In this document: positions 1 through 64,000 of the stretch, in pieces
How positions within the stretch are numbered: position 1 is the first letter of the stretch
Layout: every line of letters begins with the position of its first letter
NCBI GenBank assembly: GCA_029258795.1
Contig: JAPDKB010000002.1
Coordinates: 124,001 to 188,000 of the forward strand
Direction: 5' to 3'
From: an archaeon
GTDB taxonomy: Archaea > EX4484-52 > WAPT01
DNA length: 64,000 nucleotides
Program-made: the position numbers and the translations under genes
Notes under the pieces: model-generated
Seen by the model: only the letters and a program-made list of their open reading frames with translations
The model's database searches: none
Told to the model about the DNA's origin: nothing

Positions 1-50
1 TCGTGTTTTCACGGTCCCGTAGCTCAGCTGGTTGGAGCGCCGGTCTTATA

Positions 51-97
51 TGACCGCGGGAGCTAAAAATAACGGCTGTTGCTCCCGTGTCTAGGCC
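51..97 (+). other. tRNA-Ile intron 1 (anticodon loop, 37/38)
   Basis: This 47-nt insert follows the purine 3' of the anticodon. It contains a strong helix, CGGGAGC (57-63) with GCTCCCG (81-87), and a shorter GAC/GTC helix (52-54/89-91) next to the exon junctions. That is roughly a bulge-helix-bulge arrangement for the archaeal splicing endonuclease, although the bulges look irregular. Confidence 0.75.
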
Positions 98-119
98 AGC
101 CGGAGGTCGGGGGTTCGAA

Positions 120-158
120 AGCCATCTAGAGAAACTGGAAAGAGAATATGGCAGAAAA
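120..158 (+). other. tRNA-Ile intron 2 (T loop, about 59/60)
   Basis: This 39-nt insert interrupts the T loop. GCCAT (121-125) pairs with ATGGC (148-152), closing the intron hairpin. Removing it restores TTCGAAT flanked by GGGGG and CCCCC. Introns at this non-canonical site are known mainly from crenarchaea and some DPANN-type genomes. Confidence 0.75.
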
Positions 159-213
159 TCCCCCCGGGACCATCCTTATTCTGCCCGCATTGATATCCTA
201 AGATTCTTAAAAT

Positions 214-1287
214 TTGGAGTATTATACTCACTATATGATAGTTACAGATGATGCGAAAGTATTGAAAGTTGAGGGGCACCAGCGGCATGGATATTTGATC
301 GTTGGTGCTAAAATTTCTCCCGATATGAAGAAATACTTGGAAACGAAAGGAGAGGCAGGATACAAACCGGCTGTCAGCTTCTCTTTAAGAAGCAAGCTGG
401 CCAGATGCGGTGCTGATGCTCGGCTATCGGGGTGGGAAATTCATGAGGACCTTCTCATGGGCAAACTGGAATATATCAATAGGGGATTGCCAATTGAATA
501 TCGTCCGGGAGATGAGATAGGGAGGTTCTTCGGATACCATCAGAAGGAAGCTTTGAGAGGGCAAGAACTGTATGATATGGTACGTAAATGGACTCCGCAA
601 GAGAGTGTCAGAATGAATCCTGAGGAATGGAACGAGTTTAGGGATTCCACAATAGCGCTGGAACTCCAACCCTACAAGGTATATGAGGTTAGGAAATCAA
701 AAGAACCAGTGAGAGCACCATATATAATCGATAGCAACGAGCTTTATCTGAAGATTAAGGAAGTAACGCCAGAAGAGGTCGTTGAGGAGCTGCCTTTCGA
801 ATCAAAAGAGCGGATGTTATCGCAGATGATGGAGGATAAGTCCCTTAAGGACACACTGTTCTGGGAGTGGCTTGCCATACAGCTATCCAAGAATGGCTTC
901 TGTGTTGTGGAAAGCGTGGCTGAGATCGAGATTCCCGAAGGACATTATGGTCTGATACCAAGAAGGACTTCACTCTGGGGCAGCACCAATCAAGCATCTT
1001 CAGTCATAGTTGATCCTGCTCCCAAGTTTCAGGGCAAGCTACTCTATGAGATCGTTTCGGGCACGCCGGGAGAGCATCTCTCTCCAAAACGCTACGGATA
1101 CCTGCGCATCTATCCAGATACGCTCTCCCACACAGAAGAGCGCTACAGACCGGAAAAGCCGGAGAAGATGGAAACAAGGAGGGAAAGGAAGGAGAGAATG
1201 ACGACCATCTCCACAGGCGTGGCAGCATGTCCATGGCGTGGAAGATGTGAGGAGGAATCAGTTGAGGAAATTCTGGGAATGATATAG
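214..1287 (+). CDS. Duplicated dUTPase/dCTP-deaminase-like protein
   Basis: This 357-residue protein appears to carry two divergent copies of the dUTPase/dCTP deaminase fold. The first, roughly residues 20-113, has LRSKLARCGADAR followed by a GKLEYINRG strand and PGDEIGRFF, matching the family order RSS-motif, DPG/LEL strand and PG-x-IGQL. The second, about 225-300, has IPRRTSLWG and then VIVDPAPKFQGKLLYEI, like RSSLGR and iDPGfeGkitLEL. Key motifs are degenerate, so catalytic activity on dUTP or dCTP is uncertain. The C-terminal 50 residues are basic and end in a short CPWRGRC segment. An alternative ATG lies at 235. It sits between the tRNA and orc1. Confidence 0.55.
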   Translation: MEYYTHYMIVTDDAKVLKVEGHQRHGYLIVGAKISPDMKKYLETKGEAGYKPAVSFSLRSKLARCGADARLSGWEIHEDLLMGKLEYINRGLPIEYRPGDEIGRFFGYHQKEALRGQELYDMVRKWTPQESVRMNPEEWNEFRDSTIALELQPYKVYEVRKSKEPVRAPYIIDSNELYLKIKEVTPEEVVEELPFESKERMLSQMMEDKSLKDTLFWEWLAIQLSKNGFCVVESVAEIEIPEGHYGLIPRRTSLWGSTNQASSVIVDPAPKFQGKLLYEIVSGTPGEHLSPKRYGYLRIYPDTLSHTEERYRPEKPEKMETRRERKERMTTISTGVAACPWRGRCEEESVEEILGMI

Positions 1288-1331
1288 CTTATGATTATGT
1301 TTTATACTTTTTCTCATCCAAAAATTCTCAC

Positions 1332-2342
1332 ATGGTTGATGATGGAGGCATCATTATTAAGGAAGAGGTGTTCGAGGAAGCTTATATACCATCCCGAATG
1401 CTTCACCGGGAGGGGCAAATTCGGGAAGTGGCGAGATGTCTTGAGCCGGTGGTGGAAGGAAGAAGAGCGCTCAACCTGTTTCTTTATGGTCCGCCGGGCA
1501 CGGGTAAAACCACCCTTGTGAAATACATGTTCGATGATCTCTCATCAAGAAGCATGAAGTTCAAGCCGATCTACATAAACTGCTGGGAGCGCAACAGCAA
1601 GCATGCTGTAGCATCGGCATTGCTGAGCAGCGTTGACCCTCTGGCTCCACTCAAGAGAACTCCGGCTGAATTGCTTGAGGACTTTCTCGGGAGTGTGGAG
1701 AGAAAGGAGTACAACGTTGTTGTGTGTCTGGACGAGGTGGACAGAATGGAGGATAAGGACATGCTCTATGATCTCTCTCGAGCCGGGATAGGGCTTGTGC
1801 TCGTCTCCAACGATCCCTACGCGCTCGTTGACCTTGACCCGCGCATAAAGAGCTCCCTCTTTCTCAACTTCGTGGAATTCCCGAAGTACAGGCCGGACGA
1901 GCTCGTTGACATTCTTAAGGACAGGGCTGAAATCGGACTGAGACCGGGAGCCATAGAGCCCCATTTGCTGCGGGTCATAGCTGTGAGTGCTGAAGGGGAT
2001 GCACGGGTTGCCATAGCCACGCTGAGGAACGCTGCCAAGCTTGCTGAAAGCAGAGGAGCAAGCAAGATAGAAAAGGATGATGTGATGCAGTCCGTTAAGG
2101 CAGCCAGAAAGCTCAAGGTGCAGCAGATATTAAGCACGCTGAATGAAGAAATGCGGCTCCTTTATTCAATTGTGGAGGAGCACGGCGAGATAAGCTCAGC
2201 GGAGCTTTACCAGATTTACAGGGAGCGCAGCAAGAAGCCGGTGGCTGAGAGAACCTACCGAAATTACATGGACAGGCTGGTTGAGCTGAAGCTTGTGAAA
2301 GCTGAGGGAGATGTGAGGTGGAGGAGGTATAAGGTAGTGTGA
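1332..2342 (+). CDS. cdc6: Orc1/Cdc6-type replication initiator (AAA+ ATPase)
   Basis: Archaeal Orc1/Cdc6 proteins bind origin repeats and load the MCM helicase. The 336-residue product has Walker A GPPGTGKTT at about 53-61 and Walker B VVVCLDEVD at about 129-137. A sensor-1 region follows (LVLVSNDPYALVDLD), then a sensor-2-like helix EGDARVAIATLRNAAKLA, and a C-terminal winged helix from about residue 265 (SAELYQIYRERSKKPVAERTYR region). It is somewhat shorter than the usual roughly 400 residues because the N-terminal extension is brief. I see no clear origin-recognition repeats in the short flanking gaps, so this locus is not necessarily an origin. Confidence 0.9.
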   Translation: MVDDGGIIIKEEVFEEAYIPSRMLHREGQIREVARCLEPVVEGRRALNLFLYGPPGTGKTTLVKYMFDDLSSRSMKFKPIYINCWERNSKHAVASALLSSVDPLAPLKRTPAELLEDFLGSVERKEYNVVVCLDEVDRMEDKDMLYDLSRAGIGLVLVSNDPYALVDLDPRIKSSLFLNFVEFPKYRPDELVDILKDRAEIGLRPGAIEPHLLRVIAVSAEGDARVAIATLRNAAKLAESRGASKIEKDDVMQSVKAARKLKVQQILSTLNEEMRLLYSIVEEHGEISSAELYQIYRERSKKPVAERTYRNYMDRLVELKLVKAEGDVRWRRYKVV

Positions 2343-2356
2343 GAATAGGAACAACT

Positions 2357-2800
2357 TCAAGTCAATCCATACTCTTTTAGAAAGGTCTTGATTTCCTCCT
2401 CCCTCTTCATCAAATTCTCCACCGGCAGAAACAGCGGCTCCAGCTTTTCTATTTCCTCCCAGCTTTTCCACTCCCATCCCTCACATTTCTCTGGCTCCAT
2501 GACTTTTGGCTCACCACTTTTCCATCTTGCGATCATCCAGACGGTTATGTAGTGCTTACCCTCCTTCTCAAACACGTCGTTGGTGGCTGTCAGAAACCTG
2601 ATGTCAGCGATCTCTACTCCAGCTTCCTCTCTAACCTCTCTTCTCGCACATTCCTCAAAACTCTCTCCAAATTCCAAATGCCCTCCGGGCGTGTGCCACG
2701 TGCCATGGCCATGGCTTGTGGATTTCCTTTTACCAATCAAGAGCTTTCCGTCCTTAACGACTATAACCGCAACACCAACTCTTGGCCTGTCTCCTGACAT
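2357..2800 (-). CDS. NUDIX hydrolase
   Basis: The NUDIX signature is complete: GGHLEFGESFEECARREVREEAGVE matches G-x5-E-x7-R-E-U-x-E-E-x-G-U. These enzymes hydrolyse nucleoside diphosphates linked to another moiety; the substrate cannot be told here. Overall length (about 147 residues) and the HGTWHTPGGHLEFGE context resemble the MutT/NUDT15-like subgroup that can clean oxidised nucleotides, but this is only a resemblance. The start is taken at MSGDRPRVG; an upstream ATG at 2821 would add seven residues. It is convergent with orc1, with 14 bp between the stops. Confidence 0.85.
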   Translation of the reverse strand: MSGDRPRVGVAVIVVKDGKLLIGKRKSTSHGHGTWHTPGGHLEFGESFEECARREVREEAGVEIADIRFLTATNDVFEKEGKHYITVWMIARWKSGEPKVMEPEKCEGWEWKSWEEIEKLEPLFLPVENLMKREEEIKTFLKEYGLT

Positions 2801-2867
2801 TAATTCTGACTGGAAACTCAAAAGTTAAATGTTTAAAAAGCCCACCGAACTTCTAGGAGGTGGTGTC

Positions 2868-3095
2868 ATGGAAAATGAAAAAATCCTCGAAGCGCTGAAG
2901 GATCTGATCTGGATAAATGCGGTCATAGCCACCGAAATAATCCGGGTGGTGGAGAACACGAAAGCTGCTCTTGGTTCTGATGTGCCAGCAAGCTGTAAAG
3001 ATGAGCACAGGCAGATACTCCAGAAGGTTATAGAGCTGGCGGAGAAATGGAGGAAAGAAGATATTTTGAGGGAGCACAATCTCAAACATCCTTGA
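2868..3095 (+). CDS. Small helical protein of unknown function
   Basis: A 75-residue product beginning MENEKILEALKDLIW. The start is fixed by a strong Shine-Dalgarno AGGAGGTG at 2851-2858, so the longer frame opening at 2829 is unlikely. The protein is predicted to be mostly helical with two conserved-looking parts, an N-terminal amphipathic helix and a C-terminal charged helix around IELAEKWRKED. There is a single Cys. I recognise no family. Its stop is 6 bp from the convergent end of lplB. Confidence 0.6.
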   Translation: MENEKILEALKDLIWINAVIATEIIRVVENTKAALGSDVPASCKDEHRQILQKVIELAEKWRKEDILREHNLKHP

Positions 3096-3101
3096 TCCGA
3101 G

Positions 3102-3389
3102 CTATTTAAGCACTTCCCTCACCACATCAACAAAATCCTGTACGGAAGCGCCCACAACAACAACATCCGTAGAAGAGAACCACTTTTCAACAGCTTTTCC
3201 GACCTCGCTTACGTTCACCCCTTTGAGAAAGTTCTCCAGCTCCACTATTTTCTCTTCAGGATGCATGAAGAAATCTCCGGTTATCCTGATATCCTCGATC
3301 TTGTCGTCATCAACAACAACCCTAACCCTTATTAGTTTACCTCCAGCAACCTTTTTCTCAGCTCTTTTTTCTACCTCCAAAAGTTCCAC
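3102..3389 (-). CDS. lplB: Lipoate-protein ligase accessory subunit (LplB, C-terminal domain)
   Basis: This 95-residue protein matches the separate C-terminal domain of lipoate-protein ligase: AEKKVAGGKLIRVRV, then DDKIEDIRITGDFF and the HPEEKIVELE helix. In Thermoplasma acidophilum the ligase is split into LplA and LplB and both are needed to adenylate lipoate and transfer it. The GTG start lies inside the 3' end of lplA (about 19 bp overlap), so translation is probably coupled. It is the last gene of the operon that also encodes a lipoyl acceptor protein. Confidence 0.85.
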   Translation of the reverse strand: MELLEVEKRAEKKVAGGKLIRVRVVVDDDKIEDIRITGDFFMHPEEKIVELENFLKGVNVSEVGKAVEKWFSSTDVVVVGASVQDFVDVVREVLK

Positions 3390-4153
3390 CCCCGTGTTGA
3401 GTACTTTTCGTTATAGAGCTTCTCAGCAAGCTCCAGCTCGTAAGGAGTGAGCTTTCCATCCACGAACCTGACTCCAAGCACATCTTCAAACGATTCTCTC
3501 ATCAAGCTTGAAAATTCATCGAAGGACGGCACGTAGCCCAACTGCTCTTTTACCGTGGTCACCACCCTTTTAAGATCATCCACAACCTTGTCCTTAAGCT
3601 TTTCCCTGCTTATTTTCAGCACGTTGAGCATCGTATCAACATCGAAATCCAGCAGAATGGTGCCGTGCTGAAACACCACACCTTTCTTGCGGGTTTGTGC
3701 GTTGCCCGAGATTTTTCTGCCCGCAACCACCACATCGTTCACGGGCCTGAACGAAGCATCCATACCCAGCTTTTTGAGCGCATCGATTATCGGCTGACAC
3801 AACACCCCGTATGATGTAACGATATCCCTCAGCTCGGGCATGAAGTTCTCCGGAATAATGATCGAATAGTTCAGCTCGCCTTCCGGATACTTGTACACGG
3901 CTCCACCCCCCGTCATCCTTCTGAAGATTCTTATGCTGTGCTGCACACAGTACTCCACATTCACCTCCTCCTCCACACTCTGAAAGAATCCGATTGCTAC
4001 AGCCCTTTCCGGCCACGGATGAATGTAGAGGGAAGGCATGCTTTTGCCTTCGGCAACAGCAATCATCACAGCTTCATCTACAGCCATCTGATGGTACGAA
4101 TCCTTTATTTCCGGCAGCTCCACAAATCTGAAGGACGGCAAAGCCATACACAT
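3371..4153 (-). CDS. lplA: Lipoate-protein ligase large subunit (LplA)
   Basis: This enzyme attaches lipoate through lipoyl-AMP to a lysine of a carrier protein in the cytoplasm. The approximately 260-residue protein carries the ligase signature RRMTGGGAVY (the RRxTGGGAV lipoate-binding loop), ELNYSI, and NDVVVAGRKISGNAQ with the catalytic-type lysine. The C-terminal domain is missing from this chain and is supplied by lplB downstream, as in Thermoplasma. The start is ATG 4153 (or 4147), overlapping the end of the upstream flavoprotein gene. The likely substrate is the H-like lipoyl protein in the same operon. Confidence 0.92.
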   Translation of the reverse strand: MCMALPSFRFVELPEIKDSYHQMAVDEAVMIAVAEGKSMPSLYIHPWPERAVAIGFFQSVEEEVNVEYCVQHSIRIFRRMTGGGAVYKYPEGELNYSIIIPENFMPELRDIVTSYGVLCQPIIDALKKLGMDASFRPVNDVVVAGRKISGNAQTRKKGVVFQHGTILLDFDVDTMLNVLKISREKLKDKVVDDLKRVVTTVKEQLGYVPSFDEFSSLMRESFEDVLGVRFVDGKLTPYELELAEKLYNEKYSTRGWNFWR

Positions 4154-5526
4154 CACTTCAGTTCAAGCTTCTTTCTGCATGCCATTGCAAGTTTTTCCAC
4201 TATGTGGAACACGTCCGAAACGAGCGGGTGGTAGTTGAACATGTACTCCTCCACATCGTAAACGCTGGCTCTGTTTCTTATCATCACACTAGCAAGATTC
4301 AGCAGTTCCGGAATGACCATGCTTCTTCCCGCTGCCTGTAGGCCGAGAAGCTTACCATCTTTACCAGAGCACACGAGCTTTACCACCTCCCTACCCTTAC
4401 CGCGTGTCGTTGAACTTACCACATAATCGAAATGTGCTCTGGCATCTTTCTCCGTGAGACCGCACCCACCAAAATAAAACCCGTCAAGCACGCTTATCCA
4501 GTTCTCCAAGAAGCCCGCATATTTCACGCTTTTCTCTCCACCGATTATTCTTGCAAGCATCATGGCTTGTTTTGCTGCAGATGGTGCAAATTTTGAGAGC
4601 GCACGTTTGCCAGTGAGAAAATGCGTAACCTCGGCACAGTCCCCGCATGCGTAAACAGAAGGGATATTCGTGCGGAACTTATCATCAACAATTATCCCCA
4701 CATCACATTCTATACCCGCCTTTCTAACCATTTCCAGATCGGGAACGAAGCCGGTGCAGTTAACTGCAAAATCAACCTTCAGCTTCTTCCCTCCTTCAAG
4801 CAAGACACTCCCATCCTTTATCCCCAGAACCCTCACACCCGTTACGACCTCCACACCCCCTCTAACCTTTTCTTCCACAACTTCCGCAATATTACTATCG
4901 AGCAAAGCGGGCAATATCGTGGGCTGAGCTTCAACCATCACAACTTTCAGTCCCCTCTTCTTCAGAGCCTCGCTCACCTCAAGTCCGATGAGACCGCTCC
5001 CAATGATTGCAACACTCTCGCTGTTACCAGCAAGTTCAATGATCCTGTCCGCATCCCTGACATTCTGAAGTTTGGTTAGAGGAACGGAACCATCGTGCTG
5101 GAGCTTTATCTTCGGCTTGGTGGCTCCGACACAGAGACAAAGAACGTCGTAACCTATTTCTCTATTCTTGCCATCGCTTTCTTCCGTTTCCACCTTAACG
5201 ATCTTCTCCCCAACGTCTATTTCTCTCAACTTCGATCCCAGCGCAACCTCAATTCCCTTCGAATTTATATCCTCCACTCCAAATCTGAAGAGATCTTTTC
5301 TGCTAACCTCTCCGGCTATATAATACGGAAGAAGGCAGGGCGAAAAGCCTATCTCATTACGCTCATTCACCAGCGTAACCTCAAACTTTCCCCGCTTGGC
5401 AAGCTCCAGAGCAAGGGTTATCCCCGCAACACCCGCGCCAATAACCACAACCCTTTTCCTGCTGAAGTTATCATCCCTTCGCATAATTTCCTTTCCCCTC
5501 GAATTCATTGAGCGCTTCCATGACAT
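4153..5526 (-). CDS. CoA-disulfide-reductase-like FAD/NAD(P)H oxidoreductase
   Basis: A two-dinucleotide-fold flavoprotein: FAD-binding GAGVAG at about residues 30-35, a second fold with AIIGSGLIGLEV near 170, and the VYACGDCAEV FAD motif near 300. A single active-site cysteine occurs in GFSPCLLPYYIAGEV (Cys64 in the longest frame), the hallmark of CoA disulfide reductases, NADH oxidases and NAD(P)H:persulfide reductases. The paired cysteines of dihydrolipoamide dehydrogenase are absent. So it probably handles a mixed disulfide or persulfide. The real start may be internal, near MRRDDNFSRKR. It overlaps ahpD by 56 bp at its 5' end and lplA at its 3' end. Confidence 0.85.
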   Translation of the reverse strand: MSWKRSMNSRGKEIMRRDDNFSRKRVVVIGAGVAGITLALELAKRGKFEVTLVNERNEIGFSPCLLPYYIAGEVSRKDLFRFGVEDINSKGIEVALGSKLREIDVGEKIVKVETEESDGKNREIGYDVLCLCVGATKPKIKLQHDGSVPLTKLQNVRDADRIIELAGNSESVAIIGSGLIGLEVSEALKKRGLKVVMVEAQPTILPALLDSNIAEVVEEKVRGGVEVVTGVRVLGIKDGSVLLEGGKKLKVDFAVNCTGFVPDLEMVRKAGIECDVGIIVDDKFRTNIPSVYACGDCAEVTHFLTGKRALSKFAPSAAKQAMMLARIIGGEKSVKYAGFLENWISVLDGFYFGGCGLTEKDARAHFDYVVSSTTRGKGREVVKLVCSGKDGKLLGLQAAGRSMVIPELLNLASVMIRNRASVYDVEEYMFNYHPLVSDVFHIVEKLAMACRKKLELK

Positions 5527-5839
5527 GCTGCAAGTACATCAGCGCTGGACCACCGCCCATCAACACGGCAACCCATGCCGCCTCCAGAATCTCTGCTCTC
5601 GTTGCACCGGCGTCCATTGCGTTCTTAACGTGCAGAACTATGCACGACTTGCACTGCGATTTCACGGCAAGCGCTACGGATATGAGTTCCTTCACCTTTT
5701 TTGAAAGTACGCCATCCTTCTCGCACACCTCCAGCAAATTCTGAAATGCTTCCCAGTGCTCAGCGTTTTCTTTCCCTATCAATCCGATGTTTCTGATAAT
5801 CTTTCTCATGAGATCTTCATACTCTCCCATTGCAACCAC
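5471..5839 (-). CDS. AhpD-like carboxymuconolactone-decarboxylase-fold disulfide protein
   Basis: A 122-residue all-helical AhpD-family protein. The redox motif is intact: Glu51, then Cys63 and Cys66 in SQCKSC, and His70, matching the AhpD proton-relay arrangement. AhpD proteins accept electrons from a dihydrolipoyl protein and pass them to a peroxidase; in mycobacteria the chain runs Lpd, lipoyl-SucB, AhpD, AhpC. Here the gene sits directly between a lipoyl-domain gene and a flavoprotein disulfide reductase gene, which supports the same kind of relay. No AhpC peroxidase is in the window. Confidence 0.85.
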   Translation of the reverse strand: MVAMGEYEDLMRKIIRNIGLIGKENAEHWEAFQNLLEVCEKDGVLSKKVKELISVALAVKSQCKSCIVLHVKNAMDAGATRAEILEAAWVAVLMGGGPALMYLQHVMEALNEFEGKGNYAKG

Positions 5840-5852
5840 CTCAATTCGATAC

Positions 5853-6251
5853 TCACCCTTCAGCGAGCATTCTTCTTTTTTCTTCCGCAGTATGAAGCGC
5901 TTTCAGCTCCCCCTCATTCTCAAGCTTAACCTTCATTATCCAGCTTCCATATGGATCGTGGTTTATGCGCGAGGGCTCGTCAAACAGCTCCTCATTGACA
6001 TCAACTATCTCTCCGCTTACAGGGCTTGAAATATGCCCGCTCCACTTTATCGCTTCAAGCGAAACGTACACATCACCTTTTTTTATCCTTTTTCCTTTTT
6101 CCGGCAGTTTTACGAACACAAACTCATCAACTTTTTTCACCGCCGGCTCAATTAATCCGACGCTAACAACACCATCTTTCTCAACCTTCACCCACGAGTA
6201 CTCATCATCGTAGAGCAGGTCTTCGGGCAGGTTGAACTCTCCGCTCATCAC
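5853..6251 (-). CDS. Lipoyl-carrier protein, GcvH/LbpA-like
   Basis: A 132-residue H-protein fold. The lipoylation hairpin is SLEAIKWSGHISSPVSGE with Lys69 aligned to the lipoyl lysine of glycine cleavage H protein (ESVKAASDIYSPVSG), and the C-terminus has INHDPYGSWIMKV like the family PYG-x-GW motif. No glycine cleavage P or T genes are in the window. Its neighbours are thiol-redox proteins and a dedicated lipoate ligase, so a role as a redox or sulfur carrier (as for LbpA of the sulfur-oxidising sHdr system) is more likely than glycine cleavage. It overlaps the upstream gene by an ATGA junction. Confidence 0.85.
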   Translation of the reverse strand: MMSGEFNLPEDLLYDDEYSWVKVEKDGVVSVGLIEPAVKKVDEFVFVKLPEKGKRIKKGDVYVSLEAIKWSGHISSPVSGEIVDVNEELFDEPSRINHDPYGSWIMKVKLENEGELKALHTAEEKRRMLAEG

Positions 6252-7834
6252 GACTCACCCTTTCTTTTCATTTTCATGCTCTCTTTTTTATTTTTACTTG
6301 CACCGCCACTCTTTTCTTTATTTTTCTCTCTATCTTTGCTTTCCTTTTCCTGTCCTTTCACAATACCCAGCTTGAGAGACACGAGAGCGATGATAAGAGC
6401 AAGCCCTATCGCTCCAAGGAGAATAGCTACAGAGGTCAGCACGTTAGTGAGCAAGTTTGGATTGATGAGCAGCACCAGACCCAGAGCGAGCATCATCATG
6501 CCTGAAATGAGTTTCAACACTCTTCCCTGAAATTCGGTGAGCTTTCTCGCCCCCAAGGTCAGTGTGAAAGCAATCACGATCATCGCAAGAGGAATGACAT
6601 AGACAATGTTGTAAAGCACGAGGTAAGCATAATAATGGAGTGTGGGTAGCTCTCTTAGAGTGAGGATTCTTGTGAAGAGCATGGGGAAACCGGCTGTGCA
6701 CAGCAGCTCGTAGGTGTTTGCTGAAACCGCGAGCACGATTGTTCCCGCAAGCATGGCGGGCAAGGATTCAGATTTGAGGAGTTGTCTCATCCTTTTGAAG
6801 AGCTTTGGCTTTGCGCTCTCCGGAATGGTGAGCGAAACACCCTTCTTAAACGCAAAGAAGTCCTTTATGTTGATGAGAGCCATGACGACAGCCACCAATC
6901 CAGCTATCGTGGTGATGAAGGACACGCTGCCAGCTATCAGGAAAAAGTTGAGCCAAGCAGCCATGAAAAGGAAGTATATAAATCCGGAAAAGAAGACAAA
7001 AACACCACCTATCAGCAGCATTCTTTTGCGGGAGTTGGCATAGATGAGCATGCTCAGCAGGAAAAATAGCACGAAGAACGCACACGGGTTTATGCTGTCC
7101 AGCGCGCCCAATATGATCGTTATTAGCACCAAGCTTGAGGTTTGGGGGTTAAGGGAGGAAAGAAGAGGGACTTTGTTGAACTCGTTCCTGAGCTGGGAAA
7201 ACGGCGCTGAAATATTTGTACTTACATTTTCTTCCGTGCTTGGTGTACTCCACTCCTGCTCTTTCGCGATTTTTCCCGTTTCCTCATATTTTTTCAACAC
7301 CTCAAGTGGTGAGGGGCAGCCGTTTTTCAGACAAGAGACAATCATGCTTTCAATCTTGGTTCCTGTGGTGGAATCATCTCCGTATCCCACAACAGGATCG
7401 AACGTGCCTATGAATGTTGTGGGCACGCCCATGGCCTTCGTGCCATAAGCGACGGCCATTTTTTGAAAAAGAACAGCATTCGTTCGGTTATACCATACCT
7501 CCATATAATGTACTTTAAGGTAGGGCGCGTATTTTTCTTCAAGCTTCTGCAGGAATGGCTTCTCTTTTGCACAGTGCGGACAGCCATTACCCCAGAAGAA
7601 ATACACTTCTATGTAATGAAAAGATTGTGAGGTGGGTGAAGCTGTTGTGGTTGCGTGTTCGTTCTGCTCTGCTTTTGTAGGAATCTTCAAGGTGCAGGTT
7701 GTGGAGGAGGAAGTTGAAACGGAACATGTAGCTGCGGTGGGCTGAATAGAATGGCTGAATCCCAAGCTTGCACTCGCTATGAACACCAGAACGATTAAAG
7801 AGAGTATTGCCGGCAGAGAGATTTTGGTCTGCAT
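6248..7834 (-). CDS. Membrane thiol transporter: thioredoxin domain fused to CcdA/DsbD core
   Basis: 528 residues. The order is signal anchor (about 5-25), Thr/Ser-rich linker, thioredoxin-like domain with WGNGCPHC (Cys85/Cys88) and a cis-Pro region MGVPTTF, then a polytopic CcdA/DsbD-like domain of about six or more segments from 232 to 490, and a Lys/Glu/Ser-rich cytoplasmic tail. The two membrane cysteines expected for this family are visible: Cys251 in DSINPCAFF and Cys379 in TYELLCTAGF. The family moves reducing equivalents across the membrane. DsbD normally has its thioredoxin domain at the C-terminus; here it is N-terminal and probably extracytoplasmic. First gene of the lipoyl redox operon. 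Confidence 0.85.
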   Translation of the reverse strand: MQTKISLPAILSLIVLVFIASASLGFSHSIQPTAATCSVSTSSSTTCTLKIPTKAEQNEHATTTASPTSQSFHYIEVYFFWGNGCPHCAKEKPFLQKLEEKYAPYLKVHYMEVWYNRTNAVLFQKMAVAYGTKAMGVPTTFIGTFDPVVGYGDDSTTGTKIESMIVSCLKNGCPSPLEVLKKYEETGKIAKEQEWSTPSTEENVSTNISAPFSQLRNEFNKVPLLSSLNPQTSSLVLITIILGALDSINPCAFFVLFFLLSMLIYANSRKRMLLIGGVFVFFSGFIYFLFMAAWLNFFLIAGSVSFITTIAGLVAVVMALINIKDFFAFKKGVSLTIPESAKPKLFKRMRQLLKSESLPAMLAGTIVLAVSANTYELLCTAGFPMLFTRILTLRELPTLHYYAYLVLYNIVYVIPLAMIVIAFTLTLGARKLTEFQGRVLKLISGMMMLALGLVLLINPNLLTNVLTSVAILLGAIGLALIIALVSLKLGIVKGQEKESKDREKNKEKSGGASKNKKESMKMKRKGES

Positions 7835-7851
7835 ATATCAACACTACCACT

Positions 7852-7895
7852 GAAACCTTATAAATATCTTGGTTTCAAAATCGGAAACCTTTTAA
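7852..7895. promoter_or_regulatory. Divergent promoter with inverted GGTTTC repeat
   Basis: The gap between the minus-strand redox operon (ATG 7834) and plus-strand dph2 contains GGTTTC (7871-7876), seven bases, then GAAACC (7884-7889), a perfect inverted repeat. A third copy of the half-site (7852-7857) abuts the operon TATA element, which reads ATATTTATAAGG on the minus strand (about 7856-7867). The dph2 TATA (CCTTTTAATG, 7888-7897) overlaps the other edge. A dimeric regulator bound here could block both promoters. Confidence 0.5.
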
Positions 7896-7919
7896 TGATT
7901 TGAGATGATATTTGCAGAA

Positions 7920-8906
7920 ATGTACGAACCAAGGCTTGATGAGATTCTCGAATTGCTGAAGAAAAATGTGAATCATGGCAGCAGGGTGTTTCTGCAGCTT
8001 CCGGAAGGACTGAAGAAAAAAGCACAGATAATAGTAGAGGGAATTGAAAAGAAAGGTTATGAAGTGGTTGTGGACATAGAACCGTGTTTTGGAGCTTGCG
8101 ATGTTCCTGTGGCAAGAGCTAAGGTGGAGGGTTGCGATGTTGTTCTTCATCTGGGGCACACGCCCATTCTGGAGCTTGATTCTCAGATAAAAGAAATGCA
8201 CGGCATTAAGGTGGTATACTATCCCGTCCATGCTATAGTGGACTTAACACCTCTGCTTGAGAGGGCTGCGGGTCTTTTGGAGAGAGGGTCAAAAGTTAGT
8301 GTAGCGACAACCATCCAGTTCCACCACGTGCTGGAAAGCATAACCGAAGAGCTTAAAAAGCAAGGTTTCACGCCCTTGATAGGAAAGAGTGCGAGAACCG
8401 GTCTGGAAGGCGTGGTTCTGGGCTGTGATTATGCCGCGATGAAGAAGATGGATGGGGAAGTAATGTCACACCTTTTCATTGCGGGAGGAGAGTTCCATGT
8501 AAAGGGTGCGATTAGAGAGGTGAACAAGTCAATTGTACACATTAATCCTGAGAGAAATGAAGTCAAGTTGATTGGAAAGGAAGAGAGGGAAAAGATCATG
8601 AGAAGGGAAATGTTGCTAGTGGAGAAGTTCAAGGAAGCGGAAAAGATAGGCATATTGACCTCCACCAAGCTCGGGCAGAGGTTCGGAGATCCATTTAAGG
8701 TTAAGAGGGCTGTGGAGAAGCTGGGCAAAAAATGCTTCGTCCTGAGTGGAGATTTGATCAGCAGAGAGAAGCTGGAAGGTTTGGATGTTGATTTTTATAT
8801 AATACTGGCTTGTCCGCGTCTGGAAGAAGATACCACCATATTCAGTGCTCCTGCCATCGCATGGGGCACTCTAGTTAAACATTTAAAGATTACAGGTATT
8901 GATTAA
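7920..8906 (+). CDS. dph2: Diphthamide biosynthesis enzyme Dph2
   Basis: Archaeal Dph2 is a [4Fe-4S] radical enzyme that transfers the 3-amino-3-carboxypropyl group of S-adenosylmethionine onto a histidine of elongation factor 2. The protein has the three cysteines that hold the cluster: EPCFGACDVP near residue 56, VLGCDYAA near 165 and ILACPRLEED near 285, one in each repeated domain. Length matches the family. The ATG at 7920 lies about 28 bp from a TATA element and would be leaderless; an ATG at 7905 in the same frame is possible. It is divergent from the redox operon. Confidence 0.92.
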   Translation: MYEPRLDEILELLKKNVNHGSRVFLQLPEGLKKKAQIIVEGIEKKGYEVVVDIEPCFGACDVPVARAKVEGCDVVLHLGHTPILELDSQIKEMHGIKVVYYPVHAIVDLTPLLERAAGLLERGSKVSVATTIQFHHVLESITEELKKQGFTPLIGKSARTGLEGVVLGCDYAAMKKMDGEVMSHLFIAGGEFHVKGAIREVNKSIVHINPERNEVKLIGKEEREKIMRREMLLVEKFKEAEKIGILTSTKLGQRFGDPFKVKRAVEKLGKKCFVLSGDLISREKLEGLDVDFYIILACPRLEEDTTIFSAPAIAWGTLVKHLKITGID

Positions 8907-8931
8907 ATGTTCAAATCCACGGGGTGAAATC

Positions 8932-9207
8932 ATGGAGATAAACGTGAAGAAGGAGAAGGACGGCACACTCATCGTGGAGGTGAAAGGTGTTGATGCTTAT
9001 CTTCCCAACCTTCTCAGACAGGAGCTGTGGAATGATGATGGAGTAACCTTTGCGGCTTTTGATAAGGATCACCCTTACATAGGAACACCGAAACTCATCG
9101 TGAGGGGAAAGAACCCGGAGAAATCCCTGATGGATGCCATTGAAAGACTTAAAAACATGTTCAAACAGCTGGAAGATTCGTTTAAATCTTCCTTTCAATC
9201 TCAGTAA
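8932..9207 (+). CDS. rpoL: RNA polymerase subunit L (Rpo11)
   Basis: A 91-residue protein starting MEINVKKEKDG with the family core DAYLPNLLRQELWNDDGVTFAAF and HPYIGTPKLIVRG, followed by the C-terminal helix. Rpo11 pairs with Rpo3 to nucleate assembly of archaeal RNA polymerase, like bacterial alpha. The start ATG at 8932 follows GGGGTGAAATC; the frame is open upstream to 8899 but the extra residues are not family-like. Confidence 0.93.
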   Translation: MEINVKKEKDGTLIVEVKGVDAYLPNLLRQELWNDDGVTFAAFDKDHPYIGTPKLIVRGKNPEKSLMDAIERLKNMFKQLEDSFKSSFQSQ

Positions 9208-9210
9208 ATT

Positions 9211-9259
9211 TCGTTTATCGACGAAATATTATTTGTGCATTTAGATAACATTTAAAAAG
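9211..9259 (+). promoter_or_regulatory. Promoter of signal peptidase gene with upstream palindrome
   Basis: TCGTTTATCGACGA (9211-9224), an inverted TCGT/ACGA motif, is followed exactly 25 bp later by a TATA element ATTTAAAAAG (9250-9259). The same motif and same 25-bp spacing occur before the small membrane protein gene at 40663. The predicted transcript start is near 9280, leaving a leader of about 40 nt. Confidence 0.55.
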
Positions 9260-9319
9260 TTTTTTATACTAATAGGAGCTCCACGTGAAAATTTTCTTGT
9301 GAATTGATAAAAGCTAGCG

Positions 9320-9817
9320 GTGATTATGTCCATGGAAGCACAAACCCGTATAAATCACAAAAGGAGATTCAGGATACCTGAAAAGCTGGAAGACCTGTTC
9401 TATTTATTGCTGGGAATGTTCATAGCATTCCTTATATACCACTTGATGGCATTTGCTCTGCATACTTCCGATCCAATAGTTTCGGTGGTATCATGCTCCA
9501 TGTTGCCAACACTGGATAGAGGAGACTTGCTCGTTGTTAAGGGCGTTACTTTTGAAGAGATAGTGGCGGGAAGAAAAAACGGCACCATCATAGTTTACCG
9601 CCATCCTGTGGATGGCAGGCTTATAGTTCACAGAGTATACGAGAAATTACCTGATGGGACGCTGCGAACATGGGGAGACAACAATCCCGTTCCCGACCCA
9701 TGGGTTGTACCAATCGAAAATGTGGTTGGTAAGGTTATGTATAGGATACCGTATTTGGGATATCCTAAAATAATCCTGTCGGAGCTTGTGGGAGCTACCC
9801 CTTCCATCTCATGCTGA
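9320..9817 (+). CDS. Type I signal peptidase (archaeal/ER type)
   Basis: 165 residues with an N-terminal membrane anchor (about 26-48). The catalytic serine lies in VSCSMLPTLDRGDLL, and box D/E-like segments are IVYRHP, RLIVHRV and TWGDNNPVPDPW. The second catalytic residue is His in the HRV segment, as in archaeal and ER enzymes, rather than lysine. It removes signal peptides from exported proteins such as the large surface proteins of this window. Start GTG 9320, with in-frame ATGs at 9326 and 9332. Its stop overlaps the ATG of the TFS gene (ATGCTGA). Confidence 0.9.
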   Translation: MIMSMEAQTRINHKRRFRIPEKLEDLFYLLLGMFIAFLIYHLMAFALHTSDPIVSVVSCSMLPTLDRGDLLVVKGVTFEEIVAGRKNGTIIVYRHPVDGRLIVHRVYEKLPDGTLRTWGDNNPVPDPWVVPIENVVGKVMYRIPYLGYPKIILSELVGATPSISC

Positions 9818-10188
9818 ACGTTAATCTCAAGACCCGGGGGTGGTGCAGTATCAAACTGTGTAAGAAGTGTGGTAGTTTAATGCAGCCAATAAAGAAGGAT
9901 GGAAAAGTTATACTGGTGTGTATGAGGTGTGGTAGGAAAGAGAAGATGACCTCTAATGATAACTTCAAGATAACTGAAAGGATAGAGCATGATGCTGCTA
10001 GGGATAGCATTCCTGTGGTGGATGAGGAAAATGAGGTTAAACAATTACCCACAACCACAATCGAATGTCCAAAATGCGGACATAACGAGGCAGAATGGTG
10101 GACGATGCAAACCAGAAGCAGTGATGAACCGGAAACAAGGTTCTACAGATGCACAAAATGCAAGCATACATGGAGAGAATACAGCTGA
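9811..10188 (+). CDS. tfs: Transcription factor S (TFS/RPB9/TFIIS-like)
   Basis: Two zinc ribbons are present: an N-terminal LCKKCGSLM ... LVCMRCGRKE, and a C-terminal ECPKCG ... YRCTKCKHTW. The C-terminal ribbon carries the acidic loop RSSDEPET, the DE pair that lets TFS induce RNA cleavage by backtracked polymerase. The family usually starts right before the first CxxC, so the roughly 15 extra N-terminal residues are doubtful. However no ATG, GTG or TTG occurs closer, and the ATG overlaps the upstream stop, arguing for coupled translation. Confidence 0.9.
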   Translation: MLNVNLKTRGWCSIKLCKKCGSLMQPIKKDGKVILVCMRCGRKEKMTSNDNFKITERIEHDAARDSIPVVDEENEVKQLPTTTIECPKCGHNEAEWWTMQTRSSDEPETRFYRCTKCKHTWREYS

Positions 10189-10254
10189 ACACCCTTTTCT
10201 ACCACCTTTCTTAATTATATCATTTAAAAAAATTTACGTGCCATTAACTTCTCC

Positions 10255-10542
10255 ATGCAGCTGGATGAGGAGACGGTGCGGAGGGTGGCATTTCTTGCGC
10301 GTCTGAAGCTTGACGAGGAGGAGGTAGAGAAATACAGGAGAGAGCTGGAGAGCATACTGGAAAGCTTTCACGTTCTGAACGAAGCAAAGGTTGATGGTCT
10401 TGAGCCTGCCTTCCAGCCCATTCCCGTAAAAAACGTTTTCAGGAGGGACGATGTTGGGGAAAGTGTGCCTCAGGATCTGGCTCTTTCAAACACAAAAAAT
10501 CGAGAAGGAGGTTTTTTTAAAGGTCCAAAAGTCATGGATTGA
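10255..10542 (+). CDS. gatC: Aspartyl/glutamyl-tRNA amidotransferase subunit C
   Basis: 95 residues with the GatC pattern ETVRRVAFLARLKLDEEEVEKYRREL ... ILESFHVLNEAKVDGLEP and the C-terminal LRxDxV-like FRRDDVGES. GatC is the linker subunit that stabilises GatA and GatB in the transamidosome, which converts misacylated Asp-tRNA(Asn) or Glu-tRNA(Gln). It sits 8 bp before gatA, while gatB lies 6.5 kb downstream on the same strand. Confidence 0.88.
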   Translation: MQLDEETVRRVAFLARLKLDEEEVEKYRRELESILESFHVLNEAKVDGLEPAFQPIPVKNVFRRDDVGESVPQDLALSNTKNREGGFFKGPKVMD

Positions 10543-10550
10543 TGGTGTGA

Positions 10551-11978
10551 ATGATGACAAAAGTACAGCCTCTTCGGGAATTCATTCAGGATGTTCGGGC
10601 AGGAAATGTTGATGAGGAGGAGTTCCTGCACAGCGTTATGGAAGCTTGTAGCAAGCTTGATGAGGAGTATGAGCCGTTCATAACTCTCAGGAATGTAGAA
10701 GAGGTGTTAGAGGAAGGTAGAGGTTTGCTAAAAACTAAAGGAAAGATGCCTCTCGTACCCTTCAGCGTGAAGGACAATATATGTACCGCTGGTGTTAGAA
10801 CCACCGCCGGTAGCAAAATATTGCACGACTACATTCCGTTTTTCGATGCCACCTGCGTTAAAGCTCTCAAGGATGAAGGTGCTGTTCTGATAGGCAAAAC
10901 CGCCACAGACGAGTTCGGATTTGGCACTTTCTGCACCAACTGCGCTTTTTGCACACCTAAAAATCCGCACGACAAGAGCAGGGTTTGTGGCGGTTCTTCC
11001 GGAGGAGCTGCATGTATAACAGCATTGGCGTCATTTCCGCACGTTGCAATCGCTGAAAGTACCGGCGGTTCTATAGCGTGTCCCGCAAGTTTCTGTGGAG
11101 TGTTCGGTTTCACCCCCACTTATGGTGTTGTGAGCAGGTACGGGCTGGTGGATTACGCTAACTCACTGGATAAAATAGGTCTGATGGCGAAATATATTGA
11201 TGACATCATGCTCGCATTTGAGTTCATATCCCGCAGGGATGAGCGTGATTCCACATGCGTTGGACTTGATAAGGAAGATCACGACATAACTCTTGAGAGG
11301 ATTACACTCGGGATTCCGAAAGAGTTTGTGGAAGCTGTAACGGATGAGAAAGTGCTGAAGACCTTCCAGAGCTTTGTGAAGAAGCTTGAGGGAAACGGCG
11401 TCAACATCGTTCAGGTGAGCATTCCATCCGTGAAATACGCTCTTGCAGCTTACTACATAGTTGCAACGGCTGAAGCTTCCACCAATCTAGCGAAGTTCTG
11501 CGGGATGAGGTACGGCTATGAGAAGAATCCGGAGGGAAAGCATTACAACGAGTATTTCAGCGAGGTGAGAAGCGAAGGTTTTGGGGAGGAGGCAAAACGA
11601 AGAATCCTCTTGGGTACATTTGCAAGGATGGCCGGTTACAGAGATGCTTACTACCTGAGAGCCTTGAAGGTCAGAACACTTGTGATCAGAGAGTTTGAGA
11701 AAGCTCTGAAGAATGCGGACTTTTTGCTGGCTCCAACTATGCCTGTACTTCCTCCACGTTTTGAAGATGTGAAGGAGATGAGCCCTGCCGAAGTTTACGC
11801 CATGGATGTGCTCACCGTGCCCGCCAACTTTGCTGGCTTACCTCACATTTCCCTGCCGTGCGGAAGCGTCGCTGGACTTCCGGTTGGGGTGCAGCTGATG
11901 GGCAGGCACTTTTCCGACTGGAAAATGCTTTCTCTGGCAAAAATAATGGAGGAAGCTGAACTCACGCATTCCTTCTGA
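10551..11978 (+). CDS. gatA: Aspartyl/glutamyl-tRNA amidotransferase subunit A
   Basis: The amidase subunit that releases ammonia from glutamine. The amidase-signature triad is intact: Lys74 in FSVKDNI, the cis-Ser around 150 in VCGGSSGGAA, and the nucleophilic Ser174 in ESTGGSIACPA. A 475-residue length fits the family. In archaea GatABC is mostly used for Asn-tRNA because GatDE handles Gln-tRNA; GatDE and AsnS are not in view, so the physiological substrate is open. It converges on the 1083-residue surface protein with a 17-bp overlap of 3' ends. Confidence 0.93.
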   Translation: MMTKVQPLREFIQDVRAGNVDEEEFLHSVMEACSKLDEEYEPFITLRNVEEVLEEGRGLLKTKGKMPLVPFSVKDNICTAGVRTTAGSKILHDYIPFFDATCVKALKDEGAVLIGKTATDEFGFGTFCTNCAFCTPKNPHDKSRVCGGSSGGAACITALASFPHVAIAESTGGSIACPASFCGVFGFTPTYGVVSRYGLVDYANSLDKIGLMAKYIDDIMLAFEFISRRDERDSTCVGLDKEDHDITLERITLGIPKEFVEAVTDEKVLKTFQSFVKKLEGNGVNIVQVSIPSVKYALAAYYIVATAEASTNLAKFCGMRYGYEKNPEGKHYNEYFSEVRSEGFGEEAKRRILLGTFARMAGYRDAYYLRALKVRTLVIREFEKALKNADFLLAPTMPVLPPRFEDVKEMSPAEVYAMDVLTVPANFAGLPHISLPCGSVAGLPVGVQLMGRHFSDWKMLSLAKIMEEAELTHSF

Positions 11979-14900
11979 GCAGGAGTATAAGTGTGGACAT
12001 GACCATCACAGCCATGAGTTGTACGAGCTCTATTCCCGGAGCTTGTGTTTCTGCTCCTTCTGCAACCAGCTCCTTAAAGTTTAGAGTTACGTCTGCAACT
12101 TGTTTTTGAGATGTGCTCCAGCTGGTTGCAGTGATTTTTAAAATACACGATGGTTTGGTTGGATCGTAGACTGGCGTATAGACCTTGACAGGAATCCTCG
12201 TGATTTTGCCTGGAGGAATTGTGAAGCTCGTCTCTTTCTCGTATGGTGTGCCTTCATAACCAGCAAACCACGCTCTCACAAACTTGGAGCATCCTGAAGT
12301 ATTCAGTTTGAGGTCTATTAACTCATTAAATGTGTTGGGGTTTTTTATAGTAACAACGAGCCTCTTTTCAACACCTACTGTAATGTCTAGATTAGATGTT
12401 ACTATAAGTGAAGCCGACTTCGGCACGGAAGCGGATTCTACGCATTTAGACCTCACACAGCTTCCTGTTGCACAATCGCTTGATGTGCTGCATTTACAAT
12501 CTTTATCAGCCTGAACTTTGATGTCAAGGGCAGTGTAGTTCTTGTTGCCTGCTTTGTCCCATGCAACAATATAATATTCTTTGGTTTCTGAAGTACATCT
12601 ATCTAACGATATTTTACATACCTTGTCCTTGTCTACCTGATACTTCCATTCACAAATCACCTGATCGCAGTTGGGTGTAGGACACACTCTTATAATATCG
12701 ACCCCGCTCTTCCCGACGGTCGGCGATGTCTCATTATCATAGACATCCTCCACATTTGGATATTTGAAGGTGATGACCCACACTCTACTCACATCATCAA
12801 ATGTGAGGTTGTATGCTGTTTCAGGGCTGTGAATCACCGGAGGAAGCACATCCGGCAGGAAGAGCGACTCTCCCTTATAAGTATTTGCTTCACACACATA
12901 GCCCTGCCCGTTCTCGTCAAATACCAGTGTACCCTGATGTACTTGCTTAACGAGAGGCACACCGGTAGCTATCTCCACATTTTCATCACCATCAGGAGCA
13001 CTTTCGCACTTCCAGACAGTATGGAACCCTTTATAACCTGAAGCCGCACTTGCATTGCATGCGTAACGTCCGGCAGGTAGTTCTGCAGCAAGGCTATCTG
13101 GTGTGTCATCACCTATCTTTTCAATTTCATGCGATACCCAATGCTCACCATCCTTACATGAGCGATACACTGGAATGGGTTGCTTAGATTCGATATGACC
13201 CAGTGCACTATCGAGACCCTTTGAGTTATAAAGCTTTTTCGCATCTTCAGCCAAAAAATTATTCGCTGGTCCAAAACCACAGAGAGCAACCTCGTAATAG
13301 TTTCCAGTTTTACCGTTCACTTCAAGTGTTACGGGATTCATCAAACATTCCTCCCAGTTATATATGCATGCTGCAAGCACAGCAGGATCGAGACCTGCGA
13401 GCTCACCATAATTCCAATTTATGTTTGCCATCTGTTTCACGTCGCAGGTAGTATTTATGGTCAATGTCAGATTAACCATATCTATATTTAACGAACAATC
13501 ATACCCTACCGTTATGTTAACATGTATAGATGCGTCACTTCCATACTCTATTTTGTACTTATCTGGCACGCAGGTAAATTTTGGAGTATCACAACCTGCA
13601 GGTTCCACGTTGAATGCTTCCAGAACTTCCGTGGTGGATGGTTTGGGCATATCGCTACTCAGCACTTCTTCAAGATCGTCTGAACTCTTAATTGAAGTAT
13701 AAAACTCCGATGCATTTTCAAAGCCATACTTTGTTACATCAACATTAGAAAGCTTTACTTCGATATCTTCTCTTTCTAGAACATCCGTAAGTTCTCCTCT
13801 AAAAACGACATCGTCTAGTTTTTCACTACAAATTTGGTCAGAGTAGAAAGCAAAATCTGCAACCGTTTCCAAAACGCTTAAAGTATCTTCCTTATTGGCA
13901 TTATAAGCGTCAACAAGATCTGACGCGTCGCATATTTCCATCCCGTTAATTTTTGGTATGTCGAAAACAGAGAGGATTACATTTGTTTTCCTTTGTCTGG
14001 TTGATGTGCCAGATAGTTGTTGAGGAGTCACTTGTTCATTCACACCGATTAAGAAGTCCTGAGAATAAAACACTCTATTATATCCATCTCCCACGACCAA
14101 TCCCGGACCGGTAGTCACGGATACGCTACCCCACCCACCGTCTGGTTCCGGTGCTGTGAGGCTCTTACGAGCCACAACATTTTCTATACCCTGTCTTAAT
14201 CTCTTTCTGAAAGCCCACGCCCTGTAAGCATCAACTTTCCAGCTTAAATTATAGTACTTTTTGAACACTTTCTGCGTGTCTGGAATTTTCAGTCCAAGCA
14301 TAGGATGGGATAAAGTTACACTTAAGTTTTTGTGTCTAGCGTAAATTCCAGTGAGAATGCTTTCAACTCCACCGCTCTCATTTACAAGGCTCACTTTTAC
14401 TCTCATCATAGGAATCCTGTTCTGACACGCCTGTATGAAAGCGTTAAAAGTAACATTGACAGTCTCGTTGGTGAGTGGCCATCCCGGAATCAAGGAGTCC
14501 ACACCACCCGGATTAAATTCAAACGTCAGCTCCGGATGCTTGGTAATACCACGCATTAACAGCCAGTAACCAAAAGTAGCACATCCTTTACAGTAATTAA
14601 ACTCATTGTTATATTCCCAGGGTTCTATCCACGCTTCTGGACTGTCACATGTGGGGTTACTATCGACTATACACATAAATTTGTTCGAGCTCGAAGCAAA
14701 TTGTTGTGTTGTGGTTGTTGCACTAGAACTAGATGAGGATGACGCAGATGCTGTATTATCTATGACTTCCCACACATCACATGTTGGGGGGTTGGCGCAC
14801 TTAACCTCTGCCCATTCAGCACAAGTCGGCGGATCTGCACAGCCGCTTACAGGTTTCCCGCTCCCGTCCGTGACATTTAATAATTTACCCTCCTGCCCTT

Positions 14901-15213
14901 CTACCCATTTCCAATTAGTTACGTAGGTGCCACCATGCCAGTCGCGCCTCTCATAACTCCAACACAGATAGCCATTACATTTAATACACAATCTTAGTGT
15001 GCCCTCACTGGTAGTGCCGGCAGTAGAATAAAGTGCGTTTTCAGGACAGATTCTGGCATCTGAACAGTCCCTGGTGTCTATTACGTTAACTAAGCTACAT
15101 AGAGATTGAGGGTTTTGCTTAACACATTTATCTGCAAAAACCTGCGAGACGAGGTGTGTATACATTATACCTGCAATCAACATTGTTAAAATAAAGACTC
15201 TTATCTTTCTCAT
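11962..15213 (-). CDS. Large secreted, C-terminally anchored cysteine-rich protein
   Basis: 1083 residues. A signal peptide runs to about residue 28 (cleavage near SQVFA-DK) and a single C-terminal membrane segment ends in LLLRRNA. The N-terminal third holds repeated Cys motifs, DPPTCAEW, NPPTCDVW and SNPTCDS, and a Ser/Thr linker (about 155-172). Another Cys motif, DCATGSCVRSKC, comes near 960, before a probable Ig-like beta domain (about 980-1060) with evenly spaced hydrophobic strands. I recognise no enzymatic domain. A role in the cell envelope or as an adhesin is inferred. It lies 3 bp after the 454-residue protein gene and is surely cotranscribed with it. Confidence 0.8.
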   Translation of the reverse strand: MRKIRVFILTMLIAGIMYTHLVSQVFADKCVKQNPQSLCSLVNVIDTRDCSDARICPENALYSTAGTTSEGTLRLCIKCNGYLCWSYERRDWHGGTYVTNWKWVEGQEGKLLNVTDGSGKPVSGCADPPTCAEWAEVKCANPPTCDVWEVIDNTASASSSSSSSATTTTQQFASSSNKFMCIVDSNPTCDSPEAWIEPWEYNNEFNYCKGCATFGYWLLMRGITKHPELTFEFNPGGVDSLIPGWPLTNETVNVTFNAFIQACQNRIPMMRVKVSLVNESGGVESILTGIYARHKNLSVTLSHPMLGLKIPDTQKVFKKYYNLSWKVDAYRAWAFRKRLRQGIENVVARKSLTAPEPDGGWGSVSVTTGPGLVVGDGYNRVFYSQDFLIGVNEQVTPQQLSGTSTRQRKTNVILSVFDIPKINGMEICDASDLVDAYNANKEDTLSVLETVADFAFYSDQICSEKLDDVVFRGELTDVLEREDIEVKLSNVDVTKYGFENASEFYTSIKSSDDLEEVLSSDMPKPSTTEVLEAFNVEPAGCDTPKFTCVPDKYKIEYGSDASIHVNITVGYDCSLNIDMVNLTLTINTTCDVKQMANINWNYGELAGLDPAVLAACIYNWEECLMNPVTLEVNGKTGNYYEVALCGFGPANNFLAEDAKKLYNSKGLDSALGHIESKQPIPVYRSCKDGEHWVSHEIEKIGDDTPDSLAAELPAGRYACNASAASGYKGFHTVWKCESAPDGDENVEIATGVPLVKQVHQGTLVFDENGQGYVCEANTYKGESLFLPDVLPPVIHSPETAYNLTFDDVSRVWVITFKYPNVEDVYDNETSPTVGKSGVDIIRVCPTPNCDQVICEWKYQVDKDKVCKISLDRCTSETKEYYIVAWDKAGNKNYTALDIKVQADKDCKCSTSSDCATGSCVRSKCVESASVPKSASLIVTSNLDITVGVEKRLVVTIKNPNTFNELIDLKLNTSGCSKFVRAWFAGYEGTPYEKETSFTIPPGKITRIPVKVYTPVYDPTKPSCILKITATSWSTSQKQVADVTLNFKELVAEGAETQAPGIELVQLMAVMVMSTLILLLRRNA

Positions 15214-15216
15214 CTC

Positions 15217-16581
15217 TCATCCCCTCCGTTTCACCAGTAGTATAAGTGTGAGGATCATGAATATGGCCATCGCTGCAATGCTGATCAACACCTTCTTGTG
15301 CATTGGTATTTTTTCCTCTTCTTTTGTTTGCGCTTTAAGAGTCAAACAGTCCAAACAGCCGTATCCAATTTCACTCTCCTCACACACACCATCAGTAAAA
15401 CATGGTACTGAAAGGTCTCTTATGCGCCCGTCGGGATAAATGATTTTTTCTGGTTCAAGTTTGTGGTACTCCACAATCTTGCTATCAAGGAGATTATTGT
15501 TTGCATCATAAAGATCAACCTTTAAAGTATACTTGTCAAGTTTTTCTGGTGCTTTCATCCTGACCTCTGTAACATAACTCTCTGGAGGAAGTTCTTTGAT
15601 TTCGAGCGTTTTACTCTTTAGGGTATTGCCATCTTTCATGATACTGACGACAAGTTTCACATCTCTTACCTCGCTATATCCATCAGCTGCACCAACCAGA
15701 TAAATCTGAAGCACAATATCTTCACCTTTCTCGTAAACATCTTTAGAATTAATAACATCGACAATTCTCCCGCTTACTCCCCTCACAACAATTCTCACTC
15801 TTTGCATCCCCACTCTTTCGAGGGTGTTCGCATCTTTCAGCACTACCACAATATCGTATGTTCCGGACCTTCCGATTTTAAGTGGTTCAGAAAACTCCTT
15901 TTCCTCTCTAGCATCAAGTTTGACACTCTCCTCCTTCAAAACTTCTCCATTATTTATATCTCCGTTTGCAGTAGTGAGGATATACTCGATCTTCATATGT
16001 CTTGGGTTATCCGCACGGCTTATAAGAGAGAACTTCACGTCGAACAGCTCATTAATATTAACAGACTCTCCTCTCAACCCATAGGACGGGATATAAAGGG
16101 TTGTACTACCCGCGTGCCTCGGAATCACAACATGGACCGGGTTAGATAAGTTAAAATAAATATCATACTTACAGGGTGAGAGAGGAAGGGAATTTTCATC
16201 TAGATCTAATATCTTGTCATAAATTGGATCGCCTCCGCCCGAGTAAAATTTGACCACCAATTTATAGTCTTCGCCCTTACACAGGTTAGGCAAGGAGAGT
16301 TTATAACTGAGCTCTTTCACTTCTCGAGGCGCGAGCAAGATGCTTGTAGAAAGCACAGTGAACATCTCCGCATTGTCTTTACTCCTCAAAATAATGGCCC
16401 TTAATATTACTTTTTTCACAGAATCATCATAATTAATCAACATTCCGTTGAGTTCATTACCTGAAATTTTAACACCGGTCACGCCGACGTATTTGGCCGC
16501 GGAAATTGGAGCCATAAAAGTAAGCGCAAGCATGAGCGCCAGTACAGAAAACAAAGTATAAGACAAATTTGAGAGTCGCAT
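15217..16581 (-). CDS. Secreted membrane-anchored beta-rich protein
   Basis: 454 residues with an N-terminal signal peptide (about 1-28, ending in PISAA) and a C-terminal membrane segment LISIAAMAIFMILTLILLV followed by KRRG. Between them are several Ig-like or CARDB-like beta domains (phrases such as SRADNPRHMKIEYILT and KDVYEKGEDIVLQIYLV). A Cys motif CFTDGVCEESEIGYGCLDC near 400 resembles the short Cys repeats often seen in archaeal surface proteins. Function is unknown. It starts 26 bp from its TATA element and just 50 bp from an insertion sequence. Confidence 0.75.
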   Translation of the reverse strand: MRLSNLSYTLFSVLALMLALTFMAPISAAKYVGVTGVKISGNELNGMLINYDDSVKKVILRAIILRSKDNAEMFTVLSTSILLAPREVKELSYKLSLPNLCKGEDYKLVVKFYSGGGDPIYDKILDLDENSLPLSPCKYDIYFNLSNPVHVVIPRHAGSTTLYIPSYGLRGESVNINELFDVKFSLISRADNPRHMKIEYILTTANGDINNGEVLKEESVKLDAREEKEFSEPLKIGRSGTYDIVVVLKDANTLERVGMQRVRIVVRGVSGRIVDVINSKDVYEKGEDIVLQIYLVGAADGYSEVRDVKLVVSIMKDGNTLKSKTLEIKELPPESYVTEVRMKAPEKLDKYTLKVDLYDANNNLLDSKIVEYHKLEPEKIIYPDGRIRDLSVPCFTDGVCEESEIGYGCLDCLTLKAQTKEEEKIPMHKKVLISIAAMAIFMILTLILLVKRRG

Positions 16582-16600
16582 GATTATCTTAGAGATTTAA

Positions 16601-16614
16601 GGTATATATAAAAA
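16601..16614 (-). promoter_or_regulatory. TATA element of the surface-protein operon
   Basis: On the minus strand the element reads TTTTTATATATACC, centred about 26 bp before the ATG at 16581, so the transcript is probably leaderless. The insertion sequence begins only about 18 bp upstream of it, leaving the core promoter intact but replacing any natural upstream control region. Confidence 0.6.
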
Positions 16615-16631
16615 TTACGCCTTCTCTCGGC

Positions 16632-16647
16632 GAGTGCGTCCGGATAA
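16632..16647 (+). repeat. IS left terminal inverted repeat
   Basis: GAGTGCGTCCGGATAA, a perfect 16-bp inverse complement of 17408-17423. Confidence 0.85.
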
Positions 16648-16688
16648 CTAAGAATTTCTCCACCACAATATAAAAATCAAAATAAGAA

Positions 16689-16733
16689 GGCATCACCTCC
16701 CGAGGAAGTAATACGGGGGAGGAATGTGATGCC
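16689..16733 (+). promoter_or_regulatory. RBS-sequestering hairpin before transposase
   Basis: GGCATCAC (16689-16696) pairs with GTGATGCC (16726-16733). Continuing inward, CTCCC (16697-16701) pairs with GGGAG inside the Shine-Dalgarno stretch GGGGGAGG (16715-16722). The transposase ATG is at 16736. Readthrough transcripts would fold this stem and hide the ribosome-binding site, a control known for several bacterial insertion sequences. Confidence 0.7.
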
Positions 16734-16735
16734 AG

Positions 16736-17404
16736 ATGGAAATCTACTCCCTGATAAAAAACATTCTCTCAAACATATTTAAACGTAACAGAATCCCGCT
16801 TGAAATAAAACTCCTTGCCGTAACTTTATTCTTGCATGGTATGGGTGTGAGAAGGATAAGGAAAGTGGTTCAATCCTCCAAATCTTCAGTACACGAATGG
16901 ACCTTAAAGTTCAGGCAGGTTCTGAACTTTAAGGTGGAAAAGAAGAGAAGGAGATGCATAGCAATAGATGAAACCAAGCTGAGAGTGAATCAAGCATGGT
17001 ATTACATCCATGCTGCCATGGACGCGGAAACAAAAGAATTGATAGTGATGAAAGCATACACATCAAGAAATTACTTGAACACACTCGATTTCATAAAACG
17101 GGTTACGAGATTTTGCACAAACAGGGATTTTGAGATAATAACGGATAAGATGCCGTGTTATGAACAGGTATGCAGAAGGCTTGGAGTAAGGTGGAGACAT
17201 GAGACTTTTGGAAGGAGGAATTGTATTGAGCATGTGTTCAGATCATTCAAGTTTTTCACGATGAGGTTTAATCACTGTCTGTGCGTTGATTTACGTAAGG
17301 TGAGTTTGAGACTGGACAGGGATTACTGGTTTAAGAGGGTGCTGTATTTGCTTGAATTGTGGTGTGGAATGTTTATGTTTTATTGGAATGTTTTTAGGAG
17401 GTGA
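16736..17404 (+). CDS. DDE transposase, IS6-like
   Basis: 222 residues. An N-terminal helix-turn-helix region (LFLHGMGVRRIRKVVQSSKSSVHEW) precedes an RNase-H-like catalytic core. The DDE residues are visible in AIDETKLRVN (first Asp), ITDKMPCYEQV (second Asp, about 60 residues later) and RRNCIEHVFRSFK (Glu, about 34 residues further). Size and spacing resemble IS6/IS240-type archaeal transposases, though the terminal repeats differ from classic IS6 ends, so the family assignment is tentative. No frameshift is present and the gene looks functional. Confidence 0.85.
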   Translation: MEIYSLIKNILSNIFKRNRIPLEIKLLAVTLFLHGMGVRRIRKVVQSSKSSVHEWTLKFRQVLNFKVEKKRRRCIAIDETKLRVNQAWYYIHAAMDAETKELIVMKAYTSRNYLNTLDFIKRVTRFCTNRDFEIITDKMPCYEQVCRRLGVRWRHETFGRRNCIEHVFRSFKFFTMRFNHCLCVDLRKVSLRLDRDYWFKRVLYLLELWCGMFMFYWNVFRR

Positions 17405-17407
17405 GGC

Positions 17408-17423
17408 TTATCCGGACGCACTC
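17408..17423 (-). repeat. IS right terminal inverted repeat
   Basis: The inverse complement of 16632-16647. On the minus strand it also encodes the last residues and stop codon of trmY. Confidence 0.85.
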
Positions 17424-18049
17424 CTCCGGTCAATCTCGTTGTGCACCACAGCTATGCAGCTTGATGCCAGATAGGGTAAAGGTCCAACGGAGATTTTTTC
17501 AGCTCCCAGCTTGTTGATTACGTAGTCCTCAACTTTTTTGGGCATGCCTATATGATCCCCGAGAATGAAGCAACAGTTATCTCCGAAATCCTCAACCTCT
17601 CTTATGTCCTCTCCTTTCTCGTGCAGCACAAAAAGCTTGAAATTGCACATCTCCTTCAATTCCTTAACGAGAGGCACAACATCTTTCCTAGCAATATAAA
17701 TCCCATCCTGAACCTTAACCCATTCCTCCCCCCTTTCCTGCGCTTTCCTTCCTTCTCTCTCCCATTTTTCAAGAGCTTTCTTTATCCAGCTACCCACATT
17801 TCGTTCATCCAGGGACAAGCGTTTGATGCTATCGGAAAAAAATCCGATGGTTTTGGGCGGGTCCGGAGGACCGTTCAGCACCGCGTAAAAAGCCACATTC
17901 TCCCTCAAATCATGACTCAGCCAGAGCGCCTGAGTAACACATCTCGCCACCAGGTCCATCCTGCCCCCGCTCCCCGGCAGGTCATTTAAAGAAAAGATCG
18001 GGGCTGTAGCACCCTTTCTGGAATAAAGCACGAACGCTCTTGTACTCAT
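17408..18049 (-). CDS. trmY: tRNA pseudouridine(54) N1-methyltransferase TrmY
   Basis: TrmY is a SPOUT methyltransferase that converts pseudouridine 54 in the tRNA T loop to N1-methylpseudouridine. The protein starts MSTRAFVLYSRKG and has the family features FSLNDLPGSGGRMDLVARC, VAFYAVLNGPPDPPKT and the knot region CCFILGDHIGMPKKVEDY ... SVGPLPYLASSCI, ending in IAVVHNEIDRR. The start is placed at 18049; the frame is open to 18169 but the extra 40 residues are not family-like. The last residues after NEIDRR (SASG and stop) are encoded by the IS terminal repeat, so the native C-terminus was replaced, probably harmlessly. Confidence 0.88.
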   Translation of the reverse strand: MSTRAFVLYSRKGATAPIFSLNDLPGSGGRMDLVARCVTQALWLSHDLRENVAFYAVLNGPPDPPKTIGFFSDSIKRLSLDERNVGSWIKKALEKWEREGRKAQERGEEWVKVQDGIYIARKDVVPLVKELKEMCNFKLFVLHEKGEDIREVEDFGDNCCFILGDHIGMPKKVEDYVINKLGAEKISVGPLPYLASSCIAVVHNEIDRRSASG

Positions 18050-18135
18050 GTTGTAATGGAAGTGTGAAAAAATTGTTAAATCTTCCGCCGAAACGATAGA
18101 AATGTGTGCATCACCTTTTGGAGGTGAATTAGGGA

Positions 18136-18372
18136 ATGGAGGGGGACAAGATAGTGTACCTCTCACCAAACGAGAAGCTTAAAGTGACGCCCAACGGATA
18201 CGTTGTGAAGGAGAATACGTTGTTTGGTGAAAGGGAAGTGCTGGGGACATTCGAAGCCAACCTCGGTATTGGAGATCCGGATGGAATGAGGTATGCCCTG
18301 AGACACGGGTGCAGGGTCGTCATCAGCCCGGCGGAAGGGTTCAAAGCACTCGCGTACAGACCGCTTGAATGA
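18136..18372 (+). CDS. Small conserved-looking protein of unknown function
   Basis: 78 residues, starting MEGDKIVYLSPNEKL, with a Shine-Dalgarno-like GGAGGTGAATTAGGG before it. The composition is beta-rich, with a Gly-rich turn GIGDPDGMRYALRHGCRVV near the middle and one Cys. No family recognised. It is divergent from trmY and upstream of gatB, which has its own promoter. Confidence 0.6.
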   Translation: MEGDKIVYLSPNEKLKVTPNGYVVKENTLFGEREVLGTFEANLGIGDPDGMRYALRHGCRVVISPAEGFKALAYRPLE

Positions 18373-18437
18373 TAACTTAAATAATGGCTTACGAATTTTC
18401 TTTTCTTTCCTCTTTTATCGGCAGGGATGAGCTTCAA

Positions 18438-18447
18438 CCTTTAAAAA
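18438..18447 (+). promoter_or_regulatory. TATA element of gatB
   Basis: CCTTTAAAAA is centred about 27 bp before the ATG at 18470, which predicts a leaderless transcript and favours that ATG over the in-frame ATG at 18449. Confidence 0.5.
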
Positions 18448-18469
18448 TGTGAGTTTGCACTTTTCAACC

Positions 18470-19978
18470 ATGGTCGCTTCTGTATCCTCACCTTCAAAAA
18501 CAACTCAGAGCAACATTGTTACTTCTGGCGAGAAGGAGAGTGTGAAGGTCAAGATAGGACTGGAGACGCACGTTCAGCTCATAACCAACTCCAAGCTTTT
18601 CTGTTCCTGCAGGAATCCTGTGACGCTTGAAAAAGAACCGGAACCAAACACGCTTGTGTGCGATGTCTGCCTTGGAATGCCCGGAACGAAGCCGAGGGTA
18701 AACGAAAAAGTTATCGAGTATGCCATAAAAGTTGCTCTTGCTCTCAATTGTGAGGTTGCAGCCAGAACTTTCTTCTCAAGAAAGACGTACTTCTATCCGG
18801 ACATGAACAAGAACTTTCAGATAACGCAGTACGAAATACCAATAGCCAAAGGTGGATGGGTGGAAATAGAGGGGGATGATGGTAAAAGGAAGAGGATCAG
18901 GATAAGGCGCGTACATATAGAGGAGGACCCGGCCAAGCTGGTGCATAAAGAGGGCCACACCCTCGGGGATTATAATAGGGCGGGTGTACCTCTCCTTGAG
19001 ATAGTCACCGAGCCGGATTTTTCCAGCCCTAAGGAGGCGAGGGCATACCTTCAAAAGCTGGTGCAGATTCTGGAATATCTGGGGATTTATGATTCAACCA
19101 CACAGGCCACTGTGAAGAGTGATGCCAACATTTCCATCGTTTACAACGGAATGCAGGGCGAAAGAGTCGAGCTAAAGAACATAAGCGGCACAAAGGAGAT
19201 AGAGAGAGCTCTGAGCTACGAGGTTATAAGGCAGGTTAACGTGTTCAGGAGAGGCGGGGCTGTTGCCAGAGAGACCCGAAACTGGGATGAGAATGCCGGT
19301 GTGAGCAGACCCATGAGAATGAAGGAGGAAGAGGAAGAGTATGGCTATATTTTTGAGCCGGATCTGCCGATGGTGGAGTTTGAAAGGAAGTTTATTGAGA
19401 AAATAAAGGCATCGCTGCCAGAGCTTCCAGATGAGAAGAGGAAGAGGTTTGTCAAGCAATACAGCTTGAAGGAGAAAACCGCAGAATCGTTGACCAGCGA
19501 GATGGAAATTGCGGACCTTTTTGAGAAGCTCGTTTCTCACGTTTCTGTTAAGAACGCCGTGGCGTGGACACTTGTGCTGTTAAAAACTCTCAATTATCAC
19601 AATATCAAATACAGGGAAGCGGGTATAAAGGATGAATGGTTTATCGAGCTTGTGAGAGCTTACGAAAATAAAGAATACTCTGACCTTGTCACCGAAGAGA
19701 TTTTGAGAAGGATGGTGGAGGAGAAGCAGCCCTTGGAAAAAATTGTGAAAAAATACAAGTATCCTAAGCTTGGGGAAGGTGTGAAGCTGGAGGAGATTGT
19801 GGAGAACGTGATTGAGGAAAACAGAAAGGCAGTGGAGGATTATGTGGCTGGTAGGATGGAGGCACTTAACTTCCTGGTGGGGCAGGTGATGAGGGCAACG
19901 AAAGGGGCTGCGGATCCGAAAAAGGTAAGGGAAGTTATGATTTCAAAGCTTGAAAACCAGAAGAAGGAAAATAAATAG
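18470..19978 (+). CDS. gatB: Aspartyl/glutamyl-tRNA amidotransferase subunit B
   Basis: GatB activates the misacylated tRNA with ATP and receives ammonia from GatA. Visible family motifs are KVKIGLETHVQL, the zinc/Cys cluster SKLFCSCRN ... NTLVCDVCLGMPG, YFYPDMNKNFQITQYEIP, RAGVPLLEIVTEPD and the C-terminal YqeY/GatB tail with AMEALNFLVGQVMRATKGAADP-like sequence (here RMEALNFLVGQVM). About 502 residues. It is separated from gatCA by the surface-protein and IS region, all three genes being on the plus strand, so the original gat cluster may have been split by that insertion. Confidence 0.93.
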   Translation: MVASVSSPSKTTQSNIVTSGEKESVKVKIGLETHVQLITNSKLFCSCRNPVTLEKEPEPNTLVCDVCLGMPGTKPRVNEKVIEYAIKVALALNCEVAARTFFSRKTYFYPDMNKNFQITQYEIPIAKGGWVEIEGDDGKRKRIRIRRVHIEEDPAKLVHKEGHTLGDYNRAGVPLLEIVTEPDFSSPKEARAYLQKLVQILEYLGIYDSTTQATVKSDANISIVYNGMQGERVELKNISGTKEIERALSYEVIRQVNVFRRGGAVARETRNWDENAGVSRPMRMKEEEEEYGYIFEPDLPMVEFERKFIEKIKASLPELPDEKRKRFVKQYSLKEKTAESLTSEMEIADLFEKLVSHVSVKNAVAWTLVLLKTLNYHNIKYREAGIKDEWFIELVRAYENKEYSDLVTEEILRRMVEEKQPLEKIVKKYKYPKLGEGVKLEEIVENVIEENRKAVEDYVAGRMEALNFLVGQVMRATKGAADPKKVREVMISKLENQKKENK

Positions 19979-20021
19979 TCCAATATGCTTCCTCAAGTTT
20001 ATAGAATGGAGGGTAGAAACG

Positions 20022-20117
20022 TTTATATATGTGTGGTGTCCAATTATACATCGAGACACAATTTGTAGGGTGCGACCGGGGAGGATAGCCCTACATATTG
20101 TGTGGTGTATTAATTGG
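20022..20117 (+). promoter_or_regulatory. nrd operon promoter and repeat-rich leader
   Basis: The 200-bp gap between gatB and nrdR holds a TATA box TTTATATAT (20022-20030). TGTGTGGTGT is repeated at 20030-20039 and 20099-20108. A long interrupted palindrome, 20040-20117, has nested pairs CCAATTA/TAATTGG, ACACAAT/ATTGTGT and TGTAGGG/CCCTACA around an 18-nt loop. ACACAAT/ATTGTGT resembles half-sites of bacterial NrdR boxes. Transcription starting near 20050 would enter the palindrome, so both DNA operator and RNA attenuator readings are possible. ATCGAGA (20050-20056) can alternatively pair with TCTCGAT (20131-20137). The remainder to 20178 shows nothing else. Confidence 0.6.
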
Positions 20118-20178
20118 ATTAGTCCTACCTATCTCGATAAGGGCTGAAATTTCAACAAAAACACCGGAGGTGCTCGAA

Positions 20179-20685
20179 TTGCACTGTCCTTACTGCGGAT
20201 ATCATGAAACAAAGGTTATAGAAACGAGAGACGTAGGGGATGAGGCCATAAGGAGAAGAAGAGTGTGCCTGAGGTGTGATAAGCGTTTCACCACCTACGA
20301 AAGGATAGAGAGAATGGACATCTTCGTGATAAAGAAGGATGGCAGAAGGGAGAGATTCAGCAGGAACAAAGTGATGAAGGGCATACTTAAAGCATGCGAA
20401 AAAAGACCGATAAGCATAGAGGAAATAGAGAGGCTGGTGGAAAACGTAGAGAGCGAGATAAGGAAGAAGGATGGTGTTGAAGTGAGCAGCAGGGAGATAG
20501 GGGAGATAGTGATGCGCAAACTTAAAGAGCTGGATCACGTTGCATACATACGCTTTGCTTCGGTTTACAAAGAATTCAAAGATATAGATTCTTTTGCAAG
20601 GGAGGTGTTGATGCTCAAAAATGAGGTTAATAAAAAGGAGGATGTCGTAAAGGAGAATGTCGTGGTGAAGGGTGATACGGTATGA
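20179..20685 (+). CDS. nrdR: Transcriptional repressor NrdR
   Basis: NrdR represses ribonucleotide reductase genes in response to (d)ATP. The product starts at a TTG (LHCPYCG ... in frame) placed 7 nt after the Shine-Dalgarno GGAGGTG at 20166-20172; longer starts would not fit the family. It has the N-terminal zinc ribbon [16 protein letters not shown] ... [17 protein letters not shown], then an ATP-cone ([20 protein letters not shown]) to about residue 140, and a charged C-terminal tail. Length is normal. It overlaps the reductase gene by ATGA, so it is autoregulated with its target. Confidence 0.92.
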
Positions 20686-22844
20686 ACGAGAGGAGAAGGG
20701 TAGAGAATGCGGAGATGGAGGGGAAGGAAAAGCCGAAGGCACGGGTTAAGAACCACATAAAGAAGATAAGGAAGCGTGATGGCAGGATAGTGAAGTTCGA
20801 AAAAGAAAAGATTGTGAATGCTGTGTTTAAGGCTGCGCAGGCAGTTGGTGGTAAAGATAGAAAGATGGCTGAGGAAATTGCGGATGAAGTTGTAATGGTT
20901 CTGAATGAGCGATTCAAACCGGGTGAGATTCCCAGCGTGGAGGACGTGCAGGATGTTGTGGAGGAGGTGCTGATAAAGAGGGGACATGACAGAACCGCGA
21001 GAGCTTATATAGCTTACAGGAGGGAGCGTGCAAGAATAAGAGAGGCAAAGGCAGCTCTGGGTGTGGTTGACGAGCTGAAGCTTCCGCTCAACGCCATAGT
21101 GGTGCTCAAGAACCGCTACCTGCAGAAGGATGAGACGGGCAAGCCGATAGAGAGCGTTGCCCAGATGTTCAGGAGGGTGGCACGAAACATAGCCAAGGCG
21201 GACAGGTTTTATGGAAAGACCCCTGCTGAGGTGAAAGAAACGGAGGAGAGGTTCTACAAACTCATGACCTCTCTTGAGTTCTTACCGAACTCGCCCACGC
21301 TTATGAATGCTGGCACACCTCTTCAGCAGCTCTCCGCATGCTTTGTTTTACCCATAGAGGATGATATAGAGAGCATTTTCGATGCGGTGAAATATACAGC
21401 CATGATACACAAGAGTGGGGGAGGCACCGGATTCAGCTTCTCGAGATTAAGGCCAAAAGGCGATATAGTTAAAAGCACGCACGGCGTTGCTTCAGGCCCC
21501 GTTTCTTTTATGCGTATATTCGATGTGACCACAGAGGTCATCAAGCAGGGCGGCAGGAGAAGAGGAGCCAACATGGGTGTGCTGCGTGTTGACCATCCAG
21601 ATGTGCTGGAGTTCATCACCTGCAAGGAGCAGGAAGGCATGTTCTCGAACTTTAACATATCTGTGGCTATAACCGACGCGTTTATGGATGCCGTCAAGAG
21701 CAACGACACTTACCCTCTCATAAACCCGCGCACCGGAAAAGTTGTGAAGGAGTTGCCGGCCAGAGAGGTCTGGGATCTTATCATTCTCATGGCCTGGAAG
21801 AACGGTGAGCCGGGAGTGATATTCATAGACACGATAAACAGGCATAACCCGACACCCAAGATTGGGATGATAGAGTCCACAAATCCCTGCGGAGAACAAC
21901 CGCTCTTGCCTTACGAATCCTGTAATCTTGGATCGATAAATCTTGGAAAGTTCGTGGTGATGGATGGTGGCAAGCCCTACATTGACTGGGAAAGGTTGGG
22001 GGATGCTGTCAAAACTGCAACGCACTTTCTTGACAATGTCATAGACATGAACAAATACCCGCTAAAGCAAATAGAGAAAATGACCAAGGCAAACAGAAAG
22101 ATAGGGCTCGGTGTGATGGGATTTGCTGACCTGCTCATAAAACTCAGAATTCCGTACAACTCCAACAGAGCGGTTAGAATGGCGGAGAAGGTTATGAAAT
22201 TCATAAATGAAAAGAGCAAGGAAGCTTCGGTGGAACTTGCTGAGGAAAGAGGAAGCTTTCCAAACTTTGAGTTGAGCGTGTGGCCTGAAAGGGGTTACGA
22301 CAAGCTGAGAAACGCAACAACCACAACGATAGCTCCAACGGGCACGATAAGTATAATTGCTGGAGCATCGAGCGGAATCGAGCCAATCTTTGCCATCTCC
22401 TATGTCAGGAAGAACATACTGGGTGGGGAGGAGCTAATAGAGGTCAACCCGCTCTTCATAGAGATGGCCAAGGAAATGGGACTTTACAGTGAGGAGCTGA
22501 TGAAAAAAGTAGCGAAGATGGGCTCCATACAGAAGATCGATGGTGTGCCGGACGAGCTGAAGGAAATATTTGTAACTGCACATGACATAGCGCCGGAGTG
22601 GCACGTGAAGGTGCAGGCCGCGTTCCAGAAGCATACAGATAACGCGGTATCCAAAACCATAAACTTCCCCCACTACGCTACACCTCAGGATGTGGAGAAG
22701 GCATACTGGCTTGCTTACAAGCTCGGATGTAAGGGAATAACCGTCTACAGAGACAGAAGCAGGAGCCAGCAGGTGCTCAACATAGAGTATAAGGAGAACA
22801 ACAAGGATAACAAAAAGGAGGGTAAATCATGCCCCTCCTGCTAA
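20682..22844 (+). CDS. nrdJ: Adenosylcobalamin-dependent (class II) ribonucleoside-diphosphate reductase
   Basis: This enzyme makes deoxyribonucleotides without oxygen dependence. An N-terminal ATP-cone ([18 protein letters not shown], about 22-115) serves as allosteric site. The core has [11 protein letters not shown] with the first redox cysteine, [13 protein letters not shown], and [15 protein letters not shown] with the thiyl-radical cysteine, then [13 protein letters not shown]. The C-terminus ends in SCPSC, the swinging dithiol that re-reduces the active site. No NrdB-like gene is near and a corrinoid adenosyltransferase follows, supporting class II. Overlaps nrdR by 4 bp. Confidence 0.93.
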
Positions 22845-22878
22845 CCCTTCCCATTATTAATCCCAAAGGTGTTGCGAT

Positions 22879-23616
22879 GTGAGCTTCGCTAACGGTGTGA
22901 AGGATACTCCTCAAAATACTGCTCCACATATTGATGAAGCTGCAGTGTCTTCCGTGGATTCGGCAGCTCAAACACCGGTTGATGTGAGGGGTCCGGGTCT
23001 AGTGCAGGTTTATACGGGAGATGGAAAAGGCAAGACCACAGCAGCGTTAGGACTTGCTTTGAGGGCTGCAGGCCACGGCTACAAAGTTTTCATTTTCCAG
23101 TTCCTGAAAGGCGGGCAGTACACAGGAGAATTAAAATCAATAAACATGGTGCTTCACCCACTCATAAAGATAGAGCAGTTTGGCACTGGTTGCATCAAGA
23201 CATCGAAACAGGTTAAGATCTCAGCTTACAATGGGAAGAGTGGCTTGTGTCCGCGCAATTATACTGCTGAGAGAGATGTGCTTAACTGCGGAGCATGCCG
23301 TTATTGTTTCCTGATTCATGATGAGGATTATGTAAGAACAAGAAAAGCGATAAAGATGTTCAGAGAGTTTGCAGCTTCAGGCAGCTATGATATCATAATT
23401 CTGGACGAACTGACACATGCCATAAACAAAGGGCTCGTAAGTGCGGAGGAAGTGGTGGATATAATCAAATCCAGAAAGAAGGGTGTGGAAATTGTGATTA
23501 CAGGCAGGGATGCTCCCCCAGAGCTTTTGGAGATAGCTGATCTTGTCACGGAGATGCATGAAGTGAAGCATCCATGGAAAAAAGGTGTGCCCGCCAGAAA
23601 GGGCATAGAATACTAA
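22879..23616 (+). CDS. cobA: Corrinoid adenosyltransferase (CobA/BtuR type)
   Basis: Adenosylates cob(I)alamin to form coenzyme B12. The P-loop GDGKGKTTAALGLALRAAGHG is family-typical, followed by FIFQFLKGG, the Walker-B-like IIILDELTHAINKGLV, and the closing VITGRDAPPELLEIADLVTEM. An insertion with four cysteines (ARDVLNCGACRYC region, about residues 120-140) is not usual in bacterial CobA and may bind metal. GTG start after AAAGGTG. It is 34 bp downstream of the B12-dependent reductase, which supplies a clear reason for the linkage. Confidence 0.88.
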   Translation: MSFANGVKDTPQNTAPHIDEAAVSSVDSAAQTPVDVRGPGLVQVYTGDGKGKTTAALGLALRAAGHGYKVFIFQFLKGGQYTGELKSINMVLHPLIKIEQFGTGCIKTSKQVKISAYNGKSGLCPRNYTAERDVLNCGACRYCFLIHDEDYVRTRKAIKMFREFAASGSYDIIILDELTHAINKGLVSAEEVVDIIKSRKKGVEIVITGRDAPPELLEIADLVTEMHEVKHPWKKGVPARKGIEY

Positions 23617-23655
23617 AAGCTTTTCATTCCATTTTCTTCTGGAGGTGGATAAACG

Positions 23656-24495
23656 ATGGGCGATGTTCATCTGGGAGGATTCTTTGCTTTTCATTCGGTA
23701 GAGGAGTTCGAAAAGCTGAAAAGGAACAAGCTTGCCAAAAGCTGTTTAAAAGTTATGGACTTCTGTGAGATCTGGCTTGAGAATGAGAAGGGCAACGTCG
23801 AGCTTACAAAACAGGAAGATTATGTGGTCAACCTGATTAGAGATGTGGTCGGAGATGATAAATACATCGGAATTCACGGCCCTCTCTTTATAATTAACGC
23901 TGCGAACCCATCTCCAACCATGTGGAAAGCGGCTTTCGAGGAGGCAAAAGCCACCATAGATATTGCAAGTAAACTTAACGCGGTCTATGTGCTTTTCCAT
24001 GCAGGCAACTACCCGTTTTTTGTAAAAAGAAAGCGTGTGGATGAAATGATGGTATCACGCTTTAAACAGCTGGTTGAATACGGGAGGAAGAGGAAGGTAT
24101 GCATTGCGGTGGAAAATGTGCCCTATGCTCCCTCTCTTTCAGTTCCATACGGATCAAGTTTAAAAGAAATAGGACTTTTGCTCAGAAAATGCAAGGACCT
24201 TTACTTTGTACTGGATTTTCCGCACCTTTTGCTTGGAAGGGACAGTGAAGCCATAATAAAGAAAATACATCTTGAACGGCTCATAGCACTCCATGTGCAT
24301 GGATTCAACGGGATGGCAGATCATGTAGAGATAAACGATGACAACTTAATCGATTATGGAGAGATATTTGAGCACCTGATTCCAAAGCTTAAGCGCGATC
24401 TTTACGTTAACGTGGAGGTTGTCGGGTTGAGGGAGATGAAGCGCTCCATTTTGGTGGTTAAAGAAATCGTGGACAGCGTGAAAAAATCAAAATAA
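23656..24495 (+). CDS. Sugar-phosphate isomerase/AP endonuclease IV-like TIM barrel
   Basis: 279 residues, AP2-endonuclease/xylose-isomerase-like fold. Metal-ligand candidates are seen in order: GIHGPLF, LFHAGNYPF, IAVENVPYAP, FVLDFPHLLLG, ALHVHGFNGMADH and VNVEVVG. That order (His, His, Glu, Asp/His, His, Glu) fits endonuclease IV (Nfo)-type trinuclear sites, but the overall sequence is divergent. Base-excision repair at abasic sites or a sugar isomerase role are both possible. Good Shine-Dalgarno GGAGGTGG before ATG 23656. Confidence 0.7.
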   Translation: MGDVHLGGFFAFHSVEEFEKLKRNKLAKSCLKVMDFCEIWLENEKGNVELTKQEDYVVNLIRDVVGDDKYIGIHGPLFIINAANPSPTMWKAAFEEAKATIDIASKLNAVYVLFHAGNYPFFVKRKRVDEMMVSRFKQLVEYGRKRKVCIAVENVPYAPSLSVPYGSSLKEIGLLLRKCKDLYFVLDFPHLLLGRDSEAIIKKIHLERLIALHVHGFNGMADHVEINDDNLIDYGEIFEHLIPKLKRDLYVNVEVVGLREMKRSILVVKEIVDSVKKSK

Positions 24496-24520
24496 ATATT
24501 TTTGTGTCCAACAATCATGC

Positions 24521-24778
24521 ATGCCCGAAGACAATGAAAAGAAAATTTATGTTACGGCTGATATGAGTATAGGGGAGGTTGTATCTAACTATCCGGAAGC
24601 TGTTGCCGTGCTCATGAAGTATGGTTTGCACTGTATAGGTTGCCAGATAGCAGCCTTCGAATCGCTGCGTGATGGACTTGTCGCTCACGGACTGAGTGAG
24701 AAAGATGTTGAAAGAGTGGTGGAGGAGATAAATGCTACCATAGAAGAGGTTAAGAAAACCGTAGAGGAAAAGAAATGA
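24521..24778 (+). CDS. DUF1858 small protein with CxxC motif
   Basis: 85 residues. ADMSIGEVVSNYPEAVAVLMKYGLHCIGC matches the DUF1858 pattern, in which a helical hairpin ends in a HCxGC motif. The domain often accompanies hybrid-cluster, iron-sulfur-repair (ScdA-like) and hydroxylamine-reductase systems. The tail is a charged helix (VEEINATIEEVKKTVEEKK). It lies 14 bp before a ferredoxin gene and probably acts with it in redox or cluster chemistry. A TATA-like AATAAATATT lies about 26 bp before the ATG. Confidence 0.8.
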   Translation: MPEDNEKKIYVTADMSIGEVVSNYPEAVAVLMKYGLHCIGCQIAAFESLRDGLVAHGLSEKDVERVVEEINATIEEVKKTVEEKK

Positions 24779-24792
24779 TGAGGTGGTGAGGA

Positions 24793-24984
24793 ATGTACAG
24801 GATAGTGCAGGACCATGAGGCATGCATAGGATGTGGTGCTTGCGTTTCCGTCTGCCCGGACAACTGGGAGATGGGTGATGACGGGAAGGCAAAGCCCATA
24901 AAGACCGAGGTGGAGGAAGCTGGCTGCAATCAGGAAGCAGCGAACATCTGCCCGGTGCAGTGCATCAAAATCGAGGAGGAGTGA
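24793..24984 (+). CDS. Ferredoxin, [4Fe-4S]
   Basis: 63 residues. The cluster motif CIGCGACVSVCP is followed by a distal CPVQC, giving the CxxCxxC...C arrangement for one [4Fe-4S] cluster, with an extra Cys-containing stretch GCNQEAANICPVQC as in Thermococcus-type 4Fe ferredoxins. Acts as a soluble one-electron carrier. Shine-Dalgarno GAGGTGGTGAGG precedes ATG 24793. Paired with the DUF1858 gene. Confidence 0.92.
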   Translation: MYRIVQDHEACIGCGACVSVCPDNWEMGDDGKAKPIKTEVEEAGCNQEAANICPVQCIKIEEE

Positions 24985-24985
24985 A

Positions 24986-25009
24986 TTTTCACTTTTTCAC
25001 TTCTTTTTT
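24986..25009 (+). terminator. T-rich transcription stop between convergent genes
   Basis: Runs of T (ATTTTCACTTTTTCAC then CTTTTTT) follow the ferredoxin stop directly. Archaeal polymerases terminate on such oligo-T tracts without a stem. Confidence 0.4.
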
Positions 25010-26240
25010 ATTTCAACACTCCATACCCTATCAGGCGCCATCTTCCCTCTATCTGGGTTGAAAGCGCGACCTTACTGCCCGGCTGAGCGCATATCGGTAT
25101 CTTCAACTTTGCTTCAATAACATCGCTTCCTCCCTTTGTGCAGACACCAACAGTTCTTGCTGTTCCAACGTTCATTAGGAGAGGCGTTCCGGTTTCAATT
25201 TTTTCTATCATGAATTCCTTCCCGCTCTCTTCAATTCTCTTTATTGGGTAGTATTCCAACGTGACCTCATAGTAAACGGGTGGAAGCTGATTAACGTGAC
25301 CCACAACATTACCCACCATCGTATCCGATTTGGTGAGGGCAGGGTCAAGCAAAGTCCCGACAGCGATAAGGCCGCCGGGTGTGGCTTCATCCAGTTTCTT
25401 GTTTCCCTGCATGAGTCCAGTAACCTCGGTGATGAGGGAGTGGTACTTGCCATCATCTCCCTTTATGCCCGGTCTTATCTCTATCTCATCTCCAACTTTC
25501 AGCACGCCCTGTATCAAGCTACCTCCCAGCACACCTCCGACCAGATTTTGAATAGAGGTGCCGGGTTTGTTCACGTCAAAACTTCTTGCCACGTACATGA
25601 GGGGTGGCTTGTTGAGATCCCTTTTCGGAGTGGGGAATTCCTCCTGAATTGCCTGCAAAAGAACATCTATGTTAACTCGATGCTGGGCTGAAACAGGGAT
25701 TATGGGGGCATTTTCCGCTTTCGTGCCCTTCAGGAATTCCTTTATCTGCTGATAATTCTCCATGGCCTGCTTCTCATCCACAAGATCTATCTTGTTCTGC
25801 ACCACGATGAATTTCTCTATCCCTGCTATCTGCGCAGCCGTGAAGTGCTCGACGGTCTGCGGCCTCGGGCACGGTTCGTTTGCCGCTATAACGAGTATTG
25901 CATAGTCCATCAATGCAGCTCCGGTAAGCGTGGTGGCCATGAGCGTTTCATGACCGGGGCAGTCAACTATGGACACCGTTCTGAGCAGCTCCGTCTTCGA
26001 ACCGCAATAAAAGCAGGTTTCAAAGGTTGTGTAAGCTTGCGGTTCACCACACTTCGGGCATTTCCTGATGGAGAAGTCGGCATAACCCAATCTTATGGAT
26101 ATACCTCTCTTCAGCTCTTCCGTGTGCTCGTCCGTGAACTTGCCTGTCAGCGCTTCAGTCAGGGTTGTCTTACCATGATCGACATGTCCTATCATTCCTA
26201 TATTCATTTCCGAGATTTCCTTCGGGTTAACTTTACTCAT
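25008..26240 (-). CDS. eif2g: Translation initiation factor 2 subunit gamma
   Basis: The GTP-binding core of aIF2, which delivers initiator tRNA. G1 is GHVDHGKTTLTEAL, G3 is DCPGHETLMAT, G4 is NKIDLVD. Between switch 1 and G3 is the gamma-specific zinc knuckle CPKCGEP ... CFYCGSK. Domains II and III follow to about 410 residues. The start ATG at 26240 (MSKVNPKEI) has GGTGGTGAAGG in front; an ATG 24 bp upstream is less likely. In many archaea this gene is near rps6e, as here (about 0.9 kb away, on the opposite strand). Confidence 0.95.
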   Translation of the reverse strand: MSKVNPKEISEMNIGMIGHVDHGKTTLTEALTGKFTDEHTEELKRGISIRLGYADFSIRKCPKCGEPQAYTTFETCFYCGSKTELLRTVSIVDCPGHETLMATTLTGAALMDYAILVIAANEPCPRPQTVEHFTAAQIAGIEKFIVVQNKIDLVDEKQAMENYQQIKEFLKGTKAENAPIIPVSAQHRVNIDVLLQAIQEEFPTPKRDLNKPPLMYVARSFDVNKPGTSIQNLVGGVLGGSLIQGVLKVGDEIEIRPGIKGDDGKYHSLITEVTGLMQGNKKLDEATPGGLIAVGTLLDPALTKSDTMVGNVVGHVNQLPPVYYEVTLEYYPIKRIEESGKEFMIEKIETGTPLLMNVGTARTVGVCTKGGSDVIEAKLKIPICAQPGSKVALSTQIEGRWRLIGYGVLK

Positions 26241-26325
26241 GAGTCCTTCACCACCACTATCCATTGCTTAAAGCATAGCAGAATACACCTAATTGTGGGT
26301 TCACGTTTTTAAAGTTTAGCCCGCG

Positions 26326-27051
26326 TCAGCCGCGCTTCAAAGGAAATTCCACCAGTTTTTTCTCAAGATTGGGAGAGTGACCATCATTTAAATACCACAC
26401 ACCCATCTCTAGTGGAGTGAAGGGTTCATAACTGTTCTCGGGAACGCTCAGATACACAGATATTTCTTCTGACTTATTTTCCTTTTTCCACCTGTCCAGC
26501 AGTTCTTTTGCACCACGGGGTGCGAACTCGTCTATCAATGTCTGGAACGAGCATGATTTATATCCTACACGCGAGATGATGAGTGGAAACATCCTTGTTT
26601 CATCGAAGAAATGAAGATTTACTTCTCCTGATAGGGTGGAGAAACCCGCGGATCCTAGCTCATCCCACTCCAGATTTTCAAATCCTGCAATCCAGGATTT
26701 GGGATACATTCTGACCCTTACATAATCCAAGTCATACACGGTGGGGCCGTTTTCATCGCGTTTTAAAAGAGTATCTAATGTCACATGTTCGTGATGCCCG
26801 TATGAGCATGAATTACATCTCTCCCCGTAATGAATCATTATCTCGTTTTTATCGAAATAGCTCTCTCCATCCACCCAAGCATAAGCATTAAGGCTCTCTT
26901 TTCCACAAGAGGGGCATATATCTCCCTCCACAACCTCAAGTAATACATTTTCGCAGCTTCCGTCATGCGAAATTGATGCTGCGTCTTTTATTGCGTGATA
27001 CAATTGCTTTAAGAAAAACAGTTTCGGGTTTTCACAGTTTTCCGGATCCAT
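26326..27051 (-). CDS. Zinc-knuckle protein, possibly ZPR1-like
   Basis: 241 residues. Two CxxC pairs, CPSCGKES and CNSCSYG, are about 32 residues apart, the spacing of a ZPR1-type zinc finger. The remaining sequence does not clearly follow ZPR1, and the second half (FFDETRMFPLIISRVGYK ... GAKELLDRWKKENK) suggests a separate alpha/beta domain. ZPR1 binds EF-1alpha in eukaryotes; whether this protein does is speculation. It is upstream of eIF2-gamma on the same strand but separated by about 85 bp. Confidence 0.4.
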   Translation of the reverse strand: MDPENCENPKLFFLKQLYHAIKDAASISHDGSCENVLLEVVEGDICPSCGKESLNAYAWVDGESYFDKNEIMIHYGERCNSCSYGHHEHVTLDTLLKRDENGPTVYDLDYVRVRMYPKSWIAGFENLEWDELGSAGFSTLSGEVNLHFFDETRMFPLIISRVGYKSCSFQTLIDEFAPRGAKELLDRWKKENKSEEISVYLSVPENSYEPFTPLEMGVWYLNDGHSPNLEKKLVEFPLKRG

Positions 27052-27170
27052 GGCTCAGCACCACAGAATGAAGGTGGGCGCAATTAACTTTAAAAAACTT
27101 GCATTATAGAATTGTTGTGTTCTCCTCAAAGGTGTTGTGAAAACGCACTCGATTTTGATGGTGATGCGAG

Positions 27171-27587
27171 ATGAACGTCAAGTTCGTTATAAACGATCCG
27201 AAAACAGGCAAGAGCTATCAGAAAGAAGTGGAGCAGAGCAAAATAGAAGCGCTGTTTGGCCTGAAGATTGGGGACGAGTTTGATGGTGGCATAATCGATT
27301 TGCCCGGATACAAGCTGAAAATAACCGGTGGAAGCGATAAGGACGGGTTCCCCATGAAGAAGGGTGTTGAAGGCACTGGCAGAAAAAGACTTCTTCTTTC
27401 AGGAGGTGTCGGTTACAACCCCAAGGAAAAAGGAGTGAAAAGAAGAAAGACGGTGAGGGGAGAAATGATAGCAGAAGACATAGCACAGATAAACTGCATG
27501 GTTGTGAAGGTGGGTAAGCAGAGCTTGGATGAGCTGTTCGGAAAAGCGGGTGGAGAGCAGGAAGCTCAGGCAGAACAGGCGGCTTAA
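27171..27587 (+). CDS. rps6e: Ribosomal protein S6e
   Basis: 138 residues of the small-subunit protein S6e: KFVINDPKTGKSYQKEV, GDEFDGGIIDLPGYKLKITGGSDKDGFPM and GVRRKKT-like GVKRRKTVRGEMIAEDIAQIN. The family core ends near 125, and the C-terminal tail is acidic/Ala-rich. A TATA-like CTTTAAAAAAC lies at about 27089. Start ATG 27171 follows GGTGATGCGAG. Confidence 0.95.
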   Translation: MNVKFVINDPKTGKSYQKEVEQSKIEALFGLKIGDEFDGGIIDLPGYKLKITGGSDKDGFPMKKGVEGTGRKRLLLSGGVGYNPKEKGVKRRKTVRGEMIAEDIAQINCMVVKVGKQSLDELFGKAGGEQEAQAEQAA

Positions 27588-27621
27588 TTCCTTCTAATTT
27601 TATCTCATTTGCTTTTTGACC

Positions 27622-28212
27622 TCACACGAGGGAGAACTTGAGGTAAACTCCCCCATCCTTAACTCGGTTCTCCACCAGCCGGTAGGATGAAGGAATATCC
27701 AGAATCTTGAAATACATGGTATCTTTGGCATAAGCTCTGAATTCTGCCGATTCATCCAGCTGAATTATCTCTATGTCCTCAGGACTCTTAACACCTTCCA
27801 CTTCCATTTCAACTTCTATGACGCTTCCTTCCTTCTTTATCGATTTTATCTTGGGCTCTTTCACGCTCTTGAATTTTCTCTCCTTCTTTCCATCCTTTCT
27901 ATCAGTCAGCACGTTAGCCATTTCTGGAGAATTATGAACGTTGCCTCCCTGCTCCACCTTGACGCCAGCCGGCGTTATCCTTATCTTAACTACATGCTTT
28001 TGTGGGGGAGCCGGCATGCGTTCTCTTTCCGCATCCATTCCCATAAAATCGCGTAGCATGTCATTTGCCATCTTCATCATTTTCTCCATCACGTCCTCCA
28101 TCCCGAATTCGAGTATATTTTTCCATCTTGGCTCGATCTTGTTTCCGCAGAATGGACAGTAATTCCATTCCTTGTTCAGCTCGGATCCACAGTTTTTACA
28201 TTTCCTGCTCAT
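27622..28212 (-). CDS. Zinc ribbon plus Hsp20-like domain protein
   Basis: 197 residues from MSRKCKNCGS. The N-terminal double zinc ribbon is CKNCGSELNKEWNYCPFCG. A Met-rich helical segment (MEKMMKMANDMLRDFMGM) and a linker follow, and the C-terminal 100 residues look beta-rich with a pattern like the alpha-crystallin/Hsp20 fold (KIKSIKKEGSVIEVEMEVEGV ... DGGVYLKFSLV). A chaperone-like or client-recognition role is possible but not shown. It is 19 bp downstream of the 93-residue gene, likely cotranscribed. Confidence 0.5.
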   Translation of the reverse strand: MSRKCKNCGSELNKEWNYCPFCGNKIEPRWKNILEFGMEDVMEKMMKMANDMLRDFMGMDAERERMPAPPQKHVVKIRITPAGVKVEQGGNVHNSPEMANVLTDRKDGKKERKFKSVKEPKIKSIKKEGSVIEVEMEVEGVKSPEDIEIIQLDESAEFRAYAKDTMYFKILDIPSSYRLVENRVKDGGVYLKFSLV

Positions 28213-28230
28213 AACTAAACGCACCACAGA

Positions 28231-28512
28231 TTACTTGTTCAACACGGTTTTCAGGATGTCAAGCGGCTCGTTCGGCTTTATTTCAAAGCCCCTTGCCGTC
28301 AATGCCAGAACCATCCAGAACACATCGGAGATGGTTTTGAGTGATGCTATAAACGATGTGTGCTTCCCCTCAAATATGAGCGTTGTTCCCTCATAATCGA
28401 ATGTTACCTGAGTGAACTCTCCTGCCTTCAGCTCGAGCTCCTGTCCTTCAGCCCCCACTATGGTGAGGTATAGGTTTTCCGGGGGCTTTATGCTTATGGT
28501 ATAATCTGGCAT
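28231..28512 (-). CDS. Small beta-rich protein of unknown function
   Basis: 93 residues beginning MPDYTISIKPPENLY. Alternating hydrophobic strands occupy the first 55 residues (ELELKAGEFTQVTFDYEGTTLIFEG), then helices including ISDVFWMVLALTARGFEI. No Cys, no signal peptide. I recognise no family. First of a two-gene unit with the zinc-ribbon/Hsp20-like gene. Confidence 0.6.
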   Translation of the reverse strand: MPDYTISIKPPENLYLTIVGAEGQELELKAGEFTQVTFDYEGTTLIFEGKHTSFIASLKTISDVFWMVLALTARGFEIKPNEPLDILKTVLNK

Positions 28513-28597
28513 ATCACATCACCACTAACATAATTCAGCTTAGCACTTTATATAAGTTTCGAAGAATTTTTATCCGGATTTCTAAAAGAAAATTGTT

Positions 28598-29248
28598 TTA
28601 GCCACTCCTGAAATTCTTTTTCCACCAGTCACAAACATCCCTTATCGGGCACTCTTTGCACTTCGGCTTTAAGGGCTTGCAGATGCTCTGGCCAAAGCGA
28701 ACCATCGTTAAATTGACCTTTCTCCACCATTCCTTCGGCACGAGTTTCTTTAGCTCCTTTTCTGTCTGTTCTGGTGTGACTGTACTCACAATTCCAATCC
28801 TGTTGGAGATGCGATGCACATGCGTATCAACTGGAAGTGCATCCTTGTTGAAACCGTAGGCAAGAACACACCCCGCAGTTTTCCTACCAACACCTGGCAA
28901 TGATAGCAGCTCCTCCTCGCTTGAAGGCACCTTTCCGCCATATTTCTCCAGCAGTATTCTGCTCACCTCCACTATTCGCTTCGCTTTCTGCCTGTAAAAC
29001 CCCGCATTTTTTATCAGCTCCGCCACTTTTTCCTCTCCTGCCTTCACCATCTTTTCTGGAGTATCATATTTTTTGAAGAGTTTCTCGCTTGCCTCGTAGG
29101 TCTGCTCATCTCTGGTGCGCTGCGAGATGATGGTTGAGATGAGAACCCGGAACGGATCGTTGAAATAGAGGTGCTCATCCCAGTACCGAGGCACGAGCTT
29201 TTCAATAATGGCTCTGATTTTCTTTTCAACGTCACTTCCTGCAGGCAT
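28598..29248 (-). CDS. nth: Endonuclease III (DNA glycosylase/AP lyase)
   Basis: Removes oxidised pyrimidines and cuts the abasic site. The helix-hairpin-helix LPGVGRKTAGCVLA carries the catalytic lysine, PVDTHVHRISNRIG the catalytic aspartate, and the [4Fe-4S] cluster motif is CKPLKPKCKECPIRDVC (C-x6-C-x2-C-x5-C). Start taken at MPAGSDVEKK (29248), about 26 bp from a TATA-like TTTAAAGTTT on the minus strand. The frame continues upstream but would add 12 non-family residues. Confidence 0.93.
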   Translation of the reverse strand: MPAGSDVEKKIRAIIEKLVPRYWDEHLYFNDPFRVLISTIISQRTRDEQTYEASEKLFKKYDTPEKMVKAGEEKVAELIKNAGFYRQKAKRIVEVSRILLEKYGGKVPSSEEELLSLPGVGRKTAGCVLAYGFNKDALPVDTHVHRISNRIGIVSTVTPEQTEKELKKLVPKEWWRKVNLTMVRFGQSICKPLKPKCKECPIRDVCDWWKKNFRSG

Positions 29249-29301
29249 ACTTGAAAAAACTAACAAAAAAACTTTAAATTTCATGGAATAAAAACTGTTT
29301 C

Positions 29302-29487
29302 ATGGAGGGGTATTCGATTAAAGAAGGTCAAACCGACGTGGTATGGGTTGGTGGTGAACCATACCGACTGGGGAAGTTGAACCCGATCAGCGATACAGTG
29401 TTGAACGAGCTTAAGGAGATGAGCGGAAAATATCCTATCATCGCTCTTGGCGATGAACTCTATCTACTTGAAAGAATTGAAAGATAA
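29302..29487 (+). CDS. Small protein of unknown function
   Basis: 61 residues beginning MEGYSIKEGQTD, with a beta-hairpin-like core VVWVGGEPYRLGKLNP and ending in GDELYLLERIER. It is divergent from nth with about 53 bp between starts, where AT-rich TATA-like elements for both directions are seen. No family recognised. A clean start and stable composition suggest it is real. Confidence 0.5.
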   Translation: MEGYSIKEGQTDVVWVGGEPYRLGKLNPISDTVLNELKEMSGKYPIIALGDELYLLERIER

Positions 29488-29528
29488 AGGGAGAAAAGCG
29501 AAAGAAAAAATCAGCAAAGTGCTTTTGA

Positions 29529-30011
29529 TTACCTCACCACAGCACCGTCCTTCACGTTTTTTTCAGGCTTTAACTCGTGTCCGTCAGCGAGCAGTTTCTT
29601 ACCGTTCCAAGTCACGCACCCATTCTTTACTGTGAGCTTGTGCTTGGTGAACTTCTCGAAGGATATCTGCTCTGGAAGCGTTTCAACTACACTTTCATCC
29701 ATCCCTTCTGGCAGGGCAACGCTACCGAGATCAGCGTCGCTGGTTATAAGCGTTATTGTGCTGCCATCGTCAGCTGCAAGCACCATGCCCTCGCTCACCA
29801 CACCTCTTATCTTCGCGTGCTTCAGATTGCAAAGCACAGCCACTTTCTTCCCTTTAAGTTCATTTATCTCGTATATTCCTCTCAGTCCTGCGACAAGCTG
29901 CCTTTCCTCATCACCTAGATCCACACTTAAAATATACAGTTTGTCCGCGTCTGGATGATTCTCAACATCCACAATTCTGCCGGTTTTTATGAGGAGAGCG
30001 AAACCTTCCAT
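29529..30011 (-). CDS. tRNA-binding (EMAP II/Arc1p-like) domain protein
   Basis: 160 residues from MEGFALLIKTGRIV, chosen for the Shine-Dalgarno GAGGGGTGG in front. The OB-fold tRNA-binding domain is evident: VDVENHPDADKLYILSVDLG, QLVAGLRGIYEINELKGKKVAVL and LKHAKIRGVVSEGMVLAA. It resembles the free C-terminal domain of methionyl-tRNA synthetase, which dimerises the enzyme and increases tRNA affinity. The last 40 residues are an extra Lys-rich tail. No synthetase gene is adjacent. Confidence 0.88.
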   Translation of the reverse strand: MEGFALLIKTGRIVDVENHPDADKLYILSVDLGDEERQLVAGLRGIYEINELKGKKVAVLCNLKHAKIRGVVSEGMVLAADDGSTITLITSDADLGSVALPEGMDESVVETLPEQISFEKFTKHKLTVKNGCVTWNGKKLLADGHELKPEKNVKDGAVVR

Positions 30012-30064
30012 GAATTCCACCCCTCTAATAGTTTTTGGATTGAACTGGGTGTGTCTCACCCCAT

Positions 30065-30853
30065 TCAGAACACGCTCACAAGCTCATCAAGCCTTCTTAT
30101 TATTTCAGATGGCTTGTACTCGCCCTTGGCCTTTCTCGCTTCCTCCTCGCTCGTAACGCCTGTCAGAACGAGCACCGATCTGAATCCGCACCGGTTTGCA
30201 AGCACCATGTCAGTGTATATGTCATCTCCAACTATGACTGTATCCTCTGGAAAGCTCTTTATGGTTTTGAGCACTGCCTCTCTCATGGCCTCTGAAGGCT
30301 TACCCAGATTCATGACAGGCACGTGCTTCATGGCCTGCAGAGCTCTTATGATGGGAAGCTCCGCTGGAATCTTTGTGCCGTTGCTTCCTATCTGCCAGTA
30401 GGGATAACTTCCTGTAGCGTAAACGCTTGCTTCTCTTTCCACAAGTTCAAAAGCCCTTTTCAACTTCCAGATGTTGAAGTTTCGATCAACAGAGATGAGG
30501 ACGTGTTTTGCATTTTCATTAACCTTTATATCCTGAATTGAAAGCTCCTTCACCAGACCCTGCTCCCCAATAACATAAACGCTGTTCACTCCCTTTTTGC
30601 GGAAATATCGAGCAGCAGAATAACCGGAGCTTATTATTCTGTCAGGGGATGTCTTTATCCCCATTTTTGCGAGCTTCCTTGCCAGCCCCTCCCTTGAAAG
30701 CACTGTGTTGTTCGTTATGAAATAAACATCTTTGCCATCCTCTTTAAGCTTCTCGACTGTGTATTTTGCTTGTGGGAGGAGTTCATTCCAGTTCCAGATT
30801 GTGCCATCGAGGTCAAATATAACCGTCCTGATATTTTTCATGAAGTTCAGCAT
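30065..30853 (-). CDS. HAD-superfamily phosphatase (NagD-like, subfamily IIA)
   Basis: 262 residues. Motif I is FDLDGTIWNWNELLP, motif II is FITNNTVLSREGLARKLAKMG, and motifs III/IV are LGKPSEAM and DTVIVGDDIYTDMVLANRCG followed by VLVLTGVTS. These match NagD-type phosphatases acting on small phosphorylated sugars, glycerol phosphate or nucleotides; the substrate is unknown. Followed 53 bp later by the tRNA-binding protein on the same strand. Confidence 0.9.
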   Translation of the reverse strand: MLNFMKNIRTVIFDLDGTIWNWNELLPQAKYTVEKLKEDGKDVYFITNNTVLSREGLARKLAKMGIKTSPDRIISSGYSAARYFRKKGVNSVYVIGEQGLVKELSIQDIKVNENAKHVLISVDRNFNIWKLKRAFELVEREASVYATGSYPYWQIGSNGTKIPAELPIIRALQAMKHVPVMNLGKPSEAMREAVLKTIKSFPEDTVIVGDDIYTDMVLANRCGFRSVLVLTGVTSEEEARKAKGEYKPSEIIRRLDELVSVF

Positions 30854-30913
30854 GTGACATCACAATAGAGTAGAGGCAGATTAAATTTTTATTTATTCCT
30901 CCAGAGTCAAGTC

Positions 30914-31969
30914 ATGATGAAGGAAGTGGGGAAGGAGACGTTGTTCAACCTTCGCGAGCTCCTCCAGAAGAGGAGGGAAGAGCTGAAAAGGATTGCGCGA
31001 GAGCTGGAGAAAAACGTGAGCTTGAGATCTGTTGTTCGTGAGAAACTGAAGCAGCTGGCATGCGTTGTTGCGGGTGTTGATGGCGGTTGCTACGTTTTTG
31101 AGGAGCTATCGATAAGCTTGCTTGCTTTGCGGGCTGCCTCAGCCATTATGACTATTGATGGTGGGAAGGTAGTTTCGGTGGAGCATGTTCCCGCAGGATA
31201 TATTGCGCCAAAGGTTTTGCTGGTGGAGGATGATGAAGATGATGCTGGCAGGGCACTCTCAATTCAGACGATGAGAGTGCTGGAAGAGGTGGCTCTGGCA
31301 AAAAGGCTTGCTGAAAACAAAAAGCCGGACATCCTGTTTTTGCATGGCCCTCTGCTTCCACATTTTCTCGCAAGAGCCGCAACGCTTGATTCGGGAAATG
31401 GAGAGAAACCTGCACGCTCCCGCTACAGAGCGGTGCTTCAGAATCTGGCTGAAATTGTGAGGCGGGCGGATGAAAGCGGGATGGTGGTGGCGGGAGTGGT
31501 TGAGGATAGCAGGGGAAGAACGCTACTGAGTACGATTGAGGATGAGGTGAGTGCTGGTGGCATGAGCGATACCGCGGCTTTGGACATCATCATGCGCAAG
31601 AACCAGTACACCATGCCGGTTCTTTACACAAATCCAGCGGTGAACAACACGCTTTCTTATCTCTATCCTGAATTGCGCAGAGCTCTTGATAGAGTGTTTG
31701 TGTTCTACCTCAAAAATGCGGAAGCCGACGTTCCGATACGCATCGAGTTCTATAAGCCAGAGGCGTTTACTATTGAGGAGACAGCCGAAAAAATAGCACG
31801 GAGTGTGGTAGCGCAAACACTCACATCTACATACTCCGTTCCAGCGGTTCTTGTGGAAGCGGACAGGAGAGCAAGGATAACTAAGAAGGAAGCGGAACTC
31901 TTACTCCTGCGGGAGCTGGGCAGTGAGGCCCTCAAGCTCGTGAAGAGGAGAAAGCGCAGGTTCGTGTAA
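30914..31969 (+). CDS. nurA: NurA nuclease
   Basis: NurA is the 5'-to-3' nuclease that resects DNA ends with the HerA translocase after Mre11-Rad50. The 351-residue protein has the N-terminal AGVDGGCYVFEEL motif (metal-binding Asp56), LFLHGPLLP in place of the usual DGxL, and a C-terminal VLVEADRRARITKKEAE with the second acidic site. HerA is not in this window. Rad50 is 1.7 kb downstream on the other strand, in keeping with the usual repair neighbourhood. Confidence 0.82.
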   Translation: MMKEVGKETLFNLRELLQKRREELKRIARELEKNVSLRSVVREKLKQLACVVAGVDGGCYVFEELSISLLALRAASAIMTIDGGKVVSVEHVPAGYIAPKVLLVEDDEDDAGRALSIQTMRVLEEVALAKRLAENKKPDILFLHGPLLPHFLARAATLDSGNGEKPARSRYRAVLQNLAEIVRRADESGMVVAGVVEDSRGRTLLSTIEDEVSAGGMSDTAALDIIMRKNQYTMPVLYTNPAVNNTLSYLYPELRRALDRVFVFYLKNAEADVPIRIEFYKPEAFTIEETAEKIARSVVAQTLTSTYSVPAVLVEADRRARITKKEAELLLLRELGSEALKLVKRRKRRFV

Positions 31970-32023
31970 AACCTTAAAAAGCTTTACTCCAATTTTTTAC
32001 TATCTAATAATGGTGAAAATGGT

Positions 32024-32848
32024 ATGTATGGCACCACTCCTTTAATAGACGTTCTGAGAGAGGGTAAGGAGCGCAATCTTTTCAGGGATGAAGGATTCCG
32101 GCGTGTTTGCAGCGAGATAACGGATAGTGTGTACGCGCACATTAAAAAGTTGAGCGATGAAGATGAGCGTGCTTATTATGGGCTTCGAAGGGAACTGGTC
32201 GAGCTTGCTGTCAAAACCGCCGCCTATGAATCTTCCTACGGTAACGAATCCGAAAGGATTGTGAACAAATATAACTTCCATGAGGTTTTCAAGAGCAGCG
32301 CATCAAGGAGGGGGTATGGAGAGCTCCTCTACCTTTTCGTAAAAACTGTAACTCTCACCGAGGGCGGAGACAGAAGCGTTGATTTCCAGCCGGTGGCGGA
32401 TGCTCGCATTCAAACCACCAGTGGAGAGAGATACATCGCATGCTATGCGATGATGGTATCTCACCCCTCCGATCTTGAAGAAAGTGGGGACATGGTTGTG
32501 GAGTATGTTGGGCACATCAAACTGGATCCGAATGATCCGTTTGAAATAGGAGAAATTGGCGTTTATCGGACTTCAAATGAAGTGATGGAGAAGGAGGAAA
32601 TTGAAGATATGTTGGGATGTCCTTACGAAAATGCACGATGTCTTATCAAAATAGCCGGACCGGAGATCTTCTCTCCGGGAGAGGAGATACCAACATATAA
32701 ATATATTGAAAGTCAACTGATCGATAAGCTTGGAGAACACTTGCTTCAATGGATCAAAAAGCTCAGTATAAAGAAGTTCAGAGAGAGATTGCCGCATGTT
32801 TTCATTCCATCATACTCAAATGATGAATACCCGAGGGAGGTGTGGTGA
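32024..32848 (+). CDS. Unknown protein linked to nurA (1)
   Basis: 274 residues, soluble, acidic. The N-terminal 80 residues are helical (YAHIKKLSDEDERAYYGLRRELV), the middle is mixed, with a beta segment near YIACYAMMVSHPSDLEES and VEYVGHIKLDPNDPFEIGEIGVYR, and the C-terminus is helical, ending in IPSYSNDEYPREVW. I recognise no family. It follows nurA by about 55 bp and precedes the next unknown gene by 3 bp, so the two form an operon. Its position between nurA and rad50 suggests, but does not prove, a DNA-end-processing role. Confidence 0.75.
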   Translation: MYGTTPLIDVLREGKERNLFRDEGFRRVCSEITDSVYAHIKKLSDEDERAYYGLRRELVELAVKTAAYESSYGNESERIVNKYNFHEVFKSSASRRGYGELLYLFVKTVTLTEGGDRSVDFQPVADARIQTTSGERYIACYAMMVSHPSDLEESGDMVVEYVGHIKLDPNDPFEIGEIGVYRTSNEVMEKEEIEDMLGCPYENARCLIKIAGPEIFSPGEEIPTYKYIESQLIDKLGEHLLQWIKKLSIKKFRERLPHVFIPSYSNDEYPREVW

Positions 32849-32851
32849 GGT

Positions 32852-33667
32852 ATGGAAAGGAAGGACGGTGTGAGGATAAGCAATGAGGTGTATCGGGAAC
32901 TTCTTCACGGAACCAAGCCCGGAATACCTGAAAGTTCATACATCACGAGGTTTCTGGAGCTTGCAAATGAAGAAGTAAGGAAGGATTTGATGGAAAGTGT
33001 GAGGTACGACTACGGAGGAAACACGGAGTTCCTTTATTTGCTGAGCGGGGTGCTGCTCTCTATTGGCCCAACACCCGAAATGGCAGCAAATGAAATCAAC
33101 ATGTCCGAAAGAGTTTATGCTGAGGTGAAAAATACAGCGGAGTATGCATGGAGGAACAAAATAAAACTCGGAAACTTCGACCTGTATCTTCTCACCCAGA
33201 AGGAAGCGGAGGAACTGGGGATTGAGAGACCGATCGCAGTAATAAGGCACGGAAACAGCTACTTTGTGCCGGTAGAGAAGCTTGATGAGAGCGGTTACTG
33301 GTGCGTTAATCTCTCGAATCTGCGAGAAGGAGCGGTGATCAGATTAAAAGACAATAAGATTTCAATCGAAAAGGCAGAAGCACCGAAATTCTACAACAAG
33401 GACATCACGATAAGTCAGGAGAGCTTCATTCACGAGTTTTACGAGAATTTATCTAGAAGTTTTGCCAGAGAAGAACAATTCCCGGACCTACCACCAGAAA
33501 GAAAAATGTTGAAGGAAGAGAGCAGGGGCAGGAACAGGATATTAGATCCTGCGGAGCACGCGATACTCAAGGGTGAGCATCAGAAGGTTAAAGAGCTTCT
33601 GGAAGGGTACGACAAACCGGTTGATTTCAGCGAGCTCTGGGATGATGAAGAAAGCGGTCATCAGTAA
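32852..33667 (+). CDS. Unknown protein linked to nurA (2)
   Basis: 271 residues, soluble. The first 110 residues are helical (LLSGVLLSIGPTPEMAANEINMS with a helix-turn-helix-like turn), followed by a beta region with PIAVIRHGNSYFVPVEKLD and GAVIRLKDNKISIEKAE, and a charged C-terminal tail (HAILKGEHQKVKELLEGYDK). No family recognised. Strong Shine-Dalgarno GAGGTGTGGTGAGG before ATG 32852. Its stop overlaps the end of rad50 by 7 bp in convergent orientation. Confidence 0.75.
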   Translation: MERKDGVRISNEVYRELLHGTKPGIPESSYITRFLELANEEVRKDLMESVRYDYGGNTEFLYLLSGVLLSIGPTPEMAANEINMSERVYAEVKNTAEYAWRNKIKLGNFDLYLLTQKEAEELGIERPIAVIRHGNSYFVPVEKLDESGYWCVNLSNLREGAVIRLKDNKISIEKAEAPKFYNKDITISQESFIHEFYENLSRSFAREEQFPDLPPERKMLKEESRGRNRILDPAEHAILKGEHQKVKELLEGYDKPVDFSELWDDEESGHQ

Positions 33668-35940
33668 ACTCTCGTGGCTTTCGTCACATCTTTTTTCCCT
33701 TCTCCTCTTTCAAATCTGTAGAGGTGCTCCGCTGCACTTTCCGCAAGCGTTTCATCATGCGTTATGAGTATCACCTGTTTCAGGACTTCAACCGCTCTTT
33801 CTCTGAGCGTTCTGCCCAGCTCTTCAACCGCCTTGCTGTCCAGATTGTGTGTGGGTTCATCCAGAATCATGACCTTGAAGGAAGGAGCGAGCAGGTTGGC
33901 AAGTGCAAGCCTCAGGGTTAGAGCGGCGGTCATTCTCTCTCCTCCAGAAACGAAAGTGTCGGCATCAACCCACACACCCTCGCTGCTGAGAAGCCTTAGC
34001 ACGTAGCCATCCTCCACGAAAAGCTTGACATCCTGATAATCCTCATAAGGATATAGCACTTCCCATATCCTGCTCATCTGGAAGTTGAGGGCAGCGACAA
34101 ATTCTTCCCTTATTTCCACCTGCGCCTTTATGAGCACGTCCTGAAGCTTGATGAGCATCCCAACCTTTTCCTTCAAGCTCTCGATTTCCTCCTCAATCTT
34201 TCGAATGGTTTCTACCCTCTCCTTAATCTCGTTGAGGCGGTGTTCCTTTTCCTTTATCACTTCATTCAGCCTGCTGAGTTCACCTTTCACCGCACCAACC
34301 TTCTGGTTGAGCTCCATCACCACTTTCTCAGCTTCTTTCAGCTCGGCTTCATCAACCTTCAAGCTCATCAATTCCCTTTCAAGTTCGGCAACACCTTTCT
34401 CTATACTTCTTATCCTTCCCGCTTTTTCTATGAGGTCCAGAAGCTTCTCCACCTCTTTAAGCTCCTTCTCAATTTTTTCTTTTTCAACTTCCTTCAACTC
34501 TTTCTCAATCTGCTGAATATTTTTTTCCAAAGAGCCCAGCACCCTCCCACTGTCTTCAACCGATTTTCTCCTTTTTTCTGCCATTTCTGCCATCGATTTC
34601 AGCTTCAGCGCTTCATCCTTTTTCTTTTTCAACTCGTTCAACTCTTCCATAAGCTTTTTCCGCTTTACATTGAGCTCACCAATTTTCCTTCTGAATTCTT
34701 CAATTCTTTTTTCCTTAACCGCAATTAGTTCCTTTTTCTTTGCATATGTTAGCTTGCTCTCACAGACAGGACATGCAGCTTCCGCTTTTTTCAACGCATC
34801 AATGCTTTCTCTTTCATTATCTATGGCCGTCTTGAACATGGATACTTTCTCAATCAGCGACTTCTCCTCCATTTCGAGAGATTTTATAGTATTTTCAATC
34901 TCTTCCACATTTGGCGCTTCCTTTAACTTCTCCTCAAGTTTCCTTATCTCCTCTTCATCCCGCTTTATCTGCTCTTCAATCACGCGCTTTCGGGATTTCA
35001 GAGCTTCAAGCTCTTTTTCCTTCAAGTTAATTTCTTTCAGAGTCCTTTCAAGTTCCGACTTTCTCGCTTCAACTTCATCCTTTTTCTTTTTCTCCAGCTC
35101 CTCTACACTCATTCCATTCCTTTTTATCTCTTCAAGAAGAGCGTTTATCTCACCCTTTAGCGATGAAATTCTGTTGTTCAAGATATCGGCTTTCGCTTTC
35201 TTCTGTTTCAAATCATCCAGTTTGCTTTTTTTGTTTGTCAGCTCGTCTTCCAGCTTTTGGGCTTCTTTTTTCTTCTCCTCCAGCTCCCTTCGTTTTATTT
35301 CCAGATCCTCTTCCATCTTCTTTACATCAACACTTTCCATATCCTTTTTCCATTGAGTGAGCATGCTTTCTTTCGTCTGAATCTCCTTCTTAATGTTGTT
35401 TATTAGGGTTACCAAATTTGACCGTGCGCTCTCTATCTTATCTATCCTCAAAATCTCATCCATCTTGGCTTTTCTTTCAGCCGGTCTGAGGGAGAGAAAA
35501 GCATCTATCCTATTCTGTTCTCCATAAACTATTTGTACGAAAGTGTCGTAATCAACACCCGTGATTTTTTCAACAACTTTGGTAACCTCGTTGGTTTGGG
35601 GTGCCGCCAGAAGCCTGCCATCTTCTCTTATCTCGCTGTGATACGTGCCCTTGTTAATACTGACCTTCCTAACAACTTCGTAAGTTTTCCCGTCTATTTC
35701 CATCCACACTTTAACTTCCGCTTCATGTTTTCGTGTTGGAAACTTCATGACGAGATCCTGAATCTTCAGCTTTCTGGACTGAATGGACGGAGTTGTGCCG
35801 TACAGGCAGAAACAGACGGCTTCAAGCACAGAGCTCTTGCCAGAACCCATTGAGCCAAGAAGACAGTTCACACCCTCTGCGAATTCCAGCTCGCTGTGTA
35901 GATGTGTCTTCCAGTTTTTGAGCTCAACCTTTGTAATCAT
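33661..35940 (-). CDS. rad50: DNA double-strand-break repair ATPase Rad50
   Basis: SMC-like ATPase that partners Mre11. Taking MITKVELKNWKTH as start gives 759 residues. Walker A is GSMGSGKSS at about 29-37, the Q-loop follows, long coiled coils run from about 170 to 620, the zinc hook CPVC is at 390-393, and the signature VSGGERMTAALTLRLALA with Walker B VMILDEPTHNLD are near the C-terminus. The coiled coil is shorter than in eukaryotes but normal for archaea. mre11 is on the same strand but 4.8 kb upstream instead of adjacent. Confidence 0.95.
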   Translation of the reverse strand: MITKVELKNWKTHLHSELEFAEGVNCLLGSMGSGKSSVLEAVCFCLYGTTPSIQSRKLKIQDLVMKFPTRKHEAEVKVWMEIDGKTYEVVRKVSINKGTYHSEIREDGRLLAAPQTNEVTKVVEKITGVDYDTFVQIVYGEQNRIDAFLSLRPAERKAKMDEILRIDKIESARSNLVTLINNIKKEIQTKESMLTQWKKDMESVDVKKMEEDLEIKRRELEEKKKEAQKLEDELTNKKSKLDDLKQKKAKADILNNRISSLKGEINALLEEIKRNGMSVEELEKKKKDEVEARKSELERTLKEINLKEKELEALKSRKRVIEEQIKRDEEEIRKLEEKLKEAPNVEEIENTIKSLEMEEKSLIEKVSMFKTAIDNERESIDALKKAEAACPVCESKLTYAKKKELIAVKEKRIEEFRRKIGELNVKRKKLMEELNELKKKKDEALKLKSMAEMAEKRRKSVEDSGRVLGSLEKNIQQIEKELKEVEKEKIEKELKEVEKLLDLIEKAGRIRSIEKGVAELERELMSLKVDEAELKEAEKVVMELNQKVGAVKGELSRLNEVIKEKEHRLNEIKERVETIRKIEEEIESLKEKVGMLIKLQDVLIKAQVEIREEFVAALNFQMSRIWEVLYPYEDYQDVKLFVEDGYVLRLLSSEGVWVDADTFVSGGERMTAALTLRLALANLLAPSFKVMILDEPTHNLDSKAVEELGRTLRERAVEVLKQVILITHDETLAESAAEHLYRFERGEGKKDVTKATRVY

Positions 35941-35992
35941 ACAATTCCTGATAATCCGCAAAATCTTAAAAACCCTTCACCTTACTCAAAAA

Positions 35993-38900
35993 TCAACTCA
36001 CATCCACACTACAACCATTTCCAGGCAAAAACACCCAGTATGCCTTTCCTTTCTCCAGGGTATCTGGATTTACCCATTTCCCATCTTCAGGTTGCCAGTA
36101 ATACACAAAATTTTTAGGGATATTACATTTCTCCATGATCACTTCCACGCTTTGCCCTGTTCCCGGTATCAAATTCCAACCATTTACCAGCCCAACTCTT
36201 TCAATCTCAAAATCCTTGGGGCTTCCGACAACACAATCTTTTGACGAATACACATAATAACCACGGTTTGGTTGGATCTTTTTATTGCATATGAATGCTT
36301 GTCTCCTGCTATCCCACGTCCAGAAATAACACCCATCACGGCTTTTCAAATCACAGCCCGCGTTCTCAAAATCCTTTACTTCCAACTCGACTGGTGAGGA
36401 AATTAGGTTCCATCCCTGTTTTATCGGTAGCTGAACCACAACCTCTTCTGGTGTGGGAATTTCCGGGGTAATTTCAGGAGGCATTGGGATTTCTGGCTCT
36501 TCTACTTCCCCTTTTTCCTCCTCAGCACAGGTCACACAGTAATAATACTCATGTCCTCTGGAATCCTTACACGGCTTATCAAGCTTTACATAATTGCCTC
36601 TTCCATCACACTCATATTCCCAAATTTCCACTGATCCGCACCAGTATTCATTTCCGTACTCTTGTTTGCAAGAAATAAACTCTTTGATTTCTTTTTTCTC
36701 TTCAGCTCCACCTTCGGAGGACTCTTTTTCACTTTCGCCACCCGTATTATCGCTCTTACTATCCTTCTCTGAAGCTGCTGAAGACTCTAGAAGGAGTGTT
36801 ACGCTGCATTTGGTGTATATTATATTGCATATTTCCGTGCCGCTGAAACTGCATGCGCCATCCACATCATAGAGCATTATCATACTATCGTACTGACGGT
36901 CAGGTTGGATAGAAAGAACCTTTATTTTTATTCCGCCCACCTCTGCACTCTCCCCTTCACTCAGCTCAAGAGCAGATTTCTGGTCGTTTACTCTAACACC
37001 CATTTTTGCGAATAATCCTTCCCTTAATCCCTCGTCTTCCCACCTATGTTTTTCAGTATTTTTATATTCAGCAACGGCAACCAAAGACAGCATTATTTCC
37101 TTGCCACCAAATTCCATCTTTTTGTCTTGGTTGCATGATATTGTTAGTGTTTTTAAGTTACCGCCCTCGTTCGTATCTACACCTTTTTGAGTTTCTTGAT
37201 TTTTATTCTCTTCGGATTTTTCGGGCCCGTTTTCGCACTCTCGCTTCTCCACAACCCACTTCGTATTTGTTATCTCGTAATGGCATTTTCCTTTTTTAAT
37301 CTTCCAGATTTTACCCTTGCATTCATATTTTCTGTATTCCATCTTTCTCTCCGTAATTTTACAATTACCATCAGTTCTAACTCTTGTGTTTGAGGTAGAG
37401 TACCACTTACTCGGTGGGCAATCCTTATCCTTGCTGCACCGCATAGACTGCTTATTTTGATCTCCTTTTTCATTTTCCTTTCTTTCTTCTCCACCACTCT
37501 TCCTTTCACTTCCCTCTGAACCGCTTCCGCAACCCAAGCGCTTAACTTTTATTTCTACATACCCGTCCAAATAATCTATTTTGCATATCTCACCCTCCCC
37601 ACCTTTAGAACATACACCGTTTCCCGAATCATAGTATTCAACGTAATAATCCTCCTTAGGTTCCAAGGAAAGTACCTTGAACTCCCAGTCGCCTTCTCTG
37701 AAAACATTACCTTCTCTTACCGTATGGGTGTGTGTAGACTTTTCGTCAAAGACAAAGATATCCGTAAGCAGACCTTCTTCAGCCCAATCAATTTTCTCAG
37801 TGTCCACTTGTTTGAAGATGGACATCAATTGAATCTCGACACTTTTCCCTTCCAATTCAATTTTCTTTCTTTCAAACATCCGAATTTTAACTGTTTTCTC
37901 GCATTCGGATTTTGCTGGCTCTGATCCCACGTCAACCCAGCGCTTTCTGTATACTACCATGCAACGACCGCCATGATAATGAACATACTCCCCAACACAT
38001 CTGTATTTTTTGTAAACTTCCAGCCTTTGTTTTTTCATAACATTTCCCTTACGTACCGTTCTATACACATCCGTCGGATACCAACCGCTCTTACCACAGT
38101 CAGAGGCTCTCCAGCACCTTTTTCTAGGATAATCTGTTATGTTGACTTTTATTTTTGCTTTTGAAACATATTTTCTGCCTGCCTCTACACTTACTTCAAT
38201 TTCATTATCCTCATAAATGGCTGGCAGACTGTCTCTACATACGACTTCTTTCATCTCGTTTACCTTCAGAAATCTCGGATAATTGATAGTATCGCATGTG
38301 ACTCCGTTGAGGCGAAGAGTATATTCTGTATTGACGGACCCTGTATTTTTCAACTTTACTCTGATATCGAATTCTCTCCATAGCTCATCCCATCTAACCC
38401 TGATCTCCTTGGGCTCCACATCCATAATCTCCACTCTGTTATTACAACCATATCTTATTTCAAATTCATTTTTCATTTCATCAATAGAAGTTCCAGCTAT
38501 ATACCACCAATAGTCATAGAGAGGCCTATACTTACCTTTATACCATACCCAACTTATATGTGGTTGCAGGTAAGCAACATCTTCCTCGCCATCCATCATC
38601 ACCATTACCCAATGTTTTGGTAGTGAGCTAGTTCGCGTCGGGCACCTCAGCACATCCCATTTAGTCCCACAACTATCCGTCCAAGTTTCAACATAATCGC
38701 ACACAGTGTTTATGCAATCTTCTCTAAGTTTTCTGTCGCTATTCCATTTCGCAGAATACACACATTCCTCCGGATTTCTCTTTCTGATTTCGGGTGGTTT
38801 AACTTCTTTCTCGACCACTTCCAGTTTTATTTTAGCACTCTGATCATTTTTATTATAACATTTGGCATCCAAAAGTGTGACTTTTAAATCAAAATTATAT

Positions 38901-39799
38901 CCTTCAGCAACTGCGTGTCCTCCCTTATCTAGAATTGCAACATCCGAAAATTTATCAAACTTAAATCTGTACTTTCTGTTACGATTCCACCAGGAAGTAC
39001 ATCTCCATAAACAATCCTTTCCCAAAAACTCGATTGTGAAGGAAACTCCATTAAGAGTAACGGTTTTTCTTTCATGAACTCTTTCAAACTCAACTATGAT
39101 TTCTTTTCCTTCTAACCCATTATTGCTCGTATCTCCTGATTTGGATGGTTCTCCCGGTCCCGATGTTTCTTCTGGAGGTTCCGCGTAAGCAAATTTCACA
39201 TAATCAACTTTTATCTCAACATAATGATCATGCATATTACAATATTGCTTGCTTAAATCCTCAATTACTATCTTTAAATCTACTTCTTTTCCCGCGTACT
39301 TTGAAACATCTACCGAATACTCGCCTGATTTTTTATGGCCTTTTACTCCAGGTGTGTGGAACTTTAATACCCACTCATCATTTATTTTTATTCCAGTATA
39401 CCCTCCATACTCCTTTTCAACAACTTCCACATATGTTACCAGATACTTGGCGTTCTTAGGAACGTAGACTCTTTGTTTTAGCCCCGCTTCACCACAATAA
39501 CCTCCTTCACCATTAGTTCCCGATATAATTATTGCTTTTCCGTCCTTTATAGATATCTCTCCAGGCACATCGTTAGTTGTGCACCCAGAAGTTGGTACGT
39601 TATCACAAGAATCTATGGGTCTCTCAAATTTTTCCCAGCCTTTGCCATCGTTCAATCCATCATTGGGGTCAGAAAAATCATAGTTAACTATTCCCTCTAA
39701 CGAGGTACTTGATGAAAAACTCAGTGATGGGAACATAAGCGCTACAATAAATATTATCGATAAGTATATCGCCATCTGATTAAGGTTAGAACGGCACAT
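35993..39799 (-). CDS. Large secreted modular cysteine-rich protein
   Basis: 1268 residues with a signal peptide (about 9-31). An N-terminal domain resembles a galactose-binding/jelly-roll carbohydrate module (YDFSDPNDGLNDGKGWEKF to DYVKFAYAEPP). Then two module types alternate: a beta module (KTVTLNGVSFTIEF, KKIELEGKSVEIQL, KKMEFGGKEIMLSL) and a Cys module (CWRASDCGKSGWYPT, CSKDKDCPPSKWYST). The C-terminus has two GWNLI repeats (KQGWNLISSPV, VNGWNLIPGTG), seen in many secreted microbial proteins. No C-terminal membrane anchor. A GAGGGGG Shine-Dalgarno precedes the ATG. Cell-surface or extracellular binding role is inferred. Confidence 0.8.
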   Translation of the reverse strand: MCRSNLNQMAIYLSIIFIVALMFPSLSFSSSTSLEGIVNYDFSDPNDGLNDGKGWEKFERPIDSCDNVPTSGCTTNDVPGEISIKDGKAIIISGTNGEGGYCGEAGLKQRVYVPKNAKYLVTYVEVVEKEYGGYTGIKINDEWVLKFHTPGVKGHKKSGEYSVDVSKYAGKEVDLKIVIEDLSKQYCNMHDHYVEIKVDYVKFAYAEPPEETSGPGEPSKSGDTSNNGLEGKEIIVEFERVHERKTVTLNGVSFTIEFLGKDCLWRCTSWWNRNRKYRFKFDKFSDVAILDKGGHAVAEGYNFDLKVTLLDAKCYNKNDQSAKIKLEVVEKEVKPPEIRKRNPEECVYSAKWNSDRKLREDCINTVCDYVETWTDSCGTKWDVLRCPTRTSSLPKHWVMVMMDGEEDVAYLQPHISWVWYKGKYRPLYDYWWYIAGTSIDEMKNEFEIRYGCNNRVEIMDVEPKEIRVRWDELWREFDIRVKLKNTGSVNTEYTLRLNGVTCDTINYPRFLKVNEMKEVVCRDSLPAIYEDNEIEVSVEAGRKYVSKAKIKVNITDYPRKRCWRASDCGKSGWYPTDVYRTVRKGNVMKKQRLEVYKKYRCVGEYVHYHGGRCMVVYRKRWVDVGSEPAKSECEKTVKIRMFERKKIELEGKSVEIQLMSIFKQVDTEKIDWAEEGLLTDIFVFDEKSTHTHTVREGNVFREGDWEFKVLSLEPKEDYYVEYYDSGNGVCSKGGEGEICKIDYLDGYVEIKVKRLGCGSGSEGSERKSGGEERKENEKGDQNKQSMRCSKDKDCPPSKWYSTSNTRVRTDGNCKITERKMEYRKYECKGKIWKIKKGKCHYEITNTKWVVEKRECENGPEKSEENKNQETQKGVDTNEGGNLKTLTISCNQDKKMEFGGKEIMLSLVAVAEYKNTEKHRWEDEGLREGLFAKMGVRVNDQKSALELSEGESAEVGGIKIKVLSIQPDRQYDSMIMLYDVDGACSFSGTEICNIIYTKCSVTLLLESSAASEKDSKSDNTGGESEKESSEGGAEEKKEIKEFISCKQEYGNEYWCGSVEIWEYECDGRGNYVKLDKPCKDSRGHEYYYCVTCAEEEKGEVEEPEIPMPPEITPEIPTPEEVVVQLPIKQGWNLISSPVELEVKDFENAGCDLKSRDGCYFWTWDSRRQAFICNKKIQPNRGYYVYSSKDCVVGSPKDFEIERVGLVNGWNLIPGTGQSVEVIMEKCNIPKNFVYYWQPEDGKWVNPDTLEKGKAYWVFLPGNGCSVDVS

Positions 39800-39920
39800 A
39801 TAAACCGCCCCCTCGTAAATAGTATTTCAATTGTATGGCTATTGCCTGATTATCCATATATTTTTTCCCTCTATATATATTTTTCTATTTTCCCTTAAGA
39901 GACCGTTTTAATAAGCACGT

Positions 39921-40275
39921 CCCCTTTAACAACATTCCACTAAAACATAACCTCTATTGCACCACAAACCAAGCAAATACAGAACACGCTTAACCAATAA
40001 TTGCCATCCAATCTCAAACTACAGGCAATTATTAAAATTAAACTTCATAGTCATAAACTTAAAAGATCTGAACACCTGCTCCACACAATTTTTCTTTCCA
40101 AAAGTTACACGTTTCATTTTAATTCCATCCTTCTACAAAACCTGCTTATAACACGCATTTAACATCTGCAGCATCATTATGAAATATCGTGTGTTGTTAA
40201 CCTTTACCCTGCTTTCATCCATAGCAATACGTGTTCTATCTTTTCTTTTCCATTTTAACTTTAAAGCTACGCGGT
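39921..40275 (-). pseudogene. Decayed transposase copy of the 16.6-kb insertion sequence
   Basis: On the minus strand the translation reads TRIAMDESRVKVNN, then after a gap CYKQVL-stop-KDGIKMKRVTFGKKN and CVEQVFRSFKFMTMKF, and KRVLYLLGLWC. These match CIAIDETKLRVNQ, CYEQV ... GVRWRHETFGRRN, CIEHVFRSFKFFTMRF and KRVLYLLELWC of the intact transposase. About 45 codons including the second catalytic Asp are deleted, and stop codons and frameshifts interrupt the rest. This remnant accounts for most of the 570-bp gap between 39800 and 40375. The rest is AT-rich upstream sequence of the surface gene. Confidence 0.85.
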
Positions 40276-40375
40276 TCATCTTTAATTGAAAATTGATCGT
40301 TGTTATCTCGAAAAATAAAAATGGAAAAAAAGAAAACGTTCCTACACTTTCAAATCTACATCTCTACATCCGGAT

Positions 40376-40663
40376 TCACTTCTTAAAAGCTTCCACGAGG
40401 TTCAGCAGCGCTCCAACCACAACGAACACTGCTCCAAGCGCTGCCAGTACACCCTGCACCTGTGTTATTGTCTGGGCAGAACCCTGAGCCACTGCCGCAA
40501 ACACTCCGATAGCAGCGGCCATGAAAAACAGCATTGCTGCTACCGTAAAGTACTTCCAGTCAAGCTTCGGCAATGCGCTGTACTTCCAGAGCACACCGAG
40601 CACTGCTATTACGAGGAGTGCTCCAAGAGGTGTAGCCATTGTAAGCAAGTTTTCCACCGCCAT
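40376..40663 (-). CDS. Small membrane protein with three predicted segments
   Basis: 95 residues with three hydrophobic stretches: about 13-27 (GALLVIAVLGVLWKY), 38-58 (YFTVAAMLFFMAAAIGVFAAV) and 70-88 (GVLAALGAVFVVVGALLNL), ending in EAFKK. It is Ala/Val/Gly-rich. No family recognised. It has its own promoter with a palindromic upstream motif that is shared with the signal peptidase gene. Confidence 0.7.
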   Translation of the reverse strand: MAVENLLTMATPLGALLVIAVLGVLWKYSALPKLDWKYFTVAAMLFFMAAAIGVFAAVAQGSAQTITQVQGVLAALGAVFVVVGALLNLVEAFKK

Positions 40664-40693
40664 TTTATCACCTGTTGTTTAGTGAGCTTTTAA

Positions 40694-40744
40694 TTCCTTT
40701 TATATGTTTTTCACCTTTCAGGCAATTACATCGTTTATTGACGA
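40694..40744 (-). promoter_or_regulatory. Promoter of small membrane protein with upstream palindrome
   Basis: On the minus strand TCGTCAATAAACGA (40744-40731) is followed by exactly 25 bp and then a TATA element ATATAAAAGG (40705-40696). The first half mirrors the motif at 9211-9224 with one base different in the centre. The start codon at 40663 is about 35 bp downstream of the TATA. Confidence 0.55.
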
Positions 40745-40752
40745 ATATAGAA

Positions 40753-42153
40753 TCACGGAGATTTCATGAAATCTGCGAGAGTTCCGGACAATTTTCCTGA
40801 TTTTTCGCTTTTTATTTTATTATTTGTATCATTTTCATTATTATCTACAGAATCTTCCGTTGATAATGAATCCGAATCATCTTCATTTGTTTCATGGTTA
40901 GATTTCTTACTATCTTTTAATTCATTATCAACTTTCATTGATTTTATAAGTCTTTCCGCTTCTTCCAGCTTACCTTCCCCTAGAATTTCAACCAATTCTA
41001 TGAATTCGATTGGAAGTTTGGAATCCCTCAACTTTTTCTCCATTATTTTTACAAATATTGACTCAACACTTTCAGAATCCTTGATGGCATCCAGGAACTT
41101 TTCTCTCTTTTGAATTTCATCTTTGGTTATGAGTTTTTTCGCTATCGTCACTATCGCCTGATTTTCAAACATTCTCACAACCTCTTCAAGCCCCATGGCT
41201 TTGATGTTCTCATTAACAACACCTGTCACCACAACCCTAATAAGCGGTGGCTTGCCAGCATCTTTAACCTCTTCAAGCTTTTTAGTTATGGCAGAGATAA
41301 CAGCTTCCTTTATTTCTTTTCCAGTTTTCCCGCTCGCATCCATCTCGATGTAAAATGCTTTTCTTACACTCTCCAGCTTTTCCTTTTCCAGTTTTCCAGT
41401 TTCTGTGTCATAAAAGTAGATGTATTTAGGAATGGCGGCCTCCGTTTTTCTGACCTGCGTGGTTGTCGTGCTTCCGGGGATCAGAAAGAGTGTGTTTCCT
41501 ATTCTGGTTTCATTCGCCCAGTGAATGTGTCCATCCACGATTAAATCGAAACCTTTTGGTAAATCCTCCAGCGTCAGCGTGGGGTTATCATCATCCATAT
41601 AAACAAAGCCCTTGACGGACTGGTGAAACATGAGTATGTTCTTCATACCTTCCAGCGGTTTTGGTCTCAGCTCGCGGAAAACCTCTCTTGCATATATCTC
41701 GGGTACGCCAGAGATGCCGTGCACAGCCACCCTCTCTCCGTTTTTTTCAACTATCGCCACATCTCCGTGAAGGCAGATGAGATATCCTGCTTCCTCCAGC
41801 AGCTCCACGGGGTTGACGCTTCCTTTAGTTCTTCTTTCATGCGTGCCGTAGATTGCTATAATGGGGAACCCCGTCATTGCAAGAGGGTTTGGCTTTCTGT
41901 CAGGGTCTCGCTTCCTCACCTCCACTATTCGCGCTTCACTCTTTCTTATCTTCATCTCTCTGAATATCTTGATGGCTCTTGCAAAAACTTCCTGCTTCGG
42001 CACTTTCATGTCAAAAATATCTCCTGCAAGAATGAGGACATCAGCTTTACTCGCTTTCTCCACGACCCCCATCGCAGCTTCAAAACTGTCCTCCTGCCTC
42101 TTTCCGTTCCAGTCGTAGCCAAAATGAAGGTCAGAAGCTATGGCTATGCGCAT
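40753..42153 (-). CDS. mre11: DNA double-strand-break repair nuclease Mre11
   Basis: Manganese-dependent nuclease of the Mre11-Rad50 complex. Phosphoesterase motifs are SDLHFGYDW (Asp8, His10), LAGDIFDMKVP, IAIYGTHERR (where the family usually has GNHD), LMFHQS and VDGHIHW. A capping domain follows, then a long charged C-terminal region, ending in a Ser/Asp/Asn-rich low-complexity stretch (residues about 420-450), that may bind Rad50. 466 residues. The rad50 gene lies 4.8 kb downstream on the same strand. Confidence 0.93.
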   Translation of the reverse strand: MRIAIASDLHFGYDWNGKRQEDSFEAAMGVVEKASKADVLILAGDIFDMKVPKQEVFARAIKIFREMKIRKSEARIVEVRKRDPDRKPNPLAMTGFPIIAIYGTHERRTKGSVNPVELLEEAGYLICLHGDVAIVEKNGERVAVHGISGVPEIYAREVFRELRPKPLEGMKNILMFHQSVKGFVYMDDDNPTLTLEDLPKGFDLIVDGHIHWANETRIGNTLFLIPGSTTTTQVRKTEAAIPKYIYFYDTETGKLEKEKLESVRKAFYIEMDASGKTGKEIKEAVISAITKKLEEVKDAGKPPLIRVVVTGVVNENIKAMGLEEVVRMFENQAIVTIAKKLITKDEIQKREKFLDAIKDSESVESIFVKIMEKKLRDSKLPIEFIELVEILGEGKLEEAERLIKSMKVDNELKDSKKSNHETNEDDSDSLSTEDSVDNNENDTNNKIKSEKSGKLSGTLADFMKSP

Positions 42154-42188
42154 GATTATAAGAATTAAACACGAGCTTTTTAATGTGT

Positions 42189-42764
42189 TTAGTTAACACC
42201 AAAAAGCTTTCCAATCGCTCTTATAGACCTGCCCAACCAGCTGCTTTCAAACTTAAGCTTTCCGTAAGCGCTCGCGAGCTTTTCAATAGCATTCTCATCA
42301 TATTTCCCGTCCTTTTTCTTAACCGTGTCCAGTGCCAGCTGTAGCATCAGAACGTTTCTGTCGTTGGGTTTGAGGTACTGAATCACATTTTCAAGTCTTT
42401 CCGTAGCATCATGGTCATAATTCTCGAGAATGAAGGTGACCTGAAGTGGGTAGCGCAGCTCTCTTTCTTTTTTAACATCCTCTAAAATTTTGTTGTAACA
42501 CGCTTCCCTGAACTCTATCGCTTTATCTTCCATGCCAGCACGCTTTGCGATACAGTATAACGTGTCCAGAATGTGATCATCATCATACACAAATTTTCTC
42601 AAATCATTCCAGCTTTCCATATCGGCCAGAAAGCTTTGGAGGAACTCTTTTGCCTTCTCTCCCTCCGCATTCCTGTAGTTGTAAACTTCAAAGGCCCTTT
42701 CACGCACCTTTTTCATTTTCTGCAATCTTTCATTCATAGAGTTTCTTCTGTAAACTTCCTGCAT
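42189..42764 (-). CDS. Helical protein of unknown function
   Basis: 191 residues from MQEVYRRNSMNER, with no signal peptide. Entirely helical, with TPR-like spacing of hydrophobics (DDDHILDTLYCIAKRAGMEDKAIEF, DATERLENVIQYLKPNDRNVLML, ENAIEKLASAYGKL). It ends in SSWLGRSIRAIGKLFGVN, a possibly membrane-binding amphipathic helix. Upstream ATG codons at 42806 would overlap the neighbouring gene. I recognise no family. Confidence 0.65.
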   Translation of the reverse strand: MQEVYRRNSMNERLQKMKKVRERAFEVYNYRNAEGEKAKEFLQSFLADMESWNDLRKFVYDDDHILDTLYCIAKRAGMEDKAIEFREACYNKILEDVKKERELRYPLQVTFILENYDHDATERLENVIQYLKPNDRNVLMLQLALDTVKKKDGKYDENAIEKLASAYGKLKFESSWLGRSIRAIGKLFGVN

Positions 42765-42768
42765 AGAA

Positions 42769-43242
42769 TCATTTTGCTGTCTTCGAAATTTTAAAAGGAT
42801 TTTCACTTCTAAGGAGCAGCAAAACTAAACCCACTACCATAGATAGCACACAGAAGCTGTAAATTGGTAGAACTGCCCCAGCTCCGATGAAGAAAGGGTT
42901 GTTTTCAAATGGGAAAAATGGCATCATATCTTCGTATAGGAAAGAATCCAGTATAACGTGGCTCAATGTGCCGATGAATGAGCTTATGAAAATAATTTTG
43001 AAGCTCTCTTTTTTCCAAAATTTTTCGATAGCTTTAGCAAGCACGAATGCCAGAACCACAGCTCCAATAAACGTGTGCAGATAGCCATGCATCGGGTAAA
43101 ATTCAGTGGCGTTTAGCATAATAACCAGTAAGGTCTCGAGGTCTATAATCATTGAACCAAGTAAAAGCGCATGGAAATTCAGGTTTCTTTTTATTCCATA
43201 TGCAAGCACAGCTATGCCTGTATGAAAAGGTGTGAAAGGCAT
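42769..43242 (-). CDS. Membrane-bound hydrolase-like protein (DUF457/YdjM-type)
   Basis: 157 residues starting MPFTPFHTGIA, with about four or five membrane segments. The histidines and acids expected for this family of membrane-bound metal-dependent hydrolases are present: TPFHTG, GSMIIDLETLL, HGYLHTFIG and LSHVILDSFL. Such proteins act in membrane-lipid or DNA-damage-linked functions, with few characterised. It precedes the helical protein gene by 5 bp, likely cotranscribed. Confidence 0.75.
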   Translation of the reverse strand: MPFTPFHTGIAVLAYGIKRNLNFHALLLGSMIIDLETLLVIMLNATEFYPMHGYLHTFIGAVVLAFVLAKAIEKFWKKESFKIIFISSFIGTLSHVILDSFLYEDMMPFFPFENNPFFIGAGAVLPIYSFCVLSMVVGLVLLLLRSENPFKISKTAK

Positions 43243-43266
43243 GCGAAAGTGTTTAACGCCATTAGT

Positions 43267-43276
43267 TTTAAATATT
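43267..43276 (+). promoter_or_regulatory. TATA element of proS
   Basis: TTTAAATATT lies about 27 bp before the ATG at 43299, so the transcript is predicted leaderless. Confidence 0.5.
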
Positions 43277-43298
43277 TCCCGCGGTTTATCTAACCTTC

Positions 43299-44783
43299 AT
43301 GGCGTCTGAAAAGAAGAATGAGAAAAAAGAAGAGTTAGGGATTACGGTAAGCAAGGATGAAAACTTCTCCGAGTGGTTCAGCCAGGTTGTGTTCAAATCT
43401 GATCTTGCAGATATAAGGTACGGTTTGCAGGGCTTTATAGTTCATCGCGAGTGGGGCACACTCATCCTCCGCAAAATTTACGAGATGCTTGAAAGAGAGG
43501 TGGAGAAGGACAACCACTTACCCGTGCTTTTCCCCATAGCAATACCCAAGCACTTTTTTGAAAAGGAAAAAGAGCATGTTGAGGGCTTTGCCCCAGAAGT
43601 TTTTTGGGTTACTGAAGCTGGAGATGATAAACTTGCTGAACCGTTTGCTTTAAGGCCAACAAGCGAGACCGCTTTCTATTCCATGTATTCTTTATGGATA
43701 AGGAGCTGGAAAGACCTGCCCTTCAAGAGATACCAGAGCAGGATATGTGTTTACCGTTATGAAAGCACGACACGTCCATTCCTGAGAGGCAGGGAGTTCC
43801 TTTTTTTCGAGACGCATGACGCCTTCAGGACGCATGAAGAAGCGCTAAAACAGGTAAGAAAGGATATGGAGATTTTGAAGAATGTGGTAGAAGAAAAGTT
43901 ATTTATCCCCTTTATATTTTTCCGCAGACCCCAGTGGGACAAGTTTGCTGGAGCGGATGATACGTATGCTGCCGATACCGTCATGCCGGATGGCAAAATT
44001 AGTCAGATAGGCTCGACACATGATTTGGGTCAGAGATTCAGCAGAGCTTTTGAGGTCAAATTTAAGGATAAGGACGAGAAGGAAAAATACGTCTATTTAA
44101 CCTGTTTTGGTCCGGGAATCTGGCGCATCATGGCAGCGCTGATAGCTTTGCACGGCGATGACAAGGGGCTTGTGCTGCCGTCAAGTGTTGCACCGTATCA
44201 TGCGGTCATTGTGCCAATTTATTTCAAAGGGAAGGAAGGGGTTGTGGATGAAGCCGCAACCAAGCTTAAAGAAAAGCTGGAAGCTGCAAGATATCGTGTG
44301 ATTTTTGATGATGATAAGGACAAGACGGCTGGCTTCAAATTCTACAAATGGGAGCTTTACGGCGTGCCTGTGAGGATAGAGATAGGTCCAAGGGATGTGG
44401 AGAATGGTACGGCTGTACTTGTAAGGCGTGCTGATGGAGGGAAGGTTGTGGTTGAAGTTGAGAAAGTGGGGGATGAGCTCAAAAAGCAGCTGGAAGAGAA
44501 CGACAAGATTATTAAGAAAGGAAGTATGCGCTACCACAAAATACACGAGGCAAAAACGCTGGAGGAGGTTAAAAAGCTTGCCGATAAAGGAGGTTTCATC
44601 AAAGCTCCGTTCTGTGGGGTGGATGAAAAAGCTGAAAGCTGCGCTGACAAGCTGCAGGAGATGACAGCTCTGAAGGTCAGAGGCGTGCCTCTCGATAGTA
44701 AAGAGAATCCCGGCAAAGATGATAGGTGCATAATCTGCGGGAAGAAAGCCAAGGTTTTGGTTTATTTGGCAAAAGCTTACTGA
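43299..44783 (+). CDS. proS: Prolyl-tRNA synthetase (archaeal/eukaryotic type)
   Basis: Class II synthetase. Motif 2 is CVYRYESTTRPFLRGREF, the proline-binding segment is LRPTSETAFYSMYS, and motif 3 lies in CFGPGIWRIMAALIALHGDDKGLVLP. The anticodon-binding domain follows, and the archaeal-type C-terminal zinc domain shows CGVDEKAESCADKL ... CIICGKKAKVLVYLAKAY with its terminal Tyr. 494 residues, normal length for the family. Confidence 0.95.
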   Translation: MASEKKNEKKEELGITVSKDENFSEWFSQVVFKSDLADIRYGLQGFIVHREWGTLILRKIYEMLEREVEKDNHLPVLFPIAIPKHFFEKEKEHVEGFAPEVFWVTEAGDDKLAEPFALRPTSETAFYSMYSLWIRSWKDLPFKRYQSRICVYRYESTTRPFLRGREFLFFETHDAFRTHEEALKQVRKDMEILKNVVEEKLFIPFIFFRRPQWDKFAGADDTYAADTVMPDGKISQIGSTHDLGQRFSRAFEVKFKDKDEKEKYVYLTCFGPGIWRIMAALIALHGDDKGLVLPSSVAPYHAVIVPIYFKGKEGVVDEAATKLKEKLEAARYRVIFDDDKDKTAGFKFYKWELYGVPVRIEIGPRDVENGTAVLVRRADGGKVVVEVEKVGDELKKQLEENDKIIKKGSMRYHKIHEAKTLEEVKKLADKGGFIKAPFCGVDEKAESCADKLQEMTALKVRGVPLDSKENPGKDDRCIICGKKAKVLVYLAKAY

Positions 44784-44809
44784 GGCACAGTAAGTTTTTT
44801 ACCAAACCC

Positions 44810-44818
44810 TTATAAAGC
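44810..44818 (+). promoter_or_regulatory. TATA element of htpX
   Basis: TTATAAAGC is centred 27 bp before the ATG at 44841, predicting a leaderless start. Confidence 0.5.
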
Positions 44819-44840
44819 TTGACGCTATTACACTTCTGTT

Positions 44841-45689
44841 ATGAGTGTGGTGAGGACAATATTTAATTACTTCAAGCTGACATTTTTGCTTGCACTTCTG
44901 GCAGGCATATTTCTTGCTGTAGGTTATTATTTTGGCGGGACAGCGGGCATGACCCTAGCTTTAATTCTCGCCATCGTGATGAACTTCATGGCATACTGGT
45001 TCTCCGATAGGATAGTGCTTGCGATGTATGGTGCCAAGCCGCTAAAAGATGAGCGCGTGGAGAGAATTGTAAGGAAGCTTGCAAAGGAAGCGGGTATAGA
45101 AATGCCGAAGCTGTATGTGGTGGAAAGTGCTCAGCCAAATGCATTTGCAACCGGCAGGAGCAAGAAGAGGTGCGCTATAGCGGTAACCACAGGGCTTCTC
45201 GAGCTGCTGGGTGATGATGAACTTGAGGGTGTGCTGAGCCATGAAGTGGCGCATATAAAAAACAGGGACATTCTGGTATCAACGATAGCCGCTACACTGG
45301 CTGCAGCGATAAGCTACATAGCCGAGATGCTCTGGTGGAGCACCATTTTCAGCAATGACGATGAAAGTCCCCCGGTCTGGGCAGTTATTCCAGTCATTTT
45401 GCTGGCACCTCTTGCCGCAACGCTGATTCAACTTGCCATCTCTCGAAGCAGGGAGTTCTCGGCTGATGAGACAGGAGCAAATCTCTGCCGCAAACCCAAA
45501 GCTCTGGCTTCAGCACTTAGAAAAATTGCAGGATATGCCGCCAGAATTCCGATGGAAAAAGGCACGGCAGCCACATCTCACATGTGGATAGTCAATCCCT
45601 TCAGTCAGAGCAGCTTACTCATAAAGCTCTTCTCCACCCACCCGCCTGTAGAGGAGCGGATAAAACGACTTGAAAGCATGAAAATTTGA
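44841..45689 (+). CDS. htpX: Membrane metalloprotease HtpX
   Basis: An integral-membrane zinc protease that degrades damaged membrane proteins. Two N-terminal membrane segments (about 13-30 and 36-54), then the zinc site LSHEVAHIKNRD (His134, Glu135, His138) with the third ligand in REFSADETGAN, and two further membrane segments between. C-terminal TSHMWIVNPF ... FSTHPPVEERIKRLE is family-typical. 282 residues. Followed 24 bp later by a winged-helix gene. Confidence 0.93.
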   Translation: MSVVRTIFNYFKLTFLLALLAGIFLAVGYYFGGTAGMTLALILAIVMNFMAYWFSDRIVLAMYGAKPLKDERVERIVRKLAKEAGIEMPKLYVVESAQPNAFATGRSKKRCAIAVTTGLLELLGDDELEGVLSHEVAHIKNRDILVSTIAATLAAAISYIAEMLWWSTIFSNDDESPPVWAVIPVILLAPLAATLIQLAISRSREFSADETGANLCRKPKALASALRKIAGYAARIPMEKGTAATSHMWIVNPFSQSSLLIKLFSTHPPVEERIKRLESMKI

Positions 45690-45713
45690 ATTTTTGGCAT
45701 TATTCGTTCTTCC

Positions 45714-46118
45714 ATGGAATATGAAGAATACGTATTTCCTAGCCCCAAAGCAAAAGCCCGCAAGAAACTGATGGAGTTGAGGCTTAGTGACTTGTTGATT
45801 GAGGATATAGTTAAGGGGAGACCTGACGGAATGAATCTGGTTAGAATTTTAAATGCTATTACCAATTTCCCGACCGGATTAAAAATCAAAGAAATACTTT
45901 TTTATTTTGAAATAGTAGATAAAGATGCGGAACATACACCGTATGAACTGAGAGAAAAGCTTAAAACGATGAGAGATTCGGGGCTGGTTGTATACAAAAA
46001 CAAAAAATATCGACCTACAGATAAAGGAAAGGGAATTGTGAAAATTGCGCGTGAGCTTTATCCAAATCTTATCAAGGAGCTGGAGGAGGTGTACGGATGG
46101 GTGAGAAATATGGAATAG
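45714..46118 (+). CDS. Winged-helix DNA-binding protein (1)
   Basis: 134 residues. After a charged N-terminal helix, a winged-helix region is suggested by LKIKEILFYFEIV ... TPYELREKLKTMRDSGLVVYKNKKYRPTDKGKGIVKIA, the last part being a typical wing with KKYRPTDKGK. No effector domain. Possibly a regulator of the neighbouring protease genes. Its end overlaps the next gene by 22 bp. Confidence 0.6.
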   Translation: MEYEEYVFPSPKAKARKKLMELRLSDLLIEDIVKGRPDGMNLVRILNAITNFPTGLKIKEILFYFEIVDKDAEHTPYELREKLKTMRDSGLVVYKNKKYRPTDKGKGIVKIARELYPNLIKELEEVYGWVRNME

Positions 46119-46453
46119 AAGAAAAAATAATTGAGGAATGCGACCTTCCCGCAGGTGCGGTGAGAGATATTCTGAAGAAAGGCAAACGAGGAGAGATGAT
46201 TAGAGATATAATCTATGCGCTCGGGTTAAGTGATGGTAACGGATTGCGTGCCTACGACATAGCTGCTCGTATTGGGTACTTCGGGAAGGGAAGAGGAGAC
46301 AAAGCCGCTAAAGAGCTTGAGAAGAAAGTAATAAGGTGGCTTCAGGGGTTGGGTGTGGTTGATCGGTACGGTAAGGACAGAAATAGTAGATATGTTCTGA
46401 CAGACACGGGTCAAAAACTCTACACGATTTTGAGAGAGAATTATCGTGAATGA
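46097..46453 (+). CDS. Winged-helix DNA-binding protein (2)
   Basis: 118 residues. A winged-helix fold is suggested by NGLRAYDIAARIGYFG ... GDKAAKELEKKVIRWLQGLGVVDRYGKDRNSRYVLTDTGQKLY, with a wing RNSRYVLTDTG. The frame overlaps the previous gene and has GGAGGTG as Shine-Dalgarno at its start. Together the two may form a heterodimer. Target unknown. Confidence 0.6.
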   Translation: MGEKYGIEEKIIEECDLPAGAVRDILKKGKRGEMIRDIIYALGLSDGNGLRAYDIAARIGYFGKGRGDKAAKELEKKVIRWLQGLGVVDRYGKDRNSRYVLTDTGQKLYTILRENYRE

Positions 46454-46487
46454 TAACTATTTATGAGTTGGTGAGTAAACTACAGAC

Positions 46488-48166
<1,679 letters not shown>

Positions 48167-48198
48167 TCCGACTTTTGAAACGGCAATCGAACCTCCTT

Positions 48199-48213
48199 AT
48201 CTTTTTAAATTTT
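48199..48213 (+). promoter_or_regulatory. TATA element of the EF-1alpha gene
   Basis: ATCTTTTTAAATTTT lies about 70 bp before ATG 48279, so the mRNA has a leader of about 45 nt ending in a Shine-Dalgarno GAGGGTGATG. A near-identical element precedes rps10. Confidence 0.5.
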
Positions 48214-48278
48214 ATGCTTCAAATATGCCTTACCACAACTACCGTTAAAAAAACAAAGATTCTGAGGGTGATGTGATT

Positions 48279-49553
48279 ATGGCAAAAGAAAAACCTCACA
48301 TAAACCTTGTTACAATTGGGCACGTTGATCAGGGTAAATCCACCCTGATCGGAAGGTTGATGTACGACACAAACAGCATACCTGAAACAGAAATGAGAAA
48401 GATTGAGGAGAAGGCGAAGGAGCTCAAAAAGGAGAGCTTCAAGTTCGCTTTCGTGATGGATAGATTGAAGGAAGAGAGAGAGCGTGGATTGACAATAGAC
48501 ATCATGCACCAGAAGTTCGAGACGGACAAGTATGAGTTCACAATAATCGATGCGCCGGGACACAGGGACTTCGTTAAGAACATGATTACAGGAGCTAGCC
48601 AGGCAGATGCAGCGATACTGGTAGTGGGTGTGAAGGAAGGTGTGATGCCTCAAACAAAAGAGCACGTGTATCTGGTTAGAACTCTCGGTATAAATCAGAT
48701 GATTGTGACAATAAACAAGATGGACGAGGTTAACTACGATGAGGGAGCTTACAACAAGACAAAGGAGGAAGTGGAGAAGCTGTTGAAGACAGTGGGTTAC
48801 GACACAAGCAAGATACCGTTCATACCAATTTCAGCATGGTACGGAGACAACGTTGCAAAGAAGAGCGACAAGACACCTTGGTATAATGGCCCGACAGTAA
48901 TAGAAGCGCTTGATACTCTGCAGCCACCAGAGCAGCCGATAGACAAGCCACTCAGAATACCCATACAGGACGTGTACTCCATAACCGGTGTGGGTACAGT
49001 GCCTGTCGGAAGAGTGGAGACAGGTGTGCTGAAGGTTGGAGACAAAGTAGTTTTCATGCCTTCTGGCAAGACGGGAGAAGTTAAGAGTATAGAGATGCAC
49101 CACGAGCCGATTCAGGAAGCAAGACCTGGAGACAACATCGGTTTCAATGTAAGAGGTGTGGGTAAAGACGAGATAAAGAGAGGAGATGTCGCTGGTCACC
49201 CAGACAACCCACCGACAGTAGCTGAAGAGTTCACAGCACAGATCATAGTGTTGCAGCACCCGAGCGTCATAACAAAGGGCTATACTCCAGTGTTCCACAT
49301 AAACACAGCACACGTTGCAGGTCAGATAGTGGAAATATTGAAGAAGATAGATCCAAGAACCGGAGAAGTGGTGGAAGAGAATCCGGACTTCATAAAGCCA
49401 GGAGATGCGGCAGTGATAAAGGTCAAGCCACTCAAACCTGTGTGTATAGAGAAGCAGAGCGACTTCCCGAAGCTTGCGAAGTTCGCTATCAGAGACATGG
49501 GCATGACAGTGGCAGCAGGTATGTGTATCGACCTCGTGCCAGCGAAGGAGTAA
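48279..49553 (+). CDS. tuf: Elongation factor 1-alpha
   Basis: GTPase that delivers aminoacyl-tRNA to the ribosome. Motifs: G1 [14 protein letters not shown]2 [11 protein letters not shown]3 [13 protein letters not shown]4 NKMDEVN. The G1 loop has Gln where archaeal proteins usually show His (GHVDHGKS). Domain II follows ([13 protein letters not shown]) and domain III ends in [15 protein letters not shown]. 424 residues. ATG 48279 is favoured over the GTG 48273 by family alignment. Confidence 0.96.
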
Positions 49554-49577
49554 ATTTGGCTGGCATCCTTTCTTTTA

Positions 49578-49590
49578 CCTTTTTAAATTT
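49578..49590 (+). promoter_or_regulatory. TATA element of rps10
   Basis: CCTTTTTAAATTT repeats the EF-1alpha promoter element almost exactly. Start codon is at 49647, leaving a leader of about 35 nt with a GGTGAGATATC Shine-Dalgarno. Confidence 0.45.
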
Positions 49591-49646
49591 TTCATACATG
49601 TTTAATATGCGTGTTTCAATTTCATGATTAGCTCAGGTGAGATATC

Positions 49647-49958
49647 ATGCAGATAGCCAGGGTCAAGCTCAGCAGTCCAGACCACCAGAAGGTGGATGAG
49701 GTATCAAGGCAAATAAAAGAGATAGCTGAAAAATTCGGAGCAGCTGTATCTGGACCAATTCCTCTACCCACCAAAAGATTGAGAATTGTGACCAGAAAAT
49801 CTCCTGTCGGGAGAGGAAGCGAAACATATGAAAGATGGGAGATGAGAATCCACAAAAGAGTTCTGGACATAACCGTTAACGATAGGGCCTTGAGGCACAT
49901 AATGCGTGTTGAGGTGCCTGATGGCGTGCATGTGGAGATAGAACTCAGGGAGAAGTGA
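49647..49958 (+). CDS. rps10: Ribosomal protein S10 (uS10)
   Basis: 103 residues, uS10 family: ARVKLSSPDHQKVDEVSRQIKEIAE, GPIPLPTKRLRIVTRKSP and ERWEMRIHKRVLDITVNDRALRHIMRVEVPDGVHVEIEL. In archaea the gene usually follows EF-1alpha, as here. A 3' overlap with the next gene's open frame is not functional, since that gene begins at 49985. Confidence 0.96.
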   Translation: MQIARVKLSSPDHQKVDEVSRQIKEIAEKFGAAVSGPIPLPTKRLRIVTRKSPVGRGSETYERWEMRIHKRVLDITVNDRALRHIMRVEVPDGVHVEIELREK

Positions 49959-49984
49959 TCATTTTTGTTATGAGGGGTGTGGTG

Positions 49985-50725
49985 ATGGAAACCTTTACTT
50001 TGGTTCTTCTTTCAGCTGGTGTAGTTAGCCTTGTGGCGCTGGTTGGGGCTTTCACCCTTGTGCTGAGAGAAAGTGTGTTGCGCAAGCTGATTTTCGCTCT
50101 TGTCGGGCTTGCTGCCGGTACGATGCTGGGCGGAGCGATCTTTCACCTTTTTCCAGAAGGTTTTCACGAGCTGGGTTATGATGTCGCTGCAAAGCTTTTC
50201 ATAGCGGGTTTCGTGGCCTTCTTTATCTTGGAACGCGTGCTCTACTGGCATCACTGCCACGAGCGGGAGTGTGATGTGCACACCTTTTCCTATCTCATCC
50301 TGATCGGAGACGCGATCCACAACTTTATCGATGGTGTCATAATCGCTGCAAGCTATCTGACCTCTATGGCAATTGGTTTTGTCTCCACAGTTGCCATAAT
50401 AATGCACGAGATCCCGCAGGAGCTTGGAGATTTCGGTGTGCTTGTTTACGGGGGTTTCAGCAAAAGGAAAGCTCTACTCTACAACTTCATCTCGCAGCTT
50501 ACAGCTTTAGCTGGAGCGACAACCGCTTACTTTATTTTTACAAAATCACAGGCGGCAATGGGCTTTCACACATACCTTCTTCCGTTTGCAGCCGGCGGAT
50601 TCCTCTACATAGCCACAAGCGATTTAATTCCCGAGCTCCACAAGGAAAAGAATCTGAAGAAATCGCTTGTGGCCATGCTGCTTTTCCTTGCCGGGCTCGG
50701 GATGATGATGTTTCATGGGCATTGA
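49985..50725 (+). CDS. ZIP-family metal transporter
   Basis: A 246-residue polytopic protein with about eight segments. Metal-binding signatures are AIHNFIDGVIIAASY (segment IV) and IMHEIPQELGDFGVLVYGG (segment V), the conserved His/Asn/Asp/Glu pattern of ZIP zinc/iron transporters. A His/Cys-rich loop, WHHCHERECDVH, precedes segment IV and may sense metal. ATG 49985 has GAGGGGTGTGGTG as ribosome-binding site. Confidence 0.88.
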   Translation: METFTLVLLSAGVVSLVALVGAFTLVLRESVLRKLIFALVGLAAGTMLGGAIFHLFPEGFHELGYDVAAKLFIAGFVAFFILERVLYWHHCHERECDVHTFSYLILIGDAIHNFIDGVIIAASYLTSMAIGFVSTVAIIMHEIPQELGDFGVLVYGGFSKRKALLYNFISQLTALAGATTAYFIFTKSQAAMGFHTYLLPFAAGGFLYIATSDLIPELHKEKNLKKSLVAMLLFLAGLGMMMFHGH

Positions 50726-50728
50726 GAA

Positions 50729-51844
50729 TCAGTTCACTCTATCCATAACAACGATCGTGGCATCAAGATCATCGTAGTTGACCCACAGCTTTTTCTTTAT
50801 TACGAATCCTTTCGGCTTTTTCAAAAACTTGAGATTACGTGAGGCGGTTATCATCACCACCCTTTCGCATCGCGAGCTTTCCACATTTCTCATGAACTTG
50901 GCATAGAGTTTCGGGATGTTGACCTTTCTCATCCTCACACCGTACGGCAGGTCAACGCAGATGATCCTTGAACTCAGCGGTATTTTTGTGGCATCTCCGA
51001 GGTAAAAGCGGATCTTTGCATTGGCTTCCATGCTGTTGATTCTTGCTTTCCTCACCACCTCTCTGTTCCAGTCTGAAGCCGCTATGAATGCATTAACCCG
51101 CTCCTCCTTCCAGCTTTCCTTAATCTCTTCGAGCTTCTCCTTGCTGAACCACCACAATCTCTCAAACCTGAAGCTTCTGTTTTTGTTCGGAACTTTTGCA
51201 AGGTAATGATAGGCTTCTATCGGAATCATGCCTGTTCCACACATAGGATCGTGGAAGGTTTCGCTTTCCCCGTTTTTCAGGTTGCTCAACCTGACCATGC
51301 TGTGCGCTATCGTGCTCTTTAGAGAGGTGATGTGCACAAGCTTTCTGTACCATCGTTTATGGAGGGAATCTCCTGTGGTGTCTATTCCGAGCCAGAATAA
51401 GTTGTTGTGCACCCTCGCCATGAATCTGACATCTGGGTCTTTGAGATACACCTTAAGCCTCGTGCCTTTCTCTTTCAGGTAGGAATCTATGATGGCCTGT
51501 CCAACAACCTTGCTGACATCAATGCTGGTGAAGTCGTGCTTCCCGGATCTTTTGGACACTACACCAAAGGTTTGGTTAGGGAGGACATACAGAGAGTAAT
51601 CAACATCAAGGCACTTTTGATAGATGTCATCCAGCGTGCTGAACTCACAGCTCACAACCTCTATCATGATCCGGTGGATGGTTTTGGAAGCGTAGTTCAG
51701 CAGCATCACGTCTTCATCGCCGGCATTTTTTATTTCCAGCAGGCCCTTGTCCAGCTTTGCAGCCTTATATCCCAGCTCTACAAGCTCCTCAATGCCGACC
51801 TCCTCAAGCCCGGGGTTGCAGGTGAGAAGGAGATCGTGCTTCAT
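50729..51844 (-). CDS. THUMP-domain tRNA (guanine-N2) methyltransferase
   Basis: 371 residues. The N-terminal THUMP-like domain (LLTCNPGLEEVGIEELVELG to about residue 150) recognises tRNA. The Rossmann methyltransferase follows with DPMCGTGMIPIEAYHYLAK as SAM-binding motif I and CVDLPYGVRMRK in place of the catalytic (D/N)PPY. Family: Trm14/TrmN-type m2G6 enzymes of archaea. The CVDLPYG replacement of DPPYG is a mild deviation. Confidence 0.85.
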   Translation of the reverse strand: MKHDLLLTCNPGLEEVGIEELVELGYKAAKLDKGLLEIKNAGDEDVMLLNYASKTIHRIMIEVVSCEFSTLDDIYQKCLDVDYSLYVLPNQTFGVVSKRSGKHDFTSIDVSKVVGQAIIDSYLKEKGTRLKVYLKDPDVRFMARVHNNLFWLGIDTTGDSLHKRWYRKLVHITSLKSTIAHSMVRLSNLKNGESETFHDPMCGTGMIPIEAYHYLAKVPNKNRSFRFERLWWFSKEKLEEIKESWKEERVNAFIAASDWNREVVRKARINSMEANAKIRFYLGDATKIPLSSRIICVDLPYGVRMRKVNIPKLYAKFMRNVESSRCERVVMITASRNLKFLKKPKGFVIKKKLWVNYDDLDATIVVMDRVN

Positions 51845-51867
51845 GCTTTAGAATTGCATGCGAATTT

Positions 51868-52089
51868 TTAAATCTCGCGCTTCTTCGCCCTAACTTTATT
51901 TGCAATGAAGGTGCCGATGAACGCGCCTATGAAAGCACCAAGAGCCCCGTAGCATGCAAAAGTTATGCTGACCGAACCTTTGGTGAGATAACTGATCATG
52001 CACATCCCGGTAAACACACCTATTCCGTACACGAAACCCATCTTAATTGGTGACTGCCTGAAACCGCACTCCGACATCTTCCTCATCAC
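51868..52089 (-). CDS. Small membrane protein, two segments
   Basis: 73 residues: segment 1 about 19-35 (GFVYGIGVFTGMCMISY), segment 2 about 44-64 (ITFACYGALGAFIGAFIGTFI), then a basic tail KVRAKKREI. Glycine-zipper spacing (GALGAFIGAFIG) in segment 2. No family recognised. It follows the 139-residue membrane gene by 7 bp on the same strand. Confidence 0.65.
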   Translation of the reverse strand: MMRKMSECGFRQSPIKMGFVYGIGVFTGMCMISYLTKGSVSITFACYGALGAFIGAFIGTFIANKVRAKKREI

Positions 52090-52096
52090 ACCACAA

Positions 52097-52516
52097 TCAC
52101 TCAGCTACGGGAACTCTGACTTCCCTCTGGTAGCACACCACCGCCTTTTGCTTTCCATCCGCTCTGACGAGAAAGACCGTGGTGTTAGCAAAGCTCCCGT
52201 TCAGGTAGCACACCACATCATTCCCTTTCAGCACGTTTTCGAAGCTGCAGATCACCTTTCCGGATGCTTCGGTCTTCACGTTGCTGAGGTTTGAGTTAGC
52301 ACTTACGATTACAGCATTTCCCTCACATCTCGCCCAGAACGGCTCGGGCTTGTAGCCGTAATTTTCATGACCTGTCACGCGCTTCATCTCTACATAAAAG
52401 CCAATAGCAGCAACCCCAATCAGAAAGACGCCGACGGCAAGCAAGAAAGCGCTGAACTTGGTGAGGTCGAGCTTTTTGCTCTGTGAAGCTCCCTTCGTTT
52501 GGTTTTTGGAGGGCAT
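52097..52516 (-). CDS. Single-pass membrane protein with small extracytoplasmic domain
   Basis: 139 residues. Cytoplasmic Lys/Ser-rich head, membrane segment about 22-45 (FSAFLLAVGVFLIGVAAIGFY), then a beta-rich domain with three cysteines (WARCEGN, GKVICSFEN, VVCYLNGS, VVCYQREV; four in all). A small disulfide-bonded outside domain is inferred. No family recognised. Confidence 0.6.
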   Translation of the reverse strand: MPSKNQTKGASQSKKLDLTKFSAFLLAVGVFLIGVAAIGFYVEMKRVTGHENYGYKPEPFWARCEGNAVIVSANSNLSNVKTEASGKVICSFENVLKGNDVVCYLNGSFANTTVFLVRADGKQKAVVCYQREVRVPVAE

Positions 52517-52590
52517 TTAATACACCATTCTTCAATAGCTAATACCTCGGGATAGGGACTCAAACATTTATTTTGGTGCCGAGGGGGGGA

Positions 52591-52639
52591 TTTCCTGCCA
52601 CCAGAGCAGGAAGCGCGACGAAGCTTTGCTTCGGCGGCG
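52591..52639 (-). other. tRNA-Met intron 2 (T loop)
   Basis: A 49-nt insert in the T loop at the same place as in tRNA-Ile (after TTCGAA). It contains a GAAGC/GCTTC hairpin and a CCTGC...GCAGG hairpin near the 3' junction. Removing it restores the T arm. Confidence 0.75.
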
Positions 52640-52661
52640 TTCGAACCCCCGACCTCCAGAT

Positions 52662-52735
52662 TTCTCAGCGCCGTAACACAAAATCATCGCTTGCTCATTA
52701 CTCGGCAAACTCATCACTCATAAGCCAACACGGCT
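52662..52735 (-). other. tRNA-Met intron 1 (anticodon loop, 37/38)
   Basis: A 74-nt insert after the anticodon. The canonical position 37/38, with flanking stem CCAGA/TCTGG, supports it. It contains an internal repeat of a GATGAG/AATGAG motif and a CATAAGCCGTG...CGGC stem. Exact junctions are inferred. Confidence 0.7.
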
Positions 52736-52858
52736 TATGAGTCTGGCGCTCTAACCAGCTGAGCTACCTCGGCACCGAACAAAAGCGTGGCTCCGTAACA
52801 GAATTTTTATCCGGCAAAATTTTATAAAAATTCACACGGCAGCTTCACAAAAACCTTC

Positions 52859-54052
52859 TTAGCGTCTTTCAAATTTTCTGGTGGCGGCTACAAGCAGAAC
52901 AGCTGCAACCAAGCTCATCACAGCTCCATACGCAAATGTTGCTCCAGCGGATACGGAGCTCCACAACACCCCAGCCACCATGCTCGCAGGAAGAGATGCA
53001 AGTCCAACAGTCGTGTGAAATGCTCCAAGAGCTGTGGCTTTAAGTTCAGGCGGAGCTATATCAGCTATCAGGGCACGCTGATTTCCGTCAACTATGGCAT
53101 AAACCACCCCGTAGAGCAGGAAAAGAAGAATGAATGCTGGAATGCTGGAGAGGGCATAAAAACCCAAACATACAGCTGAGAACAGCAGGTAGCCAAGGGA
53201 GATGACTTCACCCCTTCCGATCCTGTCGGAGAGAACTCCAAAGGGCACAGCAAAAAAGGTGTAGGAAACGTTGAAAATAATGTAAAACACCACAGCCGTT
53301 ATGGTGGCGTTCACAACACTAACGCTGTTCATGACCTTCATTATGAAGAACATGTAGCTGAAGTTCGCAAGGGCAAAAACTGTCATCGCAACTACAACCC
53401 ACCTAAGCTCGGGAGGCAGGCTTCTTAAAGCAAGTCCCAATTTTTCCACACCTTTTCCGCTTTTCACCCTTTCCTCTCTCACGAGCAGAAGGGGTATAAG
53501 CGATGCAAAGCTGAGCAAACCTGCCACGATCAGCACACTCCTAATTTCAAAGCTCATCCTCCACAATAAAAAGAGCGCTACGATCGAGCCAACAACCGCC
53601 CCCAAGCTGTCCATGGCTCTATGAATTCCGAAACCCTCTCCTTTCCTCTTCGGCATCGATTCAGCTATTATCGCATCACGGGGAGCTGTCCTTATTCCCT
53701 TTCCAACACGCTCAGCGGAGCTGAAAAAAGCAACATGAACCCAGCTTTTGGAGAAGGGCAGGAGGAGCTTGAACACAGCCGAGATGAGATAGCCAGCGAA
53801 CACTATCGGCTTCCTTCTGTTCCATCTGTCCGCAAGATATCCAGAGAATACCTTCAGCAAGCTGGAGATGCTGTCCCTCAACCCGCCAACCACACCGAGA
53901 GCTACGCTCCCTCCACCAAGCGAGTTTATGAAAGCGGGGAGGAGTGGTGCTATCATATCGCTGCTCACATCGTTGAGAAAGCTGGTCATACCCAGTGCAT
54001 AGATGTTCCTCTTTTCCATTTGGCTGGCTGTTTTCCCGTCTTTCTTGCTCAT
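52859..54052 (-). CDS. Major-facilitator-superfamily transporter
   Basis: About 397 residues with 12 predicted membrane segments. The cytoplasmic loop signature between segments 2 and 3 is DRWNRRKPIV, repeated after segment 8 as DRIGRGEVISLGY. The middle loop carries basic residues. Many family members are drug or metabolite exporters, but the substrate is unknown. ATG 54052 has GGGGAGTGAG upstream. Its 5' end lies just inside the 3' end of the pyrophosphatase gene. Confidence 0.85.
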   Translation of the reverse strand: MSKKDGKTASQMEKRNIYALGMTSFLNDVSSDMIAPLLPAFINSLGGGSVALGVVGGLRDSISSLLKVFSGYLADRWNRRKPIVFAGYLISAVFKLLLPFSKSWVHVAFFSSAERVGKGIRTAPRDAIIAESMPKRKGEGFGIHRAMDSLGAVVGSIVALFLLWRMSFEIRSVLIVAGLLSFASLIPLLLVREERVKSGKGVEKLGLALRSLPPELRWVVVAMTVFALANFSYMFFIMKVMNSVSVVNATITAVVFYIIFNVSYTFFAVPFGVLSDRIGRGEVISLGYLLFSAVCLGFYALSSIPAFILLFLLYGVVYAIVDGNQRALIADIAPPELKATALGAFHTTVGLASLPASMVAGVLWSSVSAGATFAYGAVMSLVAAVLLVAATRKFERR

Positions 54053-54057
54053 AGTTC

Positions 54058-54975
54058 TCACTCCCCGAACACCGTTTCAAGAGGGGGCACAACCTGCTTC
54101 TTTCTCGACATCACTCCTTCAAGCCAAGCTTGGCCATTTTCAAACTTCACGTTAAAAGCTTTCTCAAATGGCTCGACATCATCCGCCACGAGCAGTGCTG
54201 TTGAGCCCTCCTTCATGATGTCCGTAACGAGCACAAGCACTGCAAAGAAACCCTCTTCCTCCTTCACTTTCTTCATCTCCTCCATGATCTCATCCTTTCT
54301 GGAAAGCACTTCCTCGCCATCAACCACTTCCAGCTGGTCTATCAACACCCTTTTACCGGCGAATTCGTACACCTTGTAGTCATTATATATCAGATCACGA
54401 GCGCTTTTCTCACTCAGAGCAGATTTCGCCTTGAACATCTCTATACCCCACGCTTCCATGTTTTCCACGCCTGCGATCTCCGCAAGCTTCCTTGCCATCT
54501 CTTTATCCTCACTGGTGGTTGTGGGCGACTTGAAGATAACAGTGTCTGAAAGGATCGCGGAAAGCAGGATTCCTGCTATGTTTTCGGGCATTTTAACTCC
54601 TTTCTGGAAGAATTTGTTTGCAATGATCGTGGCTGTGCTGCCCGCAGGAACTGTCAGGAAGTAGATGGGTCTGTCCCAGCCGAACTTGATCTTGTGGTGA
54701 TCCACCACCTCCACTATGTTCGCCTGCTCTATATCATCGGCACTCTGATCAAACTCGTTGTGATCAACAAGCACAACATCTTTGTCAGCTGCGCTTTCAA
54801 GCAAAGGTGGAGCATCCATCTCAAATTTCTCGAGCACAAGCTTCGTTTCGTTATTTATCTCGCCAAGCCGGAAAGCTTTTGCCTCTTCCCCTATCACATT
54901 CTTGAGGTACGCGTACGCTATGGCCGAGCAGATGGAGTCCGTGTCCGGGCTTTTATGGCCGAAGACATGCAGCAT
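54058..54975 (-). CDS. ppaC: Manganese-dependent inorganic pyrophosphatase (DHH family)
   Basis: 305 residues from MLHVFGHKSPDTDSICSAIAY. The DHH-family metal motifs are GHKSPDTDS, LVDHNEFDQ and VVDHHKI, and the C-terminal substrate motif SRKKQVVPPLETVF is typical of family II pyrophosphatases. Hydrolyses pyrophosphate produced by tRNA charging and nucleotide polymerisation. An upstream frame to 54996 is not part of the family N-terminus. Confidence 0.94.
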   Translation of the reverse strand: MLHVFGHKSPDTDSICSAIAYAYLKNVIGEEAKAFRLGEINNETKLVLEKFEMDAPPLLESAADKDVVLVDHNEFDQSADDIEQANIVEVVDHHKIKFGWDRPIYFLTVPAGSTATIIANKFFQKGVKMPENIAGILLSAILSDTVIFKSPTTTSEDKEMARKLAEIAGVENMEAWGIEMFKAKSALSEKSARDLIYNDYKVYEFAGKRVLIDQLEVVDGEEVLSRKDEIMEEMKKVKEEEGFFAVLVLVTDIMKEGSTALLVADDVEPFEKAFNVKFENGQAWLEGVMSRKKQVVPPLETVFGE

Positions 54976-55078
54976 AATATCATCACCTCCTTTCACATAC
55001 GGGACTTAAAATTAAGCGTGCCTAAACTTTAAAACCGTAATCTTTATTTAGATCAAAGACCATTCTATTATCTCGGTG

Positions 55079-55681
55079 ATGGAAATGGCGGAGGAGGAAA
55101 GGGCAGAGACGGAAGACCTGATTAACTTTCTTGCTCGGGATATAGGGCAGAAGATAATGCAGTTATATGGAGGCAAACCGGAAAAGATAAGGAAGAAGCT
55201 TGGAGATCATGTTCATATTCTCGAGCTTCAGAATCGCCTCACATCTATAGTGCTCTTTACCATGGGTATGAAAGCTGCTGTCATGGGAGCAGGTCAAACC
55301 GTTGGGAGTGCAATGGCATCTTACATGACGCTATGCTGTGATGTTACGTCCAAAATGAAAAAGTTCCAGCAGGCAAAAACCCTGAAAGAAGCTAAGAACT
55401 CCGAGCTCATGAAAATGCTCAAGGAGCTCTTTGAGAAGACAGGATTGGGCATTCTGGATATGGAAGAATTCGAGAAAGATGAAAGGATTGTGCTCAGCAT
55501 AGAGGAGTGTGTGGAAAGCGCAGGCCTTCCTAATGTCGGAAAGAAGGTCTGCTATTACATGTCCGGATATCTGGAGGGATTGTTCAGCGTCTTTCTCGGA
55601 AAGGAGGTGAAGTGCCGCGAGCTTAAATGTGTGGCGAAGGGCGATAAGAAATGCGTATTTGAAATCGAGATCCTGGAGTGA
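55079..55681 (+). CDS. V4R-domain protein
   Basis: 200 residues. Helical N-terminal half, including a nonpolar stretch (SIVLFTMGMKAAVMGAGQTVGSAMASYM). The C-terminal half is a V4R domain with the diagnostic Cys pattern: VGKKVCYYMSGYLEGLFSVFLGKEVKCRELKCVAKGDKKCVFEIEIL. V4R domains bind small hydrophobic or hydrocarbon ligands in sensors and methanogenesis-linked proteins. Here the ligand is unknown. It precedes the TusA gene by 60 bp and may have its own promoter. Confidence 0.75.
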   Translation: MEMAEEERAETEDLINFLARDIGQKIMQLYGGKPEKIRKKLGDHVHILELQNRLTSIVLFTMGMKAAVMGAGQTVGSAMASYMTLCCDVTSKMKKFQQAKTLKEAKNSELMKMLKELFEKTGLGILDMEEFEKDERIVLSIEECVESAGLPNVGKKVCYYMSGYLEGLFSVFLGKEVKCRELKCVAKGDKKCVFEIEILE

Positions 55682-55694
55682 GGAGGGTTTCTTG

Positions 55695-55718
55695 AGATAT
55701 AGGGATATCTTTATATAG
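55695..55718 (+). promoter_or_regulatory. tusA-yeeE promoter with 16-bp palindrome
   Basis: AGATATAGGGATATCT (55695-55710) has perfect 6-bp arms and a 4-base centre, and its right edge overlaps the TATA element TTTATATAG (55710-55718). The ATG of tusA is at 55742, about 28 bp from the TATA, predicting a leaderless transcript. A repressor bound here would block TBP/TFB. Confidence 0.55.
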
Positions 55719-55741
55719 TTTTTAACCCCCCATTTTAAAAC

Positions 55742-55960
55742 ATGGCGACGGTAATAGATGTGACGGGCAAAGTCTGTCCATATCCGGTCGTGGTGGCTCT
55801 TGACAAGCTCAGAGAGATCAGCAAAAAGGGCGGAACGCTCGAGATCATAACGGACGAGCCCTTGGCAACCAGAAGCGTACCTGACGAGGCAAAAAGGCTT
55901 GGATTCAGAGCAACTGTAGAAAGAGTGGACAAGGGATGGAAGATAGTGATAAAAAAGTGA
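55742..55960 (+). CDS. tusA: TusA-family sulfur carrier
   Basis: 72 residues. The sulfur-binding cysteine lies in VCPYPVVVALDKLREI, the CPxP motif that carries a persulfide, and the rest has the beta-alpha-beta fold ILTDEPLATRSVPDEAKRLG. TusA proteins shuttle sulfur to tRNA thiolation, molybdopterin or sulfur oxidation. Immediately followed by two halves of a YeeE/YedE transporter, a known partner that takes up thiosulfate or sulfur. Confidence 0.93.
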   Translation: MATVIDVTGKVCPYPVVVALDKLREISKKGGTLEIITDEPLATRSVPDEAKRLGFRATVERVDKGWKIVIKK

Positions 55961-55971
55961 GGTGAGGATTG

Positions 55972-56394
55972 ATGGGGCTTAAGGAGTTCTCATCCAAGGT
56001 CTGGGTTGGAGCAGTGCTCTTTTCGATCGTCAACGTCTTCATGTACTACAGCATCGGCAAGTTCTGGATCGGAGGGAGCAGCTTCCTGCCACTGATCGGC
56101 AGTCAGGTACAGAAGTTCCTGTTTCCACTGGTGGTCAATGCAGGAGTGGTGGTTGGGACATTTCTGGCAGCGTTGCTCACGAGGGAGTTCATAATAAGGA
56201 AGCCAACCTCTGACATAGTGAAGAGATCAATACTCGGTGGCTTCCTTATGGGTATAGGAGTTACATTAGCTCCAGGAACATGCTCCACACCGTTCGTCAC
56301 AGGAATGCCAATGCTGGGAGTGAACTCCTTCCTGTCAGTGATCGGTATAGTGATTGGAGCATATATAGGATACAGATGGGTGGGTAGAAAATGA
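55972..56394 (+). CDS. YeeE/YedE sulfur transporter, half 1
   Basis: About 140 residues, four predicted membrane segments. The conserved Cys-containing motif is TLAPGTCSTPFVTGMPMLG, one of the membrane thiol sites of YeeE/YedE family proteins. In many bacteria both halves are one protein (about 350 residues) while here they are separate. Overlaps the next half by an ATGA junction. Confidence 0.82.
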   Translation: MGLKEFSSKVWVGAVLFSIVNVFMYYSIGKFWIGGSSFLPLIGSQVQKFLFPLVVNAGVVVGTFLAALLTREFIIRKPTSDIVKRSILGGFLMGIGVTLAPGTCSTPFVTGMPMLGVNSFLSVIGIVIGAYIGYRWVGRK

Positions 56395-56915
56395 CGCTGG
56401 CACAACCAACTTTGCTATTGGGATTCCTGTTCGGCGTGGTCTTTGGTTTCATAGTGCAGAGAATGAGCTTCTGCGTTTCCACTGACCTGGCTCAGGCGTT
56501 TGCAGGAAACCCCAGGAGAATTCTGACGTGGCTCACGATAATTTTCATAATCACAGGAGCGGGATTCGTTTACCTCGGACCAAAAGCGGTTGGTCAGCTC
56601 AGGGGTTACGGAATCTACAACATAATTTCTGGGATTTTCTTTGGCGTGGGCATCGTACTCAGCGGTGGCTGCGTGCTTGGAACCCTCAGAAGGATGGGAG
56701 AGGGCTTTCTGCACTCATGGGTGGTCTTCGTTTCATGGCTTCCGGGAATGGCACTGGTGGTTTACGTCCTTAACCCGATATTGCAGGGTACGTACCACAT
56801 ACCAGAAAAGATGCCGCTGCTTTCGGACGTGCTTCACATCAGCAACTGGGCAGCTTATGCGCTGGTAGCAGTTGTGCTGCTTGTGATGACCTGCTGGGCC
56901 TACAGAAAGAAGTAA
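56391..56915 (+). CDS. YeeE/YedE sulfur transporter, half 2
   Basis: 174 residues with four or five membrane segments. The family signatures are FIVQRMSFCVSTDLAQAF and LSGGCVLGTLRRMGEG, both with cysteines used in thiol relay. Together with half 1 it can make a complete channel that passes thiosulfate or persulfide sulfur to the cytoplasm, where TusA accepts it. Overlaps half 1 by 4 bp. Confidence 0.85.
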   Translation: MTLAQPTLLLGFLFGVVFGFIVQRMSFCVSTDLAQAFAGNPRRILTWLTIIFIITGAGFVYLGPKAVGQLRGYGIYNIISGIFFGVGIVLSGGCVLGTLRRMGEGFLHSWVVFVSWLPGMALVVYVLNPILQGTYHIPEKMPLLSDVLHISNWAAYALVAVVLLVMTCWAYRKK

Positions 56916-56952
56916 CAGCATTGCAGAAAAACAGTCGATTGGCACTTTTCTC

Positions 56953-57870
56953 TCATTTTATTTTTATTTCCATGAAATCCTCCGCAATTTTTGTGTTCGG
57001 AAATATCTCCTGCGCCTCCTTCAGCAGCTTCTCCACCGTGTACTTTCTGTTGTTGTTATCCTGCTGGTACCTCCGGCTTATGTGGGTCAGCACAAGCATT
57101 TTCACATTCGCCTCTTTCGCAAGCATTGCCGCCTGCCTTGCTGTCATGTGGTAATACGTATGAGCTCTGTTCTCAAATTCGGAGCAGAAAGTACCATCGC
57201 ATATCAGCACATCAGCATCCTTTACAGCTTTGACAAGCGATTTTCTGTAGCCAGTATCGCCGGTGTAAGCTATTTTTTTACCCTTCACAACCTCCACAAC
57301 ATCTTCCGGCTTTATTCTCCTGCCTTTGAACAGTATCTCCTCTCCCTTTTTCAACTTGCCTATCAGCGGACCCGAAGTTAAGCCAAACTTTTTCGCTTTT
57401 TCCATGTTCGCTTTGATTTTATCCTTTTCCTGAAACACAAAGCCAAGGGAAGGAATGCCGTGGTAGGTTTTGAACGCCTCGATGTAATACCTGTCAAACT
57501 CCACTCTATCCCCTGGCTTGAGGTCTTCAGCTATAACCGCAAAACCCCTCTCAAAATAACCTATGCTCAGCAGCTTTTCAACGAACCCGACAGTACCTTC
57601 CGGGCCGTAAATATAGAGCGGCTTCTTTCTTCCCTCCATGCTCATGGTCTGTATCAATCCGGGCAGCCCAGCGAAGTGATCAGCATGCCAGTGCGTGATG
57701 AACACGGCTTTTATCCTCATGAACTTGAGGTTCTTTATCATGAGCTGTCTTTGCGTGCCTTCTCCGCAATCAAACAGAAAGCGGTCTTCGTTGTACTTTA
57801 TCAGGATGGCAGGTAAACCACGCTCTCTTGTTGGTATGCCGGCGCTCGTCCCAAGAAAATGGATGGTCAT
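56953..57870 (-). CDS. rnz: Ribonuclease Z (tRNA 3' processing)
   Basis: A metallo-beta-lactamase fold nuclease that trims the 3' trailer of pre-tRNA. The zinc motif is FITHWHADHFAGLPGLIQTMSMEGR, with further ligands in GDTGYRKSLVKA, HMTARQAAMLAKEA and LVLTHISRRY. The start is MTIHFLGTSAGIPT, and this ATG overlaps the stop codon of hisS (ATGA). Confidence 0.94.
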   Translation of the reverse strand: MTIHFLGTSAGIPTRERGLPAILIKYNEDRFLFDCGEGTQRQLMIKNLKFMRIKAVFITHWHADHFAGLPGLIQTMSMEGRKKPLYIYGPEGTVGFVEKLLSIGYFERGFAVIAEDLKPGDRVEFDRYYIEAFKTYHGIPSLGFVFQEKDKIKANMEKAKKFGLTSGPLIGKLKKGEEILFKGRRIKPEDVVEVVKGKKIAYTGDTGYRKSLVKAVKDADVLICDGTFCSEFENRAHTYYHMTARQAAMLAKEANVKMLVLTHISRRYQQDNNNRKYTVEKLLKEAQEIFPNTKIAEDFMEIKIK

Positions 57871-59147
57871 CACAGCTCATCCACCTTAACCAGTTTTTCC
57901 TCCCCGCTTTCCATATCACGCACTTTAACTTTGCCTTCCTTAACCTCATCCGGCCCGACTATCACCACATATCTTGCACCTATTCTGTTCGCATGCTTCA
58001 GCTGCTTTGACAGGCTTCTGTCCATCAGCTCCATCTCGACAGCGTAGCCCTTACCTCTGAGCTTCGATGCTATGCTGGCACAGACATCCATGAGCTGGGG
58101 AGTCACGAAAGCGATGAAGTAATCAGGACTGGTACTCACTTCAGGTAGCTTGCCCTCAGCTTTCAGCACCTCCATCAACCTTTCCACACCACCGGCAAGC
58201 CCCACGGCAGGCATATCCTTACCATAAATTCCAACAAGCTCATCATACCTCCCGCCGCCAAAAATCGCGCTCCCCAGAGCTTTTCTGTTGGTTGCGTAAG
58301 CTTCAAACACTATTCCAGTATAATAATCGAGCCCTCTCACAATAGAAAGGTCGACCACGCAGTTTTCCAGCACGCGGAGAGCTTCCAGCGCATCTCTCAG
58401 CTGCAAGAGTTCATCACATGCGGAATTGACATCCTTACTCTGCACTCTGCTCTTCACGGCTTCGACCACATCTTCGAACTCGCCTTTGAGGTCAAGAGCA
58501 TCCAGCAGATCTTCAGCCTTCTCTCTCATTATTCCACGTCTTTCAAACTCATCCAGCAGCTCTTCCCGTTTCATTTTCTGTAACTTATCTATGCACCGGA
58601 AAGCATCCAAAATTTTATCCCTCTCTATTCCGACAGCTTCCATCACCGCCTGCACAAGTTTCCTGCTACTCACCCTCACCTCAAAATCCACATCAAACGC
58701 TTTCAGCACATCACATCCTAGCGCTATGCATTCCGCATCCGCATAAACGCTTGCTGAGCCGAAAATTTCAGCATCCCACTGCCAGAATGCTCTGTAGCGT
58801 CCTTTTTGTGGAGCTTCATACCTGAACATGTCAGCAATGCAGAACCATCTTACGGGAGTGGGGTAAGCCGAGCCAGCAACCATTCTCGCCATCCCAACGG
58901 TCAGATCAAACCTCAATCCGAGCTTCCTGCCGGCCTTGTCCTCAAAAGCGTAAATCTCTTTTTCTATCTCCTCTCCTGATTTGGCAGCCAGCGTTTCAAA
59001 GCTCTCTATTTTGGTGGGCTCCACCTCCTTAAACGAGTATCTTTTCATGATCTCTCTTATCGTGGAGAATATCGCCTGCCTCGCGGCCATCTCTTCCGGA
59101 TAAATGTCCTTCATCCCTTTGGGTGGTTGAAACTTATCGGACGCCAT
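57870..59147 (-). CDS. hisS: Histidyl-tRNA synthetase
   Basis: Class II synthetase of 425 residues. Motif 2 is IADMFRYEAPQKGRYRAFWQWDAEIFG, the HisA/HisB histidine-binding segment is VRGLDYYTGIVFEAY, and motif 3 is LGSAIFGGGRYDELVGIYG. An anticodon-binding domain follows at the C-terminus (VVIVGPDEVKEGKVKVRDM). Start MASDKFQPPKGMKDIYPEE. Operon with rnz. Confidence 0.95.
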   Translation of the reverse strand: MASDKFQPPKGMKDIYPEEMAARQAIFSTIREIMKRYSFKEVEPTKIESFETLAAKSGEEIEKEIYAFEDKAGRKLGLRFDLTVGMARMVAGSAYPTPVRWFCIADMFRYEAPQKGRYRAFWQWDAEIFGSASVYADAECIALGCDVLKAFDVDFEVRVSSRKLVQAVMEAVGIERDKILDAFRCIDKLQKMKREELLDEFERRGIMREKAEDLLDALDLKGEFEDVVEAVKSRVQSKDVNSACDELLQLRDALEALRVLENCVVDLSIVRGLDYYTGIVFEAYATNRKALGSAIFGGGRYDELVGIYGKDMPAVGLAGGVERLMEVLKAEGKLPEVSTSPDYFIAFVTPQLMDVCASIASKLRGKGYAVEMELMDRSLSKQLKHANRIGARYVVIVGPDEVKEGKVKVRDMESGEEKLVKVDEL

Positions 59148-59172
59148 GAAAGAGAATTAGCCATCAGAATTT

Positions 59173-59559
59173 TTAAATAAGTGATTTTGGGCCTTTTTCC
59201 TCCTTCATATTGCAGTAGATTTTGGTTTCGGGATAAATGTTCCTTATACTCGATATCAAAGATAGCGCTCTATAGGTGGCGTCGCTTCCTTCCTCATTAA
59301 TCCTGATCACCAATTCTCCATCGTTACTGTAATAATCTCCTTTTAGGGAATATCTTTCGGGCTCAACCCCCAGAGAGGCAAGATAGTCCATTGCCACTTT
59401 TTCAATTTCTTCCAAGGTTTTTTTAGGTCGAGACGCCCCACAGAAATGAATTTTTATCTCTCTACTGCCCTCAATTCTGTCAAACTCCTCATTAACAACA
59501 ACATGTTTCGGCTGACTTTTTACAATGTTCCTGTACAGTTGTTGGAAGGATGTTAGCAT
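59173..59559 (-). CDS. Small protein of unknown function
   Basis: About 128 residues from MLTSFQQLYRNIVKSQ, with Shine-Dalgarno GGAAGGG upstream. The middle is beta-rich with RIEGSREIKIHFCG ... GDYYSNDGELVIRINEEGSDATYRALSL, and the C-terminus ends in NMKEEKGPKSLI. No signal peptide, no family recognised. An earlier ATG at 59616 is possible. Located 26 bp upstream of hisS, so likely the first gene of that operon. Confidence 0.6.
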   Translation of the reverse strand: MLTSFQQLYRNIVKSQPKHVVVNEEFDRIEGSREIKIHFCGASRPKKTLEEIEKVAMDYLASLGVEPERYSLKGDYYSNDGELVIRINEEGSDATYRALSLISSIRNIYPETKIYCNMKEEKGPKSLI

Positions 59560-59647
59560 AACCATCCCTTCCAATTTTCTGGTGGGAATTTTTAATTTGT
59601 TGTGTTTATAGCTCATCCGTCAAGGAATACATAATCCCCATAACCAA

Positions 59648-59657
59648 AAATAAAAAG
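59648..59657 (+). promoter_or_regulatory. TATA element of alaS
   Basis: AAATAAAAAG lies about 28 bp before the ATG at 59681, predicting a leaderless transcript. Confidence 0.45.
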
Positions 59658-59680
59658 TTTCGCTCTCCAATTTTCTGAGC

Positions 59681-62383
59681 ATGGTCGTTGATGAGAAAAA
59701 GATCAAGCAGGAGTTCAAGAAGAAAGCGCAGAAGACGCCTGAGAAATACTATCCTGCAGAATTCCTGAAAAGCGAGGGCTTTGTTAGAAAGCAGTGCAAG
59801 AAGTGCGGCACATTCTTCTGGAGTGTGGATGAAAGCAGAGAGATCTGTGATGATCCCAACTGCACCGGCTTCTATTCTTTTATAGGAAATAGTCCTTCTC
59901 CCGTGAAAATGGACTTCATAAAGGTCTGGAAAGAGTTTGCGAAGCTGTTTGAAAAGCTCGGCTACACACCCATAGCGAGATATCCGGTTGTTGCAAGGTG
60001 GAGGGATGACATGGATTTTGTGATAGCCAGCATAGCTGATTTCCAGCCGCATGTTGTGAGCGGTGAGGTTGAGCCTCCTGCAAATCCCCTTGTTGTTCCG
60101 CAGTTCTGTCTGCGCTTCACGGACATAGAAAACGTTGGTATAACGGGAAGGCATTACACGGGTTTCGTGATGATAGGGCAGCATGCCTTTGTGCCAGCAG
60201 AGCAATACGATCAGGAGAAGTATCTCGCGGACATATATGAATGGCTGAGAAGGGGTCTAAAGCTTCCGAAGGAGGAGATAGTTTTTCATGAGGATGCTTG
60301 GGCAGGCGGTGGAAACATGGGCCCGAGCATGGAGTTTTTCTCCCGCTCTCTGGAGATCGGGAATCAGGTCTACATGATGTTTGACATCAGAGATGGCACG
60401 ATAAAGGAGCTGCCTATAAAAGTGCTCGACATGGGGATGGGGCAGGAAAGGTGTGCGTGGCTAACAACTGCTTCCGCCACCAGCTATGAGGCCAATATGC
60501 CGAAGGTGGTTGAGCTTCTTTACAGGCTTACCGGAGTTAAGCCGGAGCATGAAATTATCGAAAAATTCCTGCCTTATTCGGGCGTGCTGAACGTGGATGA
60601 GTTGGAGGATGTTGAGAAAGCATGGCAGAGTGTAGCGAAAAAGATGGGCGTGGATGTTCAGCAGCTTAAAAGGGCAATTCTCCCTGCTGCAGCCATATAT
60701 GCCATAGCAGACCACACAAGAAGCCTGCTCTTCGCTATAGGAGACGGTGCCCTGCCGTCCAACGTTGGTGGCGGCTACAATTTGCGTGTAATTCTGCGCA
60801 GGGTTTTTGATTTGATGGACGAATACGGCTGGAGTTTTGATCTGGCAAAGGTGCTGGAAACTCATGCCTCCTACATGAAATCCCAGTACCCCGAGCTGAT
60901 GGATGTGGTGGAGCACGTTGCCACGGTTTTTGAGGTTGAACGTAAAAAATACGATGCCACCAGAAAGATGGTGAAGAAAATAGTGGCGAAGCTGAAAGAA
61001 GAGAAGCTGGACGAAGAAAAACTCGTGGAGCTCTATGACAGCAAGGGCATCTCTCCGGAAATGCTGGTAAAAGAAGGTATCATAGAGAAGGTACCGAAGG
61101 ACTTCTACACAAAGCTGGCTGAAAGGCATGAGAGGGCAAGAAGGAAAGAGCTTGAAAAGAAGGAGAAGGAAGTAAAGCTCGAGCTTAAAGGCGTGCCGCC
61201 AACTCAGATTCTTTACTATGATGATTACAGGCTTGTGGAATTTGAGGCTAAAGTTGTCAGGGTAGATGGAAACTTTGTGGTGCTGGACAGGACCGCTTTT
61301 TACCCGACGAGCGGAGGTCAGCTTCACGATGTTGGGTGGCTTGATGGAGTGGAGGTTGTGAACGTATTCAAGGAGGGTAATCTAGTGGTGCATGAGGTTA
61401 AAGATGGAGGCAAATTCAGGGAAGGGATGAAGGTCAGGGGCAAGATAGATGTGGAGCGAAGAGTGCGGCTTGCACAGCTGCATACCGCTACACACATAAT
61501 AGGTGGCGCGTGCAGAAAGGTTGTAGGAAAGCATGTGTGGCAGGCAGGAGCGGAGAAAAGGCCGGAAAAGGCGAGGCTTGATATAACCCATTACGAATCG
61601 CTGGATGAGAAAATGATAAGAAAGATTGAGGAGGAGGCGAACAGAATCGTGATGCTCAACATTCCGGTAGAGAGCTTGATGATAGAAAGGAATGAAGCGG
61701 AAAAGAAATTCGGATTTGTGATCTATCAGGGCGGGGCCGTGCCGGGGAAGATACTCAGGATAGTCAAGATAGATGATTTCGATGTGCAGGCGTGCGGAGG
61801 AACGCACGTAAAAAGCACGGGTGAGGTTGGACCCATAAAGGTGGTGGGCACAACCAAAATTCAGGATGGTGTTGTCAGACTTGAGTTTGTAGCTGGTTTA
61901 AGTCTGCTTGACTACGTGAAGGAAATGGAATCGTATTTAAAGGAAAGTTGTTCGGTGCTTGAGGTAGCACCACAGCATCTTGCAAAAACCGTCAGAAGAT
62001 TCTTTGAAGAGTGGAAGAAGCAGAAAAAGGAGATAGAAGTGCTGAGAAGCAAGCTTGATGAGGTGCTTGTGAGCAAAGCGAAACTGGAGAGAAAGGAGTT
62101 TGATGGTGTTACATGCATGTTCTCCAAGCTGGAGGACATGGAGCTGAAGGACGTGCTCAAATATGCTAGTGAGAAGGCAAAGGATGCTGACGTTCCAATC
62201 TTGGTTGTCAGCGTGAAGGGTAAAGGTGCGCAGCTCGTAATCGCTTACAACAAGAACACATATGATAAAGCTAATGTGCTGAAAGAATGGGTGGAAAAGG
62301 AGCTACAGGTAAAGATGCGTGAGGGCAAGGATGTATTCGTGGGCGGGTGCGCTGCAGAGAAACTCAAGAGTAAGCTACTGTGA
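59681..62383 (+). CDS. alaS: Alanyl-tRNA synthetase (archaeal type)
   Basis: 900 residues. The N-terminal catalytic domain carries the archaeal extension with Cys motifs (QCKKCGTFFWSV, CDDPNCTGFYSF). Other visible features are FIGNSPSPVKMDFIKVW, WAGGGNMGPSMEFFSRSLEIGNQVYM and VLDMGMGQERCAW. The editing domain has HTATHIIGGACRKVVG and CGGTHVKSTGEVGPIKV, the zinc-binding residues used to deacylate Ser- and Gly-tRNA(Ala). The C-terminal DHH-like domain ends in EKLKSKLL. Confidence 0.96.
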   Translation: MVVDEKKIKQEFKKKAQKTPEKYYPAEFLKSEGFVRKQCKKCGTFFWSVDESREICDDPNCTGFYSFIGNSPSPVKMDFIKVWKEFAKLFEKLGYTPIARYPVVARWRDDMDFVIASIADFQPHVVSGEVEPPANPLVVPQFCLRFTDIENVGITGRHYTGFVMIGQHAFVPAEQYDQEKYLADIYEWLRRGLKLPKEEIVFHEDAWAGGGNMGPSMEFFSRSLEIGNQVYMMFDIRDGTIKELPIKVLDMGMGQERCAWLTTASATSYEANMPKVVELLYRLTGVKPEHEIIEKFLPYSGVLNVDELEDVEKAWQSVAKKMGVDVQQLKRAILPAAAIYAIADHTRSLLFAIGDGALPSNVGGGYNLRVILRRVFDLMDEYGWSFDLAKVLETHASYMKSQYPELMDVVEHVATVFEVERKKYDATRKMVKKIVAKLKEEKLDEEKLVELYDSKGISPEMLVKEGIIEKVPKDFYTKLAERHERARRKELEKKEKEVKLELKGVPPTQILYYDDYRLVEFEAKVVRVDGNFVVLDRTAFYPTSGGQLHDVGWLDGVEVVNVFKEGNLVVHEVKDGGKFREGMKVRGKIDVERRVRLAQLHTATHIIGGACRKVVGKHVWQAGAEKRPEKARLDITHYESLDEKMIRKIEEEANRIVMLNIPVESLMIERNEAEKKFGFVIYQGGAVPGKILRIVKIDDFDVQACGGTHVKSTGEVGPIKVVGTTKIQDGVVRLEFVAGLSLLDYVKEMESYLKESCSVLEVAPQHLAKTVRRFFEEWKKQKKEIEVLRSKLDEVLVSKAKLERKEFDGVTCMFSKLEDMELKDVLKYASEKAKDADVPILVVSVKGKGAQLVIAYNKNTYDKANVLKEWVEKELQVKMREGKDVFVGGCAAEKLKSKLL

Positions 62384-62446
62384 TTCCCCTTTTATCGGCA
62401 ACCCAGACACACAATCTTTATCTGCTTTTTCACCCTTACATTCTTC

Positions 62447-62995
62447 ATGATGCTCTTCTTTCGCGTTTCTGAAGTGGGAAAATGCATGAGGTTCCTCTAC
62501 TTTACCAGAGTGCTCGGGAGGCTTGAGGACATCTCCTCCAAGCCAGAAGTCGTGGAAGGCAAAACCCTACATGAGAACTTCCAGAACGAGTGGATCGAGC
62601 AGGTTGACAGCGAAGCTAAACAGGAAGAGGAAGCGATGTTCCTACATGACAAGTTCGTGGTGAGGGGTAAAGCTGACATAGTGAGCGGAGATAAGGTCAT
62701 AGAGATAAAGACCACAAATAAGCTGCCACCCAGACCATATGAGACCCATGTAAGGCAGCTTAATTTTTACCTCGGGCTTTTCAAGCTGGAGCACGGCTTA
62801 CTGATTTACCTCCTGCGGAACGGAAACGGCAGGAGAGAGTTTGAGGTGGGCTTTGACGAAGGAATGTTTCTCAACGACCTCAGACGGTTCGAGAAACTTT
62901 ACGAATGCCTCACTAGCTTCATAGTTCCGGAAAAGGAGCCATCGCCGCTCTGCAACTTCTGCGAGTACAGGTTCTTGTGTGATAGAATGAAATAA
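62447..62995 (+). CDS. Cas4/RecB-like PD-(D/E)XK nuclease
   Basis: 182 residues. N-terminal Cys in EVGKCMRFLYFTR, then the nuclease core GKADIVSGDKVIEIKTTNK with the acidic and lysine active-site residues, a QLNFYLGLF helix and the C-terminal CNFCEYRFLC, which together with the first Cys would bind a [4Fe-4S] cluster. This is the Cas4/AddB-like architecture. No CRISPR array or other cas gene is near, so it is probably a solo nuclease in DNA repair or defence. Confidence 0.8.
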   Translation: MMLFFRVSEVGKCMRFLYFTRVLGRLEDISSKPEVVEGKTLHENFQNEWIEQVDSEAKQEEEAMFLHDKFVVRGKADIVSGDKVIEIKTTNKLPPRPYETHVRQLNFYLGLFKLEHGLLIYLLRNGNGRREFEVGFDEGMFLNDLRRFEKLYECLTSFIVPEKEPSPLCNFCEYRFLCDRMK

Positions 62996-63033
62996 TGGTT
63001 TGATTCTTAAAATTATGGAATAAACATGTTTGC

Positions 63034-63921
63034 ATGCATGAAAATTACGGATTTACATGCGCATACGACTTGTTAAGGGGAGGATATGATCCTCAAAGAA
63101 AAAATGAACTGGTAGCGGAACTGTATCGCGCTGAGAGTTCTTTTCTAAAAGATTTGGTGGATGAGTGGATCGCAGAGAAGGTTGTTGAGAGCAGGGAAAA
63201 GCTCGAAAAGGAAATCAATGAAATTTATGATGGTGTATGCACATCCTTACCGCCTGTGCTCACAACAAAAACTCACTGCAATGTTGTGCCCTACAGAATA
63301 GACATAAAACACAAGGGCGGTGTGCCTTGCCTATCACTTAGATTGGTTTCATGGTTTAAGGGGGATGAGGTGTATATTCAGCCAGCGGGGCTGTACGAGT
63401 TGGAGGTGTGTGGTGAGTTTCCACAGGAATTGGAAAATTATGAAATTGTGCTTCATTCCGAGGGTAGCATGATATCTCCATCAGCTTCGGTTTGCATTCC
63501 TCATAAAGATCTGGCGGAAAATGATAGAAAGCTTGTGGAAAATTTTGTGCAGCTTGTTCTGAGCTATTTTGGTCATGTTTATGAGGCAGAAAGAAAAATG
63601 GAAAGCTTGGAAAAGGATTTGGAGCTAATGGAGAAAGAACTTAACAAACTTTATGCTGATCCTGTGCTTTTTTATTCTCGAACGGATAACAGACCTGTGG
63701 GAATCCTCATTCCTCCCCATTTTACACACATAGTGGTTGGTGAGGATGTTCTTCCTACTTCCAACGGAAAAATTGCTGTTGAGGTTGATGGAAAGAGGCT
63801 TCAGAGAGCTTTACTGCTTTTAAGGGCGGAGGCCTTTGATAGAGCGGTGGTGCAGGAGGACTGGAGATGGGAGCCGTGGTACTGGTATGCTGAGGTGAAG
63901 GAAGGTACAGTTTTTCGCTGA
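63034..63921 (+). CDS. Unknown protein downstream of the Cas4-like nuclease
   Basis: 295 residues, soluble. The first 80 residues are helical and charged (LKDLVDEWIAEKVVESREKLEKEINE), then a beta-rich core with Cys (YRIDIKHKGGVPCLSLRLVSWFKGD; LYELEVCGEFPQELENYEIVLHSEG), followed by a coiled segment (AERKMESLEKDLELMEKELNKLYAD) and a final alpha/beta domain ending in WRWEPWYWYAEVKEGTVFR, with many Trp. No family recognised. About 38 bp after the nuclease; ATG 63034 may be a second gene of that unit or separate. Confidence 0.65.
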   Translation: MHENYGFTCAYDLLRGGYDPQRKNELVAELYRAESSFLKDLVDEWIAEKVVESREKLEKEINEIYDGVCTSLPPVLTTKTHCNVVPYRIDIKHKGGVPCLSLRLVSWFKGDEVYIQPAGLYELEVCGEFPQELENYEIVLHSEGSMISPSASVCIPHKDLAENDRKLVENFVQLVLSYFGHVYEAERKMESLEKDLELMEKELNKLYADPVLFYSRTDNRPVGILIPPHFTHIVVGEDVLPTSNGKIAVEVDGKRLQRALLLLRAEAFDRAVVQEDWRWEPWYWYAEVKEGTVFR

Positions 63922-63978
63922 ATTAAAGAGCTGAGCAGTGGAAATAATAAATAGTAGTTTGCCAACATTACTTTTTCA

Positions 63979-64000
63979 TGAGGAAGGATGAAATGAGGAA
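63979..64000 (+). CDS. Start of a further gene, cut by the window end
   Basis: ATG at 63979 opens a frame MRKDEMR that runs off the end. A TATA-like ATAATAAATAG (about 63945-63955) lies about 27 bp upstream, the leaderless spacing seen elsewhere here. Only seven residues are available, so nothing can be said about the product. Confidence 0.4.

Follow-up and report, generated by a model that had tools for sequence, protein, structure and literature searches.

A twice-interrupted tRNA-Ile(UAU) gene in an archaeal lineage without detectable TiaS, and a candidate intron element around the anticodon in its relatives

Archaeal tRNA-Ile genes with a UAU anticodon have been described as extremely rare: of 167 complete archaeal genomes, 2 had one (PMC6000648), and a set of 217 complete genomes gave these two species again (PMC8450103). 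Formation of Psi34 and Psi36 in the anticodon of yeast tRNA-Ile(UAU) depends on the intron of that tRNA, and a strain lacking the intron acquires ncm5U34 in their place (PMC9602550, PMC4090602). Archaeal Cbf5 is known to act guide-free on T-arm-like stem-loops (PMC6138745), its known guide-free targets including tRNA U55 and a T-arm-like 23S rRNA stem-loop (PMC6138745, PMC7912444), and in H/ACA RNAs the ANA box lies 14-16 nt from the pocket, or 13 nt in some (PMC4652768). The gene described here lies at the start of the window, by which we mean the whole 64,000-nucleotide stretch of archaeal DNA analysed.

Positions 13-172 of the window, on the + strand, are confirmed as a tRNA-Ile(UAU) gene, GGTCCCG...CGGGACCA, with a 47-nt intron 1 at site 37/38 and a 39-nt intron 2 at site 59/60. 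Its parts are as follows.

13-50 (+): exon 1, nt 1-37; acceptor 5' strand, D arm, 5' anticodon stem and loop nucleotides C32 U33 U34 A35 U36 A37
51-97 (+): intron 1, 47 nt; at the canonical position 37/38, with a complete bulge-helix-bulge (BHB); found in order mates
98-119 (+): exon 2, nt 38-59; 3' anticodon stem, variable loop, 5' T stem and UUCGAA
120-158 (+): intron 2, 39 nt; at 59/60 in the T loop, its BHB carrying a single G.A mismatch
159-172 (+): exon 3, nt 60-73; CCA not encoded

Because of its two introns, the unspliced gene gives no match with ARAGORN or Rfam (RF00005, default thresholds), but excision of 51-97 and 120-158 yields a 74-nt cloverleaf, which ARAGORN identifies as tRNA-Ile(tat), with the UAU anticodon that an earlier note on this DNA had read from the letters. 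A splice register giving CAU is impossible, since the 5' exon ends CTTATA; the register is fixed by the BHB and places UAU in a 7-nt anticodon loop once spliced. In intron 1 the outer helix h is CCGGT/GCCGG, the bulges are U36 A37^U and CC^A38, the central helix H pairs nt 32-35 as CUUA/UAGG (4/4 pairs) and the inner helix h' is GAC/GUC, so that the anticodon intron has the two 3-nt bulges and 4-bp central helix expected of archaeal BHB introns. Intron 2 has h GGGGG/CCCCC, H UUCG/AGAA with 3/4 pairs (a G57.A mismatch) and h' GCCAU/AUGGC, with the predicted cut at 59/60. The precursor folds better than 200 of 200 shuffles (z -3.1), A73 is present, and by eye the tRNA body is strongly similar to the genome's own tRNA-Ile(GAU), which has no intron or other interruption at 37/38.

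The gene is present in both genus mates, where its two introns occupy identical sites. The further claim of the earlier note, that this tRNA must be cut at two separate places, is supported. Intron sequence has diverged in these mates, and the inner helix is kept and extended (h' GCCAGCC/GGCUGGC). Across the order, exon 1 is conserved and a UAU pattern search gives matches in 17 of 34 genomes. Two of these lie inside a ribosomal-protein gene and are not tRNAs; the other 15 genomes have a UAU gene with the canonical 37/38 intron, as far as sequence reaches (one locus is incomplete).

A TiaS gene together with a tRNA-Ile2(CAU) had been named in the earlier note as the finding that would speak against its reading. 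The TiaS domain PF08489 is absent at E<=1 from the source genome (a 1.17-Mb draft, 96.3% complete) and from 33 order mates (0/34), with 4/4 archaeal controls positive. A pattern search of the same draft genome for CAU tRNAs, which would miss a CAU Ile tRNA whose D arm is interrupted by an intron, finds an initiator and an elongator Met tRNA only and no tRNA-Ile2(CAU). AUA is nonetheless the commonest Ile codon, with ATA accounting for 310 of the 588 Ile codons in 18 open reading frames of the window, and must therefore be read efficiently. The precursor would be cut by the splicing endonuclease at the two BHB motifs (37/38 and 59/60) and then ligated; the resulting tRNA, presumably charged with isoleucine, would read AUA directly and replace the TiaS/agmatidine route that the lineage lacks. 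We consider this account of direct AUA reading by a two-intron tRNA-Ile(UAU) very probably correct. Avoidance of AUG by an unmodified-looking UAU anticodon is a standing problem: in work by Mandal in 2014, a UAU mutant of haloarchaeal tRNA-Ile reportedly binds AUG.

What counts against removal of both introns is the combination of a G57.A-mismatched T-loop BHB with a single-gene, alpha4-like endonuclease. Enzymes of the alpha4 class have narrow specificity, and the ability to cut relaxed BHB motifs is associated with enzymes that are heteromeric or of the epsilon2 type (PMC6379350). A single gene for a splicing endonuclease with both Pfam domains was found (locus L109, 196-786, 197 aa), in a search that a divergent second subunit could escape, and its product is closest to the Methanopyrus and Methanocaldococcus enzymes. 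It does have a KKG..S.REH loop in common with the broad-specificity Nanoarchaeum enzyme: KKGEKSPREH before the catalytic His resembles Nanoarchaeum KKGKRSEREH, and this loop is absent from Methanocaldococcus.

The T-loop intron is not peculiar to this gene. At least five other tRNAs of the genome have one at 59/60, and these share a common BHB arrangement, UUCR-AA^N ... UGRA-AA^U. The G.A in the central helix of intron 2 (3/4 pairs) is conserved, and intron 2 has its layout in common with other T-loop introns of the genome that pair 4/4. A further example lies within the window.

52577-52773 (-): elongator tRNA-Met(CAU); introns at 37/38 (52662-52735) and 59/60 (52591-52639); the only non-initiator CAU tRNA found

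The T-loop intron of this tRNA-Met (52591-52639) is absent in a genus mate, and its exact excision yields the mate's uninterrupted T arm TTCGAATCCCCCC; it is a recent gain or loss. From this presence and absence, together with the five or more other introns at 59/60, it follows that the T-loop intron is recurrent and has recently been mobile in the lineage. Several smaller observations touch on these genes. Two of the other T-loop introns, L017 and L022, start nearly identically (TGCTGCGGAAGCA), which suggests copying between tRNA genes. The tRNA-Met gene itself is overlooked by ARAGORN; its 74-nt anticodon intron contains GTGATGA, GCGATGA and CTGA, which are box C/D-like, and a 10-nt stretch of it, GGCTTATGAG, is fully complementary to CTCATAAGCC, which spans the anticodon and the 5' splice site. 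Elsewhere in the window, a 222-aa open reading frame (16736-17404, +) resembles an IS6-type transposase by eye (DE..D-like, 'IDETKLRVN', 'HAAMDAETKELI').

The earlier note had also held, in line with the literature, that UAU is confined to a few lineages such as Nanoarchaeum and Korarchaeum, and this does not stand. A strict D-arm-to-anticodon pattern finds a UAU tRNA in 116 of 394 archaeal genomes sampled around the window's own genome, where a reversed control pattern gives 2. TiaS is found in 190 of the 394, and none of the 116 UAU genomes has it, an overlap of 0 with a Fisher p of about 1e-43 when shared ancestry is ignored. The other 88 genomes include true UAU genes overlooked by the strict pattern (G005, for example). 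The UAU set is dominated by small genomes, and we infer that UAU without TiaS is largely a DPANN pattern. Extreme rarity of the archaeal UAU tRNA, limited to two species, is thus not supported and is outdated: the UAU tRNA is a second solution to AUA decoding, found in roughly a third of the sampled archaeal genomes and never with TiaS.

The anticodon intron is kept in most of these genes. Among 116 UAU genes read, one is incomplete; an intron follows A37 in 94 of the remaining 115 and is missing from 21, five of the intronless genes having been assigned by eye. At least 3/4 central BHB pairs are present in 86 of 89 scored UAU introns. The tRNA-Ile(GAU) of UAU-positive genomes, by comparison, has an intron or other interruption at this place in 15 of 52 genes. 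A universal UAU intron, which the first 26 loci had led us to expect, is refuted by the rest. Intronless UAU tRNAs include two clusters, one with C38 in which Elp3 is kept and one (families f13 and f32) without Elp3.

Retention of the intron may have to do with a structure that it can form with the upstream exon. Pairing between intron nt 2-5 and nt 29-32 is seen in 41 of 47 families (mean of at least 3/4 pairs), and intron nt 7-13 are complementary to nt 20-26, the D-arm 3' strand. Both pairings together form a hairpin whose loop is U33 U34 A35 U36 A37 i1 (UUAUAN), with a mean energy of -11.1 kcal/mol against -5.7 +- 0.3 for shuffled introns and -9.05 +- 0.44 for introns swapped between families. 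Full 6/6 pairing of the lower stem occurs in 35 introns from 24 of 47 families, where 2.5% is expected. The intron base facing C25 is always G and that facing A23 always U, while the bases facing G24 and G22 are C or U. Nucleotide 21 and its intron partner alternate between G-C (18) and A-U (15), a switch by family that stays significant if the remaining positions alone serve as anchor (Fisher p 0.0016). In an ungapped alignment of 29 families, chosen partly for a visible motif and with stems shifted by one counted as unpaired, the covariation score is 0.262, compared with at most 0.155 in slid registers and with 0/500 shuffles reaching it.

Downstream of the hairpin, an ANA trinucleotide occupies intron nt 15-17; by family-weighted count it does so in 22.9 of 47 families, where the null value is 2.4 and the highest at any position in 1000 shuffles is 8.5. 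It is coupled to the lower stem, occurring in 20.8 of 31 families with the stem and not significantly in families without it. Because the motif was noticed in the same data before testing, the controls and the anchored test outweigh the raw counts. Among those controls, 17 GAU introns and 21 Tyr introns have no excess pairing, and ANA in 2/17 and 0/21 respectively. Folds of the UAU introns contain no internal-loop pocket and no K-turn or K-loop, which rules out the intron as an H/ACA guide proper. About half of the UAU lineages examined have in the intron a conserved element that folds around the anticodon, and this element may mark the anticodon for modification.

In the window's own gene the corresponding features are these.

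41-56 (+): alternative precursor hairpin; nt 28-32 CGGUC (41-45), loop UUAUAU (46-51), intron nt 2-6 GACCG (52-56); present in the minimum-free-energy fold
65-67 (+): AAA at intron nt 15-17, the ANA site of relatives; not significant for the window's genus alone

The window's genus keeps the upper stem CGGUC/GACCG and lacks the lower stem. Its intron is a divergent member of the class, with a clear match to the upper stem only: a hairpin followed by ANA at a fixed distance is found in the introns of relatives but not in this one.

It is possible, although we would stop short of calling it probable, that in many UAU lineages the 37/38 intron plays an active role in decoding: as a T-arm mimic it would recruit a Cbf5/TruB-type enzyme with a PUA domain, which would pseudouridylate U34 before splicing and so let the tRNA read AUA and not AUG. 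Hairpin and ANA are supported by the sequences, through the folding energy, the complete lower stem in half of the families, the covariation, the coupling of ANA to the stem, and the lack of both features in GAU and Tyr introns; the enzyme and its product we infer. In a T loop, U55 is the second loop nucleotide, A58 follows at a set position, and nt 61-73 lead to the CCA. U34 is likewise the second nucleotide of the precursor loop, A37 is placed like A58, and the 13 nt from loop to ANA equal the T loop-to-CCA spacing. The source genome does encode a Cbf5 with TruB and PUA domains. Against the proposal, the 21 of 115 UAU genes without the intron mean that it is not universally needed, the loop reads UUAUAN instead of UUCRANN, the hairpin is in competition with the BHB helix, and the window's own genus is without the lower stem.

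That competition is the basis of a second explanation, in which the alternative hairpin is a conformational switch that delays BHB formation and so times folding and splicing, with no relation to base modification. Intron nt 2-5 can indeed pair either with nt 29-32 or in the BHB helix h', but a switch of this kind leaves unexplained both the fixed ANA coupled to the lower stem and the absence of the element from GAU and Tyr introns, and we regard it as doubtful. It is improbable that the intron instead shields U34 from an Elp3-type modification for as long as the precursor is unspliced, as happens in yeast (PMC9602550), leaving lineages without Elp3 free to lose it, since the intronless cluster of f13 and f32 fits but a second intronless cluster retains Elp3 and intron loss has no significant link to Elp3 (13/87 intronless with Elp3, 8/28 without, p 0.16).

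If pseudouridylation of U34 by Cbf5 were true, it would be the archaeal counterpart of the intron-dependent anticodon modification of yeast, and the way in which archaea without TiaS decode AUA while not misreading AUG. As a possible mark for the wobble base, the conserved hairpin and ANA are a concrete candidate, and they would account for the frequent retention of the intron. For the window's own gene the case for Cbf5 and U34 is weak, because its genus keeps only the upper stem and a non-significant AAA.

Among described systems, the nearest are the tRNA-Ile(UAU) genes of Nanoarchaeum equitans and Korarchaeum cryptofilum, two archaea that likewise combine a UAU anticodon with the lack of tRNA-Ile2(CAU) (PMC8450103). 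An intron is present in the Korarchaeum gene too (PMC6000648); the gene described here adds a second, in the T loop. Multi-intron tRNAs of Thermoproteales and of the red alga Cyanidioschyzon merolae likewise have introns away from 37/38, and C. merolae tRNA-Ile(UAU) has introns in the D, anticodon and T arms (PMC9602550), but ours is a different lineage in which at least seven tRNAs share the single T-loop site 59/60. Yeast pre-tRNA-Ile(UAU) is again an AUA-reading UAU tRNA whose 37/38 intron matters for anticodon modification; there the enzyme is Pus1, whereas the archaeal candidate element, a D-arm hairpin with ANA, is of another kind. H/ACA guides and T-arm-like Cbf5 substrates, finally, share with it a hairpin and, a set distance behind it, an ANA box (13 nt in UAU introns), but the UAU intron has neither the pseudouridylation pocket nor the K-turn of a guide, and the putative target uridine is found within the same molecule, in its terminal loop.

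Follow-up and report, generated by a model that had tools for sequence, protein, structure and literature searches.

We found that six genes on the minus strand of an archaeal genome, at positions 3102-7834 of the window (the whole stretch of DNA that was analysed, 64,000 nucleotides), bring together a putative lipoyl carrier, its own lipoate ligase, two thiol or flavin redox proteins and a two-cysteine membrane protein. The cluster recurs in 21 other genomes, far more than chance would give, and is thus not a chance grouping. We favour, with some confidence, the reading that it encodes a self-contained lipoyl-based transmembrane thiol relay with a dedicated GcvH-fold carrier.

Gene content and catalytic residues of the cluster

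All six open reading frames are open and intact at the following coordinates:

6248..7834, minus strand: membrane thiol protein, 528 aa; thioredoxin fold by Foldseek, core family uncertain
5853..6251, minus strand: putative GcvH-fold lipoyl carrier; matches to Pfam GCV_H and PDB GcvH
5471..5839, minus strand: AhpD-type CMD protein; CMD, TIGR00778, E51-C63-X2-C66-X3-H70
4153..5526, minus strand: CoA-disulfide/persulfide-reductase-like FAD-NAD(P)H oxidoreductase; Pyr_redox_2, single redox cysteine C64
3371..4156, minus strand: LplA, catalytic subunit of lipoate-protein ligase; LplA-B_cat 3e-49
3102..3389, minus strand: LplB, small subunit of lipoate-protein ligase; NF053749 over cut-off

Inspection of the junctions in the window showed the genes to be translationally coupled, with a TGATG overlap between the membrane protein and carrier genes and again between the flavoprotein and LplA genes. 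Gene ends also overlap at AhpD/flavoprotein and at LplA/LplB, whereas carrier and AhpD are separated by a short gap. LplA and LplB form a split lipoate ligase, with the catalytic and accessory subunits on separate genes. The first-pass annotation had described an overlapping or near-contiguous operon of six genes with a lipoyl-lysine hairpin, an AhpD Glu/Cys/Cys/His set, paired membrane cysteines and a single flavoprotein cysteine; the operon was borne out, and each of these residues was located in the translations.

The carrier matched Pfam GCV_H (1e-35) and PDB GcvH 1zko (2e-32); it scored 104 bits against the TIGR00527 equivalog, under the cut-off of 115.85, and passed the broader subfamily model NF002270. 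Its lipoyl-lysine hairpin reads SLEAIKWSGHISSPVSG. The codon of the lysine lies at 6045-6047, inside LEAIKWSGH, and the residue is Lys68 when counted from the ATG at 6248, which overlaps the stop of the upstream gene (TGATG), or Lys69 from the GTG at 6251. Lys68 is the predicted lipoylation site. The arm lysine is invariant among the cluster carriers, and 19 of 22 have the motif LE..KW(S/T/A)G where GcvH has E.VKA/KS. Two clusters (G352 and G751) have a short biotinyl/lipoyl-like carrier in which MKGT replaces KW. In the tree the cluster carriers fall on one side of a branch and all other H proteins on the other (97% of bootstrap trees).

The membrane protein begins with a signal/TM helix. Next comes an extracytoplasmic domain of thioredoxin/glutaredoxin fold, in which GCPHC supplies one cysteine pair (C85, C88) and a CX4C motif another (C168, C173). 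As modelled, this domain is a thioredoxin fold by Foldseek, and its CXXC is invariant in all 12 membrane proteins that have the domain. The C-terminal part is a multi-TM core with two cysteines, NPC251 and C379TAGFP, both invariant in 14/14 sequences. The core had previously been called CcdA/DsbD with a thioredoxin domain; the two membrane cysteines and the thioredoxin fold stand, whereas membership of the family is statistically unproven. Pfam DsbD (PF02683) gave no match even at E=10, a PDB profile search did not recognise DsbD/CcdA, and CcdA was not among the top Foldseek matches of a medium-confidence model of the core. Profile comparison with DsbD (hhalign) placed both cysteines in register at an insignificant E of 0.07. 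We therefore use "CcdA-like" for a resemblance in motif and topology. Among annotated plasmid-borne relatives of the membrane protein, the closest is cyanobacterial and has a DsrE gene as its neighbour.

The flavoprotein (Pyr_redox_2, 9e-54) probably starts at the ATG at 5485 and has a two-dinucleotide fold with a single redox cysteine, C64 (codon 5335-5337). Its nearest family is CoA-disulfide reductase TIGR03385 (228 bits, under the cut-off of 578.8) and its nearest folds are the CoA-disulfide and NAD(P)H persulfide reductases 3icr, 8a56 and 6pfz; a rhodanese domain is absent. A scan of viral contigs with the flavoprotein gave no relative. In a Woesearchaeon (L178) the flavoprotein is fused to LplB in one protein of 558 aa (LplB part, E 1.8e-15). 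The bacterial cluster genomes G395 and G402 have no Pyr_redox_2 protein besides it, and accordingly showed no thioredoxin reductase; a thioredoxin-reductase-like protein is present in most of the cluster genomes searched. As the flavoprotein is absent from 7/22 loci and has Phe at the position of the redox cysteine in L171, its role as reductase may not extend to every cluster.

The AhpD-like protein (CMD 7e-18, TIGR00778 over cut-off) has the catalytic set E51/C63/C66/H70 (E-X11-C-X2-C-X3-H) in a CMD fold, and AhpD 5dik is the closest solved structure. The Cys/Cys/His set is invariant in all 13 cluster AhpD sequences. A link between AhpD and lipoyl proteins is supported by unrelated archaeal loci, in which AhpD adjoins LplA and E2 genes.

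Conservation and distribution

Including the window, the cluster was found in 22 genomes from both domains: Woesearchaeota, Iainarchaeota, other archaea and three bacterial MAGs, two of Patescibacteria-type and one labelled Mollicutes. A search for the gene order in other archaeal genomes had been proposed as a check. With 21 further genomes, the cluster goes beyond one genome, but it is not restricted to archaea, and AhpD and the flavoprotein are not universal. The carrier directly adjoins the membrane protein in every genome whose contig extends far enough (20/20). LplA is present in 19 of the 22 clusters, the flavoprotein in 15, AhpD in 14 and LipA in 8. Since the flavoprotein and AhpD are frequent without being universal, we take the core to be the membrane protein, the carrier and the ligase. 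In eleven clusters there is also a winged-helix protein that has two TM segments and a cysteine in a loop, and some relatives encode extra small thioredoxins. The only other recurrent neighbours are Dph2-like genes (three loci and the window), probably incidental, and a peroxiredoxin-like gene adjoins the cluster in G260.

A search for H proteins over 371 genomes of one phylum, made independently of the membrane gene, gave about 11 carrier loci beside the membrane protein and 9 loci with an H protein of glycine-cleavage motif (ESVKSVSD-type and similar), none of which had an adjoining membrane protein. The wider idea that any archaeal orphan H protein marks this system was rejected on inspection of gene neighbours: Thermococcales-like and other archaea have orphan or glycine-cleavage H proteins and no cluster. 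The H protein was probably acquired by horizontal transfer, as genus-mates of the window genome lack it. Pairwise-distance correlations among the cluster proteins were positive and only modest (r 0.18-0.51), so parts of the cluster have been exchanged.

Proposed mechanism

We infer lipoylation of the carrier, an order of transfer, an outward (reductive) direction and an extracellular substrate. LplA/LplB would attach lipoate to Lys68, the lipoate being taken up from outside or, in those relatives that co-encode LipA, synthesised by that enzyme. Electrons from NAD(P)H would pass through the cytoplasmic single-cysteine flavoprotein to the lipoyl disulfide of the carrier, and the dihydrolipoyl arm would then reduce the CcdA-like protein at its two membrane cysteines, taking the role that thioredoxin has in DsbD/CcdA. 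From there they would reach the protein's own extracytoplasmic thioredoxin-fold domain (GCPHC) and, in some relatives, the extra small thioredoxins. AhpD, where present, could branch off from the relay or act as a thiol adaptor that links the carrier to its partners, comparable to the mycobacterial pairing of lipoyl-SucB with AhpD, and the membrane winged-helix protein is possibly a redox sensor controlling the system.

The first-pass annotation had likewise proposed a dedicated lipoyl relay feeding a membrane thiol conduit; the absence of GcvT and E2 (described below), the conservation of the cluster and the flavoprotein-LplB fusion speak for the relay, whereas the CcdA/DsbD label of the conduit stands for a resemblance. 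Also in favour are the unbroken adjacency of carrier and membrane protein, the separate grouping of the cluster carriers, the invariant catalytic cysteines, the lone Pyr_redox_2 protein of G395 and G402 and the AhpD-lipoyl link. Points against the relay are the unrecognised family of the membrane core, the loci that lack the flavoprotein or its redox cysteine, the modest distance correlations, the two MKGT carriers and the missing LipA of the window genome.

Alternative readings and the usual lipoyl clients

The flavoprotein, carrier and AhpD could instead reduce (alkyl hydro)peroxides in the cytoplasm in a lipoyl-dependent way, as Lpd, SucB and AhpD do in mycobacteria, with the membrane protein a separate, co-regulated thiol exporter. 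The intact catalytic set of AhpD, its closeness to solved AhpD, the known AhpD-lipoyl link (PMC8945050) and the peroxiredoxin-like gene in G260 all fit. However, AhpD is missing in 8/22 clusters and the membrane protein never where it is visible, and the unbroken adjacency is that of carrier and membrane protein; we consider this reading unlikely.

We hold it equally unlikely that flow is reversed or that the parts handle sulfane sulfur, with disulfides, persulfides or polysulfide from outside passing as thiol/persulfide equivalents through the membrane protein to the lipoyl arm and the flavoprotein releasing sulfide. The fold of the flavoprotein, the DsbA-like character of GCPHC, the DsrE gene beside the cyanobacterial relative and the handling of sulfur by lipoyl LbpA in sulfur oxidisers (PMC6067878) are consistent with such sulfane-sulfur chemistry. 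Against it, the flavoprotein has no rhodanese domain, a recurrence test of neighbours found no recurrent TusA, DsrE or rhodanese gene in the clusters, and the Hdr-type CCG domain is absent from the window genome and from 19/22 genomes overall, only 3/22 having any.

The usual clients of a lipoyl carrier were sought by family searches. The window genome as a whole has no GcvT and no 2-oxoacid dehydrogenase E2; both are absent in 15/15 cluster genomes tested, with positive controls, and all 15 have no H protein besides that of the cluster. The earlier remark that no glycine-cleavage or 2-oxoacid dehydrogenase genes were in view therefore holds genome-wide for GcvT and E2. That the carrier is the LbpA of the sulfur-oxidising heterodisulfide-reductase (sHdr) pathway, which is likewise GcvH-like and comes with dedicated ligase genes (PMC6067878), is very improbable, as no cluster has hdr genes and CCG is nearly absent. 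It is just as improbable that the carrier serves glycine cleavage or a dehydrogenase encoded elsewhere: its GCV_H and GcvH profile matches would fit, but GcvT and E2 are missing, the arm motif differs and the cluster carriers form a separate tree group. We rejected glycine cleavage, an E2 client and sHdr on these absences.

No recognisable LipA was found in the window genome, which would thus rely on external lipoate or a putative LipS pathway. Many cluster hosts lack LipA and would therefore need lipoate from others.

Comparison with known systems and significance

The preferred relay shares with DsbD/CcdA two membrane cysteines, an extracytoplasmic thioredoxin-fold domain, fused or separate, and a presumed transfer of thiols from the cytoplasm to the outside. 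It differs in that neither sequence nor fold comparison gave the core a significant match to DsbD/CcdA, and in that the core is paired with a lipoyl carrier and ligase rather than with thioredoxin. Mycobacterium tuberculosis has an Lpd - lipoyl SucB - AhpD(-AhpC) system (Bryk 2002, as cited in PMC8945050), with a flavoprotein, a lipoyl carrier and an AhpD of identical E/C/C/H set. The cluster, in contrast, has a GcvH-fold carrier in place of an E2 and a single-cysteine, CoA-disulfide-reductase-like flavoprotein in place of Lpd, and its operon includes a membrane conduit and its own ligase.

LbpA lipoate-binding proteins, which belong to the sHdr sulfur-oxidation pathway (PMC6067878, PMC10332631), are also GcvH-like proteins outside glycine cleavage with dedicated lipoate ligase genes, whereas our cluster lacks Hdr genes and has a membrane thiol protein and a flavoprotein. 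The known GcvH-L / LplA2 / SirTM-macrodomain operons (PMC4518038) likewise stand apart from glycine metabolism and encode an oxidoreductase together with a GcvH-like protein and the lipoate ligase dedicated to it; the cluster has no sirtuin or macrodomain, and its carrier motif and partners are different. With CoA-disulfide and NAD(P)H persulfide reductases the flavoprotein shares the fold and the single redox cysteine, but it has no rhodanese domain, scores below the equivalog cut-off and lies in a lipoyl-carrier operon, fused to LplB in one genome. A search of the open literature, with subscription papers and preprints outside its scope, found no description of the cluster.

The cluster thus points to an undescribed transmembrane electron route in which lipoic acid replaces thioredoxin. 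We see about even chances for the fuller proposal, that of a transmembrane thiol-reducing system of a new class. In it, a dedicated lipoylated GcvH-fold protein would take the place of thioredoxin and charge a two-cysteine conduit from NAD(P)H; the system would be horizontally shared among small-genome archaea and bacteria, many without LipA, and possibly be under the control of the membrane winged-helix protein as redox sensor.

To our knowledge, nearly all described functions of lipoic acid are those of a swinging arm in dehydrogenase and glycine-cleavage complexes, the exceptions being the LbpA of sulfur oxidation and the sirtuin-linked GcvH-L. Organisms with very small genomes that lack these complexes retain or gain a lipoate ligase and carrier, apparently for thiol chemistry outside the cell. 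If the proposal is true, it would account for the lipoate genes in some DPANN and Patescibacteria-type genomes, give those genomes an extracytoplasmic reducing pathway and extend the non-metabolic roles of lipoate by one more.

Gene layout and protein families

We found all six open reading frames of the cluster reported in the first-pass annotation intact. The features in and near it are:

3102-7834, minus strand: cluster of membrane thiol protein, GcvH-fold carrier (H-like protein), AhpD-like protein, flavoprotein, LplA and LplB
6248-7834, minus strand: membrane thiol protein, 528 aa
7905-8906, divergent to the cluster: full-length Dph2
11962-15213, minus strand: Cys-rich, secreted-looking protein, 1083 aa

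TGATG start/stop overlaps were seen at the membrane-protein/H and flavoprotein/LplA junctions, LplA and LplB overlap, the AhpD/flavoprotein overlap is 15 nt given a flavoprotein start at ATG 5485, and a short gap parts H from AhpD; this is the layout of a single translationally coupled operon. The H-like protein matched GCV_H (1e-35) and passed the broad subfamily model NF002270, but did not reach the cut-off of the gcvH equivalog. The AhpD-like protein carries the catalytic set E51, C63, C66 and H70, with the E-X11-C-X2-C-X3-H spacing of mycobacterial AhpD. The flavoprotein has the fold of CoA-disulfide/persulfide reductases (3icr, 8a56, 6pfz) with one redox Cys, at a score well under the CoADR equivalog level, and LplA and LplB form a split ligase. 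The 1083-aa protein is conceivable, purely speculatively, as an extracytoplasmic disulfide client.

The membrane protein has an N-terminal thioredoxin/glutaredoxin-fold portion, with GCPHC and an additional CX4C pair, and a multi-TM core that holds two cysteines. The core had been assigned to CcdA/DsbD, and the resemblance in design stands. However, the family name lacks statistical backing: Pfam gave no DsbD/CcdA match even at E 10, CcdA was absent among the top Foldseek hits (query model pLDDT 73), and hhalign against DsbD reached only E 0.07, although with both cysteines in register. A relative of the window membrane protein, annotated as a glutaredoxin family protein, is encoded on a plasmid of the cyanobacterium Pseudanabaena (L188:1803-3711); a DsrE-family gene immediately precedes it, and katG lies downstream.

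Distribution and conservation of the cluster

Loci found with the AhpD protein as query against 394 archaeal genomes were inspected for neighbours, and the membrane protein, H-like protein, flavoprotein and LplA were met again. Five cluster H proteins were aligned and used to scan named genomes, which gave 12 loci (six Woesearchaeota, Forterrea multitransposorum of the Iainarchaeota on its complete chromosome, an Iainarchaeum bin, an unclassified archaeon, a Patescibacteria bin, a Vogelbacteria bin and a bin labelled Mollicutes), all with the cluster in their gene maps. An H-profile search of 371 genomes from the phylum of one Woesearchaeon added seven more. The cluster, whose gene order had been proposed for checking in other genomes, is kept well beyond one: the final table holds 22, window included. 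With the usual caution about bins, the spread over both domains looks real, since the bacterial contigs also bear bacterial genes, read from sequence as UvrA, RelA/SpoT and ParB homologues.

Clusters, among 22, that hold each gene
LplA: 19
Flavoprotein: 15
AhpD: 14
Two-TM winged-helix protein: 11
LipA: 8
Separate small thioredoxin, usually lipoprotein-like: 5

The order is nearly constant: (TM-winged helix) - membrane protein - carrier - (thioredoxin) - (AhpD) - (flavoprotein) - (LipA) - LplA - LplB. In every one of the 20 genomes whose contig reaches that far, the membrane protein is the immediate upstream neighbour of the carrier; the S145 and CG08 genomes have LplA and flavoprotein on a second contig. 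Distance matrices of the cluster proteins showed a positive, modest correlation, so that the genes have for the most part moved as a unit, although some have been exchanged. Each redox centre is present and conserved; of 15 cluster flavoproteins, 14 retain the redox Cys, and the remaining one (L171:5225-6565) has Phe in its place (YSQFDLPY).

The two-TM protein adjoins the membrane thiol protein in its 11 clusters, none of them the window cluster, and has a short Cys-bearing inter-helix loop and a C-terminal winged helix (DUF7343/TrmB/MarR-like), making it a candidate membrane redox-sensing regulator. Its genes are:

L082:8834-9292, L083:3892-4341, L084:2239-2742, L086:4357-4890, L102:5532-6143, L104:5834-6361
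L106:5589-6044, L109:5455-6432, L111:6230-6715, L172:8048-8530, L173:244-789

Downstream of LplB, three Woesearchaeota have short Dph2 N-terminal-like ORFs of 79-81 aa with CFG(A/P)CDVP (L104:13841-14086, L109:11267-11506, L179:4722-4967); Dph2-like ORFs near clusters are possibly coincidence or a split Dph2.

The carrier as a distinct H protein

The lysine of GcvH lies in E(S/A)VKA(A/V/T)S(D/E), and that of archaeal glycine cleavage H proteins in ESVKSVSD; in 19/22 cluster carriers this is replaced by LE..KW(S/T/A)G. When 44 H proteins were placed in a tree, one branch parted the cluster carriers from all others (97% of bootstrap trees, 96/79), and the closest relative of the window carrier is patescibacterial (62% identity, 96/82). 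Neither H protein nor AhpD occurs in the two genus-mates or in any listed genome of the same order, a patchiness that suggests horizontal transfer. ETGKWVG arm motifs were also seen in archaeal H-like proteins outside the cluster (L009, L011, L008, L016).

Genomes G352 and G751 have a shorter biotinyl/lipoyl-like carrier with MKGT, apparently a carrier-domain swap in the same slot. In G751 (L175:7529-8561) this carrier, 91 aa long, and a flavoprotein of FNR type follow the membrane thiol protein, and LplA is missing from the vicinity, which looks like the same system with carrier and reductase both swapped.

Lipoyl clients and lipoate supply

In the genome of the window, which is 96% complete at 1.17 Mb, one H protein was found and neither E2 nor GcvT. 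Exactly one H protein was present in each of 15 cluster genomes and E2 and GcvT in none, with control genomes positive in each search. The absence of glycine cleavage and dehydrogenase genes, earlier claimed for the window, extends to its whole genome for GcvT and E2. An LbpA carrier of the sulfur-oxidising sHdr pathway is disfavoured, as CCG/Hdr proteins are lacking in the window genome and present in only 3 of 22.

LipA, where present, is within the cluster. No true LipA was seen in the window genome and seven others, whose lipoate would need to come from outside or from LipS1/LipS2. The cluster flavoprotein is the only Pyr_redox_2 protein in two bacterial cluster genomes, subject to genome incompleteness; most other cluster genomes also hold a thioredoxin-reductase-like protein.

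Proposed relay

A fusion of the flavoprotein to LplB in Woesearchaeon CG08 (L178:1898-3574; residues 2-442 CoADR-like, 470-553 LplB, 1.8e-15) gives a Rosetta-stone link between reductase and lipoyl attachment, one that would be puzzling unless the flavoprotein and lipoyl chemistry were connected. Independent support for a lipoyl-AhpD partnership comes from unrelated archaeal loci where AhpD adjoins LplA (L087, L088, L090, L071, L074, L075, L077, L078), the first three also with lipoyl E2-type genes; the partnership is known in mycobacteria (PMC8945050).

Most likely, electrons would pass from NAD(P)H to the flavoprotein, to the putatively lipoylated arm of the carrier, to the two membrane cysteines, and from the membrane protein to the outside thioredoxin-fold domain and accessory small thioredoxins, and so to a presumed substrate, with AhpD as an optional branch. 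The main rival is an inward or persulfide version of the same relay, to which the likeness of the flavoprotein to persulfide reductases and the DsrE beside the cyanobacterial relative would point. Outward flow is the preferred reading, given the analogy to DsbD/CcdA and an NAD(P)H enzyme that lies in the cytoplasm.

The system seen in the first-pass annotation is real and conserved, and its logic was well guessed. A literature search of openly accessible papers found no description of the cluster. Its parts are of known kinds; what appears undescribed is their combination, a dedicated lipoyl carrier and its ligase coupled to a transmembrane thiol protein in hosts that lack recognised lipoyl-dependent metabolism.
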